A stretch of 64,000 nucleotides of DNA from assembly GCA_002894685.1 (NCBI GenBank), contig NCRC01000001.1, positions 62,001 through 126,000 on the forward strand. The letters are read 5' to 3'. How positions within the stretch are numbered: the stretch's first letter is position 1; each line of letters opens with the position of its first letter. Source of the stretch: Salinivenus lutea. Lineage in GTDB: Bacteria; Bacteroidota; Rhodothermia; Rhodothermales; Salinibacteraceae. Both the position numbers and the translations under genes were made by a program. Shown one piece after another: positions 1 to 64,000 of this stretch. Below the pieces are notes generated by a model. That model did not search any database. It saw nothing but the letters and a program-made list of their open reading frames with translations, and was not told the origin of the DNA.

Positions 1-1158
1 GCCACCATCACCGAACTGCAGGAGACGCAGGCCCGCCAGAACGACTTGTCGAGCGAGATCGGCGCGCTGAAGCGCGAGGGCAAGGACGAGGAGGCCCAGG
101 CGCGAATTGAGGAAACCAGCCGCCTGAAGGAAAAAATTCAGGAGCTCGAAGATCGGGTCGATGACGTGAAGGCGCGGCAGCGGGACCTTCTCCTCAAAAT
201 CCCGAACGTCCCGCACCCAAGCGTGCCGGTCGGGGCCAGCGAGGAGGACAACGAGGTGGAGGACACGATTGGGGAAAAACCCGCATTCGACTTTGAGCCG
301 GCGCCGCACTGGGAATTGGCCGATACGCACGACCTGGTCGATTTCGAGCGTGGGGCGAAGGTGACCGGCAGCGGCTTTCCCTTTTACACCGGCCGGGGGG
401 CCCGCTTGCAGCGCGCGCTTCTCAACTTCTTCCTCGATCGGGCGCGCGACCGAGGGTACAAGGAGATGCAACCGCCCAAGTTTATCAACCCCGAGAGCGC
501 GGAGGGCACCGGGCAGCTCCCCGACAAGGACGACCTGATGTACCGGATTCCCCGGGACGACTTCTTCCCCATCCCCACCGGTGAGGTCCCGATGACAAAC
601 TTCCACCGGGACGAGATTCTGGACGTGGACGACCTGCCGCTCAAATATTGCGCCTACTCCCCCTGCTGGCGCCGCGAGGCCGGCAGCTACGGCGCCGACG
701 TGCGCGGCCTCAACCGCCTGCACGAATTCGACAAGGTGGAGCTCGTGCAGATCGTGCACCCCGACGACAGCTACCGCGCCCTGGACGCCCTCCTCGACGA
801 CGCCGAGAGCGCCCTCGACGCGCTCGGCCTGCCCTACCGTCGCCTGCTCATGTGCACCGGCGACATGGGCTTTACCCAGGCCAAGAAGTACGACCTGGAG
901 GTCTGGAGCGCCGGGCAGGAAAAATGGCTGGAAGTCTCCTCGGTCTCGACGTTCGAAGCCTTCCAGGCCCGCCGCATGCAGATCCGCTACCGCCCCGAAC
1001 CGGAGGCCCGGACCCGCCTCGTCCACACCCTCAACGGCAGCGGCCTCGCCTTTCCCCGCGTCCTGGCCGCCCTGCTCGAAAACAACCAGACGGCCGACGG
1101 CCGCATCCGGCTTCCCGATCCCCTCCGCGAGTACGCCGGCTTTGACTGGATCGAATAG
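1..1158 (+). CDS. serS: Seryl-tRNA synthetase, 5' truncated by the window edge
   Basis: Charges tRNA-Ser with serine in the cytoplasm. The frame is open from base 1; about 40 N-terminal residues of the usual ~425 are missing, so the true start lies outside the window. The first ~85 visible residues are charged and heptad-like, matching the antiparallel coiled-coil arm that grips the long variable arm of tRNA-Ser. The class II core follows, with motif 2 (CWRREAGSYGADVRG, then RLHEFDKVE) and motif 3 (LNGSGLAFPRVLAALLE) near the C-terminus. The TTG at 46 is only an internal codon of the arm. The next gene begins 41 bases downstream on the same strand. Confidence 0.96.
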   Translation, partial: ATITELQETQARQNDLSSEIGALKREGKDEEAQARIEETSRLKEKIQELEDRVDDVKARQRDLLLKIPNVPHPSVPVGASEEDNEVEDTIGEKPAFDFEPAPHWELADTHDLVDFERGAKVTGSGFPFYTGRGARLQRALLNFFLDRARDRGYKEMQPPKFINPESAEGTGQLPDKDDLMYRIPRDDFFPIPTGEVPMTNFHRDEILDVDDLPLKYCAYSPCWRREAGSYGADVRGLNRLHEFDKVELVQIVHPDDSYRALDALLDDAESALDALGLPYRRLLMCTGDMGFTQAKKYDLEVWSAGQEKWLEVSSVSTFEAFQARRMQIRYRPEPEARTRLVHTLNGSGLAFPRVLAALLENNQTADGRIRLPDPLREYAGFDWIE

Positions 1159-1199
1159 CCGCCCCTCAACGCCTACCCCTCCGCAGCCTCCCTCCGCGT

Positions 1200-1748
1200 A
1201 TGTCTCCCTCCGAGTCTGCCGTGTACGAACGCGGCGACGCCCTTGACGAGCTGGAGTTGTCCACAGACAAAGACGCGCCCCCCGATCATCGCCTCGTGGA
1301 GCGATCCGACGTCTATGAGTTCACGGAGGACGAGCACTGGGCGTGGCTCATGTCGCTCATGGAAGACGGAGCCGAGCTGAACCAGCACCTCGGCGACCTG
1401 CTGGACCGCGTGTACGCCTGCGATCCGTCCTTCTACAGCCTCCGGGGGCGGAAGCGACTGCACGCCCTTCTCGACGAGCTCAACGAGGCCCGCACCTATG
1501 TGCAGGCCTACGAGCGGGACGTGGAGGAATTGACCTACGTATTCGCCAAAACGGGACAGATCGAAAACACGGCGGCCGACGGGGCCGAGCTCACCCTCTC
1601 GAGCGTCAAAACCACCTACGACCGGGCCTACGACCTCTGCCTCTACAAGCTCGACCGCATGAGCAACGGCTGGATCACCGCGTCCAACTTTCTCATCAGC
1701 ATCGTCATGCTGGTCGTCACCATCCTCTTCTGGATGGAATTCCGGTAG
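1200..1748 (+). CDS. Uncharacterised 182-residue protein with a C-terminal membrane anchor
   Basis: I do not recognise the family. The protein is acidic and mostly helical, with a central segment rich in Leu, Asp and Arg (about residues 55-150) that could form a helical bundle or coiled coil. It ends in one strong hydrophobic helix (FLISIVMLVVTILFWMEF, about residues 163-180), so it should sit in the inner membrane with its bulk in the cytoplasm, like a tail-anchored protein. There is no signal peptide. ATG at 1200 is the only good start after serS. It may be cotranscribed with serS, but nothing in the sequence ties it to translation. Confidence 0.75.
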   Translation: MSPSESAVYERGDALDELELSTDKDAPPDHRLVERSDVYEFTEDEHWAWLMSLMEDGAELNQHLGDLLDRVYACDPSFYSLRGRKRLHALLDELNEARTYVQAYERDVEELTYVFAKTGQIENTAADGAELTLSSVKTTYDRAYDLCLYKLDRMSNGWITASNFLISIVMLVVTILFWMEFR

Positions 1749-1850
1749 CCCGCGTCCCCCCCGATCCCGGCGTGGCCTGCGGGACCCGAGGCTCTCTGAA
1801 CGACGGGGGAGGACGGGCCGTCCCCTTCTATCCCGAGACGCCGCGCCTCC

Positions 1851-1888
1851 ACAAAAGAAACGCAGCACCCGGCGGACCGGATGCTGCG
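1851..1888 (-). terminator. Rho-independent terminator of the acyl-CoA dehydrogenase gene
   Basis: Bases 1861-1888 form a 12-bp stem with one mismatch and a four-base loop (CGGA on the plus strand). Read on the minus strand, the stem is followed at once by TTTCTTTTG. It lies 30 bases beyond the stop codon of the minus-strand gene ending at 1918. There is no T-run on the plus side, so it should act on the minus strand only. Confidence 0.8.
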
Positions 1889-1917
1889 CTTGATCCTTCG
1901 TCCGGAAAAACAGCCGG

Positions 1918-4038
1918 CTACTGCGTGGCCTCCTCTTCCTCGCCCGAGGCGGGCTGCTGGGGTTCAGCGGGCGCCCCGTCGCCGCGCTCCCCCGATGGCA
2001 CGCCGTCCGTCACCTCCTCGACGTCGAGGTCGGCGGTCTCTCCCGGCTTGCGGTCAATCTCGCGGGGGTCTTGGCCCTCGCCGTCGAACTGCTGAATGTA
2101 TTCGCTCGGCGGCGTCTTGCCCGCGTCGCGGCCCAGCGGACTGCCCTCGTGGATGTAGAACTCGTCGTTGGGCAGGGTGTCGTTGTAGGAGCGGGCGGCT
2201 TCGGCGGCCTCGCGCATCGTCTCGTCCGCGTTGTCGGCCATCTCGCCGCAGTTGCGGTGGATTTCGTGCGCGAACCAGTCGAAGAGATACTCGAATGCGG
2301 CCCGATCACGCTCGAACTCGGGGCCGTACTCGCCGGTGCGCAGCTGATCGTCCATCTTCGAGAGCGAGGCCGAGAGGGCAAACAGGAACATCGCGTTGTC
2401 CGCCACGCGGGCCTGCTGCGCCTGATGCTTCACGATGTCCTCGCGCTCCCACTTGCTCACGAGCTTGAAGTAGTGCGAGTGCTTCTGGATCAGGTCTGAG
2501 AGCCGGTCGGCCTGGTCGCGGATGGCCGGGTGCACGTTTCGGATGTCCGGTGCGCTCGGCTTGAGGCCGAGGAACAGCTGTCCGGCCAGCGGAAGCGCCT
2601 TGCTCATCACCGTCGGGTTGGTCGCCGCCGTGAGGATGCGGCTCAGGTTGTCGCCAATCGACTCGTCGGTGTCCCATTCCAGGGCCTCCTGCACCGAAAT
2701 CATCTGCTCGGCGAGCTGCTTGCCGCCGTAGGCAAAGATGAAGCCCTGCATCACCTCGTTCGACCCCTCTACAATGCTGTGGATGCGGTTGTCGCGCCAG
2801 GCGCGCTCAACCTCGTGCTCGGTCATGTAGCCTTCCCCGCCCATGACCTGCATCACCTCGTCGATCACCTTCCACCCGTAGTGCGAGCAGAAGACCTTGG
2901 TGATGGCCGTCTCCACCATGATGTCCTGATCGCCCCGATCCAGCATCCCGGTCATCAAGTACAGCATGGCGTCCATCGCGTACGTGACGGCCGACATGCG
3001 GGCAATCTTCTGCTGGACCAGCTCGAAGTCGGCGATGGGGCGGTCGAACTGGTAGCGCGTCTGCGCCCACTTGATGCCCTGCTCCTTCGTCGCCTTCGCA
3101 GCGCCGGTCACGCCCGCGCTCAGCGTGCAGCGGCCGTAGTTCAGGCACGAGAGCGCAACCTTCAGGCCGGCGCCCTCCTTGTGCAGAATGTTTTCCTGCG
3201 GCACCCGCACATCGTTGAAGCGGAAGCGCGCCTGCCACGTCCCCCGGATGCCCGTCTTGGCGCGGTTGTTCTCAAACACCTCCACGCCGTCCATGTCCGG
3301 CGTCACGATGAGCGCGTTCACCCCCTTCTGCTCCAGCTCGCCCGTCTCGGGGTCGCGGACCATGTTTTTGCACATGACCGTGAACAGCCCGCTGAACGCC
3401 CCGGAGGTCGACCACTTCTTCTCCCCATTCAGAATGTAGTCGCCATCCTCCGTCTTCACCGAGAACGACTCCTGGTTGGCCGCGTCCGACCCCACGTTCG
3501 GCTCCGACAGGCAGAAGGCCGACACCTTCTCCCGCGCCACCATGGGAAGGTACTCTTCCTTCTGCTCGTCCGTCCCAAACATGACGAGCGCCTTGCACCC
3601 AATCGACTGGTGCGCGCTCACGAGCACGGCCGTCGAGGCGCAGTAGCGCCCAATCATCTCCAGCACCCGGTTGTAGCTGGTGACCCCCAGCCCCAGCCCC
3701 CCGTACTCTTCCGGGATGATCATGCCCATCACGCCCATGTCGAACAGGCGGTCGATCACCTCCTCGGGGATGTACTGCTCCCGGTCGATCTTGACGCGCG
3801 GGTGCTCGTTTTCGAGGTACTCCTCCAGCTCCTCCAGGAGCGCGTCGCACTTTTCATGTTCCTCGTCGCCCTCGTGCGGATAGGGAAAGATAAGGTCCTC
3901 GCGGAACCGGCCCCAGAACATGTTCTTCATGAAGCCCATGTCCTCGGGCTCCGGCCCCATCATCGTCTCGATATTCTCGATCATCTTCTGATCTTCCTTC
4001 GAGACGCCCTTAATGTTGCTTAAGCCTTGATTTGCCAT
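1918..4038 (-). CDS. Large acyl-CoA dehydrogenase (VLCAD/ACAD9-like) with C-terminal extension
   Basis: FAD-dependent alpha,beta-desaturation of acyl-CoA, first step of beta-oxidation. The 706-residue protein is longer than the ~380-residue short/medium-chain enzymes. The dehydrogenase core spans roughly residues 60-450: IIPEEYGGLGLG, CLSEPNVGSDA and WSTSGAFSGLF in the flavin/substrate region, MGGEGYM, and IVEGSNEVMQG with the expected catalytic Glu. A further ~190-residue helical region resembles the membrane-associating extension of VLCAD-type enzymes. A low-complexity acidic, Pro-rich tail closes the protein. ATG at 4038 is the natural start. The gene stands alone with its own terminator. 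The chain-length preference cannot be read from the sequence. Confidence 0.92.
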   Translation of the reverse strand: MANQGLSNIKGVSKEDQKMIENIETMMGPEPEDMGFMKNMFWGRFREDLIFPYPHEGDEEHEKCDALLEELEEYLENEHPRVKIDREQYIPEEVIDRLFDMGVMGMIIPEEYGGLGLGVTSYNRVLEMIGRYCASTAVLVSAHQSIGCKALVMFGTDEQKEEYLPMVAREKVSAFCLSEPNVGSDAANQESFSVKTEDGDYILNGEKKWSTSGAFSGLFTVMCKNMVRDPETGELEQKGVNALIVTPDMDGVEVFENNRAKTGIRGTWQARFRFNDVRVPQENILHKEGAGLKVALSCLNYGRCTLSAGVTGAAKATKEQGIKWAQTRYQFDRPIADFELVQQKIARMSAVTYAMDAMLYLMTGMLDRGDQDIMVETAITKVFCSHYGWKVIDEVMQVMGGEGYMTEHEVERAWRDNRIHSIVEGSNEVMQGFIFAYGGKQLAEQMISVQEALEWDTDESIGDNLSRILTAATNPTVMSKALPLAGQLFLGLKPSAPDIRNVHPAIRDQADRLSDLIQKHSHYFKLVSKWEREDIVKHQAQQARVADNAMFLFALSASLSKMDDQLRTGEYGPEFERDRAAFEYLFDWFAHEIHRNCGEMADNADETMREAAEAARSYNDTLPNDEFYIHEGSPLGRDAGKTPPSEYIQQFDGEGQDPREIDRKPGETADLDVEEVTDGVPSGERGDGAPAEPQQPASGEEEEATQ

Positions 4039-4299
4039 GGTACAGGGGGGATTGGTGACAGTGGCCTACCAGACGCGAGTGCCCACCGACAATCGGGGAG
4101 CGCGAGCACTCGGAGTAGGACGTGATATCGCGATGGAAGTGCTTCCAAAAGCCAGGGGTGGTTCAAAGTCCGAGAACCCTCAGAGTTCCTGTGCACTGCC
4201 GCCCGGGGACGGCCCGGCGCCTCCTCCCTCTGTTTGCGCCTGCCTGGGATGCTCGTCACATTACGGGTGCTCGGTTTTTTGCTTTCAGCCCGCCTCTCC

Positions 4300-5115
4300 A
4301 TGTCGTTCTCGTCCCGCCTCCGCCGCCTCCAAACGCAAAAGGACACGGTCGTCTGCGTGGGCCTGGACCCCGTCCCCGCCCGCCTCCCCGGCGCGCTGCG
4401 GGACGGGCGCCTGCCCACCGAGGCCGTCCGCACCTTCTGCGCCGACATCATCGAGGCCACGGCGCCGTACGCCTGCGCCTTCAAACCCAACCTCGCCTTC
4501 TTCGAGGCGCTGGGGCCGGCCGGACACACGGTGCTCGCGCAGGTCCTGGCAACCGTGCCCGACGACTGTCTGGTCGTGGCCGACGCCAAGCGGGGCGACA
4601 TCGGCCATTCGTCCGAGGCCTACGCCCGGGCCCTGTACGACACGTTCGACGCCGACGCGTGCACCGTCTCTCCCTACCTGGGCCGCGACAGCGTCGCGCC
4701 GTTTCTGTCCGAAGCGGACCGCTGCGCGTTCGTGCTGGCCCGCACCTCCAACGACGGGGCCGCAGACCTGCAGGAGGCCTGCACCTGCGACGGCACGCCG
4801 CTGTACCGGCACGTGGCCCGGACGGTGGCCGAGTGGGACGAGGCCGCGGAAGGGACCGCCGGGCTCGTGGCGGGCGCCACGGCCCCCGAGGCCCTGGCCG
4901 AGCTGCGCGAGGATGCGCCCTCGCTGCCCTTCCTCATTCCCGGCGTGGGCGCCCAGGGCGGCGACCCGTCCGCCGTCGTCGATGCGGCCCAGACCAACGA
5001 CGGCCCCATCCTCGTCAACAGCAGCCGCAGCATCATATACGCGTCCGAGGGCGACGAGTACGCCGACGCGGCGGCGGACGCGGCGAAGGCGCTGCGGAAC
5101 GCGCTCCGTGCTTAA
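4300..5115 (+). CDS. pyrF: Orotidine 5'-phosphate decarboxylase (type 2)
   Basis: Decarboxylates OMP to UMP, the last step of de novo pyrimidine synthesis. The ~271-residue TIM barrel has the type 2 layout: VCVGLDPVPARLP at the N-terminus, FKPNLAFFEALG, the catalytic ADAKRGDIGHS segment, SPYLGRDSV and IPGVGAQGGD. I chose ATG at 4300 because the family begins with a short basic helix just before VCVGLDP; an in-frame ATG at 4234 would add 22 unrelated residues. The gene is isolated. The bases before it (4039-4299) show no recognisable RNA gene, and the CRISPR array begins 155 bases after it. Confidence 0.95.
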   Translation: MSFSSRLRRLQTQKDTVVCVGLDPVPARLPGALRDGRLPTEAVRTFCADIIEATAPYACAFKPNLAFFEALGPAGHTVLAQVLATVPDDCLVVADAKRGDIGHSSEAYARALYDTFDADACTVSPYLGRDSVAPFLSEADRCAFVLARTSNDGAADLQEACTCDGTPLYRHVARTVAEWDEAAEGTAGLVAGATAPEALAELREDAPSLPFLIPGVGAQGGDPSAVVDAAQTNDGPILVNSSRSIIYASEGDEYADAAADAAKALRNALRA

Positions 5116-5270
5116 CATCGCATCACCGCCCCGGCCAGCGCTCTTGATTCTCTGGGCGTCAGGCCCGTCGTTGTGAACGCAGGGAGTCTCCCTCCGACAG
5201 AATGACGGGACGTGGCGGGTGCCAGTAGCGCTCTCGCCAGCGTCTCGGTGTTCTCTGACATTCTGTAGCA
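5116..5270 (+). promoter_or_regulatory. Probable CRISPR leader region
   Basis: This is the 155 bases between the pyrF stop and the first CRISPR repeat. The repeat orientation (GATAGACC at the 3' side) and the damaged repeat at the far end both place the leader here. It is not AT-rich, unlike many leaders, and I see no clear promoter in it. The call rests on array polarity alone. Confidence 0.5.
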
Positions 5271-5908
5271 GGTAGCCCCGCACCCGCGGGGATAGACCTC
5301 TATACAGTTTCTATTACGCCCCCGCTGCCCGGGTAGCCCCGCACCCGCGGGGATAGACCCGAGGGAGGCCAGCGAAAGCTGGCTGGGGGTCAGGTAGCCC
5401 CGCACCCGCGGGGATAGACCTTCCACTCGCGGCCGCTTTTTAGCACGGCATGCGGTAGCCCCGCACCCGCGGGGATAGACCGTGCTGGGGCGGGTCGTAC
5501 GAGTCGAAAAGCACGGTAGCCCCGCATCCGCGGGGATAGACCCACGTAGTTCGTCATCAGAGAAAAGAGGGGTCAGGTAGCCCCGCATCCGCGGGGATAG
5601 ACCTGAAGGCGTCCAGGGCCGCGTCCGTCATGTACCGGTAGCCCCGCATCCGCGGGGATAGACCCTCGGGGCGCGCACACATCGATCTCAGGGGTCCGGT
5701 AGCCCCGCATCCGCGGGGATAGACCTCCCTATCAGCCGCGGATGGACTATGGGCCGCTGGTAGCCCCGCATCCGCGGGGATAGACCTTCCCCACGTACAG
5801 CTCCCCATCGTACACCGCCGGTAGCCCCGCACCCGCGGGGATAGACCGCCCTACCGGGGATGCTAGGCGACAAGGGCGAAGGTAGCCCCGCATCCGCGGG
5901 GATAGAAA
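5271..5908 (+). CRISPR. CRISPR array, 11 repeats of 28 bp and 10 spacers of 33 bp, type I-E-like
   Basis: Repeats start at 5271, 5332, 5393, 5454, 5515, 5576, 5637, 5698, 5759, 5820 and 5881, an exact 61-base period. The repeat begins GGTAGCCCCGC and ends GCGGGGATAGACC; CCCCGC and GCGGGG pair around a four-base loop. The loop reads ACCC in repeats 1-4 and 10 and ATCC in repeats 5-9 and 11. The last repeat ends GATAGAAA instead of GATAGACC, a typical leader-distal decay. The hairpin, length, period and GATAGACC handle resemble type I-E (E. coli-like) repeats, which predicts transcription on the plus strand. All ten spacers are 33 bases and different. No cas gene lies in the window. Open frames across the array are artefacts of the repeat. 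Confidence 0.97.
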
Positions 5909-5982
5909 GCGTGAGACGTTATAAAGCACGAAACGGTTGTGTCTACGGAGCAGCCCCTCCTGCCGCTCGTCGTCTCGTGCCC

Positions 5983-7383
5983 ATGCCTGGTTCCGGCGCC
6001 CCCGTCTACACTACGGACGACACCTCCCCATTTCTTTTCGAGCCCGACCCGAGGGTCGAGGTGCCCGAGGCCCTCGTCCACGACCTCTGGCGCCACCAGC
6101 GCTTCGAGACCGAGGACCTCGCCACCACCGAGGGGACCCCGATCACGGTCTTCGACCCGGGACGGCTCAACGAGGACGCCGGCCCCGACTTCGCCAACGC
6201 CCACGTCCGCCTCGGCGACATGGACTGGCGCGGCGACATTGAGCTGCACACCCGCTCCGGCGGCTGGTTTGAGCACGAGCACCACACCGATCCGCGCTAC
6301 AACCGGGTCGTCCTGCACGTCACCCTCCGCGCCGACATGTGGACCGGCGGTCTCCTGCGCCCCGACAAATCGCCCCTCCCGGAGCTCGTCCTCGCCCCTC
6401 GCCTCGACGCGCCGCTCCGCTCCCTCCTCCGCGCCTTCCACACTCGCCCAGACGAAGACGCCCTTCCCTGCGCGCCGCGCTGGGACGAGGTGCCCGAACC
6501 GCTCATCCGCGACTGGATCGCCACCCTCGCCACGGAGCGCCTGCGCGAGAAAACGCGCCGTCTGGAGGCGAACTCCGATTCGTCGCTCGAAACGGCCCTC
6601 CACGAACGGCTGTACGCCGGGCTCGGCTACGCCAAAAACGACGAGCCCATGTCGACTCTGGCCGCGCGCCTGCCGCCCGCCCTCCTCCGCTCCCTCGACA
6701 CGCCCCGCGAGCGGGAGGCCCTCCACTTCGGCGTCGCGGGCCTGCTCCCGGCCCCCGGCGACCTGCTGGAGGCCGACCGGGAGACGGCCGACTACGCCAT
6801 GGCACTTCGTGATCGCTTCCGGCGACTGCAAGTGCGCCTCGACCTCCCGGTGATGGAGGAAACGAACTGGACCTTCTTCCGGCTGCGTCCCAACAACTTT
6901 CCCCCGCTCCGCATTGCGCAGGCCGCCGCCTGGTACGACGACGGGCACCTGCTCTCTGAGCCCCCCCTTCCCCGCCTGCGCTCCGCCCTCCACGACGACG
7001 CCCCGACGGCGGCCCTCCGAGACGCCCTGGCCGCCACCCCTCCGCCGTTCTGGCAGACGCACTACCACCTCACCAAGCCCGCCTCGGAGCACGATTCCAG
7101 CCTGGGCCCCTCGCGCCGCGACACCCTGCTCATCAACGCGGTGGTCCCCACCCTGCTCCTTGATGCCGACCTGCGCGACGACGACTCCCAGGCCCGCGCC
7201 ACCCGGGAGGTGATCCGGTCCCTCCCGCCTTCCAGCGACGCCGTCGTGCGCCGATTCGAGGACCTGGGCGCCGAGCCCCAGTCGGCCTACGAAGCGCAGG
7301 GCCTCCACCACCTGTACCGTGCCTACTGCACAGAGGGCCGGTGCCTGGATTGTGCCATCGGCCAGCACCTCCTCGACGTGTGA
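5983..7383 (+). CDS. DUF2851 family protein
   Basis: 466 residues, close to the usual ~430 of this family of unknown function, common in Bacteroidota and relatives. The family hallmark is in the N-terminal third: PGRLNEDAGPDFANAHVRLG, then WRGDIELHTRSGGWFEHEH and NRVVLHVTL. The C-terminus carries a Cys-rich end (YCTEGRCLDCAIGQHLL), also typical. The motif layout is reminiscent of a nuclease-like fold, but that is only inference. ATG at 5983 is chosen because upstream in-frame codons run into the last CRISPR repeat. It lies just past the array with no sign of a functional link. Confidence 0.88.
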   Translation: MPGSGAPVYTTDDTSPFLFEPDPRVEVPEALVHDLWRHQRFETEDLATTEGTPITVFDPGRLNEDAGPDFANAHVRLGDMDWRGDIELHTRSGGWFEHEHHTDPRYNRVVLHVTLRADMWTGGLLRPDKSPLPELVLAPRLDAPLRSLLRAFHTRPDEDALPCAPRWDEVPEPLIRDWIATLATERLREKTRRLEANSDSSLETALHERLYAGLGYAKNDEPMSTLAARLPPALLRSLDTPREREALHFGVAGLLPAPGDLLEADRETADYAMALRDRFRRLQVRLDLPVMEETNWTFFRLRPNNFPPLRIAQAAAWYDDGHLLSEPPLPRLRSALHDDAPTAALRDALAATPPPFWQTHYHLTKPASEHDSSLGPSRRDTLLINAVVPTLLLDADLRDDDSQARATREVIRSLPPSSDAVVRRFEDLGAEPQSAYEAQGLHHLYRAYCTEGRCLDCAIGQHLLDV

Positions 7384-7466
7384 TGCGGCCCGATCTCGCC
7401 CGCGGGCAGGTCCCACCCCTGTTCCTCTTTTGCGCACGCTTTCTTACGTTTGGCGTCCATCGCACC

Positions 7467-7823
7467 GTGAACGAATGCTCGCCCCCCGTGCTCGTCCGGA
7501 TTGTCCGCATGACCTTCCGCCCCGACACCCTCGACGCGTTCCTGGAGCAGTTCGACGCCTCGGCCCCGAAGATTCGCTCGTTCCCGGGGTGCCTTCATCT
7601 GGAGCTGTGGCGCGACGCCGATGCCCCCGCCGTCTGTACAACCTACAGCCACTGGGAAAATGAGGCCGCCCTCGAACGGTACCGCGAGAGTGACCTGTTT
7701 CGCTCGACCTGGCGCACCGTAAAGCCGCTCTTCGGGGGCCAACCCGTGGCCCACAGCTACTCTGTCCTCCGCCCGGCCGAGGCCATCGGCACCGCCTCGT
7801 CGGATCCTCCGGCGGATCGCTAA
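7467..7823 (+). CDS. Antibiotic biosynthesis monooxygenase (ABM)-fold protein
   Basis: About 118 residues forming one dimeric ferredoxin-like ABM domain: VLVRIVRMTFRPDTLDAFLEQF, then a FPGCLHLELWRD strand, and TYSHWENEAALERYRESDLFRS. Such proteins act as small cofactor-free monooxygenases, haem-degrading enzymes or simple binding proteins; the substrate is unknown. The start is uncertain: in-frame GTG at 7467 or 7488, or ATG at 7509; codons further upstream encode unrelated sequence. The 3' end overlaps the convergent lipoprotein gene by four bases. Confidence 0.8.
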   Translation: MNECSPPVLVRIVRMTFRPDTLDAFLEQFDASAPKIRSFPGCLHLELWRDADAPAVCTTYSHWENEAALERYRESDLFRSTWRTVKPLFGGQPVAHSYSVLRPAEAIGTASSDPPADR

Positions 7824-8239
7824 GAGCACGTGAACCGCCACCAGCGGTCCGTGCTCCGTTCCGCCCTGCAGGTGCCTTCAATATTGCAGAGGCGTCCCAC
7901 CGAGTCGGGGGCAATCGTGCCGCTGGACGGGGCCGTAAGGAACCCGACGGCCGGCCACAGCCCTTCCCCGCCCCACACACACAGGACGTCCGCCCCTCGG
8001 TCGTAGCGTAGCTGGTCGATGCCGAGGTCCAGCATAAGCGTGCGCCCCTGTGCGGGCCCCGTGTTGCGGAGCCAGAAGAAGGAGGTGTCGGGCCGGGCCT
8101 CCGCCTGCGACACCACGACCTGAACGAGCTGATTGTACTGGGCCGGGGCCTCTCCCGGCGGCGTGGGCGATGCCCCACAGGCCGCGACCCCCAGCCCAAC
8201 CAACACCCCACAGGCGAGTCGGACGAAGGACCAGTGCAT
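7820..8239 (-). CDS. Small lipoprotein of unknown function
   Basis: 139 residues with a signal peptide and lipobox (GLGVAAC, acylated Cys about residue 21). After the signal comes a Pro-rich linker and a ~100-residue domain with several Trp and Cys (LCVWGGEGLWP, LCNIEGTC, WWRFTC), which may form disulfides in the periplasm. I do not recognise the domain. The gene is in the same direction as the next lipoprotein gene (stop at 8284, 44 bases upstream) and probably shares its transcript. Confidence 0.72.
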   Translation of the reverse strand: MHWSFVRLACGVLVGLGVAACGASPTPPGEAPAQYNQLVQVVVSQAEARPDTSFFWLRNTGPAQGRTLMLDLGIDQLRYDRGADVLCVWGGEGLWPAVGFLTAPSSGTIAPDSVGRLCNIEGTCRAERSTDRWWRFTCS

Positions 8240-8283
8240 TGTACAGAGACCGTTCGGGTTGGGGAGCGTCCCGGCGGGCTGCG

Positions 8284-8847
8284 CTACTCCTCCGGCGGCT
8301 GAAGCCCCGGGGTGCCCATGACAGGCCCCAGCGCGTCCGTCATAGAGACCTCGCCCTCCCGCCGAGGGTCCGGGTAATCCACCGGCGTGATGGTGTAGGA
8401 ACTCGGGCTTTGCACCTTCGGCCCCGGCGCCGACGTGTCCCGAACGACGGCGTAGACCTGCCGAACGGTTCGGGTGTACTGTTTCCGAAGCAGTTTCTGG
8501 TCCGTAATCATCGCGCCGTAGGCACGGTGGAGGGTGCGATACGACGCCTCGGCGGAGAGCGTATCCACGCGCTGCCGCTGCGCAGAGATCAGCGACTCGT
8601 GGAGTCGGACCAGATCGTTGTACCGATCAGCCAGGGGCACAAGCGACGAATCCTGTTCGACCGCCGCACGCAGCTGCTGCAAATCGGACTGCGCAGACTC
8701 GAGGTCGGTTTCCAGCTCATTTACGGCCGCCTCCATTTCCTCGTACGTCTGCGCCTCGGTGCCGCGCCCCCCGTAGGTGCGGCACCCGGCCAGGAGCACG
8801 AGAGCGGACAGGCCAACGAGTACCAGAAAGTGGGCGGTCGTGCGCAT
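8284..8847 (-). CDS. Coiled-coil lipoprotein of unknown function
   Basis: About 187 residues. A signal peptide ends in a lipobox (LVLLAGC, Cys near residue 22). A long helical segment follows with coiled-coil spacing (EEMEAAVNELETDLESAQ and on to about residue 140), then a Pro-rich tail. ATG at 8847 is chosen because it starts directly at the signal sequence; an upstream in-frame ATG at 8907 would put 20 unlikely residues before it. It is probably an envelope spacer or scaffold. It is divergent from the large DUF4175 gene. Confidence 0.7.
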   Translation of the reverse strand: MRTTAHFLVLVGLSALVLLAGCRTYGGRGTEAQTYEEMEAAVNELETDLESAQSDLQQLRAAVEQDSSLVPLADRYNDLVRLHESLISAQRQRVDTLSAEASYRTLHRAYGAMITDQKLLRKQYTRTVRQVYAVVRDTSAPGPKVQSPSSYTITPVDYPDPRREGEVSMTDALGPVMGTPGLQPPEE

Positions 8848-9154
8848 CGGCGCAGGGAAATGGTGTATAGAACGAGACATCCCGGGACTCGGGATAAAAG
8901 GCATCAACGTAAGATCTCGGTGCTACCCGATTCTGTCACCTGGGACGCCGGGAGTTCTGTCCTTTTTCATGCATCCGGCACCGACGCTCTTCCGACGCCT
9001 GCTCCCGGCGGGCCTTCCGCTGCGGAAACACCCCTACAGCCGGGTGGTACCCACGAACGTCTGGGACAGACGCCGCCGGGCTGCCCACAGGGATGCAGTC
9101 CCCTAATTCGGAGACGCGGTCCCGTTCGTTCCGCCGCGCGCACCTGAGATCGTC
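8848..9154. other. Divergent intergenic region, 307 bases
   Basis: The region lies between the coiled-coil lipoprotein (minus) and the DUF4175 gene (plus). It holds a small perfect hairpin at 8879-8895 (ATCCCG, five-base loop, CGGGAT), 32 bases from the lipoprotein start, which could be an operator or leader structure. I see no convincing promoter boxes, RNA gene or coding frame. Confidence 0.4.
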
Positions 9155-12100
9155 ATGAGTGAACAGACGGCCCGTCTCGTCTCCCGCCTCCGTCGCCGCC
9201 TCCAGCATACGGCCCGGCGCATGACGCGGGCCGACCTGGCGTTTGGCCTCGTCGTCGCCCTCGGGTCGGCGACGGGCATCTGGCTTCTGGCGACCCTCCT
9301 CGAAGCGAATCTGTGGCTGGGCACGACGGCCCGCACCGCCCTCGCCGCCGCCGTTTTCACCGTGGGACTGGGAGTCAGCGCCGCCGTCCTGGCGCGTCCC
9401 CTCGGGCAGTGGCTCGGGGTGCTTTCCGGCCCCTCGGAGGAAGACATCGCCCGGGCGGTGGGCCGCCACCATCCCACCGTGTCCGACCGCCTGGTAAACC
9501 TCCTCCACCTCGCCGAGGGCAAACGAAGCCACGCGCCGGCCCCGATGGTGGACCGGGCCGTGCAGCACCTCGCCGAGGACCTGGACGATGTGTCGTTCGA
9601 CGACGTCGAAGACTACGGCCGAGCGCGTCAGGCCCTCCGCCTCGCCTCCCTGCCCCTCGTCGGCGTCCTCGCCTTCCTGCTGGTGGCCCCGTCCACGTTC
9701 CTGAACGCATCGGAACGCCTGCTTGCCCCCGGCACCGAATTCGAGCGGCCCGCGCCCTTCGAGCTCTCCGTGCGGCCCGGCGACGTCCAGGTCGTGAGGG
9801 GAGACACCCTCCAGATTGACGCGCGGGCCACCGGCACGGCCCCGGCCCGCGCCCAACTGCTCTTGCGCGACACCACGGGCGGAACCGAGGAGGTGACCCT
9901 CGAGGCCGACTCCCTCGGCCGCTTCCGTCATGCGGTGCCCAACGTGCGGCGCCCCCTTCAGTACCGGGTCGTCGCCCCTCCCGTCCGCACGCCGTGGCAC
10001 GACGTGGACGTGACTGCCCGCCCCCTCGTCCGCCAGCTCCAATTGACCGTCTCGCCCCCCGAATACACCGGCCGGTCGCCCCGAACCCTCGATCCCAACG
10101 TGGGCGACGTAACCGCCCTTCCTGGGAGCCGCGTCGAGCTTGAGGCCACCCTGGGCGGCGCCGACGTTGCCCAGGCCGTGCTTGACTTTGAGGACGGCGC
10201 GGCCGACACCCTGTCCGTGCGCAATGACACCGCCACGGGCGCGTTCACCGTCCAGCGCGAGGAGACGTACCAGCTGCGGCTGCGGAGCGCCGAGGGCGTT
10301 CCCAACCGCAGCCCCATCCGCTACCGCACGGCCCTTCGCACCGACGCCGCCCCCTCCGCCTCCTTCGTCTCGCCGGACAGCCCCGCCGACCTGGAGGCCG
10401 ACCTCGTCCAACCCCTCGAGGTCCAACTGAGCGACGACTTCGGCTTCCGTCGGGCGGCCCTCTTTTACCGGGTGGTCGAGGAGCGCTTTGGCGACGGACA
10501 GTCGGAATTTTCCTCGATCGAACTCCCCCTCTCCGCGCCCGACCAAACCAGCCAGGCCCTCGCCCACGAGTGGCTTCTGGCCCAGGAGAGCAGCCTCGAC
10601 CCGCAGCCGGGCGACGAAATCGCGTATTACGTGCAGGTGTGGGACAACGACACCGTCAACGGCCCCAAAAGCGGCCGCACCCGCACCCAGCGCCTCCGCA
10701 TGCCGTCCCTCTCCGACCAGTACGAGCAACTCGAACGCGCCGAGGACACGGCCCGCCAACAGCTCGACGCCCTCCAGCAGCGTGCCGACTCGACGCGACA
10801 ACAGTTCGAGCAACTCCGCCGCGAGCTTCGTCGCTCCCGCGAGGCCGACTGGCAAGATCGCCGCCAGCTCGACCAGCTCCAGCAACAGCAGGCCTCGACC
10901 CAAAAAGAGGCCGAGGCGCTGGCGCGCACGATGAGCGAGATGACCCGCCAGATGCAGCAAAATGAACTGTCAAGCCCGCAAACGGCGCAGCAGTTTCAGG
11001 AACTCAAGCGGGTGGCCGAGGAGATGTCCTCCCCCCAGCTGCAGAAGGCCCTCGACAAGCTCAAAGACGCCCTTTCCGAGGACAGCTCCCCTCGGCAGCG
11101 GCAGCAGGCCCTCGAAAACGCCCAGCAGCGCCAGCAACAATATCAGCAACAGGTGGAGCGTACTGCGGAGCTGTTTGAGCAGCTGAAAGCCCAGCAGCAG
11201 CTGGAGGAACTGGCCAATCGGACGCAGGAGCTGAGTGAGGTGCAGGACTCCCTCGCCGAACGCACCACCGAGCGCATGGCCGACTCCCTCGGAGCGGACG
11301 CCGACTCCTCCCGCTCGCCCCCCGCGGACTCGGCCTCCTCCTCGTCGCCGTCGTCCCCCCCGGACAGCACGCAGGGCCCGCCCGACGGGGATCCGTCCGC
11401 CCCCGACTCGTCGTCCCACGACGGGTCCGACGCCTCCTCCGACCCGCGCCCCGCCAATGAGGACCTGTCCCACGAGCAGGAGCGCGCCGCCGAGGAAATG
11501 GAGCGCCTGCTGGAAGAAATGGAGCAGGCGCGGAAAGAGATGGAGAACGTGTCGTCGGCCCCCAAGGAGCAAATGAAGCAGACGCAGCAGCAGATGCAGC
11601 GGCAGAACATGCCCCAACGGATGCGCGAAAACAGCCGCCAGCTGCGCAACAATCAGATGCAGAAGGCACGCCAGGGCCAGCGCCGGATGCAGCAGCAGTT
11701 GCAGCAGACCCAGCAGCAGCTGAGCAAAATGCAACAGGGCATGCAGAGCAAGCAGCAGGGCCTGAATGTGCAGGGCCTGCGCACGGCCCTCGAAAACACC
11801 CTCCAGTTGTCGAAGGAACAGGAAGATCTCCGCAGGACGGTCGAGGGCCTGTCGGAGGACGGCGCGGCCCTTCGCCCCCATGCGCGTTCGCAGAAGTCCC
11901 TCGTCGACGGCCTCGAATCCGTGACGGACTCCCTGGAGTCGATCGCCCGCCGCTCCCCCACCATGACGCAGGCGGTACAGTCCGAAACCGGCCAGGCCCT
12001 CCGCGCGATGGAGTCGGCCCTCTCGGCCCTCGACGAGCGCGACGCCAACGTGGCGGGTCGTCACCAGAAAACATCGATGACGCACCTGAACGAGCTGGCC

Positions 12101-12739
12101 CTCCTCCTCTCCGACCTGCTTCAGCAAATGCAGAACCAGCAGCAGCAAATGGGCGGACAGGGCATGTCGACCCAGCAAATGATGCAGCAGATGCAGCAGG
12201 CGGCCGGGCAGCAGCAGAAACTAAACCAACAAATTCAGCAGCAGCTCAACCAGGCACAGGGCAAGCGTCTGTCGGGCGAGCCGTCGGAGCGCCGGGAAAA
12301 ACTGGCCCAACGGCAACGCCAGCTGAAAGAGCAGCTCCAGAACATCGAGTCGGAGGCCGGAAGCGACGCCCAGCAACAACTCATGGGCGACCTGTCCAAA
12401 ATCCAGGAGCAGATGGAGGAATCCGCCCGCGAGATGGAGCAAAACGGAAATCGCGAGGACATCCGCGAGCGCCAGCAACAAATTCTGACCCGCCTGCTCA
12501 ACGCCCAGAAATCCCTCCAAACGCAGGGCAAACAACAGGAGCGTCGCGGCCAGGAAGCCGAGAACGCCCCCGCCTCCCGCACTCCCGACGATCGACCGAC
12601 GCCCGACGACACGGAGGCGCTGCGGCGCGACCTCATTCGCTCCCTGGAGATGGGCTACACGTCCGAGTACGAGGATTTAATCCGCCGATACTTCGACCTT
12701 CTCGACGAGGAAAGCGACCGCCCCTCCTCCTCGAATTAA
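9155..12739 (+). CDS. DUF4175 family giant membrane protein, Gln-rich coiled coil
   Basis: 1194 residues. The N-terminus has two hydrophobic segments (about residues 28-50 and 55-80), then a third near 165-185 (LPLVGVLAFLLVAPSTFL). Residues ~200-520 look like beta-rich periplasmic domains (PAPFELSVRPGDVQVVRGD, LTVSPPEYTGR). From ~525 to the end the protein is an extended Gln/Glu/Arg-rich coiled coil, interrupted near 710-770 by a Ser/Pro/Asp low-complexity stretch. This matches the DUF4175 family of Bacteroidota and some Proteobacteria, whose function is unknown. A cell-envelope structural role is inference. The start at ATG 9155 is unambiguous. Confidence 0.85.
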   Translation: MSEQTARLVSRLRRRLQHTARRMTRADLAFGLVVALGSATGIWLLATLLEANLWLGTTARTALAAAVFTVGLGVSAAVLARPLGQWLGVLSGPSEEDIARAVGRHHPTVSDRLVNLLHLAEGKRSHAPAPMVDRAVQHLAEDLDDVSFDDVEDYGRARQALRLASLPLVGVLAFLLVAPSTFLNASERLLAPGTEFERPAPFELSVRPGDVQVVRGDTLQIDARATGTAPARAQLLLRDTTGGTEEVTLEADSLGRFRHAVPNVRRPLQYRVVAPPVRTPWHDVDVTARPLVRQLQLTVSPPEYTGRSPRTLDPNVGDVTALPGSRVELEATLGGADVAQAVLDFEDGAADTLSVRNDTATGAFTVQREETYQLRLRSAEGVPNRSPIRYRTALRTDAAPSASFVSPDSPADLEADLVQPLEVQLSDDFGFRRAALFYRVVEERFGDGQSEFSSIELPLSAPDQTSQALAHEWLLAQESSLDPQPGDEIAYYVQVWDNDTVNGPKSGRTRTQRLRMPSLSDQYEQLERAEDTARQQLDALQQRADSTRQQFEQLRRELRRSREADWQDRRQLDQLQQQQASTQKEAEALARTMSEMTRQMQQNELSSPQTAQQFQELKRVAEEMSSPQLQKALDKLKDALSEDSSPRQRQQALENAQQRQQQYQQQVERTAELFEQLKAQQQLEELANRTQELSEVQDSLAERTTERMADSLGADADSSRSPPADSASSSSPSSPPDSTQGPPDGDPSAPDSSSHDGSDASSDPRPANEDLSHEQERAAEEMERLLEEMEQARKEMENVSSAPKEQMKQTQQQMQRQNMPQRMRENSRQLRNNQMQKARQGQRRMQQQLQQTQQQLSKMQQGMQSKQQGLNVQGLRTALENTLQLSKEQEDLRRTVEGLSEDGAALRPHARSQKSLVDGLESVTDSLESIARRSPTMTQAVQSETGQALRAMESALSALDERDANVAGRHQKTSMTHLNELALLLSDLLQQMQNQQQQMGGQGMSTQQMMQQMQQAAGQQQKLNQQIQQQLNQAQGKRLSGEPSERREKLAQRQRQLKEQLQNIESEAGSDAQQQLMGDLSKIQEQMEESAREMEQNGNREDIRERQQQILTRLLNAQKSLQTQGKQQERRGQEAENAPASRTPDDRPTPDDTEALRRDLIRSLEMGYTSEYEDLIRRYFDLLDEESDRPSSSN

Positions 12740-12865
12740 AGTCGGCCGCCCCCCCGGCCCGGCTTCAGCGTGCGGTCTCCGGCGCCCTCTACGCCCCGAC
12801 GGCGTGTAAGACGCGTTAATTCCCACACTCTTGACGCTCAAAAGGCCCGTTGCTTCCGGAAAATA

Positions 12866-12894
12866 TTGATTTGGGGGCGATATTTGAATAGAAT
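12866..12894 (+). promoter_or_regulatory. Sigma70-type promoter for the GT5-like gene
   Basis: TTGATT (12866-12871), 17 bases, TAGAAT (12889-12894), inside the most AT-rich stretch nearby (about 12855-12930). A second overlapping candidate is TTGAAT (12884-12889) with TATACT (12908-12913), spacing 18. Either would give a 5' leader of roughly 100-125 bases before 13023. No other feature was seen in 12740-13022. Confidence 0.6.
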
Positions 12895-13022
12895 AAGAGT
12901 CCGTATTTATACTGGTTTATTTTCGTGCTCTGCGACGGGTGCGGTCTTTCGGCCTTCAGCGTCATTCCTGAAGGTTTTCGTATTGTCGACACCGCCCCAA
13001 CCAACAAAGCTCGTCCAGTCGC

Positions 13023-13790
13023 ATGGCCCAGTCGAAGCGTGTCTTGTTCGTCGCCGGTGAGGTTACCCCCTTTGCTGAAACGACGTCCATCGCCTCCCTT
13101 GCCCGCGCCCTCCCCGAACAGCTTCAGAACGCCGGCGACTACGAAGCACGGGTCATGATGCCCTGTTACGGCACCATCAACGAGCGCACGCACAATCTGC
13201 ACGAGGTCATTCGACTTTCGGGCACGGAGGTGCCGATGGGGGACCACACCGAAACGGTCACGGTCAAGGTGGCCTCGGTCCCCGAGGTTCGGCTCCAGGT
13301 CTATTTCATGGACCACGAGGACTACTTTGAGGATGGCGGGCTCCGCCCGGACGACTCGCAGTCTCCGGAGGAGGTCGTCCGGCGAGCGCTGTTCTTCAAT
13401 CGCGCCGCGCTGGAAACCATTCGCAAGCTCCGCTGGGGCCCCGACCTGGTCCACGCCTTCGGCTGGATGGGCGGCCTCATTCCCCTCCTGCTGTCCAGCG
13501 ATTACGCCGACGCCGAGCACCTGAGCCCTTCGAAGGTCCTCTTCACGCCCGACAACGACGACCCTGGGGCCGCCATTACCGCTGACCTTGCGGATGGATT
13601 GGGCTTTTCGCTAAACGGAACGGACACGTCCACCTTCTCCGACGTTGGCCTCAATCAGGCCGACGGGTCGATTTACCCCCCCGGTCGCCCCCCCACCAAT
13701 GGGACCGTTCAGTTTGCCGCCGATACGGCCGAGCACGGCGAACAGCTGGCCGGCCTTTATGATCAAATGCTAAATGAAGTCCCGGCGTAG
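13023..13790 (+). CDS. Half-length GT5 glycogen/starch synthase-like protein
   Basis: 255 residues covering only the N-terminal Rossmann domain of GT5 synthases (full GlgA is ~480). Recognisable parts are RVLFVAGEVTPFAE, YGTINERTHNLHEVIRLSG, RLQVYFMDHEDYF and LRWGPDLVHAFGWMGGLIP. The ADP-glucose-binding KTGGL motif is replaced (FAETTSIASLA, residues 17-26), and the C-terminal GT-B domain is absent, so glucan synthesis is unlikely. Bacteroidota carry a conserved ~270-residue protein of this kind next to a DUF4270 lipoprotein gene, as here. Its role is unknown. The C-terminal ~60 residues are low in motifs and rich in Asp and Gly. Confidence 0.85.
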   Translation: MAQSKRVLFVAGEVTPFAETTSIASLARALPEQLQNAGDYEARVMMPCYGTINERTHNLHEVIRLSGTEVPMGDHTETVTVKVASVPEVRLQVYFMDHEDYFEDGGLRPDDSQSPEEVVRRALFFNRAALETIRKLRWGPDLVHAFGWMGGLIPLLLSSDYADAEHLSPSKVLFTPDNDDPGAAITADLADGLGFSLNGTDTSTFSDVGLNQADGSIYPPGRPPTNGTVQFAADTAEHGEQLAGLYDQMLNEVPA

Positions 13791-14008
13791 GGACACGAGA
13801 AGCGGAAACACCCCTTCTCAGCGGTTCATTCCACGCACGGGTTTCGTTGACCAGGTCCCTGGCACTCAGCTTGGCGGTCCTCCAGGCGGTGCCGGGGCTG
13901 GCCCCCCATCGGAGAACCGAACTGTCCTGCGGGGAGCGATCACCGCGTAGGTGCTGCCGGTTCGCCGGGAGGCTTCACCGGATTTCGCCACTGTCTACCG
14001 TGTCTTGT

Positions 14009-15310
14009 ATGACGTACTTCCGCCTGTCGGCCGCGCTGGGAGGCTTTCTGCTGCTCGCGACGCTTGTCTCCTGCTCCGACCCCTCCGGCGTCGGCCTCGG
14101 CGTGGGAGAGGATCCACTGGAAGGGGGCGATCCGACCGTCGAGACCGTTCTGCCCGACACGATCTACACGGAGGCCTCTGCGCCCCGGACGGGACTGAGC
14201 GGCGTCCAGCAGACCTGGCGGTTCCTTGCGGGGGCCGTCTCTCTCGGCGGCACAAGCAATCCGTATGGACGGGTGCAGGCCAACGGATACTTCGACGTCC
14301 AGTCCCCGGACAACATCCCCACCGCAATCGCCCTCGCCAACCCGGACTCCCTCGACGCAACCCTGCGCCTCCAGACAAACTACGTGCACGGGGACACCTC
14401 CTCGGAGGTCTCCTTTCGCCTGCATGACCTCGCACAGGAGGCCGAGATGAACGAGGCGACGGCCGATACCACGTTCCCCGTCGGGGCGGAGGTGGCGACG
14501 TACACCCGGTCGCCGACGGATTCGTCGGTGGCTCTCTCGCTTCCGAGTTCCTGGGTGCAGAACAACGCCGATCTTCTTCGGGACACCACCCGGGTGGGGC
14601 CCGACTTCCACGGCTTTCGGCTCTCGGCCCCCAACGCAGAGGCCGCGGTCGGCTTCGAACACGCCACCGCCCGGCTCGAACTCTCCCTTACCGGCAGCGA
14701 CGAGAGCGTCACCTACGCCGTGGAGAAGTCCTTCTCGAACGTCCGTCGCTCAACCCCCGCCTCTCCCCCCGAAGACCGCCTGCTTCTCCAGGACGGCGTG
14801 GGCGATCAGCTTGTGGTCGAATGGGATGAGGCTCGACTGGACTCTCTCCGGGGCTCGCCCCTGAATCGGGCGTCCATCATCATTCCGACCGATCCGGACA
14901 CCGCGTCGCTTGGCGAATCGTTTGTGCGCCCCACCCCCGACTATCGGGTGACGGCCACGCGGGAGACCGGCGCCCCCTCCTGCGGGGCCCTTCAAACGTT
15001 CGAGGTCACGTCGGAAGGCGACGTGTGCGGCCTCCCCCTCCCCACAGACACCCCGGCCGACGACGACATTCGGGTGGACGAGCGGTCGTCGTTCACCATC
15101 TTCGAGCGCCTGCTGGTCGATACGGAGGGGCCGCTCCCGTCGACCCTGTCCGAGTATCGGGCCCAGGTCGTAGACCGCCCCGGCACGCCCCAAAATGCCA
15201 GTGAGACCGTCCAGATCGGCCTGCCGAGCACCCTCACCACCCTGGTCCCCACCCCCGGCCCGGACTCGTCGATGGCGCCCCGACTTGAACTCACCGTGAC
15301 GCCTCTGTAG
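14009..15310 (+). CDS. DUF4270 family lipoprotein
   Basis: 433 residues. The signal peptide and lipobox (LLATLVSC, Cys about residue 21) direct it to the outer envelope. The mature part is beta-rich, with Asp/Thr/Ser-heavy repeats and no catalytic motif I can see, as in DUF4270 proteins of Bacteroidota. ATG at 14009 fits the signal sequence; an in-frame start at 13847 would add 54 non-secretory residues. It follows the GT5-like gene by 218 bases, the conserved order in this phylum. That gap contains only a short hairpin (GAGAAG/CTTCTC near 13797) that may or may not end the upstream transcript. Confidence 0.82.
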   Translation: MTYFRLSAALGGFLLLATLVSCSDPSGVGLGVGEDPLEGGDPTVETVLPDTIYTEASAPRTGLSGVQQTWRFLAGAVSLGGTSNPYGRVQANGYFDVQSPDNIPTAIALANPDSLDATLRLQTNYVHGDTSSEVSFRLHDLAQEAEMNEATADTTFPVGAEVATYTRSPTDSSVALSLPSSWVQNNADLLRDTTRVGPDFHGFRLSAPNAEAAVGFEHATARLELSLTGSDESVTYAVEKSFSNVRRSTPASPPEDRLLLQDGVGDQLVVEWDEARLDSLRGSPLNRASIIIPTDPDTASLGESFVRPTPDYRVTATRETGAPSCGALQTFEVTSEGDVCGLPLPTDTPADDDIRVDERSSFTIFERLLVDTEGPLPSTLSEYRAQVVDRPGTPQNASETVQIGLPSTLTTLVPTPGPDSSMAPRLELTVTPL

Positions 15311-15364
15311 GGACGCTCCTGCTGTGTGATGTCGTACTCTGTTTTCTCTCTCCCCCCCAGTTCC

Positions 15365-16705
15365 ATGCGCGCCCTCTTTCTCCGCGCCGTCCGCGGAGGA
15401 CTCCTCGCCGTCGTTCTCTGTGCCGCAGCGGGCATGATGTCTGCCCCGGCCCTTGCACAGTCCAATGGAGACGGAACGATCTACTCCCGCTACGGGCTCG
15501 GCAGCCTGGAGACGTTCTCGTCCTCGCAGAGCGCGGCCCTGGGAGGCGGAGCCTACGCCCTGCGCTCGCTGAACTATACGGCCATGGCGAACCCCGCACT
15601 GTGGAGCGACCAGGTGTTCACTCGCCTCAGCGCAGGCGGGTCCTACGAGCGCATTCAGGCCACGAGAGACGGCAACCAAACCAGTCATCTCTCCTCCGGA
15701 TCGGTGGAGTCGGTCCAGTTCAACTTTCCCCTGTACGAACGAGAGCTCGGGGTCGGCCTGTCCTTCCAGCCGTACTCGGTGACCAACTACCGAGTCCTGC
15801 GCACAAACGACACCCCCTCGGGCGACCTCCCGGCCTACGAGGTGGACTACCAGGGCACAGGCGGACTGTACTCGTTCCGGGGCGGCCTGGGCTACAAAGT
15901 GAACGAAATCCTGCGGGTTGGGGCCAGCGTCGATGTCATCTTTGGCATCGTGGAAAGCCAGCGGCGAACGGAGTTCGAGGTGACGTCCACCTCCCTGCGC
16001 AACACCGTGGTCTCCGACGCCACCCGCCTCTCCGGCGTGTCGGGGACGCTGGGCGCCCACCTGTCCTTCGCCGACGTGTTTGCCGCTGAGGATGCCTTTT
16101 CGGTTGGGGGGTCCGTGGAGTTGCCGACACGCCTCACTGGCGATCGCGTGCGCACGTCAGATGAGGATTTGGCGCGCGACACGCTCTCGAATGTGCAGGG
16201 GGACGTCTCTATCCCCTGGCGGGCCCGCCTGGGGGTCGCCTATCAGCCAAACGAGCGCTGGTCGTTCGTGCTCGATGGGGACTTCGAGCCGTGGAGCACC
16301 TTCAGCTCCAGCTTCAACCCCTCGTCCGAGGGCACGTTTGGACGGCAGTTTCCCGTGGGCGGCGCCGGGAGCCTCACCGATCGCTGGCGCCTCTCCGCCG
16401 GGGCCGAGGTTGTGCCCGCCGGGGAAGGCGGCGGCCTGTCCGGATTCTTCGGCCGTACGGGCTACCGGTTCGGCGCGTACACCGAACAGCTCTACGTACA
16501 GCCCAATAACAACAACGTCCAGGTATACGCCGCCACCGGCGGATTCAGCCTGCCGACCTCACTTCCTGGCACGCGAATTGATCTCAACCTGAGAGCGGGC
16601 GTCCGAGAGCCCCGGGGCGACTCCTTCGTCCGGGACGTGTTCTACGGCGTCTCCGTACACGTGAACTTCGGGGAGCGCTGGTTCCAGCAGCGCAAGCTCC
16701 GGTAG
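15365..16705 (+). CDS. Outer-membrane beta-barrel protein
   Basis: About 446 residues. A signal peptide ends near SAPALAQ. The mature protein opens with SRYGLGSLETF and a GGGAYALRS segment, followed by many amphipathic strands with aromatic girdles (SFQPYSVTNYRV, LYSFRGGLGYKV, WSFVLDGDFEPW), and ends in strands closing with VHVNFGERWF. It resembles FadL/PorV-like barrels of Bacteroidota, but ligand and role are unknown. An in-frame GTG-ATG at 15326-15331 would lengthen the signal by 13 residues; I prefer ATG 15365. It lies 54 bases after the DUF4270 gene and probably shares its transcript. Confidence 0.75.
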   Translation: MRALFLRAVRGGLLAVVLCAAAGMMSAPALAQSNGDGTIYSRYGLGSLETFSSSQSAALGGGAYALRSLNYTAMANPALWSDQVFTRLSAGGSYERIQATRDGNQTSHLSSGSVESVQFNFPLYERELGVGLSFQPYSVTNYRVLRTNDTPSGDLPAYEVDYQGTGGLYSFRGGLGYKVNEILRVGASVDVIFGIVESQRRTEFEVTSTSLRNTVVSDATRLSGVSGTLGAHLSFADVFAAEDAFSVGGSVELPTRLTGDRVRTSDEDLARDTLSNVQGDVSIPWRARLGVAYQPNERWSFVLDGDFEPWSTFSSSFNPSSEGTFGRQFPVGGAGSLTDRWRLSAGAEVVPAGEGGGLSGFFGRTGYRFGAYTEQLYVQPNNNNVQVYAATGGFSLPTSLPGTRIDLNLRAGVREPRGDSFVRDVFYGVSVHVNFGERWFQQRKLR

Positions 16706-16794
16706 CCCCGACCGTGCAATAGGCTGGTCTGATCGGCGAAACTCCGCCCTGAGCGTCCAGTCTAACACCAAGGCCTGTTCAATATAAGAGACAG

Positions 16795-18159
16795 ATGAAA
16801 TATCCAGACATGCCCCTCCTCAATCGCGCACCGACTGCAGCTGTCTTCTCTCTTGGGGCGATGCTGTTGGCCCTCGGGTCGTGGGTCTCAACTGCGCAGG
16901 CCCAGGATTCCCAGCCGAGCCAGCAGCAGAAGGCGATGCACTACAGCCTGTACTACGAGAACTTCAAGAACGACGACTTCCAGAGTGCCAAGAGTGATCT
17001 CCTCTGGATCGTCGAGAACGCGCCGGGCTTTCCGAAGGGAGACGACCGGAATTTCGAGCGCCAGTTTGAGCTGTACGAGGGCCTTGCCCAGCAGGCGTCG
17101 AACGACGACAAGCGAATGGCCTACCTCGACACGGCCGCCACGGTGCTCTCCTCGGCTCCCCAGAAGATGGAGGAGCAGGGCCTGAGCTACGAGCCGTTCG
17201 AGTGGGAAATCCTGAAGGGACGCTTTCTGCAGGAGTACGAGGACGCCCTTCCGGACCTGTCGTCCACGTCGCTTGAGGATCCGGTGACGCATTACCGGAA
17301 GGCCTTCGATCTGGCCCCGACGGAGATCAATCCGTATTACATCCAGCAGGTTATCCGGTCGTACGTTCAGAACGGCGAACAGCAGAAGGCCCTCTCCTTC
17401 GCCAACACGGTGGAACAGAAACGGGGCGACGACGAGGAGGTCGCCAAAATTCTTTCGTCGGTCCGCGACGACATTTTTGGCAAGAACCCCCAGGCGCAGG
17501 TCACCTACCTCGAGGAGCAGTTCGAGGCGAACCCAGACAGCCTGGCGCTGATGCAGGAGCTGTTCGATGCGTACGTCAACCAGGGAAACACCAGCAATGC
17601 CGCGGAGCTGGCCCCGGAGCTCATGGAACAGGACGTTCCCGCCGAGACGATTCGCGAAATCGCACAGATGCGGCTCGAGGACGGGCGTCCGGAGGCCGCC
17701 ATTCAGGCGTACGAGAAGATGACCTCCGACACCGACGCCTCGCTCACAGCCGAGGACTACTTCCGTCGCGGGCAAGCGTACCAGCAGATGGACCAGTTTT
17801 CCAAAGCCCGCGCTCAGTTCCGCCGCGCCATTGAGGCGCAGTCGGACTACGGCCAGGCCTACATTGCCATCGGCGACCTCTACACGAGTGCGGTCAGCGA
17901 CTGCAGCGGAAGCGAGCTCGGTCGCAGCGACAAGGCCGTGTACTGGGTGGCCGTCGACAAGTATCAGAAGGCAAAACAGGTGGACTCGTCCGTTCAATCT
18001 ACGGCGAACAGCAAGATCAAGACATACCGCAAGTACTTCCCGACCCAGGAGGACATCTTCTACCGCGACGACTGGGACGAAGGAAGCAGCTTCACGATCG
18101 ATTACGGCTGCTACTCCTGGATTGGCGAAAGCACGACGGTGCGCCGCGCCTCGTCGTAG
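16795..18159 (+). CDS. Secreted tetratricopeptide-repeat protein
   Basis: 454 residues. A signal peptide ends at AQAQ (about residue 37). The mature part is almost wholly helical, with TPR-like pairs such as DALPDLSSTSLEDPVTHYRKAF, split here as PVTHYRKAFDLAPTEINPYY, and later EDYFRRGQAYQQMDQFSKAR with FRRAIEAQSDYGQAYIAIGD. The C-terminal domain is Tyr- and Cys-containing (DYGCYSWIGE). It is likely a periplasmic scaffold. It is the last gene before a strong terminator. ATG 16795 and ATG 16810 are both possible; either leaves the signal intact. Confidence 0.8.
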   Translation: MKYPDMPLLNRAPTAAVFSLGAMLLALGSWVSTAQAQDSQPSQQQKAMHYSLYYENFKNDDFQSAKSDLLWIVENAPGFPKGDDRNFERQFELYEGLAQQASNDDKRMAYLDTAATVLSSAPQKMEEQGLSYEPFEWEILKGRFLQEYEDALPDLSSTSLEDPVTHYRKAFDLAPTEINPYYIQQVIRSYVQNGEQQKALSFANTVEQKRGDDEEVAKILSSVRDDIFGKNPQAQVTYLEEQFEANPDSLALMQELFDAYVNQGNTSNAAELAPELMEQDVPAETIREIAQMRLEDGRPEAAIQAYEKMTSDTDASLTAEDYFRRGQAYQQMDQFSKARAQFRRAIEAQSDYGQAYIAIGDLYTSAVSDCSGSELGRSDKAVYWVAVDKYQKAKQVDSSVQSTANSKIKTYRKYFPTQEDIFYRDDWDEGSSFTIDYGCYSWIGESTTVRRASS

Positions 18160-18187
18160 TGCCCGATCGCACGATTCGATTCCAATG

Positions 18188-18222
18188 CGGCCGGTGGGTC
18201 TTCGGACCCATCGGCCGTTTTT
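18188..18222 (+). terminator. Strong rho-independent terminator
   Basis: A 13-bp stem (18188-18200 with 18205-18217, one G-T pair) closes on a TTCG tetraloop. TTTTTGTTTTT follows. It sits 29 bases after the TPR gene stop and separates that gene from eno. Confidence 0.93.
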
Positions 18223-18320
18223 GTTTTTATCCCTGACTTCTCGGCCCACCCTCACGGAGGGTTGACGCGATGCCTGTTGAGCTTCTGCGCACTCGTGGGC
18301 TACATTGGATGTACAGTTGA

Positions 18321-19667
<1,347 letters not shown>

Positions 19668-19679
19668 CGCCCCGCTCCC

Positions 19680-19982
19680 ATGTCTCTCTCCGGCTCTTCC
19701 CCCCGCGATGCGCTTTGGCGCTGGGGCCTCGCAACGGCCCTGGTGGGTCTCCTGCTGTGGGTCACCTTCTTTGATAGCCACAGCCTCCTCCAGCGCTACC
19801 GATGGCACCAGGAGCACGAGGCCCTGACGTCGGAGAACCAGGAGCTCCGAACCACCATTCAGGACCTCCAGGAGCGCATCGACCGCCCCCTGCCCGACTC
19901 CGCGGTCGAGCGGATTGCCCGCGAGGAGTATGGCATGAAGCGTCCCGGAGAGAAGGTGTACCGCCTTCAGCGGACCCCGTAG
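19680..19982 (+). CDS. FtsB/DivIC-family septum formation protein
   Basis: 100 residues with the FtsB/DivIC layout: a short cytoplasmic N-terminus, one membrane helix (LATALVGLLLWVTFF, about residues 17-31), a coiled coil (HEALTSENQELRTTIQDLQE), and the closing VERIAREEYGMKRPGEKVY. Such proteins bridge FtsL and FtsQ in the divisome. It starts 12 bases after eno, a gene pair found in many bacteria. Confidence 0.9.
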   Translation: MSLSGSSPRDALWRWGLATALVGLLLWVTFFDSHSLLQRYRWHQEHEALTSENQELRTTIQDLQERIDRPLPDSAVERIAREEYGMKRPGEKVYRLQRTP

Positions 19983-20030
19983 TCCGGTTTCTTCTTCCCT
20001 CGTCAACCGTCTGTCCTTCCCTCTCTTCTG

Positions 20031-21002
20031 ATGCCCGAATACGCTGTTGGCCTTGACCTTGGTGGCACGAACCTGAAGGCCGGCCTCGTCCACCGCGAGG
20101 AGGGGCTGGTGGAGACGGCCCGCCGTCCGACGGAGGCCGACAAAGGCCCCGAACACGTTCTCGATCAGATGGCAGCCGTCGCGTCGGACCTGATGGCACC
20201 GATCGGCGAAGAAAACGTCCTGGGGATTGGGGTGGGCTCGCCCGGCGCAATCAATTGGGAGCGAACGACGGTGAGCCACCCGCCGAACCTCCCCGGCTGG
20301 ACCAGCATCAACCTGCAAGAGACCCTGCGCGACCGCCTCGGGTCCCTGGTTGTCGTCGTCGAGAACGATGCGAACGCAGCGGGCCTGGGATCGGCCCACT
20401 ACGGCGCAGGCGCCCCGTTCGACTCGTTTCTGATGGTCACCCTGGGCACCGGCGTGGGCGGCGCGATTATCTACCGCAACCAGATTTTTCGGGGAAGCAC
20501 GGGCGGGGCCGGCGAAATTGGCCACATGACCATCGACTACGAGGGCCCCTACGCCAACACGGGCGTCGCGGGGGCGATTGAAGGCTACCTCGGACAGTCG
20601 TTCCTCTCCGACCACGCCCGCGACCGCCTGGTCAATTACCCCGACAGTGCGGTCCACGAGCTGGTGGAGGGCGACCTCGACCGGGTGACCCCTCGGGTGT
20701 TGTCCGAGGCCGCCGAACAGGGCGACGAGGCGGCCCAAAACATCCTGGCCTGGGCCGGCCACAAGCTCGGCTGTGTGCTCGGGGCCGCGGTCAACCTGCT
20801 CGATATTCGGACCATCATCGTCGGCGGAGGCGTTTCCGGAGCCGGTGACTTTCTCCTGGCGCCTGCCCGCGACACCCTCCCGCGGTACGTCACCCCGGGC
20901 CTGCGCGACGACCTCACCCTTCGTCGCGAGAAGCGGGGCAATGATGTTGGGATGCTGGGGGCGGCGCGGCTCGTGTTTGAAGGGGCAGACGCCCACGTGT
21001 AG
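20031..21002 (+). CDS. ROK-family sugar kinase, glucokinase-like, lacking the zinc cysteines
   Basis: 323 residues. The phosphate-1 motif LDLGGTNLKAGLV (8-20), the catalytic ENDANAAGLG (Asp113), the TLGTGVGGAII nucleotide loop and GEIGHMTI (161-168) all point to an ATP-dependent hexose kinase. The ROK zinc motif, normally CxCGxxGCxE after the GEIGH segment, reads ANTGVAGAIE (175-184), so all three cysteines are absent while the Glu remains. Substrate is probably glucose or a related hexose; this is inference. It sits between the ftsB-like gene and lptD. Confidence 0.88.
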   Translation: MPEYAVGLDLGGTNLKAGLVHREEGLVETARRPTEADKGPEHVLDQMAAVASDLMAPIGEENVLGIGVGSPGAINWERTTVSHPPNLPGWTSINLQETLRDRLGSLVVVVENDANAAGLGSAHYGAGAPFDSFLMVTLGTGVGGAIIYRNQIFRGSTGGAGEIGHMTIDYEGPYANTGVAGAIEGYLGQSFLSDHARDRLVNYPDSAVHELVEGDLDRVTPRVLSEAAEQGDEAAQNILAWAGHKLGCVLGAAVNLLDIRTIIVGGGVSGAGDFLLAPARDTLPRYVTPGLRDDLTLRREKRGNDVGMLGAARLVFEGADAHV

Positions 21003-21081
21003 CGGCCCTCCCCTCCGGCAACGCCCATCTGGGCCCGGACCAGGACTGAACTCGTCGTGCTGTCGGTCGAATGCTCTCCCA

Positions 21082-24000
21082 ATGCTTCCGCGTTGGCTTC
21101 TGATTGGGATCGGGGGTGCCGCCCTCATGGTGTTGGGGGCCGCCCCCGCCGGGGCCCAGGAGCGTCCCGCCGACACAACCCGTGTGGACTCCGCTCGCGT
21201 CGATACGACCCGGCAGGTCCCCTCCGACTCCGTCCAGCAGCGCGCGGACCGGGCGGGCCCGCCGACCGCCACGCCGCAAGGCACCTCTCCGCGCGGGGCC
21301 GGGCCGGAAAGCCCAGGGGGCGCCGGCTCGTCGGACGCCGTTACCTTTTCGGCCCGGGACTCCCTCGTGATCGTCACGGACAGCGCGACCGGCGACCGCG
21401 GCTCCCTCCACGGCGAAGCCTCGATGTCTCACCAGGGCGCCACGCTTCGCGCCCGGACCATCGAGATGAACTTTAAGAGCGGCACGCTCGACGCCTCCGG
21501 CCCGCCCTCCGACACGGCCCGCAATTCCCGTCCGGTCTTCGAGCAAAGCGGCGGGAGCGGCAGAAGCGGCGGGGCGGGCGCCGGTCCGCTGGGCGGCGGT
21601 GGCGGATCGGGTGGGGGACAATCGTTCACCGGCGAAACCCTCTCGTACAACATCAACACGCGCCGCGGCCGGGTCGTGTCCGCCCGAACGCAGCAGCAGG
21701 ACGGGTACATCCAGGGCGGGGCCGTCAAGGTGTTCGAGGACAGCACCCTGTTCGTGCAGGGCGGGCTCTACACCACCTGCAACTGTGCCCCCGGAGAGAC
21801 CCCATCGTACTCGCTCCGCTCCAGCGAAATGAAGGTGCAGGGCAAGTGGGTATACACCGGCCCCATCCAGCTCTTTCTTTTCAACGTGCCCACGCCCCTG
21901 TGGCTGCCCTTTGGGTTTCTCCCCAATACGCAGGGACGCCGCAGCGGCCCCCTCCCGCCGAATTACGGACAGGACCGCCGCGGACTCTTTTTGAAAGACT
22001 GGGGCTGGTACTTCGCCCTGAACGACTACACCGACCTCACCATCCGGGCCGGCGTGTGGTCGCAGGGGAGCTTCGAGGTGCGGCCGCGCTTCCGATACAA
22101 CAAGCGATACAACTACAGCGGCGACCTCTCGCTCACCTACCGACGCGAGCGCGTCGGCGAGTCCGAGGACCCAAACTTTACGGACAGTCACCAGGGCGAA
22201 CTCGACTGGTCCCACGACCAAACCCTCTCCCCCACGGCCAGCCTCAACAGCAACGTCAACCTCGCCACCTCGTCGGACTTCGCCCAGCGGAACAGCGACA
22301 ACTACGAAGACGCGGTGCGGCAGGAGGTCTCCTCCTCCCTCAACTACCGGAAGCGGTGGCCTCAGGGGGGACGGCAATTCAATCTCAGCGCCAACCAGCA
22401 GCAGCAATTTCAGAGCGGAGAGGTACGCCTCACGGCGCCCGATCTCAGCTTCTCCCAGAATCGATTCAAGCCCTTCAGCCGCGACCGGGCCGTGGGGGAG
22501 CCCCGCTGGTACGAGAAGATCACCACCTCCTACGACTTCGATCTCACGAACAGTTTCGACTTCACGCCCCGAGACCCGCAGCAGCTCCGCCAAAATCGAA
22601 CCCCGGCGGACTCCTCCCTGGCCGACTCCCTGGAGCAGACCAGCATCGACTGGTACGAAGCCCTCTTCAACCGACAGAAATACCAGCTCGCCACGGGCGA
22701 CGACGAGCTCTTCGACTTCGAGGCCACCCACCGGATTCCGCTGAGCGCCACGTTTCGGATCGACCGCTTCAACATGTCGATCTCCCCGAACGCGAGCTAC
22801 ACGTCGGACTGGTACATCAACACGGTCCGCGTCGTCGATACGAGCGATGCGGGGGAGCGCTTCGAAACCGTAGAGGAGACCACGCCGGGCTTCTACGCTC
22901 GGCACAACTTCAACACCTCGCTGTCCGCCAGTGCCGAGGCATACGGGACCTTTCCCGTGGCGCTCGGCCCCTTCGAGGGACTCCGGCACCGGCTCTCCCC
23001 CTCCCTGTCCGCCAACTATCAGCCGAACTTCAACCGGCCGTTCTGGGGACGGACCCGCCCGCTGCGCACGCCCGATGGGACCCCCGTGGTCGACCCGGAG
23101 ACGGGCGAGGTTCGTCGCTACGACATCCTAACCGGCTCGCTGGTGCGAAGCAGTACCGAGCAGCGGAGCCTCAATTTTTCGCTCCGCAACGTGTTTGAGA
23201 CCAAACGCGTCCGCGTCGACTCGACGGGCGAGCGCGAGACCGACCGCATCACCCTGCTGAACCTGGACCTTCAGGGGCTGAACTACAACTTCGCCGCGGA
23301 CTCCTTCCGGGTCAGCGATAACATCCGGCTCAACGCCCGCACGACGGTCGAGCGCTTCGACATTACGCTGAACTCGACGTTTTCCCCGTACGCCTTACGC
23401 CCTGCGGGGACCGCCGACGGAAGCCCCCGCTTCCGGCGCATCGACCGGTACATGATCATCGAAAGCCCCTGGACCCCGGCCCGGCTGACCAACTTTCAGC
23501 TCGGGGTGAGCGGGGACTTTCAGAGTGGGGACGGGGGCGGACGAACGGCTCGCTCCGCGGGGCTCAATCAAAGAGGTAGCGGACGCGGCGGGGCCACGCA
23601 GGGCCGCCCGCAAGCCCCCTCCGGCGGCACCGAGCGCCGCACGCAGGTGCCCTCCTCCATCGAGGACCTGTCGGCCCTGGACCTCCCCTGGTCCCTGAGC
23701 TTTGACTTCAACTACCGGCTGAGTAAGCCCCGAAAGGAGGTCACCAACCGGACCGCCACGCTCGGCACGCAGTTTAGCCTGGGGCTCACCTCGAAGTGGC
23801 GCATCCAAGGCCGGAGCGGCTACGACTTTGTGGAGGGAGAGCTCGCCACCACCCGACTGTCGACGAGCCGCGTCGTGGGCAGCTGCGACTGCTGGGTGAT
23901 GTCCTTCAGCTGGGTGCCGTTCGGGCGCTTCCAGTCGTACAGCTTCAACCTGCAGGTCCGGAGCGGACAGCTCTCCCAGCTTCTGCAACTCCAGCTCCCG

Positions 24001-24099
24001 AACGCCGGGGGCGAGGGGCGCCTCGGCGGCTTCGGCGACCGGCTGCGCCAGACGGCCGGGAGCGTGGCGGGCGGACAGGGCGGTGGGCGCTTCCCGTGA
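21082..24099 (+). CDS. lptD: LPS-assembly outer-membrane protein LptD (OstA family)
   Basis: About 1005 residues. A signal peptide ends near GAAPAGAQ. Residues ~90-270 form the periplasmic OstA/LptA-like jellyroll (GSLHGEASMSHQGATLRART, GGAVKVFEDSTLFVQGGLYT), interrupted at ~156-180 by a Gly/Ser-rich low-complexity linker. Then come PLWLPFGFLPN and a large C-terminal barrel made of many aromatic-ending strands. Cysteine pairs TTCNC (~230) and SCDCW (~934) could form disulfides as in LptD. It inserts LPS into the outer leaflet. ATG 21082 fits the signal; the frame is open further upstream but overlaps the ROK gene. Another Lpt component lies at 25446. Confidence 0.88.
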   Translation: MLPRWLLIGIGGAALMVLGAAPAGAQERPADTTRVDSARVDTTRQVPSDSVQQRADRAGPPTATPQGTSPRGAGPESPGGAGSSDAVTFSARDSLVIVTDSATGDRGSLHGEASMSHQGATLRARTIEMNFKSGTLDASGPPSDTARNSRPVFEQSGGSGRSGGAGAGPLGGGGGSGGGQSFTGETLSYNINTRRGRVVSARTQQQDGYIQGGAVKVFEDSTLFVQGGLYTTCNCAPGETPSYSLRSSEMKVQGKWVYTGPIQLFLFNVPTPLWLPFGFLPNTQGRRSGPLPPNYGQDRRGLFLKDWGWYFALNDYTDLTIRAGVWSQGSFEVRPRFRYNKRYNYSGDLSLTYRRERVGESEDPNFTDSHQGELDWSHDQTLSPTASLNSNVNLATSSDFAQRNSDNYEDAVRQEVSSSLNYRKRWPQGGRQFNLSANQQQQFQSGEVRLTAPDLSFSQNRFKPFSRDRAVGEPRWYEKITTSYDFDLTNSFDFTPRDPQQLRQNRTPADSSLADSLEQTSIDWYEALFNRQKYQLATGDDELFDFEATHRIPLSATFRIDRFNMSISPNASYTSDWYINTVRVVDTSDAGERFETVEETTPGFYARHNFNTSLSASAEAYGTFPVALGPFEGLRHRLSPSLSANYQPNFNRPFWGRTRPLRTPDGTPVVDPETGEVRRYDILTGSLVRSSTEQRSLNFSLRNVFETKRVRVDSTGERETDRITLLNLDLQGLNYNFAADSFRVSDNIRLNARTTVERFDITLNSTFSPYALRPAGTADGSPRFRRIDRYMIIESPWTPARLTNFQLGVSGDFQSGDGGGRTARSAGLNQRGSGRGGATQGRPQAPSGGTERRTQVPSSIEDLSALDLPWSLSFDFNYRLSKPRKEVTNRTATLGTQFSLGLTSKWRIQGRSGYDFVEGELATTRLSTSRVVGSCDCWVMSFSWVPFGRFQSYSFNLQVRSGQLSQLLQLQLPNAGGEGRLGGFGDRLRQTAGSVAGGQGGGRFP

Positions 24100-24117
24100 G
24101 CCTCAACCGCGCCCGGG

Positions 24118-25296
24118 CTAGGCGCGCACGCCAAGGGCCTGCGTCACCTTGTCGGCCGCCTCTTTCAGCAGCACGGCGGACTCAATCGTCACGTCGCTCT
24201 CATCGAGCAGGCGCTTGCCTTCTTCGGCGTTGGTGCCCTGCAGCCGCACGATGAGGGGCACATCGATGTCTACGTTCTTTGCTGCCTGAATGACGCCCTT
24301 CGCGACGCGGTCGCAGCGCACGATGCCGCCGAAGATGTTCACGAGGATGGCCTCCACGTTCTCGTCCTTCAAGATGATGCGGAAGGCGGCCTCGACGGTT
24401 TCGGCACTGGCTGCGCCCCCAACGTCAAGGAAGTTGGCGGGGTCGCCACCGGCCAGCTTAATGATGTCCATCGTCGCCATCGCCAGCCCGGCCCCGTTCA
24501 CCATGCAGCCGACATTCCCGTCAAGCTTGATGTAGCTGAGCCCGTGCTCGCCGGCCTCCACCTCGGTAGGGTCTTCCTCGTGGAGATCGCGGAGGTCCTC
24601 CAGATCCGGGTGGCGGAAGAGCGCATTGTCGTCGAGGTTGATTTTGGCATCCACCGCAGCAATGTCGCCCGACGGCGTTCGGACGAGGGGGTTAATCTCG
24701 GCCAGGGTGCTGTCGGTCGCCTCGAAGGTCTCATACAGCCCCGTAATCGCCGACACGGCCTGCTTGAAGGCATCCCCCTCCAGGTTCATCGCGAAGGCCA
24801 GGCGACGGGCGTGAAACGGCTGGAGCCCAATCGACGGATCCACCCACACCTTCTCAATTTTCTCCGGGGACTCCTCGGCCACCGTCTCGATGTCGACCCC
24901 GCCCTCTGTCGACACCATGATCACGTTCATGCTCTTCTCGCGATCGAGGGTGACGCCGAGATAGTACTCCTGCGCAATGTCGACCCCTTCGGTCACGAGA
25001 ATCTTCCGCACCTTCTGGCCCTCCGGCCCCGTCTGGTGCGTAACCAGGTCCATGCCCAGGATGGCCTCGGCGTGTTCGCGGACCTCCTCAATGCTCTCGG
25101 CCAGCTTCACGCCGCCGCCCTTGCCGCGCCCCCCCGCGTGGATCTGCGCCTTCACGACGAACAGCTCGGCGCCTCCCTGTTTCATCTCTTGCGCCGCCTC
25201 CACCGCCTCATCGACGGTCTCGGCCACGGTGCCCGGCGGCACGTCGACGTCGTGGGCGCGGAGAAGGTCTTTCGCTTGGTATTCGTGGAGCTTCAT
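24118..25296 (-). CDS. sucC: Succinyl-CoA ligase, beta subunit
   Basis: TCA-cycle enzyme making ATP or GTP from succinyl-CoA together with the alpha subunit. The 392-residue length is normal. The ATP-grasp domain begins MKLHEYQAKDLL and includes KAQIHAGGRGKGGGVK. The CoA-ligase part has LDGNVGCMVNGAGLAMATMD, FLDVGGAAS and VNIFGGIVRCD. ATG 25296 matches the universal start; codons back to 25356 are not family-like. The alpha subunit gene (sucD) is not adjacent and not in the window. It converges on lptD with an 18-base gap. Confidence 0.97.
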   Translation of the reverse strand: MKLHEYQAKDLLRAHDVDVPPGTVAETVDEAVEAAQEMKQGGAELFVVKAQIHAGGRGKGGGVKLAESIEEVREHAEAILGMDLVTHQTGPEGQKVRKILVTEGVDIAQEYYLGVTLDREKSMNVIMVSTEGGVDIETVAEESPEKIEKVWVDPSIGLQPFHARRLAFAMNLEGDAFKQAVSAITGLYETFEATDSTLAEINPLVRTPSGDIAAVDAKINLDDNALFRHPDLEDLRDLHEEDPTEVEAGEHGLSYIKLDGNVGCMVNGAGLAMATMDIIKLAGGDPANFLDVGGAASAETVEAAFRIILKDENVEAILVNIFGGIVRCDRVAKGVIQAAKNVDIDVPLIVRLQGTNAEEGKRLLDESDVTIESAVLLKEAADKVTQALGVRA

Positions 25297-25445
25297 GAGG
25301 CTGGCATAGGTTCGGTGAACGGACCGTTCGCTGGCAAGTAAATGATTGGTCCCCAAAAGGTCTAACCCGTACGCCGTCTTTGCGGGGTGTTCGCGGACGC
25401 CCCCGCCCTGCCCCGCGCTGACGCCCCGAACCCTCTCGGTGCTCG

Positions 25446-26528
25446 ATGACCACCTTCGACCGCCACATCATTGCCCGTCTCTTGAAGGGCTTTGTCTTCT
25501 TCGTGGGGGCGCTGATCGTCTTTTTCGTCGTGCTGCACTGGGTGGAGTACAGCGATGACTTCCTGGATGGGGGCGCGACCGCCCAGGAGGTCTTTACAGT
25601 GTTCTACCCGAGCTACGTGCCCGAGATCGTACGGCTCACCTCGCCCCTCGCCCTCTTCCTCTCGTGCATCTATCTCACCGGCACCCTGGCCCAAGAGCTC
25701 CAACTCTCCGCGCTTCAAACCTCCGGGGTCTCCTTGTATCGGCTGCTCCGCCCCTACGCCGTCGTGGGCCTCCTGGTCACCGTCTTCATGTTTGGCTTCA
25801 ACGGCTGGGTCGTGCCCCGCACAAATGAGGTGGTGGTACAGTACGAGAACGAATACCTGAACCCGGGCAGCGCCCCCACCAACCTGAACGAAATCCACCG
25901 CCAGAACAGCCCCGAGTCCATCCTGGCCGTTGGCTACTACAACCGCGACCGCAAGCGGGCCAATACGGTGTCCCTCCAGACGTTCGACGGGCCCTCGCGC
26001 CTGGCCCGCCGCCTGGACGCCGAACAAATGGAATGGATCGACTCGCTGGGCACCTGGCGACTCGAAGACGTCACCATCCGGCACTTTACGGAGGAAGGAT
26101 CCACCAAGCGGAGCGTCGCCACCCTCGACACGACGCTCCAGATCCTGCCGAAGGACCTTGCGCGCACGCAGAACGACGTCGCGGCCATGACCATCCCCAA
26201 CGCCCGCAACCACCTACAGGCGCTTCAACGGGCCGGCGTGGGGAACCTCGGCCGCTCACTCGTGGCCTACTACAACAAGTTCGCGTACCCCTTCGCCAAC
26301 CTCATCCTCATCCTCATCGGCATGCCCATCGCGGCCGTGCGGCGTCGGGGCGGGCAGGCCGCCCGGTTTGCCATCGGGCTCCTGATCGCGTTCATCTACC
26401 TGTCGATCCAGAAACTCGCCGAGCCGTTCGGGTACGCCGGCGCCCTGGCCCCCGCCGTCACCGCCTGGCTCCCGCATCTCGTGTTCGCCGGAGTGGCCCT
26501 CCTCGTTCTCTGGCGCACCCGAACCTGA
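25446..26528 (+). CDS. LptF/LptG-type LPS export permease (YjgP/YjgQ family)
   Basis: 360 residues. Three membrane helices in the N-terminal third (LLKGFVFFVGALIVFFVVL, the LALFLSCIYLTGTLAQ region, and YAVVGLLVTVFMFGFNGWV), a periplasmic jellyroll (~110-255), and three C-terminal helices (FAYPFANLILILIGMPIAAV, GLLIAFIYLSIQKL, LVFAGVALLVLW) are the LptF/G architecture. It works with LptB2 and LptC to push LPS toward LptD, encoded nearby at 21082. Whether it is F or G cannot be settled from the sequence. It is divergent from sucC and convergent with the cystathionine beta-synthase gene. Confidence 0.9.
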   Translation: MTTFDRHIIARLLKGFVFFVGALIVFFVVLHWVEYSDDFLDGGATAQEVFTVFYPSYVPEIVRLTSPLALFLSCIYLTGTLAQELQLSALQTSGVSLYRLLRPYAVVGLLVTVFMFGFNGWVVPRTNEVVVQYENEYLNPGSAPTNLNEIHRQNSPESILAVGYYNRDRKRANTVSLQTFDGPSRLARRLDAEQMEWIDSLGTWRLEDVTIRHFTEEGSTKRSVATLDTTLQILPKDLARTQNDVAAMTIPNARNHLQALQRAGVGNLGRSLVAYYNKFAYPFANLILILIGMPIAAVRRRGGQAARFAIGLLIAFIYLSIQKLAEPFGYAGALAPAVTAWLPHLVFAGVALLVLWRTRT

Positions 26529-26542
26529 GGCCGCCGCCCCGC

Positions 26543-27949
26543 TTACGCGGGATTCCCGTTGCCCACCTCGGCCAGGGCACTGATGAGGTCGCTCTTGGTC
26601 ACGACCGAGTATCCGTCTTCCGGCCCATGATCCACCAGCACAGCTCCCGCCTCCTGCTCAAGGTAGGCGGACAAATGCTCCAGGTGGAGTGACGCCGGCA
26701 CGACCGGGAACGGCGTGCCCATGATGCTCCGCACCGGGTCGTTCCGCGTCTCCGGGTCTTCGATGAGGCGGTTCAGGATGCGCGTCTCGGTGACACTGCC
26801 GACCACCTCCCCGTCGGCGTCGATCACTGGCATCTGCGAGATCCCCTCGTCGGTCATCCGGTCGATGAGGGCACCGATCTCGTCCTCCGGGGCGGCGGAA
26901 ATGACCTCCGCGTGTTTCTGCCGGAGGTTGACGACCTCCCCCGCCGTCACGTCCGGCTTGCTCTTCAGGAAGCCGTGATTCCGCATCCACTCGTCGTTGT
27001 ACGTCTTCGAGAGGTAGCGGAACCCCGAATCCGGCAGGAGCACCACCACCAGGTCGTCCTCCGTGAGCTCATTGCGGTGCTCCTTCATCCACTGCAGGCT
27101 GCCCGCCACGGCCATGCCGCACGACTGCCCGATGAACAGGCCCTCCTCCTGGGCCAGGCGCCGGGTCATCTGCATCGCAGGCGTGTCTTCGACCTCGACA
27201 AAGTCATCGACAATGTCGAAGTCCATGTTCTCCGGAAGAATGTCCTCCCCCACCCCTTCCGTGAAGTAGGGAAAGATCTCCTCTTCGTCGAAGACGCCTT
27301 CGTGGAAATACTTGTGGAAGACCGACCCAGCCGGGTCTACGCCAATGACCGTCACGTCCTCGCTCTGATCTTTCAGGTAGCGGCCCGTGCCGCTGATGGT
27401 GCCGCCGGTTCCCGCCCCCGCCACGAAGTGCGTGATCTGTCCCTCGGTCTGCTCCCAGAGCTCGGGGCCGGTTGTCTCGTAGTGGGCCTCCGCGTTGGAC
27501 GGATTGTCGTACTGGTTGAGGTAGATGGAATTCGGAATTTCGTCCGCCAGGCGACGCGCCACCGAGTAGTAGCTTCGGGGATCGTCCGGTTCCACGTTTG
27601 TCGGGCACACCAGCACCTCCGCCCCCAGGCCCCGGAGCACGTCCACCTTTTCCTGGCTCTGCTTGTCGGTCGTCGTAAAGATGCAGCGGTATCCTTTTGC
27701 AATGGCCGCGATGGCGAGCCCGGCCCCCGTGTTTCCGCTCGTGCCCTCAATGATGGTCCCGCCGGGCTCGATCAGGCCCTTCTCCTCGGCGTCCTCAATC
27801 ATGTTGACCCCAATCCGGTCCTTCACCGACCCACCGGGATTGAAAAACTCGACTTTGCCCAGCACCGTGCAGGGAAGATCCTCGGCAACCGCGTTGAGCC
27901 GAACGAGCGGGGTATTGCCGATGGTACCGAGTACGGAATCGTGCCACAT
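26543..27949 (-). CDS. Cystathionine beta-synthase (PLP enzyme with C-terminal CBS pair)
   Basis: Condenses serine (or activated serine) with homocysteine; related to cysteine synthase. The ~468-residue protein has a fold-type II PLP core: GTIGNTPLVRLN, NPGGSVKDRIG (PLP Lys), EGTSGNTGAGLA, the phosphate loop GAGTGGTISGTGRYLK, and LLPDSGFRYLSK. Two CBS domains follow (about residues 345-465: MTDEGISQMPVIDADGEVVG and the second ending KSDLISALAE), as in bacterial CBS and its eukaryotic relatives; no haem-binding N-terminal extension is present. ATG 27949 (MWHDSVLGTIGNTP) is the family start. The regulatory ligand is not predictable. Confidence 0.92.
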   Translation of the reverse strand: MWHDSVLGTIGNTPLVRLNAVAEDLPCTVLGKVEFFNPGGSVKDRIGVNMIEDAEEKGLIEPGGTIIEGTSGNTGAGLAIAAIAKGYRCIFTTTDKQSQEKVDVLRGLGAEVLVCPTNVEPDDPRSYYSVARRLADEIPNSIYLNQYDNPSNAEAHYETTGPELWEQTEGQITHFVAGAGTGGTISGTGRYLKDQSEDVTVIGVDPAGSVFHKYFHEGVFDEEEIFPYFTEGVGEDILPENMDFDIVDDFVEVEDTPAMQMTRRLAQEEGLFIGQSCGMAVAGSLQWMKEHRNELTEDDLVVVLLPDSGFRYLSKTYNDEWMRNHGFLKSKPDVTAGEVVNLRQKHAEVISAAPEDEIGALIDRMTDEGISQMPVIDADGEVVGSVTETRILNRLIEDPETRNDPVRSIMGTPFPVVPASLHLEHLSAYLEQEAGAVLVDHGPEDGYSVVTKSDLISALAEVGNGNPA

Positions 27950-28103
27950 GGATTGGCGGGTCGTTGTGAAGGAGAATGAGGATTGTGAAAGCGCTTCGGG
28001 CATCCGGCACGGCTTCAATGCCAAGCCGTCCCAGTCAGCAGGCCTCAGGGTCTGATGGCATCAATGAAAACGGAACGAGGGCCAAACAGTTGCCTCTTCG
28101 TAT

Positions 28104-28132
28104 TTGACGGTAACCCGAATAATCAAGATAAT
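28104..28132 (+). promoter_or_regulatory. Sigma70-type promoter for the hybrid histidine kinase gene
   Basis: TTGACG (28104-28109), exactly 17 bases, GATAAT (28127-28132). Transcription should begin near 28139. This rules out the earlier in-frame ATGs at 28055 and 28064 and supports ATG 28208 as the start. Confidence 0.72.
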
Positions 28133-28207
28133 GGGCAGCAGGGAGGATCTCACCCTGCGCCCGGTCCCCCCACTTGTCGACGTCGCCCCCACCGCCCGTT
28201 TTCCCCA

Positions 28208-29677
28208 ATGGCCCCTTCTGAACCGGCTCCCACCGTGGAGCCGACGCTCTTGGCCGCCACGTTCTCTCCCTCCGGTGAGCTCCACCACTGCAATCAGGCC
28301 TGGACCACCGCCCTCGGCCCGTCCGAGTCCCCATGGGCCCACCTCAACCCCGAGGACCATGAACTCGCCACCAGCTCGGTGCTAGAAGCCGGTCGCGGCC
28401 GGCTGGTCAGCAACCGCGTGGTGACCCCGCTCATCCCCGACCGGACGGACGAACTCCCCGTCCTGCTGAACTTTATCCCGGTCTACACCTCAGACAACGG
28501 GTCCCGATCGGTCTCGGCCGTCACCATCAGCGGCGAGGTGATGGCCGAACCTCCCTCCTGGATGACCAGCCAGACCCAGCGCCACCGCATGGAGACGTTG
28601 GGGCGCATGACGATGGGCGTGGCGCACGACCTCAACAACCTACTGAGTGGGCTCATCGGCCACGTCGAGCTCCTGTCCGAAAAGGTGAAGACCACGGGAG
28701 ACACCGCCGAAGCGATCCGTTCCTCCCTGCAAACCATCGAGCAGACCGCCGAGGACGGCGCCACCCTGATCGACAAGCTGCAGCGCTACATTCGCCAGGA
28801 CACCGACAAGCACTTCGAGCGGCTCGCCCTTCCCACCCTGATCGAGGATTGCATTACCCTCACCCAACCCTACTGGTACAACGAGCCGCGCCGGGAGGGC
28901 ATCGAAATCAAGATGGAGCGCAACTTCTCCGACGTACCGGACATCAAGGGCGCCCCCACGGAGCTGCGCGAGGTGTTCGTCAACCTTATCCTCAACGCCG
29001 TACAGGCCATGCCCGAGGGCGGCACGATCACATTCGACACCTTCGTCGACGATCGGGGGCGGGCGTGTGCACGGATCCGCGACACAGGCGTCGGCATGAC
29101 CGACGAGGTGCTGCAAAACATCTTTGAGCCCCTGTTTACCACGAAGGGCGAACAGGGGACCGGGATGGGCCTCTCTGCCAGCTACGGCATTGTGCAGGAG
29201 CACGAAGGGGAAATCGATGTCTCGTCGACCCCCGGCGAGGGCACCGAGTTTGTCGTGTCCTTCCCACCCCTGCAACAGCGTACAACGGACGCCGACCCCG
29301 GCAGCGCGGACGAGACGCACGATCAGAGCATCCAGGTCCTGGTCGTGGACGACGAGGACATGGTCCGCTCCATCGCCGATCAGCTGCTCACCCTCAACGG
29401 GCACGACGTGGCCTGTGCGCAGTCCGGCTCCGAAGCCCTCTCGTTCCTCGACGACACCGCCTTCGACATCGTGTTCACGGACTTCGGGATGCCGGAGATG
29501 ACCGGGGCCGAGCTGGCGAGCCGCATCCGGCAGACGCACCCGGAGCTCCCGGTGGTACTGCTCACCGGATACACGGATACGGAGGCGGCGGTGGAAAGCG
29601 TGGACGCGATTCTCTCCAAGCCATTCAAGATCGCCGAGCTCGAAACCCTAATTGAGGAGCACGTTGTGTCTTCGTAG
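28208..29677 (+). CDS. Soluble hybrid histidine kinase (PAS-HisKA-HATPase-REC)
   Basis: About 489 residues with no membrane segment. Residues ~12-120 look like a PAS domain (LLAATFSPSGELHHCNQAW). HisKA has the H-box MTMGVAHDLNNLLSGLIGH (His near residue 141). HATPase_c shows REVFVNLILNAVQAM, IRDTGVGM, FEPLFTTKG and GTGMGLSASYGIV. A C-terminal receiver has VLVVDDEDM, the phosphoacceptor in DIVFTDFGMPEM, and LSKPF. This NtrB-like kinase plus receiver, without HPt or output domain, must pass phosphate to another protein or control its own kinase. It senses a cytoplasmic signal. No partner regulator is adjacent; lon follows by 138 bases. Confidence 0.9.
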   Translation: MAPSEPAPTVEPTLLAATFSPSGELHHCNQAWTTALGPSESPWAHLNPEDHELATSSVLEAGRGRLVSNRVVTPLIPDRTDELPVLLNFIPVYTSDNGSRSVSAVTISGEVMAEPPSWMTSQTQRHRMETLGRMTMGVAHDLNNLLSGLIGHVELLSEKVKTTGDTAEAIRSSLQTIEQTAEDGATLIDKLQRYIRQDTDKHFERLALPTLIEDCITLTQPYWYNEPRREGIEIKMERNFSDVPDIKGAPTELREVFVNLILNAVQAMPEGGTITFDTFVDDRGRACARIRDTGVGMTDEVLQNIFEPLFTTKGEQGTGMGLSASYGIVQEHEGEIDVSSTPGEGTEFVVSFPPLQQRTTDADPGSADETHDQSIQVLVVDDEDMVRSIADQLLTLNGHDVACAQSGSEALSFLDDTAFDIVFTDFGMPEMTGAELASRIRQTHPELPVVLLTGYTDTEAAVESVDAILSKPFKIAELETLIEEHVVSS

Positions 29678-29815
29678 CCGCCCTGCGCCCGTTTCCGTCC
29701 CTGCTTTTCCAGAAACTGCCATCGTGTCACGGTCCTGATCTCGTGGCCCTCCAGCCCCTGGCCCGGCGCAGTTCTTGCCTCTCTCCGTCTTCCGCTCTCA
29801 TCCCACGCCGTTCTC

Positions 29816-32326
29816 ATGTCTCCCACGTTTCCTTCTTCTTTCAGCTGGGTTCTCCCCCTCGGGACCGATCACAACCAGCAGATTCCGCTCCCCACGGCGG
29901 ACGAAGAGGCCCTGCTGAACGCCTCCGACGTGCCGGATACCCTCCCGATTCTGTCGTTGCGCAACACGGTGCTCTTCCCCGGGGTTGTGGTCCCCATCAC
30001 CCTCGGGCGCGACTCCTCCCTGCGCTTGGTCAAAGAGGCCGCCGAGAACGATCGTCGCGTGGGGGTCATCGCTGAGCGCCCCGCCCACTCAGACCCCAGC
30101 CAGCCCGACGCCCTTTACGAGATCGGCACGGTCGCCGAAATCCTGAAGCTCGTCAAGATGCCCGACGGGTCGAAGTCCGTCATCCTGCAGGGCACCCGCC
30201 GCTTTCGCGTCCAGGAGTACGTGCAGACCGACCCCTACTTTACCGCCCGCATCGAGCCGATCGACGAGCCGAGCGTGGAGGCGAACGACCTCGACCTGGA
30301 GGCGCACATTCGCTCGATCAAGGAGCTGGCCGTCCAGATCGTACAGCGCGCCCCCAACCTGCCCAGCGAGGCGGCCGAGGCGATCCAGAACATCGAATCG
30401 CCGTCGTTCCTCGTGTACTTCATCGCCTCGAATTTGCAGGAGGAGGTGGCGGGCAAGCAGGAGATTCTCTCGACGCCCTCCCTGGTCGACCAGGCCGAGT
30501 TGGTGCTCGAGCAGCTGCAGGACGAACTTCAGGTGTTGGAGCTGTCCGAGAAGATTCGCACCCGGGTGCGGAGCGACATGAGCGAGCAGCAGCGCGAATA
30601 CGTTCTTCGCCAGCAACTCAAGGCCATTCAGGACGAACTCGGCGAGACCGAGGACCGGTCGGCCGTCGACGAGCTCCGACAGCGCGCCGCCGACAAGCCC
30701 CTTCCCGACCACGCCCGGGAGCGACTGGACAAAGAGCTGGAACGACTCGACCGCTCCAACCCCGCCAGCCCCGATTATGCCGTTGTCCGCAATTACGTCG
30801 ACTGGATTCTCGATCTTCCGTGGGAGACGTACTCCGATGAGCAACTCGACGTGCAGCGGGCGGAGGCCGTCCTCAACGAGGACCACTACGGGCTCGACGA
30901 CGTCAAGGAGCGCATTCTGGAGCACCTGGCCGTGCTAAAACTGAAGGGCGACATGAAGGCCCCCATCCTCTGCCTGCACGGCCCCCCGGGCGTAGGCAAA
31001 ACCAGCCTCGGCCAGAGCATCGCCCGCGCCATGGGGCGTGAATTCGTCCGGATGAGCCTGGGCGGCGTGCGAGACGAGGCGGAGATCCGAGGCCACCGCC
31101 GCACCTACGTGGGCGCCCTCCCCGGCCGCATCCTGCAGGGCCTCAAAAAGGTCGGCACCAACAACCCGGTGTTCATGCTCGACGAGGTCGACAAGCTCGA
31201 CTCCGGCGTGCGGGGCGACCCGTCCAGTGCGCTTCTTGAGGTGCTCGACCCCGAGCAGAACCACGCCTTCAACGACCACTACCTCGAACTCGACTACGAC
31301 CTCTCGCGGACGTTCTTCATCGCCACGGCCAACTACGCGGAGCGCATTCCTGCGCCCCTCCGCGACCGTATGGAGATGATCGAACTGACGGGCTACACGC
31401 AGCAGGAGAAGCTACAGATCGCCCAGAAATACCTTGTCCCCCGTCAACTCGAAGCGAATGGCCTGACCCCCGAGAACGCACGGATCACGGACGAGGCCCT
31501 GCGCCTCCTCATCGACGGGTACACCCGCGAGTCGGGCGTGCGGCAGCTGGAGCGCACCATCGGGGCGGTACTGCGCGGAGTGGCGAAAGACATTGCGCTG
31601 GAGACCCTCACCGACGCGACCGTCGACGCGGACGACGTGCCCGACCATCTGGGCGTGCGGCGGTTTGAGTCGGACGTGGCGGAGCGGACCGAGGTGCCCG
31701 GCGTCGCGACCGGCCTGGCCTGGACGCAGACCGGGGGCGAGATCTTGTTCATCGAGGCGTCGCTCTCCCGCGGCACGGGCCGGATGATCATCACGGGCCA
31801 GCTCGGCGAGGTGATGAAAGAGTCGGCCCAGGCGGCGCTCTCCTACGTGAAGAGCCGCGCCGACGACCTCGGCATTCCACAGGATGCGTTCCGGTACTGG
31901 GACCTGCACGTCCACGTCCCGGCCGGGGCCGTGCCCAAGGACGGGCCGTCGGCCGGCACGGCCCTGCTCTCGGCGCTCGTCTCCGCGTATACGCTCCGCC
32001 GCGTCCGGCACACGGTGGCCATGACCGGGGAGATCACGCTGCGCGGCCTCGTGCTGCCCGTGGGCGGCATTAAAGAGAAGGTGCTCGCGGCCCGTCGGGC
32101 GGGCATCGACCACGTGCTGCTGCCGAAGAAAAATGAGAAGGACGTGGCGGACATCCAGGCCGAGGCCCTCGAGGGCCTCCAGGTGACCTACGTCGAGCGG
32201 ATGGACGATGTGCTCGATCAGGTGCTGGAACCGGAGGCGCTGGCGGACCCCGAAACCCATTTTGCAGTGCCGGACGCGGAGCAGGTGTCGGCCCTGCAGC
32301 CTTCCGACGTGGAGGTCGCCCAGTAA
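29816..32326 (+). CDS. lon: ATP-dependent Lon protease
   Basis: 836 residues. The N-terminal substrate-binding domain starts [19 protein letters not shown]. The AAA+ module has Walker A GPPGVGKT (389-396) and [10 protein letters not shown] as Walker B. The C-terminal S16 protease has [15 protein letters not shown] with catalytic Ser712 and [14 protein letters not shown] with Lys755, the expected 43-residue spacing. Degrades misfolded and regulatory proteins in the cytoplasm. The start at ATG 29816 gives a ~35-residue leader before the conserved domain. The 138 bases upstream show no obvious heat-shock operator or promoter. Confidence 0.97.
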
Positions 32327-32343
32327 AGCGGCCTCGCGTCCGG

Positions 32344-32601
32344 TCAGGCCTGCGTGCTCGTGGCCGAATCGTCCTCGGTGGATCGGGGATATTCCTCGAC
32401 CACCCGCGCCTCTTCAATGTTCGGGTCGAGCTCGCGGTTGAAGGCCCGCTTCGACTCCGCTGCGATGGACGACACGCGGTCCGTCGTTGCGTCGACCAGG
32501 TTGGCGGTCAGACGCAGGACCGTGCCGCCGAGATAGACGGATTTCCCAAACCAGTTGAGGTCGCGGAAGGTGGTGCGGCGCTGGGGACGGTCGTTCGACA
32601 T
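32344..32601 (-). CDS. Small uncharacterised protein, 85 residues
   Basis: I do not recognise it. The N-terminal half is basic and partly amphipathic (FGKSVYLGGTVLRLTANLVD), the C-terminal half acidic and probably disordered. There is no signal peptide or clear membrane helix. Composition and codon use match the neighbours. It follows a second small gene (32639-32929) by 37 bases on the same strand and converges on lon, so the two likely form a short operon. Confidence 0.6.
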   Translation of the reverse strand: MSNDRPQRRTTFRDLNWFGKSVYLGGTVLRLTANLVDATTDRVSSIAAESKRAFNRELDPNIEEARVVEEYPRSTEDDSATSTQA

Positions 32602-32638
32602 GGAGACGAGGGCTGATCTGAGGGGCTAGCGGGCGACG

Positions 32639-32929
32639 TTATGCGTCGTCATCAGTTGGCCTCGCCGATCCATCGCGAGGACGCCGACGCTGCGCGGTTT
32701 CGGGCTCCGCGGCCCCGGGGCCCGTGGCCGATCCGGACGCGGACTGCTTCTGCGCCCGGCGCACCGTGTCCTGCAGGCCGCGCGCCAGGACCTTTCCCAC
32801 ACGCTCGATGCCGTGGGCAAGCGTGGAGGCCGTGGCCTCGATGAGGAACTGCGCCTGCTCATCGGGCGCAAGATCGTCGAATTGACGGCGCGCCTGATTG
32901 TATCGGGACTTCGGGGAGTCGTCGGCCAT
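32639..32929 (-). CDS. Small uncharacterised protein, 96 residues
   Basis: Not recognised. Residues ~10-60 form one or two amphipathic helices (DLAPDEQAQFLIEATASTLA, then GIERVGKVLARGLQDTVRRA), followed by a disordered tail rich in Ala, Arg, Asp and Pro. The helical part recalls small phasin-like or membrane-surface-binding proteins, but this is only a resemblance. ATG 32929 is preferred; the frame stays open much further upstream because it is antisense to rsgA. A palindrome (32938-32953) sits just before the start. Confidence 0.6.
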   Translation of the reverse strand: MADDSPKSRYNQARRQFDDLAPDEQAQFLIEATASTLAHGIERVGKVLARGLQDTVRRAQKQSASGSATGPGAAEPETAQRRRPRDGSARPTDDDA

Positions 32930-32937
32930 GGGTCGAA

Positions 32938-32953
32938 CCGTTCGGGCGAACGG
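32938..32953. promoter_or_regulatory. Candidate operator: 16-base palindrome
   Basis: CCGTTCG-GG-CGAACGG, seven perfect pairs around two bases, nine bases before the start of the 96-residue gene and in the divergent gap with rsgA. It could be a regulator-binding site or a leader hairpin. Only symmetry and position support it. Confidence 0.4.
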
Positions 32954-33064
32954 GCCGTTGTGTGAGACGATTGCTACTGCACCGCGGCTCTTGCGGTGCC
33001 GGGTGTGCTCTACTGACGAACACCGCCGACTGATGGTTTCTCTTTCTCCCGTCTCCGTTCGCCT

Positions 33065-34036
33065 ATGAGTGCGCAGTCCGACGAAGAGACTCCCCACGTG
33101 GAGGGCACCGTCACCCGCTCCACGGGCAGTTGGTACGAGGTGCAGGTCGGGGACCGCGTCATTCCCTCTCGCATCCGCGGAAAGTTTCGGCTGACGCACC
33201 AGGATGTCACCAATCCGGTGGCGGTGGGGGATCGGGTGACGCTCCGCATCAACGACGAGGACGAGACCGGCTTCATCACCGACATCCACGAGCGCACGAA
33301 CAAGCTGAGTCGCCGGGCCGCCGGCCATCGCCCCGGCGAGGAGCACGTGATGGTGGCAAACGTGGACCGGGTCTGGATCATGCAGTCGGTAAAACGCCCA
33401 CGGTTTACCCCTGCGTTCATCGACCGCCTGCTCGTGGCCGCCGCCGTCAACGATCTGCCCGCCGGCCTCATCATCAACAAGATGGACCTGATGGGCCCCG
33501 AGGAGCAGCCGGGGGTCATGGACCTGCACCTTCGCTACGACGATCTCGGGTACCCGGTCCTCCCCACCAGTGCGGCCGGCGGCGCGGGCCTGGAGCGGGT
33601 GCGGGAGGCGCTCACGAACCAGACGAGCGTCATCACGGGGCCGTCGGGGACCGGCAAGTCCAGTCTTCTCAACGCGATTGAGCCCGGGCTCGACGTAGAA
33701 ACGGGCGAGGTGAGCGACAGCACCCGGAAGGGCACCCACACCACGACCCACGCAGAACTGCATGCGCTCTCGTTTGGCGGGTACGTGGTGGACACGCCCG
33801 GCATCCGCGAGTTTGGCCTGCGCGACGTGCACCCGAAGGACCTCGCCCACTTTTTCCCCGACCTCGCTCCGTACGTCAACGCCTGCAAGTTTCCCGATTG
33901 CACGCACGACCACGAGCCGGGCTGTGCCATCAAGGACGCCGTGGACCGCGGCCACGTGCACCCGGCCCGCTACGAGAGCTACCTCCACATCCTCCAGTCC
34001 CTCCAGGACGCCGAGGAACGACGGCGCCCGGAGTAG
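33065..34036 (+). CDS. rsgA: Ribosome small-subunit biogenesis GTPase RsgA
   Basis: Circularly permuted GTPase that checks 30S maturation. 323 residues: N-terminal OB fold (GTVTRSTGSWYEVQVGD), then G4 INKMDL, G5-like PTSAAGGAGL, G1 GPSGTGKSSLLNAI, G2 near KGTHTTTHAEL, G3 DTPGIREFGL, and the C-terminal zinc site CKFPDCTHDHEPGC. The order G4-G5-G1-G2-G3 is the permuted arrangement of this family. ATG 33065 is the natural start. It converges on topA with a 12-base gap. Confidence 0.96.
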   Translation: MSAQSDEETPHVEGTVTRSTGSWYEVQVGDRVIPSRIRGKFRLTHQDVTNPVAVGDRVTLRINDEDETGFITDIHERTNKLSRRAAGHRPGEEHVMVANVDRVWIMQSVKRPRFTPAFIDRLLVAAAVNDLPAGLIINKMDLMGPEEQPGVMDLHLRYDDLGYPVLPTSAAGGAGLERVREALTNQTSVITGPSGTGKSSLLNAIEPGLDVETGEVSDSTRKGTHTTTHAELHALSFGGYVVDTPGIREFGLRDVHPKDLAHFFPDLAPYVNACKFPDCTHDHEPGCAIKDAVDRGHVHPARYESYLHILQSLQDAEERRRPE

Positions 34037-34048
34037 GCGTCCTCCTCG

Positions 34049-36637
34049 CTAGCCACGCACCTTCTGGGTCGCAGGGTCTCCCTTGTCCGCCAGCAGGTCC
34101 AGCGCCTCGTCCATCGTCAAGTCGTCGATCGACTGGTCGTCTTTCAGGGAGGCGTTGGTGCCGTCGTGCTTCACGTACGGGCCGTAGCGCCCCGTCCACA
34201 CTTCAATCGGCTCCCCGCTCTCGGGGTGATCACCAAGCACACGCTCCGGCTTGTTGCGATCTGCCTTCTGACGCAGGAGGTCCAGCGCGCGGTCCAGCGT
34301 CACTGTGAGCACGTTGTCCTCTTTCTTGAGCGAGGCAAAGGTCCCCTTGTGCTTCACGTAGGGACCGAAGCGGCCGATGTTGGCCTGGATGGGCGCCCCG
34401 CTTTCGGGGTGCTCCCCGAGCTCACGGGGGAGATTAATGATTTGGAGGCCGAGATCAAAGTCCACGTCCTCGGGCTCCACGCCGGGCGGCAGGGACACCC
34501 GCTTCGGACTGCCGTCCTGGTCGTCGTCGCCCAGCTGCACGTACGGACCGTAGGGGCCGGACTTCAACAGTACCGGCTGATCGGCCTCAGGGTGAATGCC
34601 CAACACCCGATCCCCCTGGTTTGCCTCCTCCAGAATGTCTTTCAGTTTCTCCTCCGTCGTGTCGCCGGGCGCAAGGTCGTCGGGCAGGGAGGCCGTCACC
34701 GTCGTGTCGTTCATGGGGCCCTCAACGTACGGCCCGTACTTGCCGACCCGAACGACGTACTCGCCCCACTGATCGGGAAAGTCAATCTCACTGATCGAGC
34801 GGCCGTCAATCTTGTCGAGGCCCTCCTCGACCCGCTGCTCCAGCCCCTTCTTGCCCTTGTAGAAGTCCTGGAGGTAGGGGTCCGAGGCTCGCCGCCCCCG
34901 CGCAATGTCGTCGAGGGTCTCTTCCATCTCCGCGGTAAAGTGCGTGTCGACCAGCGGCTCGAACTGGGCCTCCATGAGGTTGTTGGTGGCGAAGGCCGTA
35001 AACGTGGGCACGAGCGCGCTGCCCTGCTTCCGCACGTAGCCGCGCTTCTGAATGGTGTCGATGATGGACGCGTAGGTCGACGGGCGCCCGATCCCCTCCT
35101 CTTCCAGGGTCTTCACCAGCGAGGCCTCGGTGTATCGGGACGGCGGCTGCGTCTCGTGCCCGACCGGCTCGATTTCGCGGACCCGGAGGCCGGTGTCGTT
35201 CGCCCCCTCCGCGGACTGCTCCCCCACCGAAAGGTCCGGCAGGGGACGCTCGCGATCTTCCAGTTCCGCCTCCGGATCGTCGGAGCCCTCAACGTAGGCG
35301 CGGAAGAAGCCCGGAAAGTCAATGTACTTGCCGGACGCCCGGAATCGCGCCGTCTCCTCCCCGGCGTCGGCGTCGAAGTACACGTTGACGTACCGAACCT
35401 GCGCATCGGCCATCTGGGTGGCCAGGGTTCGCTTCCAGATGAGGTCGTAGAGCGCCCCCTCCATTCCCGTCAGGCCGAGCTCGTCTTTCGTCTGCATCTC
35501 GGACCCGGCCGGACGGATGGCCTCGTGGGCCTCCTGGGCGCTGTCGGACGAGCTGTACCGCCGAACTCCGTCACTCAAAAACTCGTCCCCGTACCGGTCC
35601 GCCACGGTCTTCCGGGCGCCCGTCACCGCCTCCTTCGACAGGTTGGTTGAGTCCGTCCGCATGTACGTGATGTACCCGTTCTCGTACAGCCGCTGGGCGA
35701 TGCTCATGGTGCGGCCCGACGACAGGTTGAGCTTTCGGTTGGCCTCCTGCTGGAGCGTGGACGTGATGAAGGGCGCGGACGGGGATTTCGATCGCGTGCG
35801 CTCCTTCCGGTCCGCCACGCGCCAGGGCCGGTCCGGGAGGCGCTCCGCCAGCGCCGTGGCCTCTTCCTCGTCCAGCAGGCGGACGTCTTCCCCTTCCGTA
35901 ATTTCCTCTTTGAGCCGCCCCGTGTCCTCGTCAAAGTCCTTGCCCGCCGCCAGGCGAACGTCCCCGAGGTGGGTCATTTCGGCCTCGAAGCCGACGCCCT
36001 CTTTCCGAAGCTGGGCCGTCAGGTCCCAGTAGGTCGCCGGGACGAACGTGATGCGCTCCCGCTCGCGCCGGACGAGGAGCCGCACCGCCACGCTCTGGAC
36101 CCGCCCCGCCGAGAGCTTCGGCTTGATCTTGCGCCAGAGCAGCGGGGAGATCGAATAGCCCACCAGACGATCGAGGATGCGGCGGGCCTGCTGCGCTTCT
36201 ACCAGGTGCTCGTCGATGCCGCGGGTGTTTTCGAGGGCTTGCTGAATGGCCTCCTCGGTAATCTCGTGGAAAACCATGCGCTCGACCGGGACATCCGGCT
36301 CCAGCACCTGCACCAGGTGCCACCCAATGGATTCTCCCTCCCGGTCCTCGTCGGTGGCGATGTAGAGGCTGTCGGCCTCGGCGAGGGCCTTTCGGAGTGT
36401 CTTTACGACCTCCTTCTTATCCGACGGGATGACGTAGAGGGGTTCGAATCCGTTATCCACCTTTACGCCGAGACGAGACCAGTCCTCGTCCTTGTACTGC
36501 GCCGGGATTTCTTTGGCCGAAGCGGGCAGATCGCGGATGTGGCCCATGCTGGCCTCGATTCGAAATCCGTCCGACGGCAAAAAGGCGCGGATCGTGCGCG
36601 CTTTCGTCGGGGACTCAACAACGACAAGGTGCTTCAT
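34049..36637 (-). CDS. topA: DNA topoisomerase I (type IA)
   Basis: Relaxes negative supercoils. About 862 residues. The TOPRIM domain has HLVVVESPTKARTI and DEDREGESIGWHL; the active-site Tyr is in GYITYMRTDSTNLSKEA; other hallmarks are SAGRVQSVAVRLLV and EEGIGRPSTYASII. The C-terminus has no Cys4 zinc fingers. Instead it carries four copies of the short TopA C-terminal repeat, each with a GPYV core (KYGPYVEG, PYGPYVQLG, RFGPYVKHKG, RYGPYVKHDG), the last two followed by SLK. ATG 36637 matches the family start MKHLVVVESPTKA. Confidence 0.96.
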   Translation of the reverse strand: MKHLVVVESPTKARTIRAFLPSDGFRIEASMGHIRDLPASAKEIPAQYKDEDWSRLGVKVDNGFEPLYVIPSDKKEVVKTLRKALAEADSLYIATDEDREGESIGWHLVQVLEPDVPVERMVFHEITEEAIQQALENTRGIDEHLVEAQQARRILDRLVGYSISPLLWRKIKPKLSAGRVQSVAVRLLVRRERERITFVPATYWDLTAQLRKEGVGFEAEMTHLGDVRLAAGKDFDEDTGRLKEEITEGEDVRLLDEEEATALAERLPDRPWRVADRKERTRSKSPSAPFITSTLQQEANRKLNLSSGRTMSIAQRLYENGYITYMRTDSTNLSKEAVTGARKTVADRYGDEFLSDGVRRYSSSDSAQEAHEAIRPAGSEMQTKDELGLTGMEGALYDLIWKRTLATQMADAQVRYVNVYFDADAGEETARFRASGKYIDFPGFFRAYVEGSDDPEAELEDRERPLPDLSVGEQSAEGANDTGLRVREIEPVGHETQPPSRYTEASLVKTLEEEGIGRPSTYASIIDTIQKRGYVRKQGSALVPTFTAFATNNLMEAQFEPLVDTHFTAEMEETLDDIARGRRASDPYLQDFYKGKKGLEQRVEEGLDKIDGRSISEIDFPDQWGEYVVRVGKYGPYVEGPMNDTTVTASLPDDLAPGDTTEEKLKDILEEANQGDRVLGIHPEADQPVLLKSGPYGPYVQLGDDDQDGSPKRVSLPPGVEPEDVDFDLGLQIINLPRELGEHPESGAPIQANIGRFGPYVKHKGTFASLKKEDNVLTVTLDRALDLLRQKADRNKPERVLGDHPESGEPIEVWTGRYGPYVKHDGTNASLKDDQSIDDLTMDEALDLLADKGDPATQKVRG

Positions 36638-36830
36638 GGGAAAGAAATGGGGAAAAGAGCAGTGCAAAAGCGGGCCTCGCAGCACATGGTAGGTCGCGAC
36701 TGCGAGAAAGCATATACGGCGTCAAGCGCACGCTCATTCCGCAAGGGTCGTTCCTGGACGGACTGTAATCTCTCTGTTTTCGGACACGGTTCGTCCCTCG
36801 CCGAACGGCACGGGCGCTCACTAAACACGA

Positions 36831-36864
36831 ACGGCCTGTCGCCCCATGATGGACGACAGGCCGT
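36831..36864 (-). terminator. Probable terminator after dps
   Basis: An 11-bp perfect stem (36831-36841 with 36854-36864) with a 12-base loop lies 27 bases beyond the dps stop. On the minus strand TCGTGTTTAG follows, only moderately T-rich, so ending may be partial and some transcript could reach topA. Confidence 0.5.
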
Positions 36865-36890
36865 CGCTGATCAGATCGTCTAGGCGTGGA

Positions 36891-37508
36891 CTATCCCTGT
36901 ACGGGCTCGTCGGCCGTCAGGCCCATCTCCAGGGAGTCCTCCCCGAGCAGATGGTCGATGTGGTGGGCGCGGTCCTCCACCTTCGTCAGCACCTTCTGGA
37001 GCACGCGCTTGGTGCCGTGGTCGCCGTGATCAATGGCGAGATCAATGGCCTCGCGCAGCTGTCCGGCCAGCACCCGCTCTCCGTCCAGGTCGTGCTGAAG
37101 CATTTTGCGGAGGCGGTAGGTGCCCTCCGGCTCGTGCGTCACGTGCGACAGCTCGGACTGCTCCGCGGGGCTGCTCGTCGGGATGCCGCCGAGGGCCGTG
37201 ATGCGCTCGGCCACCCGGTCCACGTACTTGTGAACTTCCGTGTAGTGCTCCTCAAAGAAGGCGTGCAGGTCGGGGAACTGCGGGCCCTCCACGAGCCAAT
37301 GGTGCTTGTGATACTGGTGGTAGAGGGTCCAGAGGGTGCACTGAATCTCATCGAGCTTCGGAATGAGCTGCTCGGCAGCCTCCGGGGCAATCCCGACAGG
37401 GTTTTCCTCAATCATCTGCTGGGGGCGCCAGGGCTCCCCATGGGTGGTGTCGCTCTGCTTGGTCTGGGTCGTAGTAGCCATATCTGGTTGGGTCGATTGG
37501 TTCGACAT
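36891..37508 (-). CDS. dps: Dps/ferritin-like iron-binding protein
   Basis: 205 residues, longer than the usual ~165 because of a Ser/Thr/Gln-rich disordered N-terminus that may bind DNA. The four-helix core has the Dps ferroxidase pattern: YHKHHWLVEGPQFPDLHAFF followed by EEHYTEVHKYVDRVAERI, and GGIPTSSPAE. Dodecamers oxidise and store iron and protect DNA from peroxide. ATG 37508 or the internal ATG 37481 could both be used. It faces away from ppdK. No PerR- or Fur-like box was recognised upstream. Confidence 0.9.
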   Translation of the reverse strand: MSNQSTQPDMATTTQTKQSDTTHGEPWRPQQMIEENPVGIAPEAAEQLIPKLDEIQCTLWTLYHQYHKHHWLVEGPQFPDLHAFFEEHYTEVHKYVDRVAERITALGGIPTSSPAEQSELSHVTHEPEGTYRLRKMLQHDLDGERVLAGQLREAIDLAIDHGDHGTKRVLQKVLTKVEDRAHHIDHLLGEDSLEMGLTADEPVQG

Positions 37509-37827
37509 CTCGTTCGTGATGCAAAGGCCGAAGCGCGTCGGTGTCAGTCCTGTCAGGGTGTCAGCGGGATGCTCGTGACAGGGTGGCGTTGAACGGCGAT
37601 TGTGGGTGCGTATTGTGTTGCTGATTGGGGTACATCATTACGCACAAAGCCAATGCCAAACCCGACGGACACCTCGTCCCCCTCCGTCCCTTCCGACCTT
37701 GTAACACCAAGGGCATCCGGCAAACTGTTTCCAATCCGTTAAGTGCGCCTGGACCGGTCCCGCGCGCCATCTGTTGGAAGCCCTTCCAACGTCTCGTCAC
37801 ACATCTCCGCTCGCTTCCTTCTCCGTT
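37509..37827. other. Divergent dps-ppdK intergenic region, 319 bases
   Basis: It must carry the start signals of dps (minus) and ppdK (plus). A moderately AT-rich core lies at about 37590-37650. I found no unambiguous -35/-10 pair, RNA gene or coding frame. The partly symmetric CCTGTCAGG at 37549-37557 is the only small palindrome that stood out. Confidence 0.35.
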
Positions 37828-40497
37828 ATGCCTGACCTCCAGCCCACTTCGACCGACACACAGCTGATCTACCGATTTGGCAACGGCGTGGCCGACGGCG
37901 ACCGCACGCAGAAGGCCCTGCTCGGAGGCAAGGGGGCCAACCTCAACGAAATGAGCGCCATTGGCCTGCCGGTGCCGCCCGGGTACACCATCCCCACCGA
38001 CGTGTGCCAGTATTACGTACGGCACGAGGGATCCTGGCCGGAGGGCCTCGCCGAGGCGGTGCGGGACGGCATTCGCCACACGGAGGATGCGATGGACCTC
38101 CACTTCGGAGACCCCGCCCGTCCGCTTCTCGTCTCCGTGCGGAGCGGCGCGGCGCAGTCCATGCCCGGCATGATGGACACGGTGCTCAATCTGGGCCTGA
38201 ACGACGAGGTGGCCGAGGGCCTCGCCCGTATGATGGACGACAAGCGGGTCGCGTTCGACGCCTACCGTCGGTTCATCGACATGTTTGGCGACGTGGTGAT
38301 GGGCGTGGACCGGAGCCGGTTCGAGAACGCGCTGTCCAACCTGAAGGAGGAGCGCGGCGTCGAAGAGGACATCGACCTCGGGGCTGAGGACCTGCGCACT
38401 CTCGTCGACCGGTACAAAGCCATCTACCGGGAGGCCACCGGTCAGTCGTTTCCGGACGACCCGAAGGAGCAGCTGGAACGCGCCATCAACGCGGTCTTCG
38501 AGTCGTGGATGAACGAGCGGGCCGTCCGCTACCGCCGCATCAACGACATCACGGGGCTCCGCGGCACGGCCGTTACCGTGCAGGCGATGGTGTTCGGCAA
38601 CATGGGCGACCGCAGCGGCACCGGCGTCTGCTTCACGCGCAACCCCTCGACGGGCGAGCCGACGCTCTACGGCGAGTTCCTGCCAAATGCGCAGGGGGAA
38701 GACGTGGTGGCCGGCATCCGCACGCCCCGCGACATTCAGGAGCTCGACGACGAAATGCCGGGCATCTACGACCAGATCACAGAGGTCTGCGAAACGCTGG
38801 AGGGGCACTACGGCGACATGCAGGACCTGGAGTTCACGGTGCAGGAGGGCCAGCTCTACCTCCTGCAGACGCGGGACGGCAAGCGCACCGGCCCCGCCGC
38901 CGTCCGCATCGCCGTCGACATGGTGGACGAAGGGCGGATCGACGAGGAACGGGCCGTCCGCGACCTCGTGGAGCCCCGGCACCTGGAGCAGCTCCTCCAC
39001 CCCCGCTTCGCGGACGACGCCGACTACCAGGAGGACGTCCTTGGGGAGGGCCTGGCCGCCTCTCCCGGCGCCGCGGTGGGGCAGGCGGTCTTTACCGCCG
39101 AGACCGCGGAGGCCTGGCGCGAAGCGGGCCGCGACGTGATTCTCGTCCGCACGGAGACAAGCCCGGAGGACGTGGGCGGGATGGACGCGGCCGAGGGCAT
39201 CCTCACCGCACGGGGCGGCATGACCTCCCACGCCGCCGTGGTGGCCCGCGGCTGGGGCAAACCGTGCGTGGCCGGCTGCGACGACATTGTCGTCAACGAA
39301 GCGGAAGGCGCCTTCACCAACGGCGACGTAACCATCGAGGAGGGCGACTGGATCTCAATTAACGGATCCACCGGCGAAGTCATCCAGGGCCGGCAGCCGC
39401 TGGTGGACCCCGAGCTGAGCGGCGAGTTTGCCCGCTTCATGGAGTGGGTCGATACGTTCCGCACCATGGGCGTGCGCACCAACGCCGACACCGGCCCCGA
39501 CGCCGAACAGGCAATTGAGTTTGGGGCCGAGGGGATCGGGCTCTGCCGCACCGAGCACATGTTCTTCGGCGACGAGCGCATCACGAAGATGCGGCGCATG
39601 ATCCTGGCCAAGGACGACGCGGACCGGCGCGAGGCCCTGGCCGACCTTCTCCCCTTCCAGCGCGACGACTTCCGCGAGATCTTCCGTGCGATGGACGGGC
39701 ACCCCGTCACGATCCGCCTCCTCGACCCGCCCCTCCACGAATTCCTGCCCACCGACCCGGACGAGCAGGCGGCCCTGGCCCAGCGGCTCGACCGCCCGGT
39801 CGACGAGATCCAGGCCGGACTCAACGGGCTGGAGGAGTTCAACCCGATGCTCGGCCACCGCGGCTGCCGCCTGGGCGTCACGCACCCCACCATCACGGAG
39901 ATGCAGGCCCGCGCCATCTTCGAGGCCGCCCTCGACGTGCAGACCGATGGCGGCGACGTGCAGCCGGAGATCATGGTGCCCCTCATCGCCACGGAAACCG
40001 AGTTCGAAAATCAGAAGGCCCTGATCGACGACGTGGCGGACGAGGTGTTTGAGGAGCGCGGCGCCACGATTCCGTACCAGGTGGGCACGATGATCGAGGT
40101 GCCCCGGGCGGCCCTGCGGGCCGACGCCGTCGCCGAGACGGCCGACTTCTTCTCGTTCGGGACGAACGACCTGACCCAGATGACCTTCGGCTTCAGCCGC
40201 GACGACGCCGGGTCGTTCCTCCCGTATTATGTCGAGAACGACCTGCTGGAGCACGACCCGTTCCGCGTCCTCGATCAGGACGGCGTGGGCGAACTGGTGC
40301 AGACGGCCACCGAGCGCGGACGAGCCGCCTCCGAGGCCTTGAAGGTGGGCATTTGTGGGGAGCACGGGGGCGAGCCGGCCTCGGTCCGCTTCTGCTACGA
40401 GGCGGGGCTGGACTACGTGTCGTGCTCGCCCTACCGCGTGCCGGTGGCCCGCCTGGCGGCGGCGCAGTCGGCCCTGCTCGCGGACGCGGACGCCTAA
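37828..40497 (+). CDS. ppdK: Pyruvate, phosphate dikinase
   Basis: Interconverts pyruvate, ATP and phosphate with PEP, AMP and diphosphate. 889 residues, typical of the bacterial enzyme. The nucleotide-binding domain has [20 protein letters not shown] and [20 protein letters not shown]. The swivelling phospho-His domain has [20 protein letters not shown]. The TIM-barrel PEP domain has [32 protein letters not shown] and [12 protein letters not shown], with the proton-donor Cys near the end ([16 protein letters not shown]). ATG 37828 gives the expected N-terminus. It probably serves gluconeogenesis or pyrophosphate-linked glycolysis together with enolase. Confidence 0.97.
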
Positions 40498-40769
40498 GCG
40501 TCTCTGAAAATACCAGTACTGTTGATCTAAAACACGCTCCGTCGTCGCTCCAGACGTGATCTACTGCATCAGTCGCGCCCCAAGAGCACTCGTTCCTCCG
40601 GTCACCACGCTACGCTCGTGTGGCGCCTATCCATCCGACGGGGGGGACCTCCTCGATTGGATGGATGGGCTCTGCATCAATCCTGAAGCGAGGTCAGCAC
40701 AGGGCTCAGAGCGACGTTCTGTCACGATTTTGATCGAGGTTCTCAGACCGTTCCACGGAGCGACCTGCC
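40498..40769. other. Convergent intergenic region, no feature recognised
   Basis: The 272 bases between ppdK and the glutaryl-CoA dehydrogenase stop are less GC-rich than their surroundings. They contain a weak inverted repeat (ATCCATCC near 40629 with GGATGGAT near 40660), without a T-run. The stretch could be remnant DNA, but I cannot name a source. Confidence 0.3.
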
Positions 40770-42017
40770 TTACGTGAAGGCGTTCAGGCCGGTGACGTCC
40801 TGTCCCACGACCAGCGTGTGGACCTCGTGGGTGCCCTCGTAGGTGATCACGCTTTCCAGGTTGGCCATGTGGCGCATCACGGGGTACATGCTGGTCACCC
40901 CGTTCCCTCCCAGCACCTGCCGCGCCGACCGGGCCACCTCCAGGGCCATCTCGCAGTTGTTGCGCTTGGCGAGGGACACCTGCTGCGGGCGCATGGTGTC
41001 CTCGTCCTTGAGGGTGCCGAGGCGCCAGTTGAGAAGCTGGGCCTTCGTGATTTCCTGCACCATTTCGACCAGGCGCTCCTGAATGAGCTGGAAGTTGCCA
41101 ATGGGCTGGTCGAACTGCTTGCGATTGACGGCGTGCTGGCGGGCCGCATCGTAGCAGGCCATTGCGGCCCCGACCACGCCCCAGCAGATGCCGTACCGCG
41201 CCTGGGTAAGACACGAGAGCGGCCCCTTGAGACCGTCCACGTGGGGCAGCACCGCCGCGTCGGGCACCCGTACATTGTCGAGCACCACCTCGCTGGTAAC
41301 GGCCGCGCGGAGCGACCACGTGTCGTCGATGGTCGGCGTGGAGACGCCGTCGCGGTCCGTCTCGACAAGAAAGCCGCGCACCACGTCGTCCTCGTCCTTC
41401 GCCCAAATCACGGCCACGTCCGCGATTGAGGCGTTGGTGGACCACCGCTTGTGCCCGTCCAGCACCCAGCCGTCGCCGTCGCGGCGGGCGCGGGTCTGCA
41501 TCTCGGCCGGGTTGGAGCCCACCTCCGGCTCGGTAAGGCCAAAACAGCCAATGGCCTCGCCCTGGGCCAGCTGGGGGAGCCATCGCTCCTTCTGCGCCTC
41601 GCTCCCGTAGCGCAGGATGGGGTACATCACCAGCGACCCCGTCACCGAGCAAAACGATCGAAGCCCCGAATCGCCCCGCTCCACCTCCTGCATCATGAGG
41701 CCGTACACGAGATTGCTGTGCCCGCCCCCGCCGTATTTCTCGGGCAGGTGCGGGCCCAGGAGGCCCTGCTCGGCAAACGCCGGAATGAGATGGCGCGGAA
41801 ATTCGGCCCGCTGTGCGTGCTTTTCAATGATCGGCTCCACCTCGTCCGTCACGAAGGCCCGGACCTCATCCCGCACGGCCTTCGCTTCGTCGGGAAGCAG
41901 GGCGTCGAGGTCATAAAAATCCGGGGCCTCAAACGCGGAGGAGTCCCACGTGGGGGTCCCGGTCTCCGGCGTTCCGTTGGAGGTGGAAGGATCGATCGTC
42001 TTGTTGGAAGCGGACAT
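40770..42017 (-). CDS. Glutaryl-CoA dehydrogenase-like acyl-CoA dehydrogenase
   Basis: FAD enzyme of lysine/tryptophan breakdown that oxidises and decarboxylates glutaryl-CoA to crotonyl-CoA. 415 residues after choosing ATG 42017. Core motifs are LGPHLPEKYGGGGHSN, CFGLTEPEVGSNPAEM, WSTNASIADVAVIWAK and LGGNGVTSMYPVMRHM. The end, YEGTHEVHTLVVGQDVTGLNAF, carries the catalytic Glu and matches the glutaryl-CoA dehydrogenase signature better than that of straight-chain enzymes. Isobutyryl- or isovaleryl-CoA dehydrogenase is less likely. It is unrelated in size to the large dehydrogenase at 1918-4038. Confidence 0.86.
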   Translation of the reverse strand: MSASNKTIDPSTSNGTPETGTPTWDSSAFEAPDFYDLDALLPDEAKAVRDEVRAFVTDEVEPIIEKHAQRAEFPRHLIPAFAEQGLLGPHLPEKYGGGGHSNLVYGLMMQEVERGDSGLRSFCSVTGSLVMYPILRYGSEAQKERWLPQLAQGEAIGCFGLTEPEVGSNPAEMQTRARRDGDGWVLDGHKRWSTNASIADVAVIWAKDEDDVVRGFLVETDRDGVSTPTIDDTWSLRAAVTSEVVLDNVRVPDAAVLPHVDGLKGPLSCLTQARYGICWGVVGAAMACYDAARQHAVNRKQFDQPIGNFQLIQERLVEMVQEITKAQLLNWRLGTLKDEDTMRPQQVSLAKRNNCEMALEVARSARQVLGGNGVTSMYPVMRHMANLESVITYEGTHEVHTLVVGQDVTGLNAFT

Positions 42018-42075
42018 GGGACAGCGTGCGTTGGATGAAAACCAGTCGTGTCGGCGGACGTACCCGGGCGCTCTA

Positions 42076-42104
42076 TTGACGATGGACACGCAATAGGCTA
42101 CGTT
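42076..42104 (+). promoter_or_regulatory. Sigma70-type promoter for the small barrel gene
   Basis: TTGACG (42076-42081), 17 bases, TACGTT (42099-42104), about 100 bases before ATG 42206. The -35 box is the same as that of the histidine kinase promoter at 28104; the -10 box is weaker. Confidence 0.45.
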
Positions 42105-42205
42105 CGGAACGGTCTCGTGGTGCGCCGATCCGAATGGACGCCTGAACGGGTTGGACGGCTGCTACGATCAGTCCCTCTGCTTGATTCCCCGACTCTCCCT
42201 CCCCC

Positions 42206-42709
42206 ATGCGATCTCGCCTTTCCGCTTTCGTCCTTGCGCTCGGCCTCCTCCTGACGCTTGTGCCGGACGCCGACGCCCAGCGCACCACCCGCTACGGCGT
42301 GGGGCTCCAGTTGCTCGGCACCACGGTGGACAACAACCTGGGCCCGGGCCTTCGCTTTCGTGCGTCGGCCCCGCTCAATCAGGACATCTCGCTCGGCTTC
42401 GGGACCGCCTTTACGGGCTATATCTTCGAGGGACGCGACGACGCCTCGTACGCATTCGATCCGCAGGCGTCCCTGATCGTGACCCTGCCGGGGACGGGAC
42501 AGGAGAGCCCCTACATCCTGGGCGGGCCGGGCGTCTACCTGCCGTTCGGCAATACGGATGCGACGAGCGGCCCCACGTTTCACCTCGGGGTGGGCAAGGT
42601 GTGGCTCCTGAACGAAAGCTCCTTCTATGCGGAGGTGAACCCGGCCCTATACGTGGGCCAGGAATCGACGCGGCTCCTGTTTCCGCTCCGTGTCGGGGTC
42701 ATTTTTTGA
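42206..42709 (+). CDS. Small outer-membrane beta-barrel protein
   Basis: 167 residues with a clear signal peptide (LGLLLTLVPDADAQ, cleavage near residue 25). The mature ~142 residues form alternating strands (RYGVGLQLLGTTVDN, SLGFGTAFTGYIF, FHLGVGKVWLL, SSFYAEVNPALYVG) and end in LLFPLRVGVIF, a C-terminal Phe as expected of an eight-stranded OmpA/OmpW-like barrel. The function is unknown. It stands alone between convergent and divergent neighbours. Confidence 0.75.
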   Translation: MRSRLSAFVLALGLLLTLVPDADAQRTTRYGVGLQLLGTTVDNNLGPGLRFRASAPLNQDISLGFGTAFTGYIFEGRDDASYAFDPQASLIVTLPGTGQESPYILGGPGVYLPFGNTDATSGPTFHLGVGKVWLLNESSFYAEVNPALYVGQESTRLLFPLRVGVIF

Positions 42710-42736
42710 TCGAGCCCCGCCACTCGTGGGGCCCGG

Positions 42737-43336
42737 TCACAGAACGCGGCGAAGGATGGATTGGAGCCGTTCGTGGTCGTCGTCCAGGAGGCGACTGAGG
42801 GCGCGGCCCGCTGACACGAGCGCCTCTCGCCCGCCCGCCTCTCCGCCGTGGGCGTCGTACACACTCCGCAGGGCCGCCACGAGCAGGTCGTCGGCCGGCA
42901 CCGCCGGATCCGGGTGGTTCACCAGGGTGCGCAGCACATCGGCGGGCGTCCCCAGATCCTGGATGGCCTCATCGGGACAGGGGTACACGAAGTCGTGCAG
43001 GTCCGGGGGGTGAGGCGGAAGCGTCTGCCGGAGCCGCCCCTCCCGGTCGCGGCACGCCAGCAGCTGGACGCGGACCGTGGTGCGGATCAGTTCCTGCACC
43101 ATGGGCATCTCCTCGGCCCGCTCGTCCGCCGATAGGCCGAGGGCCACCGCCTGCCGGTTCGAGTCGTAGCTGCCGGTTTCGACGTGGCTGATCAGGCCGT
43201 ACACGTCCGCCCCCTCCGCGTCCGGGACCTGCACCCAGGTCCCAAATGCAGGCGCGGACGCGTCCTCGTACACCTCGGCCACAAACTGCCGGGTGCTCGA
43301 CTCAATCACTTCGCCAATCGCCTCGGATTCATCCAT
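42737..43336 (-). CDS. HAS-barrel-like protein encoded after nurA
   Basis: 199 residues. The first ~60 (GEVIESSTRQFVAEVYED, then GTWVQVPDAEGADVYGLISH) resemble the HAS barrel at the N-terminus of HerA and ATP synthase-type hexamers. Next comes VRVQLLACRDREGRLRQTLP followed by PHPPDLHDFVYP, again like the lead-in to HerA ATPases. No Walker A or B motif follows; the rest is a helical domain. It is probably an adaptor that docks NurA onto a separately encoded HerA-like translocase. That role is inferred from fold resemblance and from the nurA neighbour 91 bases upstream. Confidence 0.62.
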   Translation of the reverse strand: MDESEAIGEVIESSTRQFVAEVYEDASAPAFGTWVQVPDAEGADVYGLISHVETGSYDSNRQAVALGLSADERAEEMPMVQELIRTTVRVQLLACRDREGRLRQTLPPHPPDLHDFVYPCPDEAIQDLGTPADVLRTLVNHPDPAVPADDLLVAALRSVYDAHGGEAGGREALVSAGRALSRLLDDDHERLQSILRRVL

Positions 43337-43427
43337 GTCGGGGGTCGGGGGGAATGCGTGGGGCGCCGGGGACGGTCACTGCCGGGCCGTCCTGCGGGTT
43401 CCGCTTTCGGCTCGACGGCTCAGCGGA

Positions 43428-44609
43428 TCAGACGCGCGGGCGTTGCTTCGACCGGCGCTTCCGGGAGTTGGAGGGGGACAGGCCGGCCCGCCGCAGTCGC
43501 CGCTCCATGAGCCGGAAAAACCCTTCGCGCTCCGGGCCGCGAATCACGGCCCGCTCGTGCGCCTCGGACAGGACCAGCGGGTACCCGTCGCCCTTTTCGC
43601 ACTCCCGAAGCACCGTCGCGTGCATCCGATCGAGAAGCGCGGGGTCGTCGGCCACCCACCGCGGCACCTCCACCCGCCCAATCTCTCCCTCGCCGACGGC
43701 GGACGGCACGCGCAGGTAGAAGTAGCAAATCTCGGTGCCCGACGGGTAGGCGTCCTGGATATGGGACGTCGACCCGAAGGTGGCGGATCGCTCCCCGTCG
43801 TCGAGCAGCGTGTCGAACACGTGGCGGTCGAGGAGGCCGTCGAGGACGGGGGCTGCGGGCCCCTCGATGTCGAGCGCCGGGCCGGACGTCTCCAGTTCGC
43901 CCGCGACGAACCGGAGGAGGTTCACGACCTCGGTGGTGGCCGGCATGCTCACGTACGAGCCGAGCGGGTATGCCTCTGCGCGGAAGGCCTGGAGGTAGTC
44001 GGTGTACCGTGCGATCAGTGCGTCCTCGGCCGCTTCATTGTTCATGCCGCGAATCATCCACCGAATGAGCGTCCCGTCGGCCAGGGCGAGGAGCGGGCGG
44101 CCCTCGACCTGCGCCTCCCGCGCCGTCCGCAGGAGCAGCTCCAGCTCCATCTCGTCGCGCAGGGCCGACACCAGCTCCGTGGTCAGGGAGCGGAGCACCT
44201 CGTCCACGTGGTCGCTCAGGGCCTCCTCGAAGTGCAACCGGGGCTCCGCGTCGAGGAGCGGGGCCTCCTGCGTGCCGTACTGTACCGCGACGCGGCTCAC
44301 GTTGAGCAGGAAGAAGAGGGGCTCGACGTGTCGGTCCGGGTAAATCTGGGAACCGTCGGTGGCGACCACCGTGATCGGGCTCGGGCGCTCCGGAGCCCCA
44401 TGCGTTTCGGCCGGGGGCTCCCGAAGCGCCGCCACCAGCCGGCGCGGCTCGGCCTCTTCTACCGCCGCCTGCACGGCCTCCCACCGCCGATCACAGGCCG
44501 CCAGCACCGTCTCCGCCCGCTCCTGCTGCCGCGCTCGTCGTTTGCGGGTGTCGGCCTCGTGCGACTCAAAGGTGTCGAGTTGGTCGCGGAGACGATGGAG
44601 GTTCAGCAT
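43428..44609 (-). CDS. nurA: NurA-domain nuclease
   Basis: 393 residues. NurA is an RNase H-like 5'-3' nuclease that acts with HerA in DNA end resection. The metal-binding strand VVATDGSQIYPDRH (Asp85) and the second acidic strand PLLALADGTLIRW (Asp178) are both present, along with TGSTSHIQ-like FGSTSHIQDAY and a C-terminal VLSEAHERAVI segment. A charged helical N-terminus (1-60) precedes the domain. ATG 44609 is the natural start. It is followed on the same strand by the HAS-barrel-like gene; no herA lies in the window. Confidence 0.85.
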   Translation of the reverse strand: MLNLHRLRDQLDTFESHEADTRKRRARQQERAETVLAACDRRWEAVQAAVEEAEPRRLVAALREPPAETHGAPERPSPITVVATDGSQIYPDRHVEPLFFLLNVSRVAVQYGTQEAPLLDAEPRLHFEEALSDHVDEVLRSLTTELVSALRDEMELELLLRTAREAQVEGRPLLALADGTLIRWMIRGMNNEAAEDALIARYTDYLQAFRAEAYPLGSYVSMPATTEVVNLLRFVAGELETSGPALDIEGPAAPVLDGLLDRHVFDTLLDDGERSATFGSTSHIQDAYPSGTEICYFYLRVPSAVGEGEIGRVEVPRWVADDPALLDRMHATVLRECEKGDGYPLVLSEAHERAVIRGPEREGFFRLMERRLRRAGLSPSNSRKRRSKQRPRV

Positions 44610-44736
44610 GAGGGTGTGGTGCGATGTGCTCGGTCAGGCCCCGTTCGCAGAATCGACAGAGGCGAGTGAATCCAGAGGGATGAGGTCTCGTTAAGCCAGC
44701 GGCGCGTTCCACCTTGCTCAAAATGTCGGTGCTCCC

Positions 44737-45741
44737 ATGGTTTCCAAACGGACCCGCGAGGGGCTGGGCCTTGTCGTCGACGTGGTGATGCTGGTCCTGA
44801 TCGTCGCCAATCTCACCCTCATCATCGTCGACTGGGGCTTTGCCACCGCCTTCGTCCAGGACCAACTGCGGGCCTTCGTGCCGAGCGTGTACCACTGGTA
44901 CGACCAGACGATCCACCAGCACTTCGTCTTCTACGACTTGGTGTTTGTCTCCATCTTCGTGGCCGAGATTCTCGTGCGGTGGGGACTCGCCATCTACCGC
45001 CAGCGCTACCATCGGTGGTTTTTCTACCCCTTCGTCCACTGGTACGACGTGCTGGGCTGCATCCCCGTCGGCTCGCTCCGCTCCCTGCGTCTGCTTCGCC
45101 TCATCGCCATGGTGCCCAAGATGCAGCGCATCGGCCTGGTGGACCTGCGGGACACCTACCTCTACGAAACCTTTGCCAAGTATCGCGACATTGTCCTGGA
45201 GGAGGTCAGCGACCGGGTGACCGTGCGCATCATCAACGGCCTTCAGAACGAAATCCGAGGAAGCGAAAAGGTGACCAGGCGCATCCAGGAAGAAGTCCTG
45301 GCCCCGCAGCGCGAGGCCCTCATCGAGGCCCTCACCCACCGGCTGCAGGAGGCCACGGCCGTCGCCTACGGCAGCCAGCAGGAGGACTTTCAGGACTATC
45401 TCGATGGCGTCATCGCCGACGCCGTGGATCGCAACCGGGAGATCAACACCATCGCCTCGTTGCCCGGGGTCGGGAAGCCGGTCGCCAACCTGCTCGAACG
45501 CGCCATTAGCGACATTGTCTTCAACGTGATCGACCGGATGGTGGCCGACGTGGCCTCCCTGGACAACGACCGGGTGATTGCGGAAGTGACGTCGATCTCG
45601 TCCGATGCCCTGCTGAGCCCCAAGTACGACGATCGACTGAACCGACTTGCCCAGTCCGTCGTCCTACAATCCCTCGACGTGATTAAGGACCACGTGCAAA
45701 TTCGAACCTGGAAAGCGGACGCTGCGTCGTCCCCCGCCTAG
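44737..45741 (+). CDS. Voltage-sensor-like membrane protein without a pore
   Basis: 334 residues. The first ~125 resemble the S1-S4 domain of ion channels: S1 at 11-32; S2 at 64-83 with Glu77 (VFVSIFVAEILVRW); S3 with Asp104 (HWYDVLGCIPVG); and an S4-like helix with Arg115, Arg118 and Arg121 at every third position (GSLRSLRLLRLIAMVP). No pore helix, filter or further membrane segment follows. The remaining ~200 residues are a soluble helical domain, including IASLPGVGKPVANLLERAI. The substrate and role are unknown. The start codon of the next gene follows the stop by four bases, so the two are probably cotranslated. Confidence 0.7.
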   Translation: MVSKRTREGLGLVVDVVMLVLIVANLTLIIVDWGFATAFVQDQLRAFVPSVYHWYDQTIHQHFVFYDLVFVSIFVAEILVRWGLAIYRQRYHRWFFYPFVHWYDVLGCIPVGSLRSLRLLRLIAMVPKMQRIGLVDLRDTYLYETFAKYRDIVLEEVSDRVTVRIINGLQNEIRGSEKVTRRIQEEVLAPQREALIEALTHRLQEATAVAYGSQQEDFQDYLDGVIADAVDRNREINTIASLPGVGKPVANLLERAISDIVFNVIDRMVADVASLDNDRVIAEVTSISSDALLSPKYDDRLNRLAQSVVLQSLDVIKDHVQIRTWKADAASSPA

Positions 45742-45745
45742 CCCC

Positions 45746-46879
45746 GTGCCCCCTCCCGCCGCCCCCAGCCTCTACGTCCACGTTCCGTTTCGGCGCGTCC
45801 CGCGCCCCTACGACGACGCGGCGTACACGTACGGGTCGCCGGAGGCGTACCGACAGTACCTCTCGGCGCTACGACGTGAGATCGACGAGCACGCGGCTCC
45901 CCGCCTCGCCGCCCCCGACATCGTCTCGGTTCACATCGGGGGCGGCCGCCCGTCGCTCTTGCCTCTCGATCTTGTACGGCAGCTTGTCGGCGCACTGCCC
46001 CTCCCGGCAACCGCTCCCAGCCGGGAGGTCACGATGGAGGTCGCCCCCGCCGATGCGACGCCCGACTACCTGAACGGCCTGGCCGAGCTGGGGGTGACGC
46101 GCCTGAGTCTGGCGGGGCGTTCGTTCTCGCCCCCGGTGCTCCGGGCCCTCGACGCGCCCCATTCCGCCGAGGCCGTGGCTCGATCGATCGACGCCGCCCG
46201 CGCAGCCGGGATCGACACGGTGGCCCTCGACCTTGTGTTCGGGCTGGACGGGCTTTCCCTCGGCACGTGGGACGCTACGCTCCGTCGCGCCCTCGCGCTC
46301 GACATTCCGCACGTGTCGATTGTCGAGGTCCCTTCTGCCGCCCCCGAGGACACGGTCGCCGACCACATGGAGCACGCCCTCTCCGTCCTGGGCGCGGCCG
46401 GGTACGACCACTACAGCCTCACCCACTTCGCGCAGCCGGGTCGGCGCTCCGCCCATCAGGAGCACTACGACCGGCACGGCGCGTTCCTGGGCCTGGGCCC
46501 CGGGGCGGCGAGCTTTCGGTGGGATGACGGCCCCGACGCCTCCTCCCTTCGCGCCCGGCGCTGGACGAACGCAGGGGCGCTGGACGCGTACGTCGAGCGG
46601 ATTCAGGGTGGGGAGTCACCGGCCGCTTCCTGCGACGCTCTCGGCGCCCCGGACCTGGCCCGCGAGTACGTCTTGATTCGCCTCCAAACCCTCGAGGGCC
46701 TGTCCCTGCGAATTCTGCGGGACCGGTACGACCTCGACCTCCGCACCGCCGCGGGGGCCCTCCTCGATCAACTTCGTGACGCCAACCTCATCCACGAGGA
46801 CCCCGATCTCGTGCGGCTCACCCCGCGCGGCCGGCTGCTCACCGATGCCCTTACTCGTCGCCTTCTCTCGTCGCTGTAA
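45746..46879 (+). CDS. HemW/HemN-like protein lacking the radical-SAM cysteines
   Basis: 377 residues along the length of HemW, the radical-SAM haem chaperone once annotated as coproporphyrinogen oxidase. The family start SLYVHVPF is present, but the CxxxCxxC that binds the 4Fe-4S cluster reads R16-R17-V18-P19-R20-P21-Y22-D23: all three cysteines are replaced. Other landmarks survive in altered form: HIGGGRPSLL for GGGTPS, TRLSLAGRSF for the usual LSxGxQSF, DLVFGLDGLSLGTW, LGLGPGAASF, and a C-terminal HemN-type winged helix (LEGLSLRILRDRY). Radical chemistry is therefore unlikely; haem binding or a scaffold role is possible. It starts at GTG 45746, coupled to the upstream gene. Confidence 0.82.
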   Translation: MPPPAAPSLYVHVPFRRVPRPYDDAAYTYGSPEAYRQYLSALRREIDEHAAPRLAAPDIVSVHIGGGRPSLLPLDLVRQLVGALPLPATAPSREVTMEVAPADATPDYLNGLAELGVTRLSLAGRSFSPPVLRALDAPHSAEAVARSIDAARAAGIDTVALDLVFGLDGLSLGTWDATLRRALALDIPHVSIVEVPSAAPEDTVADHMEHALSVLGAAGYDHYSLTHFAQPGRRSAHQEHYDRHGAFLGLGPGAASFRWDDGPDASSLRARRWTNAGALDAYVERIQGGESPAASCDALGAPDLAREYVLIRLQTLEGLSLRILRDRYDLDLRTAAGALLDQLRDANLIHEDPDLVRLTPRGRLLTDALTRRLLSSL

Positions 46880-46896
46880 CCCGTGCCCCTCGCCCG

Positions 46897-47370
46897 ATGT
46901 CGTCCCTTTCCATCCGACGCGCAGACCCGACTGACGATCTCGACACGGTCCGACGCCTCTTTCGCGAGTACGTCAACCGCCTGGACTTCAACCTCGACTT
47001 CCAGGACGTGGAAGAGGAGCTGGAGGCCCTGCCGGGCCCGTACGCCGCGCCGGAGGGGGCCATCCTGCTGGCCACCGTCGACGACGGCGCCGTCGGGGTC
47101 GTCGCCGTCCAGCCGCTCGACGAGGAAGGCGTCTGCGAGATGAAGCGCCTCTACGTCTCGCCCGACCACCGCGCCCGCGGCATCGGACGGGCGCTGGGCG
47201 AGGCGATTCTGGACACCGCCCGGGCGCTGGGGTACGACACCATGCGGCTCGACACCGTGGCGTCGATGGAAGCCGCCCGGGCCCTGTACCGCTCGCTCGG
47301 CTTCCGTGAGCGATCCGCCTACTACCACAACCCGCTCGACGATGTCGTGTATATGGAACGGTCCCTCTGA
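46897..47370 (+). CDS. GNAT-family N-acetyltransferase
   Basis: 157 residues forming one GNAT domain. The acetyl-CoA-binding motif is EMKRLYVSPDHRARGIGRAL (residues ~87-106), followed by the typical TVASMEAARALYRSLGF and a C-terminal VYMERSL strand. The acceptor is unknown. ATG 46897 lies 17 bases after the HemW-like gene, and the two DUF192 genes follow at once, so 44737-48419 may be one transcript. Confidence 0.88.
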   Translation: MSSLSIRRADPTDDLDTVRRLFREYVNRLDFNLDFQDVEEELEALPGPYAAPEGAILLATVDDGAVGVVAVQPLDEEGVCEMKRLYVSPDHRARGIGRALGEAILDTARALGYDTMRLDTVASMEAARALYRSLGFRERSAYYHNPLDDVVYMERSL

Positions 47371-47388
47371 CACACGTCGCGCCGCTTC

Positions 47389-47880
47389 ATGTCTCTCCCC
47401 CGCCTTCTTTTCGTTGCCGCCCTTCTCCTGGCGATCGCCACCGGGTGCGGCCCCGACACCGAGTCTGCAAAGGACACCGGCGACTCGTCCTTCGAACAAG
47501 AAGGCACGCTTGCCTTCTACCACCCGAACGGCGACACCCTGGCCACCATCGCCATCGAGATTGCCGACACCGACGCCGAGCGGCGGCGGGGCCTCATGCA
47601 GCGCCGCTCCCTCGGCTACGATCGGGGCATGCTCTTCCTCTTCGAGGAGACGAGTACCGACGGCATGTGGATGAAGAACACGCCCCTGCCCCTCGACATC
47701 GTCTTCGTGTCGCCGGACTCACAGGTCATCAATATCGCCCGCCGCACCACCCCCTTCTCCGAAGACACCATCGAGCCCGCCGCCCCGCGCCGGTTCGTCG
47801 TGGAGGTGCGTGCCGGCTTTGCCAATGAGTTTGGCCTCACCGACAGCACTCGCGTCCGATGGGTGCGCACCGACAACTAA
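47389..47880 (+). CDS. DUF192 lipoprotein, first copy
   Basis: 163 residues. The signal peptide has the lipobox AIATGC (Cys near residue 20). The DUF192 domain follows: TDAERRRGLMQRRSL, GMLFLFEETSTDGMWMKNTP, PLDIVFVSPDSQVI, VVEVRAGFANEFG. DUF192 is a small beta-rich domain of unknown function, often exported. It lies 18 bases after the acetyltransferase gene and 8 bases before a paralogue. Confidence 0.85.
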   Translation: MSLPRLLFVAALLLAIATGCGPDTESAKDTGDSSFEQEGTLAFYHPNGDTLATIAIEIADTDAERRRGLMQRRSLGYDRGMLFLFEETSTDGMWMKNTPLPLDIVFVSPDSQVINIARRTTPFSEDTIEPAAPRRFVVEVRAGFANEFGLTDSTRVRWVRTDN

Positions 47881-47888
47881 CCGAATCG

Positions 47889-48419
47889 ATGTTCGCTGCT
47901 CCCCGGCTTATGCGCCTTCTCGTCTTCCCCCTGCTCGCCGCCGCCCTGTTGGTCGCCCCCCTGGGCTGCCAGACGGACGACTCCACCTCCTCCCCAGCGT
48001 CCGACACGGACGCCGGCCCCACCATTCCGTTCGACAACGAGGGACAATTCGTCTTCATTCAGGACGGCGACTCCCTCGTCACCCTCGACCTGGAAATTGC
48101 CGAGACCGACTCGGCCCGCGAGCGCGGCATGATGCAACGGGAGGGGTTCCCCAACGAGACGAGCGGCATGCTCTTCCCGTTCGACGCGGAAGAAGAGCGC
48201 AGCTTTTGGATGGCGAACACCCCCGTGGCGCTCGACCTTTTCTTTCTCGACGCGGACTCGCAGATCGTACACATCGCCCGGTACGCCCGCCCCAACTCGC
48301 CCGACCCCATTCCCTCGCAGGAACCGGCCCAGTACGTGCTCGAGACGCCCGCCGGGTTTGCGGACCGCTACGGCGTGCTGGAAGGCGATCGTGCCCGCTG
48401 GAGACGCACCGACTCGTAG
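47889..48419 (+). CDS. DUF192 lipoprotein, second copy
   Basis: About 176 residues. The signal peptide and lipobox (LLVAPLGC) are followed by a Ser/Asp-rich linker and a DUF192 domain collinear with the first copy: TDSARERGMMQREGF, SGMLFPFDAEEERSFWMANTP, ALDLFFLDADSQIVHIAR, VLETPAGFADRYG. The two copies differ at many positions, so the duplication is old. ATG 47889 or ATG 47910 may start it. The gene ends directly before the palindrome at 48421. Confidence 0.83.
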   Translation: MFAAPRLMRLLVFPLLAAALLVAPLGCQTDDSTSSPASDTDAGPTIPFDNEGQFVFIQDGDSLVTLDLEIAETDSARERGMMQREGFPNETSGMLFPFDAEEERSFWMANTPVALDLFFLDADSQIVHIARYARPNSPDPIPSQEPAQYVLETPAGFADRYGVLEGDRARWRRTDS

Positions 48420-48420
48420 C

Positions 48421-48436
48421 GTAAACGATCGTTTAC
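48421..48436. promoter_or_regulatory. Palindrome GTAAAC-GATC-GTTTAC, candidate operator copy 1
   Basis: A perfect 16-base palindrome in the short convergent gap between the second DUF192 gene and the A-type carrier gene. A second copy with the same half-sites and spacing lies at 48972-48987. It lacks the GC-rich stem and T-run of a terminator. Confidence 0.5.
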
Positions 48437-48445
48437 ACCAGGAGA

Positions 48446-48778
48446 CTATACCCCAAACGACTCGCCGCACGCACACTCTCGGGAGGCCTGCGGGTTGGAG
48501 AAGTGAAAGCCCTCCCCGTCGAGCCCGTCCGTGAAGTCGAGCTCCGAGCCGTCGAGGTACAACCGGCTCTTCTTGTCGAGCACGACAGTAACGCCGTTGT
48601 GGGTCTCCACCGTGTCCTCCTCCTGCACGGTCGTGTCCCACCCCAGGTCGTACGTCAGCCCCGAGCAGCCCCCCGGGACAACCGCCACTCGCAGCATTTT
48701 GTCCGTTAAATCGACGTGTTCTTCGGACGCCACCTCTTCAATCTGATTGATGGCACGGTCGGTGATCGTAATGGTCAT
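48446..48778 (-). CDS. A-type iron-sulfur carrier (SufA/ErpA-like)
   Basis: 110 residues of the HesB/IscA fold. Three cluster-binding cysteines are at VVPGGCSGLTY and at the C-terminal SRECACGESF, the CxnCxC pattern of A-type carriers. It receives clusters from SufBCD and hands them to apo-proteins. ATG 48778 (MTITITDRAINQ) is the family start. The gene is transcribed away from the sufB operon, with a 296-base shared upstream region that contains operator copy 2. Confidence 0.93.
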   Translation of the reverse strand: MTITITDRAINQIEEVASEEHVDLTDKMLRVAVVPGGCSGLTYDLGWDTTVQEEDTVETHNGVTVVLDKKSRLYLDGSELDFTDGLDGEGFHFSNPQASRECACGESFGV

Positions 48779-48971
48779 GGCCGTTGAACATGCATCCAGA
48801 GAGGGCGCGCAAGGGCCTGTACCTAGGGGCCAACGCAGAGGTTTCTCCGGGCCCCGATCGGCACGGACCGTCTTCTTCCCAAGTTGCAATGAAGACGTGA
48901 ACTCCCATTTTCAAGAAGGAACGATGATCCAGGGCCCTGGTTGTAACCGCACGTTGTCACGGAGTCAGCAC

Positions 48972-48987
48972 GTAAACACTCGTTTAC
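48972..48987. promoter_or_regulatory. Palindrome GTAAAC-ACTC-GTTTAC, candidate suf operator copy 2
   Basis: It has the same half-sites and spacing as 48421-48436, and the flanking bases agree too (C before, AC after). It lies in the divergent region between the A-type carrier and sufB, ten bases before TTGACA (48997-49002), a possible sufB -35 box. A matching -10 box is weak (TAACAC at 49018, spacing 15). On the minus strand a possible carrier promoter is TTGAAA (48914-48909). Confidence 0.55.
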
Positions 48988-49074
48988 ACGCTGGTGTTGA
49001 CAGGATTTCGCCGGGTCTAACACATCGCCACCTGCATCGGAGCACTCACGAGACCAAACGAGGGACCGTAACTT

Positions 49075-50535
49075 ATGAGCACATCCGAAACCGAGTATCT
49101 GAAAGGAAAGGCCAGTGAGGAGTACAAGCACGGCTGGTACACTGACATCGAATCGGAGAAGGCCCCTAGGGGGCTTAGCGAGGACATTGTCCGGTACATC
49201 TCGAAGCGCAAGGACGAACCGGAGTGGCTCACCGAATGGCGCCTGAAGGCCTACCGCTACTTCAAGCAGCTGATCGACAGTGGGCATTATCCGGACTGGG
49301 CCCACCTCGACTACGAGCGCCCCGACTTCGAAAACATGCGCTACTTTGCGGCGCCGAACGGGCAGGCTCAGTACGAGAGCCTCGACGACGTGCCGGATGA
49401 GATTTTGGAGACCTTTGAGCGCCTGGGCATTCCCCTGGAGGAGCAGAAGGCCCTGACCGGCGTCGCGGTCGACGCGGTCATGGATAGCGTCTCCGTCGCT
49501 ACCACCTTCAAGGAGAAGCTGAGAGAGAAGGGCGTTATCTTTAAATCCTTCGGAGAGGCGGCCAAGGACCACCCCGAGCTCGTCCGGCAACACCTCGGGT
49601 CCGTCGTCCCGTACACCGACAACCTGTACGCGGCGCTCAACTCGGCCGTCTTCAGCGACGGCTCCTTTGTGTACGTGCCGGAGGGCGTCACCTGCCCCAT
49701 GGAGCTGTCCACCTACTTCCGAATCAACGAAGCGGGCACCGGCCAGTTTGAGCGCACGCTCATCGTTGCCGAGCCGGGTGCCTACGTAAGCTACCTGGAG
49801 GGCTGCACGGCCCCGATGCGCAAGGAAAACCAGTTGCACGCGGCCGTCGTGGAGCTTATCGCCCACGAGGACTCCGAGATCAAGTACTCCACGATCCAGA
49901 ACTGGTATCCGGGCGACGAGGACGGCAACGGGGGCATCTACAACCTCGTCACGAAGCGCGGCATCTGCAAGGGCGACAACTCGAAGATTAGCTGGACGCA
50001 GCTGGAGACGGGGTCCGCCGTCACGCAGAAGTACCCGTCCGTCATTCTGGCCGGGGACAATTCAGTCGGTGAGTTTTACTCCGTGGCCTTCACGAAGGGC
50101 CACCAGCAGGCCGACACCGGCACGAAGATGCAGCACATCGGCAAGAACACGAAGAGCACCATCATCTCGAAGGGCATCTCGGCCGACGTGGCGGACAACA
50201 GCTACCGCGGCCTGGTGAAGGTGAGCGCCAACGCCGACGGCGCCCGCAACTTCTCGCAGTGCGATTCGATGCTGCTGGGACCGGACTGCGGCGCCCACAC
50301 CTACCCCTACATCGAGAGCAACAACCCAACCGCCCAGATCGAGCACGAGGCAACGACATCGAAGGTCGGGGACGACCAGATGTTCTACTGCCACCAGCGC
50401 GGGCTCGGCGAGGAGGAAGCTCTCAAGCTCATTGTGAATGGGTTCTGCCAGGAGGTACTGCAAGAGCTTCCGATGGAGTTTGCCGTGGAAGCGAAGGAGC
50501 TTCTCGACATTGAGCTGGAAGGCTCGGTGGGATAA
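49075..50535 (+). CDS. sufB: Fe-S cluster assembly scaffold protein SufB
   Basis: 486 residues, normal for SufB. The right-handed beta-helix core has [51 protein letters not shown] and [18 protein letters not shown], ending with [19 protein letters not shown]. SufB forms the SufBC2D scaffold on which clusters are built. ATG 49075 is the clear start. First gene of the suf operon; sufC follows after 126 bases that contain a hairpin. Confidence 0.97.
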
Positions 50536-50557
50536 GCGGCCTCACAACCGGGGGCTC

Positions 50558-50582
50558 GGCAGCGGGGACGGCGCCCGCTGCC
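50558..50582 (+). other. Hairpin in the sufB-sufC gap
   Basis: A perfect 9-bp GC-rich stem (50558-50566 with 50574-50582) with a 7-base loop lies 23 bases after sufB. There is no T-run, so it is more likely an RNA-stability or processing element than a terminator. Confidence 0.4.
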
Positions 50583-50661
50583 CCTCCCCGGCCCTCCGCG
50601 GGCATGCACTGACGACCTACTTTCCCCTTTTCGAAACGGACGACTCAAAACCGAACAAGAT

Positions 50662-51432
50662 ATGGCACTACTTGAAATTAAAAACCTGCACGTTGGCGTC
50701 GAAGACGAGGACATCAAGATCCTGAACGGGGTCGACCTCACGCTCGACACCGGCGACCTTCACGCAATCATGGGCCCGAACGGCTCCGGCAAAAGCACGC
50801 TGGCGGCCGTCCTGGCGGGCCGGGAGGAGTACGAGGTCCTCGACGGCGAAATCCTGTACGACGGCGAGGATCTGCTGGAGCTTGAGCCCGAGGAGCGCGC
50901 CGAAGCCGGGGTGTTTCTCGCCTTTCAGTACCCGGTCGAGCTGCCGGGCGTGAGCATGACGAACTTCCTGAAGGAGGCCGTCAACTCCGTCCGCGAGGCC
51001 CGTGGACAGGACGAGCTCGGCTCCGCCGACTTCCTGCAGTACATGCGCGAGCGGGCCGACATGATGGGCCTGAACGCCGACCTCACGAAGCGCTCGGTCA
51101 ACGAAGGCTTCTCCGGTGGCGAAAAGAAGCGAAACGAGATCTTCCAGCTCGCCATGCTGGAGCCGAAGCTTGCCATCCTGGACGAGACCGACTCCGGACT
51201 CGACATTGACGCCCTGAAAAACGTGGCGGACGGGGTCAACAAGCTACGGAGCGAGGATCGCGGCTTCCTCATCATCACCCACTACCAGCGCATCCTCGAC
51301 TACATCGTCCCCGACCACGTGCACGTGATGCTCGACGGCAAGATCGTGCGCACCGGCGACAAGGACCTCGCCCTGGAGCTTGAGGAGCACGGATACGACT
51401 GGGTCCGCGAGGAAGCGGCCGCAGCAGCGTAG
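50662..51432 (+). CDS. sufC: SUF system ATPase SufC
   Basis: 256 residues, ABC-type ATPase of the SufBC2D complex. Walker A is GPNGSGKSTLAA, the signature is GFSGGEKKRNE, and Walker B is KLAILDETDSGLDIDALKNV, the last being specific to SufC. It is soluble and drives conformational change in SufB-SufD. ATG 50662 is the family start (MALLEIKNLHV). sufD follows after 86 bases. Confidence 0.97.
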   Translation: MALLEIKNLHVGVEDEDIKILNGVDLTLDTGDLHAIMGPNGSGKSTLAAVLAGREEYEVLDGEILYDGEDLLELEPEERAEAGVFLAFQYPVELPGVSMTNFLKEAVNSVREARGQDELGSADFLQYMRERADMMGLNADLTKRSVNEGFSGGEKKRNEIFQLAMLEPKLAILDETDSGLDIDALKNVADGVNKLRSEDRGFLIITHYQRILDYIVPDHVHVMLDGKIVRTGDKDLALELEEHGYDWVREEAAAAA

Positions 51433-51518
51433 CGGACGTGCCGGGGCCCGGTCGTGAGACATCGGGCCCTCTCTTCCTCGGATCCGCTTGTTTTCCTCAG
51501 CCAACTACCGACGTATTT

Positions 51519-52862
51519 ATGTCTACTACTGCCCTTGATACCAGCGTGCGTCCCGAAGACCGATTCATCTCGGCCTTCGAGGTGAACCACGGGGAGGCCC
51601 TGAACGGCACAAACGCCTCCATCTCGAAGCAGCGCACGGATGCCATTGAGCGCTTCGCCGAGCTGGGCATCCCAACCAACAACCTAGAGGCCTGGAAGTA
51701 CACCGACATCAGTTCGGTAATCGACCGGCCCTACACGCTCCCCCTCGCCCCGGAGCGCCCCTCGCTCGACACGGACGACATCGCTCCGTTCCTGATTGAC
51801 GACCTGGACGCCCACCGCGTCGTGCTCATCAACGGCCGCGTCGACGAGGTGCTGTCCGACATCGGCGATCTGCCCGACGGGGTGGTCGTGAGCAGCCTCG
51901 CCCAGGCCGGCAGCACCCATCCCGACGTGGTGGAGGAGCACTACGGCAAGTATGCCGACTTTGAGGACGAGGCGCTCACCGCCCTCAACACGGCCTTCGT
52001 GCAGGACGGGGCGTTCGTCTACGTGCCCTCCGGCACCGTTGTGGAGAAGCCCATCTTCTTCCTCCACCTCACGGCCACGGAGCAGGACCTGCTCCTGCAG
52101 CCCCGCCATCTGTTCGTGGCGGAGGACGGCGCCATCGCCCGCATCGTGGAGGCCCAGCACTCGCTGAGCGACGCCCAGACGTTCACGAACACCGTGAGCG
52201 AGTCGTTTGTCGGCGAAAAGGCCAACCTGGAGCATTACCTGATCCAGGATCAGGGCCCCTCCGCCTCGCAGGTGCACACCCGCGCCGCACAACAGAAAGA
52301 CGACAGCGTCTACACCACGATCTCGGCCACCTTTACGGGAGAGGTCGTCCGCAACAACGTCACCATCGAGGCCGACGGCTCCTTCTGTGAGTCGAACTTC
52401 TACGGCCTTGTGGTCGGCAAGGACGACATGCACGTCGACAACCATACGTTCATGGGCCACGTGCAGCCCGACTGCTCGAGCAACGAGCTGTACAAGCACG
52501 TGCTCAACGACGAATCGACGGGGGTCTTCAACGGAAAGGTGTTCGTCTCGCGCGGCTCCCAGCGCATCGACGCCTACCAGCAGAACGATACGCTGGTCCT
52601 GACCAAGGACGCGGAGATTTACACGAAGCCGGAGCTCGAGATCTACGCCGACGACGTGGTGTGCAGCCACGGCGCGACGACCGGTCAGATCGACGAGGAG
52701 AGCCTCTTCTACCTCCGCTCCCGCGGCCTCAGCAAACGCCGGGCTCGCATCCTCATGCTGCAGGCCTTTGCACAGGAAGTGATCGACGAGATTCAGCTCG
52801 ATTCGCTTGAGGAGCACGTGGCCGAGCGCGTGCGCACCCGGTTCTCCAGCTACTTCGCATAA
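51519..52862 (+). CDS. sufD: Fe-S cluster assembly protein SufD
   Basis: 447 residues, partner of SufB in the SufBC2D scaffold and a likely iron-entry subunit. Landmarks are NNLEAWKYTDISS, FVQDGAFVYVPSGTVVEKP, FMGHVQPDCSSNELYKHVLN, QQNDTLVLTKDAEIYTKPEL, and HGATTGQIDEESLFYLRSRG with the conserved His. ATG 51519 matches the family; the preceding in-frame codons do not. Confidence 0.95.
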   Translation: MSTTALDTSVRPEDRFISAFEVNHGEALNGTNASISKQRTDAIERFAELGIPTNNLEAWKYTDISSVIDRPYTLPLAPERPSLDTDDIAPFLIDDLDAHRVVLINGRVDEVLSDIGDLPDGVVVSSLAQAGSTHPDVVEEHYGKYADFEDEALTALNTAFVQDGAFVYVPSGTVVEKPIFFLHLTATEQDLLLQPRHLFVAEDGAIARIVEAQHSLSDAQTFTNTVSESFVGEKANLEHYLIQDQGPSASQVHTRAAQQKDDSVYTTISATFTGEVVRNNVTIEADGSFCESNFYGLVVGKDDMHVDNHTFMGHVQPDCSSNELYKHVLNDESTGVFNGKVFVSRGSQRIDAYQQNDTLVLTKDAEIYTKPELEIYADDVVCSHGATTGQIDEESLFYLRSRGLSKRRARILMLQAFAQEVIDEIQLDSLEEHVAERVRTRFSSYFA

Positions 52863-52949
52863 CGTGTGGAAGGGGCCCTGGATGCTGTGGAGGCACGTTC
52901 GGTTCTGCGCCTCCCCGTCCAGGCGTCCCCACCCCATACCCGAAACGCC

Positions 52950-54206
52950 ATGCCCGCGACGACCCAACCGACATCGGACACTACCTCGTTCGACGTAGAG
53001 GCCTTCCGTGCCCAGTTCCCGGCCCTCCAACAAGAGGTGTACGAGGACACCCCCCTCGTATACCTCGACAACGCCGCGACCTCCCAGAAGCCCGACGCCG
53101 TAATCGAGCGGGCGGAGCGGTACTACCGTCGCGAAAACAGCAATGTACACCGCGGCGTGCACCGACTGAGTCAGGATGCGACCGAGGCGTACGAGTCGGC
53201 CCGGAAGTCCGTTGCCCGCTTCATTAATGCCCCCGCCCCGGAGCAGGTGATTTACACAAAGGGGACGACCGAGGGGCTCAACCTCGTGGCGAACACTTTT
53301 GGTCAACAACGGGTGGGCGCGGGCGACGAAATTCTCCTGACGGAGATGGAGCACCACTCCAACATCGTCCCGTGGCAGATGCTGGCCGAGCAGGTGGGGG
53401 CGGAGATCCGCGTGCTTCCGGTCACGGACCGCGGCGTCCTGCAGATGGATCGGCTTGCGGAGTACCTTACCGAGGACACGGCCCTCGTCGCCGTCACGCA
53501 TGTGTCCAACACACTCGGGACAATCAACCCCGTGAAGGATCTCATCGACGCGGCGCACGCGGTGGACGTCCCGGTGGTGGTCGACGGCGCACAGTCGGCC
53601 CCTCACCTGCCCGTGGATGTACAGGCGCTCGACGCCGACTTCTTCGTGTTTTCCGGGCACAAGATGTTCGGGCCCACGGGCATCGGCATCCTCTACGGCA
53701 AGCGGGAGCACCTTGAGGCCATGCCTCCCTATCAGGGCGGGGGCGACATGATCGACCGGGTCTCGTTCGACGAGACGACCTACGACGCCCCCCCGCACAA
53801 GTTTGAGGCCGGCACGCCCCATATCGAGGGCGCGATCGGGCTCGGCGCCGCCGCCGAGTTCATCATGGATCTGGACTGGTCGGCCGTCCAGGCCCACGAG
53901 GACGACGTGCTGGCGTACGCCACCGAGCAGGTCCGTGCCATTGACGGGATTCGCCTGATCGGCACGGCCCCGGAAAAGACGAGTGTGCTTTCGTTCGTCT
54001 TTGAGGACATTCACCCCTACGACGCGGGCACCTTCCTCGACCGCCTCGGCATCGCGGTGCGCACGGGCCATCACTGTACCCAGCCGCTCCTGAAACGGTA
54101 CGGGCTGCCCGGCACCATCCGGGCCTCCTTTGCCGCGTACAACACCCGGGCGGACGCCAACCGACTGGCCGAGGGCCTGCACCGCACCCGCGAGATGCTG
54201 GGGTGA
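52950..54206 (+). CDS. sufS: Cysteine desulfurase SufS
   Basis: PLP enzyme that takes sulfur from cysteine as a persulfide. 418 residues, group II desulfurase. It has YLDNAATSQKP, TEGLNLVANTF, EMEHHSNIVPWQ, the PLP Lys in FVFSGHKMFGPTGIG, and the persulfide Cys in RTGHHCTQPLL. ATG 52950 (MPATTQPTSD) is preferred. It is partnered with SufE, encoded 82 bases downstream. Confidence 0.96.
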   Translation: MPATTQPTSDTTSFDVEAFRAQFPALQQEVYEDTPLVYLDNAATSQKPDAVIERAERYYRRENSNVHRGVHRLSQDATEAYESARKSVARFINAPAPEQVIYTKGTTEGLNLVANTFGQQRVGAGDEILLTEMEHHSNIVPWQMLAEQVGAEIRVLPVTDRGVLQMDRLAEYLTEDTALVAVTHVSNTLGTINPVKDLIDAAHAVDVPVVVDGAQSAPHLPVDVQALDADFFVFSGHKMFGPTGIGILYGKREHLEAMPPYQGGGDMIDRVSFDETTYDAPPHKFEAGTPHIEGAIGLGAAAEFIMDLDWSAVQAHEDDVLAYATEQVRAIDGIRLIGTAPEKTSVLSFVFEDIHPYDAGTFLDRLGIAVRTGHHCTQPLLKRYGLPGTIRASFAAYNTRADANRLAEGLHRTREMLG

Positions 54207-54288
54207 GCGGAGCCCCTCCGAATCTTGCCCCTTCGGATTCACGTACGACCAACATCCTAACGCACCCTCACTACGATCCCTTTCCCCC

Positions 54289-54720
54289 ATGTCCACCTCG
54301 AACACGGTGTCGGATCGGGCCCAGGAAATCGTCGATGAGTTTTCACTGTTCAGCGACTGGATGAACCGGTACCAGTACCTCATCGAGATGGGAGACGACA
54401 TTCCCCTCCTTCCGGAAGACATGAAGTCGGAGGAGTATTACGTCCACGGCTGCCAGTCGGACGTTTGGATTCGGGTCGAGTACGACGAAGACGAACAGGT
54501 CCTGCACTTTCAGGGCGACAGCAACGCGAAAATCACGAAAGGCCTCGCCGCCCTCATCATCCGGGTGGTTGATGAGCAGCCGCCCGAGGCGGTCGCCGAA
54601 GCCAGCTTCGACTTTCTCGACGACATCGGCCTCCACGAACACCTGAGTTCGCAGCGCAACAACGGCCTGGAGGCCATGATCGACCAGATGAAGAAGCGGG
54701 CGCAGGCCTTCCGCAACTAA
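54289..54720 (+). CDS. sufE: Sulfur acceptor protein SufE
   Basis: 143 residues. Accepts persulfide from SufS and passes it to SufB. The conserved Cys is in YYVHGCQSDVWI; other signatures are FSDWMNRYQYLIEMG and GLAALIIRVVDEQPP. No iron or zinc ligand set of SufU is present, so this is the SufE type. ATG 54289 fits; the longer frame back to 54130 overlaps sufS. Confidence 0.95.
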   Translation: MSTSNTVSDRAQEIVDEFSLFSDWMNRYQYLIEMGDDIPLLPEDMKSEEYYVHGCQSDVWIRVEYDEDEQVLHFQGDSNAKITKGLAALIIRVVDEQPPEAVAEASFDFLDDIGLHEHLSSQRNNGLEAMIDQMKKRAQAFRN

Positions 54721-54747
54721 CCTTTTCACACAAACGGACCCAACCCT

Positions 54748-55188
54748 ATGAATCCTGCAGGTGCAATGCCGGGCATGCCGGGAGGCGGAGGAGGCGGCGG
54801 CGCGGCCGATATTCCCGACGACAAGAAGAACACCGACATCGAACGCCCGGAAACCATTCCGGACCATGTCCAGGACACCCCGGACGACGACCTCTACCAA
54901 CGGATCGTGGACTCGATTCGGGAGGTCTACGACCCGGAGATTCCGGTGAACGTCTACGACCTGGGCCTCATCTACCACATGGAGGTCCACGACGACCACA
55001 GCGTGGACGTGCTGATGACCCTGACGGCCCCGAACTGCCCGGCCGCCGGCGTCTTGCCGGGGCAGGTCGAGGACGCCGTGAAGGAGACCGAGGGCGTGGA
55101 GAGCGTCAACCTTGAGATGACGTTCGAGCCGCCGTTTTCGCCCCAGATGATGTCCGAGGAGGCCCGCCTGGAGCTGGGCTTTATGTAG
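54748..55188 (+). CDS. sufT: SufT/MIP18-family (DUF59) Fe-S maturation protein
   Basis: 146 residues. A Gly/Met/Pro-rich and then acidic N-terminal region (1-50) precedes a DUF59 domain: VYDPEIPVNVYDLGLIY, VLMTLTAPNCPAAGVLP with the conserved Cys, and MTFEPPFSPQMMSEEAR. SufT helps mature or deliver clusters to target proteins. It is 27 bases after sufE and the last clear suf gene of the operon. Confidence 0.9.
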   Translation: MNPAGAMPGMPGGGGGGGAADIPDDKKNTDIERPETIPDHVQDTPDDDLYQRIVDSIREVYDPEIPVNVYDLGLIYHMEVHDDHSVDVLMTLTAPNCPAAGVLPGQVEDAVKETEGVESVNLEMTFEPPFSPQMMSEEARLELGFM

Positions 55189-55264
55189 CCCCGGGTCCCC
55201 TGCGAATGGTCGAGGCTTGGCCCCTCTCGCCCCCGATGGATCTTCCGCACTCAACACAGTACCC

Positions 55265-58012
55265 ATGGACCACGCGAAGAGCTTAGCGCTGGCGAAGGAC
55301 CTGCTCGCCGATGGGCGGGGGGACGACGTGGTGCGGATGATCGATCCGCTTCTCGAACCGGTCGACGCCCCCGCCGCGGACACCGGGCAGTTGCTCCTCC
55401 GGGCCCTCCGCGCCCAGGTGGCCATCGTGGATCACGAGGCGCCGGACGAGGCCCTCAACCACCTTCCCTCGCGTGCGGAAATCGAAGAACTCTGTACATG
55501 CGTCCGGGCCGAGGTGTCCCTTTGGCGAGGCTGGGCACACGCCCTCCGCAATCAGGAGGTCGGCGAGGTCTCCCAGGCACTTCGTCTTCTCTCGACGGCC
55601 CACGACCTCCACGACTCAATTCACGATCCAAGTGGGCGCTGCTGGGCCCTTCTCGGAACGGCCTTTGCCCACCTGTCGCTTGGCGAATACGCCCTTGCGC
55701 ACCGGACGCTCGATGACGCCTCGTCCCTGGTTGCGGCCCTCGAGGACGCCCTGGTCCATCAATGGTGGCATCGACTCTGGCTTCCGGTCCGGCGGGCCGC
55801 GGGGCAGTACGAAAAAGCACAGGAACACGTCGACGCCCTTCGATCCCTGGCCTCGGACGCCGACCGTTCGTCGCTGCACGCGATCGCATCGGCACACGCG
55901 GCGTCCCTCCACGCCGCGGTTGGCCGTCCCCCCTCCACAATCCTCGAGGCGGCCGAGCACGCCGAGACGGTTCTCTCCCGTACCGACCTACATGCCGCCC
56001 CCCTCCTGCTCACCTATCGGGCCCAGATCGAAGCGCACCTCCGCCGCGGCGACGGCCCGGCCGCCCGCGGGGCACTGACCCGCGCCGAGCACGCCCTGCC
56101 CGACCGGTTCGCCGCCCCGTGCCAGGTCCTTCGCACAGAAATCGCGCTCCGCGTCGGCGAAACGCCCTCCACCGACCTGACGTCAATTTTTGAACGCCCG
56201 ACGCCTCTGCCGCGCGGGGTGTCACACGCCGAGGTCCTGCACCTGCACGGACGCCTCCTCGCCCAACGAGACCACCCCGAAGAGGCTCGCACCTGGCTCC
56301 GGCGCGCCGAGCGGGCCGCGGAGGAAACCGGAGACCGCGAACTGCACCTGCGCACCCGCCTGTCCCGCGTGGAGTTTGAGCACGCGCACGGCGAATCGGA
56401 GACGGCCCGCGCTCTGCTTCCGCCTCCCCGTGCCCTTCCGCAGGAGGCCCTGCCCCTCATCACCCACTGGTTCGTCCTCCGCGGCGAACTGAAGCCCGCG
56501 AACGGCGGAGCGCGGACCGCCCGTCGGCTGGCCCTCGTCGGTGCGTCCCTCATGGAGGACCGCCCCCAGATGGATCGCCTCCGCTCCGAGCACGACCTGG
56601 AGTCAACCGACGAGGCCGGGTGGGCGCCCCTCCTTGGCGAGGCCCACGCGTCCGTCCGCCTGGTGGCGGCACTGTCCTTTCGTCTTATCGAGTCGAAAGG
56701 CGCCCCGACATGGAGCGGGCTTGCTCGGATCAACGGCGACACCGCCTCCCTCCTGTACGAGCGAGGGCCCCGGCCCGAGGGCGTTCCGGCCTCCGATTCC
56801 CTACGGGTCGATCACGCCCCGAACCATCGCCTGCGGTGGATTCCGCTTCCGCCGTCCGACTCGAACGTCGCCCTGGGCATCGACACCGCCGCCCTCTCGG
56901 AGGAGAGCCTCGACTCGATCGCCGACTGCGCGCCCCTCATCGGCAGTGCCGTGGCGCGGGCGCAGGATCACACCGCCTCTCCCCGCCCGTTCCTCTCCTC
57001 TCCCACCGACGCGGACGCGGTCGTGGCCGAAAGCGACGCCATGCGCACCGTGCTGGCCGACCTCTCCCGCGCCGCAACCAGCCGACGCCCGGTCCTTCTG
57101 TCCGGGGAACGGGGCACGGGAAAGGCCCGGCTCGCCCGCTCCCTGCACCGCAAAAGCCCCCGCGCCGACGGCCCGTTCGAGCGGGTGCAACTGGCCGACC
57201 TCCAACACAGCCCCACGGCGGAGCGACTGTTTGGCAGCGTCAGCGCCTCAGGGTTCACCCCGGGCGCCCTTCATCATGCAGACGGCGGCACGCTCCTGCT
57301 CGACGACCTGGACGCCCTTTCCCTCTCCGCGCAGGCCTCAGTGCTCAAAGCGCTCGACACCGGAACCGTCGTCCCCCAGGGCGGCACGGAGGCCCACTCC
57401 ATCGACGTCCGCATCGTGGCCACCACAACGACGCCCCTCGAGGAGCAGGTGCGCGAGGGAGCCGTTCGCCCCGACCTCCGGGACCGCCTCGGCGCCCTCT
57501 CCCTCTCCGTGCCGGCCCTGCGCGAGCGCCGCGCCGACATTCCCCTCCTCGTCCGGCAATTCCTGAAGACCCTGCGCCCCGACGGCGCCCCGATGGCGTC
57601 CATCACGGAGCCGGCGATGGAGGCCCTTCTCCGGTACGACTGGCCCGGAAACGTACGGCAATTGCGCAATGAAATCGAGCGCGTGCTCGTCCACGTAAGC
57701 AGTGAGCCGACGCCCACCGTCGCTGTCGACGACCTGCTCGATACGATCGTGGAGGCGGCCCGGGACCGCGCGCCAACGGCCTCCACTGAGGCCCCAGAAG
57801 CCGTGCTCCACCCCGAGCAGACGCTGACCGACGTGCTGTCCCAAACCGAAACCGCCGTCATTGAGCGCGTCCTCGAGTCCTGTGACGGACAAGTCACCGC
57901 CTCCGCCGAGGTCCTGGGCCTGACCCGACAGGGCCTCTACAAGAAGATGAAGCGGCTCGGCATCGAAGCCGCGGAGTTCCAACCGACGCCCGAACCCGCC
58001 TCTACCTCTTAA
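55265..58012 (+). CDS. Enhancer-binding-protein-like regulator: helical repeats, GAF-like, AAA+, Fis HTH
   Basis: 915 residues. Residues ~1-460 are helical repeats like TPRs (HAEVLHLHGRLLAQRDHPEE). Residues ~480-590 may be a GAF-like sensor. An AAA+ domain of the sigma54-activator type follows: Walker A SGERGTGKARL (Lys620), ADGGTLLLDDLDAL as Walker B with DD in place of DE, an arginine-finger region PDLRDRLG, and ALRERRADIPLL. The GAFTGA loop that contacts sigma54 reads GFTPGA, and the stretch to DGGTL is about five residues short. The C-terminal Fis-type HTH is GQVTASAEVLGLTRQGLYKK. It starts 76 bases after sufT and may be cotranscribed; the target genes are unknown. Confidence 0.85.
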   Translation: MDHAKSLALAKDLLADGRGDDVVRMIDPLLEPVDAPAADTGQLLLRALRAQVAIVDHEAPDEALNHLPSRAEIEELCTCVRAEVSLWRGWAHALRNQEVGEVSQALRLLSTAHDLHDSIHDPSGRCWALLGTAFAHLSLGEYALAHRTLDDASSLVAALEDALVHQWWHRLWLPVRRAAGQYEKAQEHVDALRSLASDADRSSLHAIASAHAASLHAAVGRPPSTILEAAEHAETVLSRTDLHAAPLLLTYRAQIEAHLRRGDGPAARGALTRAEHALPDRFAAPCQVLRTEIALRVGETPSTDLTSIFERPTPLPRGVSHAEVLHLHGRLLAQRDHPEEARTWLRRAERAAEETGDRELHLRTRLSRVEFEHAHGESETARALLPPPRALPQEALPLITHWFVLRGELKPANGGARTARRLALVGASLMEDRPQMDRLRSEHDLESTDEAGWAPLLGEAHASVRLVAALSFRLIESKGAPTWSGLARINGDTASLLYERGPRPEGVPASDSLRVDHAPNHRLRWIPLPPSDSNVALGIDTAALSEESLDSIADCAPLIGSAVARAQDHTASPRPFLSSPTDADAVVAESDAMRTVLADLSRAATSRRPVLLSGERGTGKARLARSLHRKSPRADGPFERVQLADLQHSPTAERLFGSVSASGFTPGALHHADGGTLLLDDLDALSLSAQASVLKALDTGTVVPQGGTEAHSIDVRIVATTTTPLEEQVREGAVRPDLRDRLGALSLSVPALRERRADIPLLVRQFLKTLRPDGAPMASITEPAMEALLRYDWPGNVRQLRNEIERVLVHVSSEPTPTVAVDDLLDTIVEAARDRAPTASTEAPEAVLHPEQTLTDVLSQTETAVIERVLESCDGQVTASAEVLGLTRQGLYKKMKRLGIEAAEFQPTPEPASTS

Positions 58013-58042
58013 TAATCGCGCCGCCCGCGCTCCCCACGCACC

Positions 58043-58462
58043 ATGCCTTCCTCCTCCCCGTCTACAGACCATGACTCCTCAGGGCCGAGCCCGTCGGTCC
58101 AGTTGGATCATGCGTCCGTCATGACGACTGACCTGGAGGAGGCAACCTCGTTTTACGTGGATGTGCTGGGCCTCACGTTGTACTCCGTAGAAGACGACCC
58201 GGTGCGGGAGGACCGCCAGCGCGCCATGCTGGGCGACGGCTCCGGCCACGCGGTGATTGAGCTCATCGAAATGCCCGAGATGGCCCATCCGTCGGTGCCG
58301 GGCCGCGGCGCCATCCACCACATCGGGTTCTCCCTCTCGTCCCGCGACTGGCACGCGCTGCGCTCTCGCCTGGACGCCACCGAATACTCGTATCAGGAGG
58401 TGAAGGGGCGCCTCTTTATCCGCGACACGGACGGCCTCGTGCTGGAAATCGAGAAGGAATAG
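58043..58462 (+). CDS. VOC-superfamily (glyoxalase/epimerase-like) protein
   Basis: 139 residues, two beta-alpha-beta-beta-beta modules. Likely metal ligands are His in QLDHASVMT, Glu in AVIELIEMPE, His in GAIHHIGFSL and Glu in GLVLEIEKE, the set seen in glyoxalase I and methylmalonyl-CoA epimerase. The substrate cannot be told apart. A 15-residue Ser/Pro-rich leader precedes the domain. It lies 30 bases after the regulator gene and may share its transcript. Confidence 0.82.
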   Translation: MPSSSPSTDHDSSGPSPSVQLDHASVMTTDLEEATSFYVDVLGLTLYSVEDDPVREDRQRAMLGDGSGHAVIELIEMPEMAHPSVPGRGAIHHIGFSLSSRDWHALRSRLDATEYSYQEVKGRLFIRDTDGLVLEIEKE

Positions 58463-58475
58463 CCCCGCCCGGCGT

Positions 58476-59159
58476 TCACTCGCGGTCCGACGGGTCAGCA
58501 TCCGTCCCCGGCGTGCGCACGGTGTTCGACAGTTCGTTCTCGTCATCGGGCTGGACCTCAACCCCCCGTCGCTCCAGGAGCCGCCCGCACATCTCCACGG
58601 CCTCCTCCAGTCCCTCCGTAAACTGGTCCTGACGAATGCCTTCCCGGATCCGCTCGACGATCGCCCCCCAGTCCTCCGGGTCCACGTGCTGGTTGATGCC
58701 CGAATCGCCCAGCACCTCCACGCGGTGTTCGAGGAGGGACACGAAAATGAGAATGCCCGTCCGATCCCGCGTGTCAAACACTTCTTCCTCCACGAACGCC
58801 TGCAGGGCCCGTCGGTGAACGGTTTCGTCGAGCAGGTCGCTTCCCGCAGCCAGGCGGCGAAGGGGACGCACCATCGTCGCCAGTCCCCCTCCGAGCACGC
58901 CCGCCCCCAGGACCACGAGTGCCAGGCCCCAGGGCGTGTACAGCCAGCCCAGCCCCCAGCCCGAATAGAACTGTATCACAAGAAGCGCACCCACCAACGC
59001 CACGAGCCCCCCAAGCACGCCCCCCCGCCACGTCGCGATCTCGTACGCATCACTCTGCGGAACGACCACCGGCACAATTTCCCCGGCCGTGCGCTCCTCG
59101 GCCCGTTGAACGGCCGCCCGCACCCGATCGTGGTCGAGCGTATCAATCAGCGTCTGCAT
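58476..59159 (-). CDS. TPM-domain membrane protein
   Basis: 227 residues. The N-terminus (RAAVQRAEERTAGEIVPVVV) and the part after the membrane segments (RRALQAFVEEEVFDTRDRTG, then LEHRVEVLGDSGINQHV) are the two halves of a TPM (Psb32-type) domain split by two membrane helices (about 45-65 and 70-95). This split form is common in bacteria; the function is unknown. The C-terminal tail is acidic. It is in the same direction as the zinc-ribbon gene upstream, 25 bases apart. Confidence 0.82.
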   Translation of the reverse strand: MQTLIDTLDHDRVRAAVQRAEERTAGEIVPVVVPQSDAYEIATWRGGVLGGLVALVGALLVIQFYSGWGLGWLYTPWGLALVVLGAGVLGGGLATMVRPLRRLAAGSDLLDETVHRRALQAFVEEEVFDTRDRTGILIFVSLLEHRVEVLGDSGINQHVDPEDWGAIVERIREGIRQDQFTEGLEEAVEMCGRLLERRGVEVQPDDENELSNTVRTPGTDADPSDRE

Positions 59160-59184
59160 AACAAAAAACGACAGGCGTCTGGAC

Positions 59185-60534
59185 TTACTGTGAGGAGGCC
59201 CCCGGTTGTTGTACAGACGAGCCCCCGCCCGACCCGGCGCGCTGCTCCTGGATCACGTCAATCGCCCGTTGGGCCTGCTTCTGAAACGGCTCCCCCTCAG
59301 CGGCGTGGCGCTTCACAGCCTCAAACTCCCGCAGGGCCTCATCCAGCCGGTTGATCTGCAGAAGCGCAAGCCCTTTCTGAAACCGCGCGGGCACAAACGT
59401 CGAATCCTCCTCCACAACGCCGTTGATCGCCCGAATGCCGCGCATCGGGCTGTTCGTCAGAAGGTACGCCTCGCCCATCCGGGTGCGGGCGTCCAGGTCC
59501 TCCGGGCGCTGATCGGCGACGGTCCCGTACGCCTCCGCCACGTGCCGGGCCACTTCCAGGGCCTGCTGCCGGTTGCCCTCCCCCTGCAGCTTCCGCATCC
59601 ACTTGTACAGAAGGTCTGCGGCCCGCCGGCGGTCCTCGACCGCGCCGGTCGCATCGGCCACGTCGACCTGTACCGAGGCCGCACGGCCGGGCGCACCGGC
59701 CCCAATCAGCAAGTTGACGAGCTCGGCCTGCACGGAGCGGCGCGCCCCGTCGTCCGCGTTCTCAACCTCCTGGCGGAGCGAATCCACCTGGGTCGCCATT
59801 GCGCCCGCCAGGGAGGTGCCGGACTCGTCCACCAACGTTCCGAGATCGGTCGGGGAGGTCGACCCGGACGAGGAAGAGGAGGACGCGGAGCCGCCTCCGC
59901 CCCCGGCCATCGGGGCGGTGCCGCCGCCCGGCGTGCTCCCCCCCTGTGGCGGGCCTGCCTGCTGCTGGGAGGACTGCGGTCCCGAGGATCCGTCGCTGCC
60001 CCCCCAGTCGTACTGCTGGCTCCATCGCGTCGCGAAGAACAATCCGATGATGAGCACCAGCGCGCCCCCGATCACCAGGGTCACCTGCTGGCCCATCGCC
60101 CTCTGGCTGGACGTATCGTCCGCCACATCGGGCATGTCCGCGGTCCCCGTCGCCGTGGGCGTCTCGGATTCCCCCGTGGGCAGATCGGCCGCCACCGGGC
60201 GCGTGCCCTCGGGCGCCGACGGGGTGGACACCTCCTGCAGCTCTTCCCCGCACCGACTACAGTAGCGGGCCCCTCCGGGGTTTTCCCATCCACACTGGTT
60301 GCAGTAGACGGCCGGGGGCGAAGAGGAGGTGTTCTCGTGATCGCTCGCGGAGGGTGTCTCGTCCGCGGGGGGCGTCTCGTCCGGGCCCGGTGGGTCTTCC
60401 GAATCGGCGTCGGACGGGTCGGCTGGGCGGTCTTCGTCGTCGGACGAAAGAGACGCCCCACAGAGCGTGCATCGATCGGTATCCGCGGAGACGCGTGCGC
60501 CGCAGGACGGGCAGGTCAGCGTATGGTCAGACAT
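59185..60534 (-). CDS. Zinc-ribbon, membrane-anchored TPR protein
   Basis: About 449 residues. Two zinc ribbons open the protein: CPSCG with CTLCG (residues ~7-26) and CNQCG with CSRCG (~79-97), separated by a long acidic Asp/Pro/Ser linker. One membrane helix follows (VTLVIGGALVLIIGLFFATR, ~148-168), then a Gly/Ser/Gln-rich linker and a helical C-terminal domain of ~200 residues with TPR character (ARTRMGEAYLLTNSPMRGIR, FQKGLALLQINRLDEALREF). The ribbons should be cytoplasmic and the TPRs periplasmic. Role unknown. ATG 60534 is chosen since the ribbon begins six residues later. Confidence 0.75.
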   Translation of the reverse strand: MSDHTLTCPSCGARVSADTDRCTLCGASLSSDDEDRPADPSDADSEDPPGPDETPPADETPSASDHENTSSSPPAVYCNQCGWENPGGARYCSRCGEELQEVSTPSAPEGTRPVAADLPTGESETPTATGTADMPDVADDTSSQRAMGQQVTLVIGGALVLIIGLFFATRWSQQYDWGGSDGSSGPQSSQQQAGPPQGGSTPGGGTAPMAGGGGGSASSSSSSGSTSPTDLGTLVDESGTSLAGAMATQVDSLRQEVENADDGARRSVQAELVNLLIGAGAPGRAASVQVDVADATGAVEDRRRAADLLYKWMRKLQGEGNRQQALEVARHVAEAYGTVADQRPEDLDARTRMGEAYLLTNSPMRGIRAINGVVEEDSTFVPARFQKGLALLQINRLDEALREFEAVKRHAAEGEPFQKQAQRAIDVIQEQRAGSGGGSSVQQPGASSQ

Positions 60535-60581
60535 AAAGGAGGGGGATCGTACAACCAAACGAAACGGAAGACGGGACGCAC

Positions 60582-60875
60582 CTACTCGTCGGCCTGGTGC
60601 GTCTCGTCGACGTCCTCGCGAAACTGGCGCGAAGGACGAAAGACCGGCTCGTACCGGTCCTCAATGTGTACCGGCTCGTTGGTCTGTGGGTTGCGCCCAG
60701 TGCGTGGCGCGCGGTGTTCTACCTCGAACACCCCGAACCCACGCAACTCGATGCGCTCCCCCTCCTCCATCGCCTGCTGCACCGTGGTCATGAACCCCTC
60801 CACAACGGCTTTGGTCTCTACCTTGGTCAGTCCAGTGCCCTCTGCAATGCGATCAACAATATCGGCCTTGGTCAC
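60582..60875 (-). CDS. HU/IHF-family DNA-binding protein
   Basis: 97 residues, one HU fold: MTKADIVDRIAEGTGLTKVE, ERIELRGFGVFEVEHRAPRT, and the DNA-clamping arm GRNPQTNEPVHIEDRYEPVF. An acidic tail (REDVDETHQADE) extends past the usual end. The start codon is GTG at 60875, the only one that fits the conserved N-terminus. It bends and compacts DNA. The zinc-ribbon gene follows 47 bases downstream. Confidence 0.93.
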   Translation of the reverse strand: MTKADIVDRIAEGTGLTKVETKAVVEGFMTTVQQAMEEGERIELRGFGVFEVEHRAPRTGRNPQTNEPVHIEDRYEPVFRPSRQFREDVDETHQADE

Positions 60876-61096
60876 GGGAGGAACCGGGGCGAACCCGGCG
60901 TTTGTCGCACAGATAGTGGAATTGGATAACTAGAAACGCATGAGGCCCGTCCGGTGATTCCATTGCCGCTGATTGTCTTGCGGAAATCTGCCTGGGTGCC
61001 CGCCGGGGGGGTTGCAAGAAACATTCCCCGGTCAATTGAGAAGGATATTCGCGGTACGAATCGCCCATCTTCCCGTTCGCGACCTTCCCCCTCCCG

Positions 61097-64000
61097 ATGC
61101 GTTCTCGTCTTACGGCCCTGTCATTGATCGCCCTGCTCCTGGTCCCAACCGTAAGCGCCCAATCCCCCGAGGACTGGACCCAGGAGGTTGACTACGACAT
61201 GGACATCCGGCTGAACACCGAGACGCATCGGGTGGATGGTCACCAGGTGCTCACCTACACCAACAATTCGCCGGACACGCTCCACACCGTCTACTACCAC
61301 CTGTACTTCAATGCCTTCCAGCCGCAGTCCATGATGGCGGAGCGGAACCGGCACCTCCCCGACCCCGACGGCCGTACGGTGCCGCGCATCTTCAACCTCT
61401 CGCCCAGCGAGCAAGGATGGCAGAAGGTAGAGTCGCTGACGCAGGACGGCACGCCCGTCTCGTACAACATCAACGACACCGTGATGCGCGTGGAGCTCGC
61501 CGAGCCCATTCCCCCCGGCACCTCCACCACCTTCGAGATGCACTACCGCTCGCAGGTGCCCCTCCAGACGCGCCGCAGCGGGCGCAACAGCCGGGGCGAC
61601 AGCATCGACTACTCCATGACCCAGTGGTTTCCGAAGCTGGCCGAGTACGACGAGCGGGGCTGGCACGCCAATTTCTACGTGAACCGCGAGTACTACGCTC
61701 CCTACGGCGAGTTCGACGTCCGCATCACCCTGCCCGCCGAGTACACGGTCGGGGCCACCGGCGTCCTCCAAAACCCCGACGAGGTGGGCCACGGCTACGA
61801 CCTGGAGGGCTCCGGCACCTGGCGCCCGTCCGACCTCCAGGCCAGCGACGACTCGCTCACGTGGCACTTCCGCGCCGAGCACGTCCACAACTTCGCCTGG
61901 TCGGCCGACCCGGACTACATCCACGACAAGGTGACGGCCGACGGCACCACGCACCACATCCTGTACAAGGAAGAGGTGGCCGAGCAGTGGCGCCCCCTGA
62001 AGAACGACATGCCGGAGCTGACGCGCTTCTTCAGCCAGGAGTACGGCGCCTATCCGTACCCGCAGATGACGGTGGCGCAGGGCGGAGACGGCGGCATGGA
62101 GTACCCGATGTTCACCGTCGTGAGCAGCTACGACGGGCCCGCGTTCGAGGAGAAGAGCAGCTACCAATCCGTGCTCGGCACCACGGTCCACGAGTTTGCC
62201 CACATGTGGTACTACTCGTCCCTCGGCAGCAACGAGGCCGACTATGCCTGGATGGATGAGGGCTTCACCAGCTACGCCACGGAGGAGGGCATGGCGCACC
62301 TCCTGGGGCGCCCCGCCCGGCACGTCGGCGCGCGGCAGAGCGTCGTGACGATGCATGACCTGGGCCTCGCGGAGCCGTTCAGCACGCCCGCCGACTGGTT
62401 CTCCACAAACCTGGCGTACGGGATCACGTCGTACCCCGGCGGACAGATGTTTGTCGACATGATGGGCTACGTGATCGGCGACGAGCAGCGCGATCAGTGG
62501 CTGAAGCGCTACTTCCGTGAACGCAAGGGAGAACACCCCGACCCCTTCGACCTGGAGCTGTTTGCCGAGCAGGAGAGCGGCCTTATGCTCGACTGGTACT
62601 TCTGGCAGTTTACCGAGTCGACCCGCACGGTGGACGACGCCATCACCGACCTGGAGCAGCAGCGACGGGGCGACAGCGTGCAGGTGGACCTGACCCTGGA
62701 ACGAAAGGGATCCGTCCGGATGCCGCAGGACGTGAAGCTGACCCTGGCCGACGGCTCTACGCAGTGGATCAACGTGCCGCTCGCCTCGATGCACGGGCAC
62801 AAGCCGGTGGCCGACGACTGGATCGTGGCGGACGACTGGCCGTGGGTGGCCCCCGAACACACGGTGTCGGTGACGGTGCCCGCCGAGGTCGAGGCAGCCG
62901 TGATCGACCCCAACGGGCAGACCCCGGATGTAAACCGCCTCAACAACAGCGCCTCCGTCCCCCTGGAGGCCCGCTTCCTGCGCGCCCCGCAGTCCGACTG
63001 GTTTGACTACCAGGTGGGGGTCCGCCCGCTGTTTGGCTACGCCCACGACTTCGGGTTCGGAGGGGGCGTGCAGGCCCGCGGGCAGTACTTTCGCGGGGCC
63101 CACCGCCTCCGCACCACGCTCACCCTGTGGCCCGAGGTGCTCTTTTCCGGGGGGGACGACCCGGCGGTTGAGGGCTCCAATGCCCCGTCCCAGTTTGCCC
63201 TCGACACCGGGTCTTGGATCGACGGCCTCGACTACGAGCTTCAGTACGAGCGTCCGTTTGATCCCTTCGGTGCCCGCGCCACCCTCGAACTCTCGGCGGC
63301 GAAGCACCTGGGCATCCTGGAAAACCGACTGTCGTTCCACATTCCCCTTCACTCCCCATTGGCCGACACGGAGGAGCGCCTGCAGTTTGCCCTGCTTCAG
63401 CAGTGGAACCCGAGTGACCGGGCGTACGGGATCGATCGGACCCCTCGACAGGTGGCGGTTCCCTGCCCCACCGCACCGTGTCCCCCCATCTCCCGCACAA
63501 TCCCATTCACCCCCTGGGGACAGTCGCACTCGGTCTCCGGGCGGCTGCAGTATTCGGTCCAGGAGGGGGGCGACCGAATCGATGTCACCGCGGAGGTCGG
63601 GGGCACGCTTCAGCCCTATCAGGTCGCGGGCAGCACTGCGCCCTCTACGCTGGACCAAGCGTCGCGTCTGTCCCTTACCGCCCAGCAGCAGGCCGACCTC
63701 GGCCCCCTCACCGGACAGGCCGCCTTTCAGTTCGGCCTTGGCGCCGACGGACTGCTGCCCCAGAAGCAGTTTGTGCTGGGCGGGCGGTCCATCGAGTCTC
63801 AGTGGCGAAACGACACCTACCGGCAGACCAGTGCCGCGTTCGAGCGTCCAGTGTCCGACGCGCACCTCGTGGGCTTCGGCCCCGCGGGACCCGTCGCCTA
63901 CCTCCGCTCGGAGACCGCCGCGTTTGAGCGGTTTGGGCGCACCGGCGAAAACACCCTGGCGGGGCGCGTGTCGCTCGGCGGCCATCCCTTCGCGTCCGTG
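61097..64000 (+). CDS. M1-family metallopeptidase with C-terminal barrel-like domain, 3' truncated
   Basis: The frame stays open from ATG 61097 to the window end (968 residues, no stop). Residues 1-21 are a signal peptide (LSLIALLLVPTVSAQ). The peptidase (to ~560) has the substrate motif QGGDGGMEYPMF and the zinc site HEFAH (365-369) followed after 18 residues by Glu388 (YAWMDEGFTSY), the gluzincin pattern. From ~636 the sequence becomes strand-rich (FDYQVGVRPLFGYAHDFGFG, ELQYERPFDPFGARATLELS), and QFVLGGRSIES recalls the LGG-x-LRGY strand of Omp85 barrels. A peptidase tethered to an outer-membrane barrel is inferred. It is divergent from HU. Confidence 0.87.
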   Translation, partial: MRSRLTALSLIALLLVPTVSAQSPEDWTQEVDYDMDIRLNTETHRVDGHQVLTYTNNSPDTLHTVYYHLYFNAFQPQSMMAERNRHLPDPDGRTVPRIFNLSPSEQGWQKVESLTQDGTPVSYNINDTVMRVELAEPIPPGTSTTFEMHYRSQVPLQTRRSGRNSRGDSIDYSMTQWFPKLAEYDERGWHANFYVNREYYAPYGEFDVRITLPAEYTVGATGVLQNPDEVGHGYDLEGSGTWRPSDLQASDDSLTWHFRAEHVHNFAWSADPDYIHDKVTADGTTHHILYKEEVAEQWRPLKNDMPELTRFFSQEYGAYPYPQMTVAQGGDGGMEYPMFTVVSSYDGPAFEEKSSYQSVLGTTVHEFAHMWYYSSLGSNEADYAWMDEGFTSYATEEGMAHLLGRPARHVGARQSVVTMHDLGLAEPFSTPADWFSTNLAYGITSYPGGQMFVDMMGYVIGDEQRDQWLKRYFRERKGEHPDPFDLELFAEQESGLMLDWYFWQFTESTRTVDDAITDLEQQRRGDSVQVDLTLERKGSVRMPQDVKLTLADGSTQWINVPLASMHGHKPVADDWIVADDWPWVAPEHTVSVTVPAEVEAAVIDPNGQTPDVNRLNNSASVPLEARFLRAPQSDWFDYQVGVRPLFGYAHDFGFGGGVQARGQYFRGAHRLRTTLTLWPEVLFSGGDDPAVEGSNAPSQFALDTGSWIDGLDYELQYERPFDPFGARATLELSAAKHLGILENRLSFHIPLHSPLADTEERLQFALLQQWNPSDRAYGIDRTPRQVAVPCPTAPCPPISRTIPFTPWGQSHSVSGRLQYSVQEGGDRIDVTAEVGGTLQPYQVAGSTAPSTLDQASRLSLTAQQQADLGPLTGQAAFQFGLGADGLLPQKQFVLGGRSIESQWRNDTYRQTSAAFERPVSDAHLVGFGPAGPVAYLRSETAAFERFGRTGENTLAGRVSLGGHPFASV

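Follow-up and report, generated by a model that had tools for sequence, protein, structure and literature searches.

Conserved palindromic boxes at the suf locus of Salinivenus lutea and a putative regulator related to sigma-54 activators

The known dedicated regulators of suf genes are Rrf2 proteins or SufR. SufR is reportedly also active at a divergent suf promoter (Shen 2007). A different type of control is represented by TyrR, which in Escherichia coli is an NtrC-class protein without the GAFTGA motif, while Azospirillum TyrR keeps the motif (PMC6375630). TyrR, DhaR, HupR, and VpsR are enhancer-binding protein (EBP) paralogs that have been decoupled from sigma-54 (PMC3162934). The TyrR box has the consensus TGTAAA-N6-TTTACA with G-N14-C, and strong and weak boxes occur together at the divergent akr-ipdC promoter (PMC4374768). 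Here, we describe TyrR-like boxes at the suf locus of Salinivenus lutea (window of 64,000 nucleotides; GCA_002894685.1, contig NCRC01000001.1, positions 62,001 to 126,000) and the gene that accompanies them. No published account of a suf regulator of this kind was found in the literature searched.

Boxes at the suf locus

The locus is divided by a 296-bp divergent region, with a sufA-like A-type carrier gene on the minus strand (48446 to 48778; PF01521, TIGR00049) and, on the plus strand, sufB (49075 to 50535; NF008773, 851 bits), sufC (50662 to 51432), sufD (51519 to 52862), sufS (52950 to 54206), sufE (54289 to 54720), and a sufT-like gene (54748 to 55188; TIGR02945). The divergent region holds a strong box, O1 (GTAAACACTCGTTTAC; 48972 to 48987), and a second strong box, O3 (GTAAACGATCGTTTAC; 48421 to 48436), lies in the gap where a DUF192 gene and sufA converge; no strand is assigned to any box. 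O1 and O3 are 551 bp apart, both inside a 32-nt direct match of 75% identity. A preliminary description of the window had listed O3 and O1 as two copies of one palindrome, and their exact positions were confirmed. It had overlooked a third, weaker box, O2 (GTAACCGCACGTTGTC, in relatives GTAAYCGNNCGTTGAC; 48943 to 48958), which most box-bearing genomes carry 26 to 32 bp upstream of O1. The suf boxes match the TyrR-box consensus, G-N14-C included.

Allowing at most one mismatch to GTAAAC-N4-GTTTAC, O1 and O3 were the sole matches in the genome (3.55 Mb, 76 contigs), and 2 of 100 window shuffles equaled the observed count at up to two mismatches (mean, 0.27). The preliminary description had judged two such sites improbable by chance and had proposed a genome-wide search for matches clustering at Fe-S genes; the search was positive, with every match at suf, and the judgment held, given this uniqueness and the conservation at suf across families.

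Conservation was assessed by exact motif searches of 41 relatives, with tblastn on the loci, and nearly all matches were at sufB. Among 114 genomes of the order, strict GTAAACN4GTTTAC sites occurred at suf at least 38 times (a lower bound, because a few matches were unlisted), and only two of those listed lay away from suf (G030 and G099). The exact non-suf match in G030 was considered as the promoter of the regulator itself and rejected; we take it as a chance match because it lies between genes for a short-chain dehydrogenase and a phosphodiesterase-like protein. A leave-one-out weight-matrix scan of approximately 68 suf loci gave bimodal scores, the best box reaching ≥11.4 in box-bearing loci and ≤−1.4 in the rest. 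Box-bearing genomes belong to families f1 (that of the window), f3, f6, f7, f8, f9, and f12, with one genome of f2 (G039). Across these families O1 is kept as GTAAACN4GTTTAC upstream of sufB, usually 80 to 240 bp ahead of the ATG. About 15 genomes of f1, f7, f9, and f12 carry O3, which either coincides with the sufA stop codon or lies immediately beyond it. O3 is missing from f3, f6, f8, G035, G039, and some members of the window's genus (more than 12 box-bearing genomes overall). The sites, their conservation, and their restriction to suf are shown directly, and the palindromes are very likely real, conserved control sites of the suf genes, for which there are no binding or expression data. 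DNA looping between O1 and O3, raised as a possibility in the preliminary description, remains possible and unproven; relatives place them about 500 to 925 bp apart, and O3 is often absent.

A TTGACA (48997 to 49002, plus strand) follows O1 after 9 bases, and not 10 as initially counted. The emphasis first placed on this element lacks support: it is lineage specific, and it was rejected as a conserved −35 because, after O1, it is common only to the window genome (G000) and a near-identical sister (G012). A search of the sufA/sufB region for a sigma-70-type promoter pair found none.

A candidate regulator encoded after sufT

The next gene after sufT encodes a protein of 915 amino acids (55265 to 58012, plus strand; alternative TTG start at 55217). 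Its domain make-up is shown by Pfam matches to Sigma54_activat (117.8 bits), the AAA lid (71.3 bits), and HTH_8 (40.9 bits), as in sigma-54 EBPs of the NtrC, NorR, and DhaR class; the N terminus is TPR-like, with only a sub-threshold TPR_12 match. The AAA+ domain, of the sigma-54 activator type, is degenerate in the window protein, with a decayed L1 loop (57227 to 57286, plus strand; LFGSVSASGFTPGALHHADG replacing LFGHEKGAFTGA...) that reads ASGFTPGA at the GAFTGA position. No part of the protein is better conserved than the Fis-type HTH (LGLTRQGLYKKMKRLGI; 57836 to 57958, plus strand; PF02954). Mean pairwise identity among orthologs is 68% in the HTH versus 42% in the AAA+ domain, and thus selection has kept DNA binding. 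As the ortholog alignment contained no invariant cysteine, the protein is unlikely to sense through an Fe-S cluster in the manner of IscR, a judgment drawn from sequence alone; the TPR-like N terminus could point to sensing via a protein partner, the signal itself being inferred. Shortened forms of the protein, lacking most of the central region (about 490 to 725 amino acids versus about 915 to 1,000), were seen in several lineages (L029, L104, L041, L045, and L276), which comprise some members of the window's genus, f9, and G039.

The gene and the boxes occur together. The gene follows suf in 35/35 resolvable box-bearing genomes and was found beside suf in 0/26 box-less loci, counting only loci with at least 8 kb of downstream sequence. 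Three box-bearing genomes (G013, G032, and G046) were unresolved, as their suf contigs stop before the expected place of the gene, and the protein was not found. A profile of the N-terminal region detected the regulator in 36 of the 114 genomes of the order, all of them box-bearing except G024, whose assembly lacks sufB. The same profile gave no match outside this order in 345 sampled genomes of the phylum, and a profile search of genome contigs with the regulator alignment returned nothing but generic NtrC proteins from other phyla. The co-occurrence prediction was met in G039, the sole box-bearing f2 genome sampled, whose suf contig ended early: the N-terminal profile recovered a degraded, short regulator directly after sufT with its HTH intact, which another profile (E ≤ 1e−60) had missed, and four box-less f2 genomes lacked the regulator. 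On the sufB tree, independent concordant pairs of box and regulator numbered two on supported branches and six on the unsupported best tree; because only two are supported, co-occurrence alone, although shown, is not decisive. The initial proposal that the palindromes are operators of a suf regulator other than IscR is supported, in that relatives preserve the sites, which are restricted to suf and co-occur with a gene after sufT that is not of the Rrf2 type.

Sigma-54 features and comparison with TyrR

GAFTGA with intact Walker motifs (Walker A and Walker B) is kept only in the orthologs of f3, f6, and f12, as in sigma-54 EBPs. GAFTGA is missing from the orthologs of f1, f7, f8, f9, and G039, and in genus g5 of f1 the Walker A lysine is lost too. 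The best −24/−12 elements at sufB were found in the same three families that keep GAFTGA (TGGCAT-N5-TTGCC in G029 and G065, CGGCAC-N5-TTGCA in G050, and CGGCAC-N5-TTGCT in G035). Their position is fixed within each family (f3 and f6, −57 to −65; f12, −93). A −24/−12 sigma-54 promoter was also sought at sufB in the window's lineage and was absent. The chance that the GAFTGA families would be the top three of 15 for −24/−12 is 1/455; the pattern had been spotted before scoring, and the scoring weights followed the general sigma-54 consensus. The pairing of GAFTGA with the −24/−12 promoter is shown: families without GAFTGA also lack the promoter, and their boxes and HTH remain. As rpoN was present in 27/27 genomes tested, the decoupling was not caused by loss of sigma-54. 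The best tree requires a minimum of three changes, a single clade was not rejected (p-AU, 0.16), and more than one independent decoupling from sigma-54 is possible.

The locus resembles the E. coli/Enterobacter TyrR system in its box consensus and in its combination of strong and weak boxes within a divergent promoter region, and the window protein, like E. coli TyrR, combines an NtrC-class AAA+ domain with a Fis HTH and lacks GAFTGA. Unlike TyrR, it is TPR-like at the N terminus, with no ACT or PAS ligand-binding region found by Pfam, and its inferred target is suf at one locus, not a regulon of aromatic amino acid genes. Against the NCBIfam TyrR family model (NF008085) it scored 138.7 bits, in the AAA+ part only, below the cut-off of 576. 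The regulator thus probably works like TyrR without being a TyrR family member, its binding and mode of action being inferred. Loss of GAFTGA is shared with the decoupled EBP paralogs TyrR, DhaR, HupR, and VpsR; in contrast to these, the suf-regulator orthologs include both states, with a matching promoter change and one conserved target. Dedicated suf control would be shared with IscR, RisR, other Rrf2 proteins, and cyanobacterial SufR, but these belong to unrelated protein families and use different operators.

Proposed mechanism and alternatives

In the explanation we favor as likely, the boxes are binding sites of a dedicated suf regulator encoded after sufT, which originated as a sigma-54 EBP and acts here in the style of TyrR; binding, cooperativity, repression, looping, and signal are all inferred. 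Dimers would occupy the strong O1 and, about 29 bp upstream, bind to the weaker O2 with the cooperativity known for TyrR, with O3 at the sufA end as a distant auxiliary site. In Rhodothermus-like relatives, the GAFTGA-bearing regulator would activate sufB from the −24/−12 sigma-54 promoter. Since the window's lineage has neither GAFTGA nor the sigma-54 promoter, the regulator there would have to work, like E. coli TyrR, at a sigma-70-type promoter. It would most likely repress the divergent units sufA and sufBCDSE-T-regulator, possibly via a loop enclosing sufA; the preference for repression in this lineage is moderate, and the sign is inferred. Because the regulator gene lies behind the suf genes in their orientation, repression of its own unit would give negative feedback.

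Four alternatives were weighed. The boxes may be owned by a regulator encoded elsewhere (Rrf2/IscR-, SufR-, TetR-, or LexA-like), with the EBP a mere operon passenger. Many of the genomes do carry Rrf2 proteins, and some carry SufR-like proteins (50 to 73 bits), including two in the window genome. However, IscR or SufR at cut-off was found in 0/14 box-bearing genomes, IscR had no match in G000, G020, and G029, box-bearing G000, G020, G029, and G032 had no Rrf2 or only fragments of one, no SufR-like match was found in box-bearing G014, G031, G035, G043, G044, and G053, and, in all cases that could be resolved, the box is accompanied by the gene after sufT. Rrf2/IscR and SufR, the families compared with box presence (TetR, LexA, and other families were outside the comparison), were rejected as the box regulator, as their presence does not follow the box, and this alternative is unlikely as a whole. 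That O3 is a transcription terminator or other RNA element is suggested by its position between convergent gene ends; yet O3 is identical to O1, outer bases too, has no T-run or terminator call, and overlaps the sufA stop codon in several genomes, making this reading very improbable. Chance palindromes, for which only the two shuffles reaching two matches at up to two mismatches can be cited, are refuted by conservation at suf across families, together with genome-wide uniqueness, and are all but excluded.

The closest competitor accepts that the regulator binds the boxes and holds that it is a sigma-70 activator in the window's lineage, as TyrR is at some promoters. In its favor, the ancestral sigma-54 protein presumably activated transcription, O1 and O2 lie upstream of sufB, and TyrR activates ipdC from the strong box (PMC4374768). 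Against it, O3, where present downstream of sufA at about 500 to 925 bp from O1, is hard to reconcile with activation; the search gave no sigma-70 pair, and start sites are unmapped. Equally, no direct sign favors repression over sigma-70 activation; we rate activation below repression. Separately from this comparison, the window genome was observed to contain only fragmentary Rrf2-domain matches (C3, C17, and C39), and many relatives have full ones.

Our preferred reading of a dedicated EBP-derived regulator, if true, would mean that Rhodothermus, Salinibacter, and their relatives control the assembly of Fe-S clusters through an EBP instead of an Rrf2 protein or SufR. The balance of evidence leans toward an undescribed class of suf regulator, a one-target EBP within the suf cluster whose orthologs were rewired naturally from sigma-54 to sigma-70. 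In such a rewiring, the contact loop, ATPase motifs, and −24/−12 promoter would decay together, and the boxes and HTH would stay. An apparent one-target regulator having orthologs with and without the sigma-54 machinery would provide a compact system for the evolution of a sigma-54 activator into a TyrR-like protein.

Other genes near suf were also noted. Two tandem DUF192 (COG1430) genes (47389 to 48419), with lipoprotein-like N termini and about 39% mutual identity, precede O3, and many members of the order have such a pair next to suf. A HemN/HemW-like radical SAM open reading frame (45746 to 46879) has apparently lost its cysteine motif (RRVPRPYDDAAY versus CTQRCVYCDFYF in L052), and a similar kind of loss was seen in the HemN/HemW-like open reading frame of the f1 relative L032. 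Directly after the regulator gene lies a glyoxalase-family gene (58043 to 58459), a position kept in G053 and G039.
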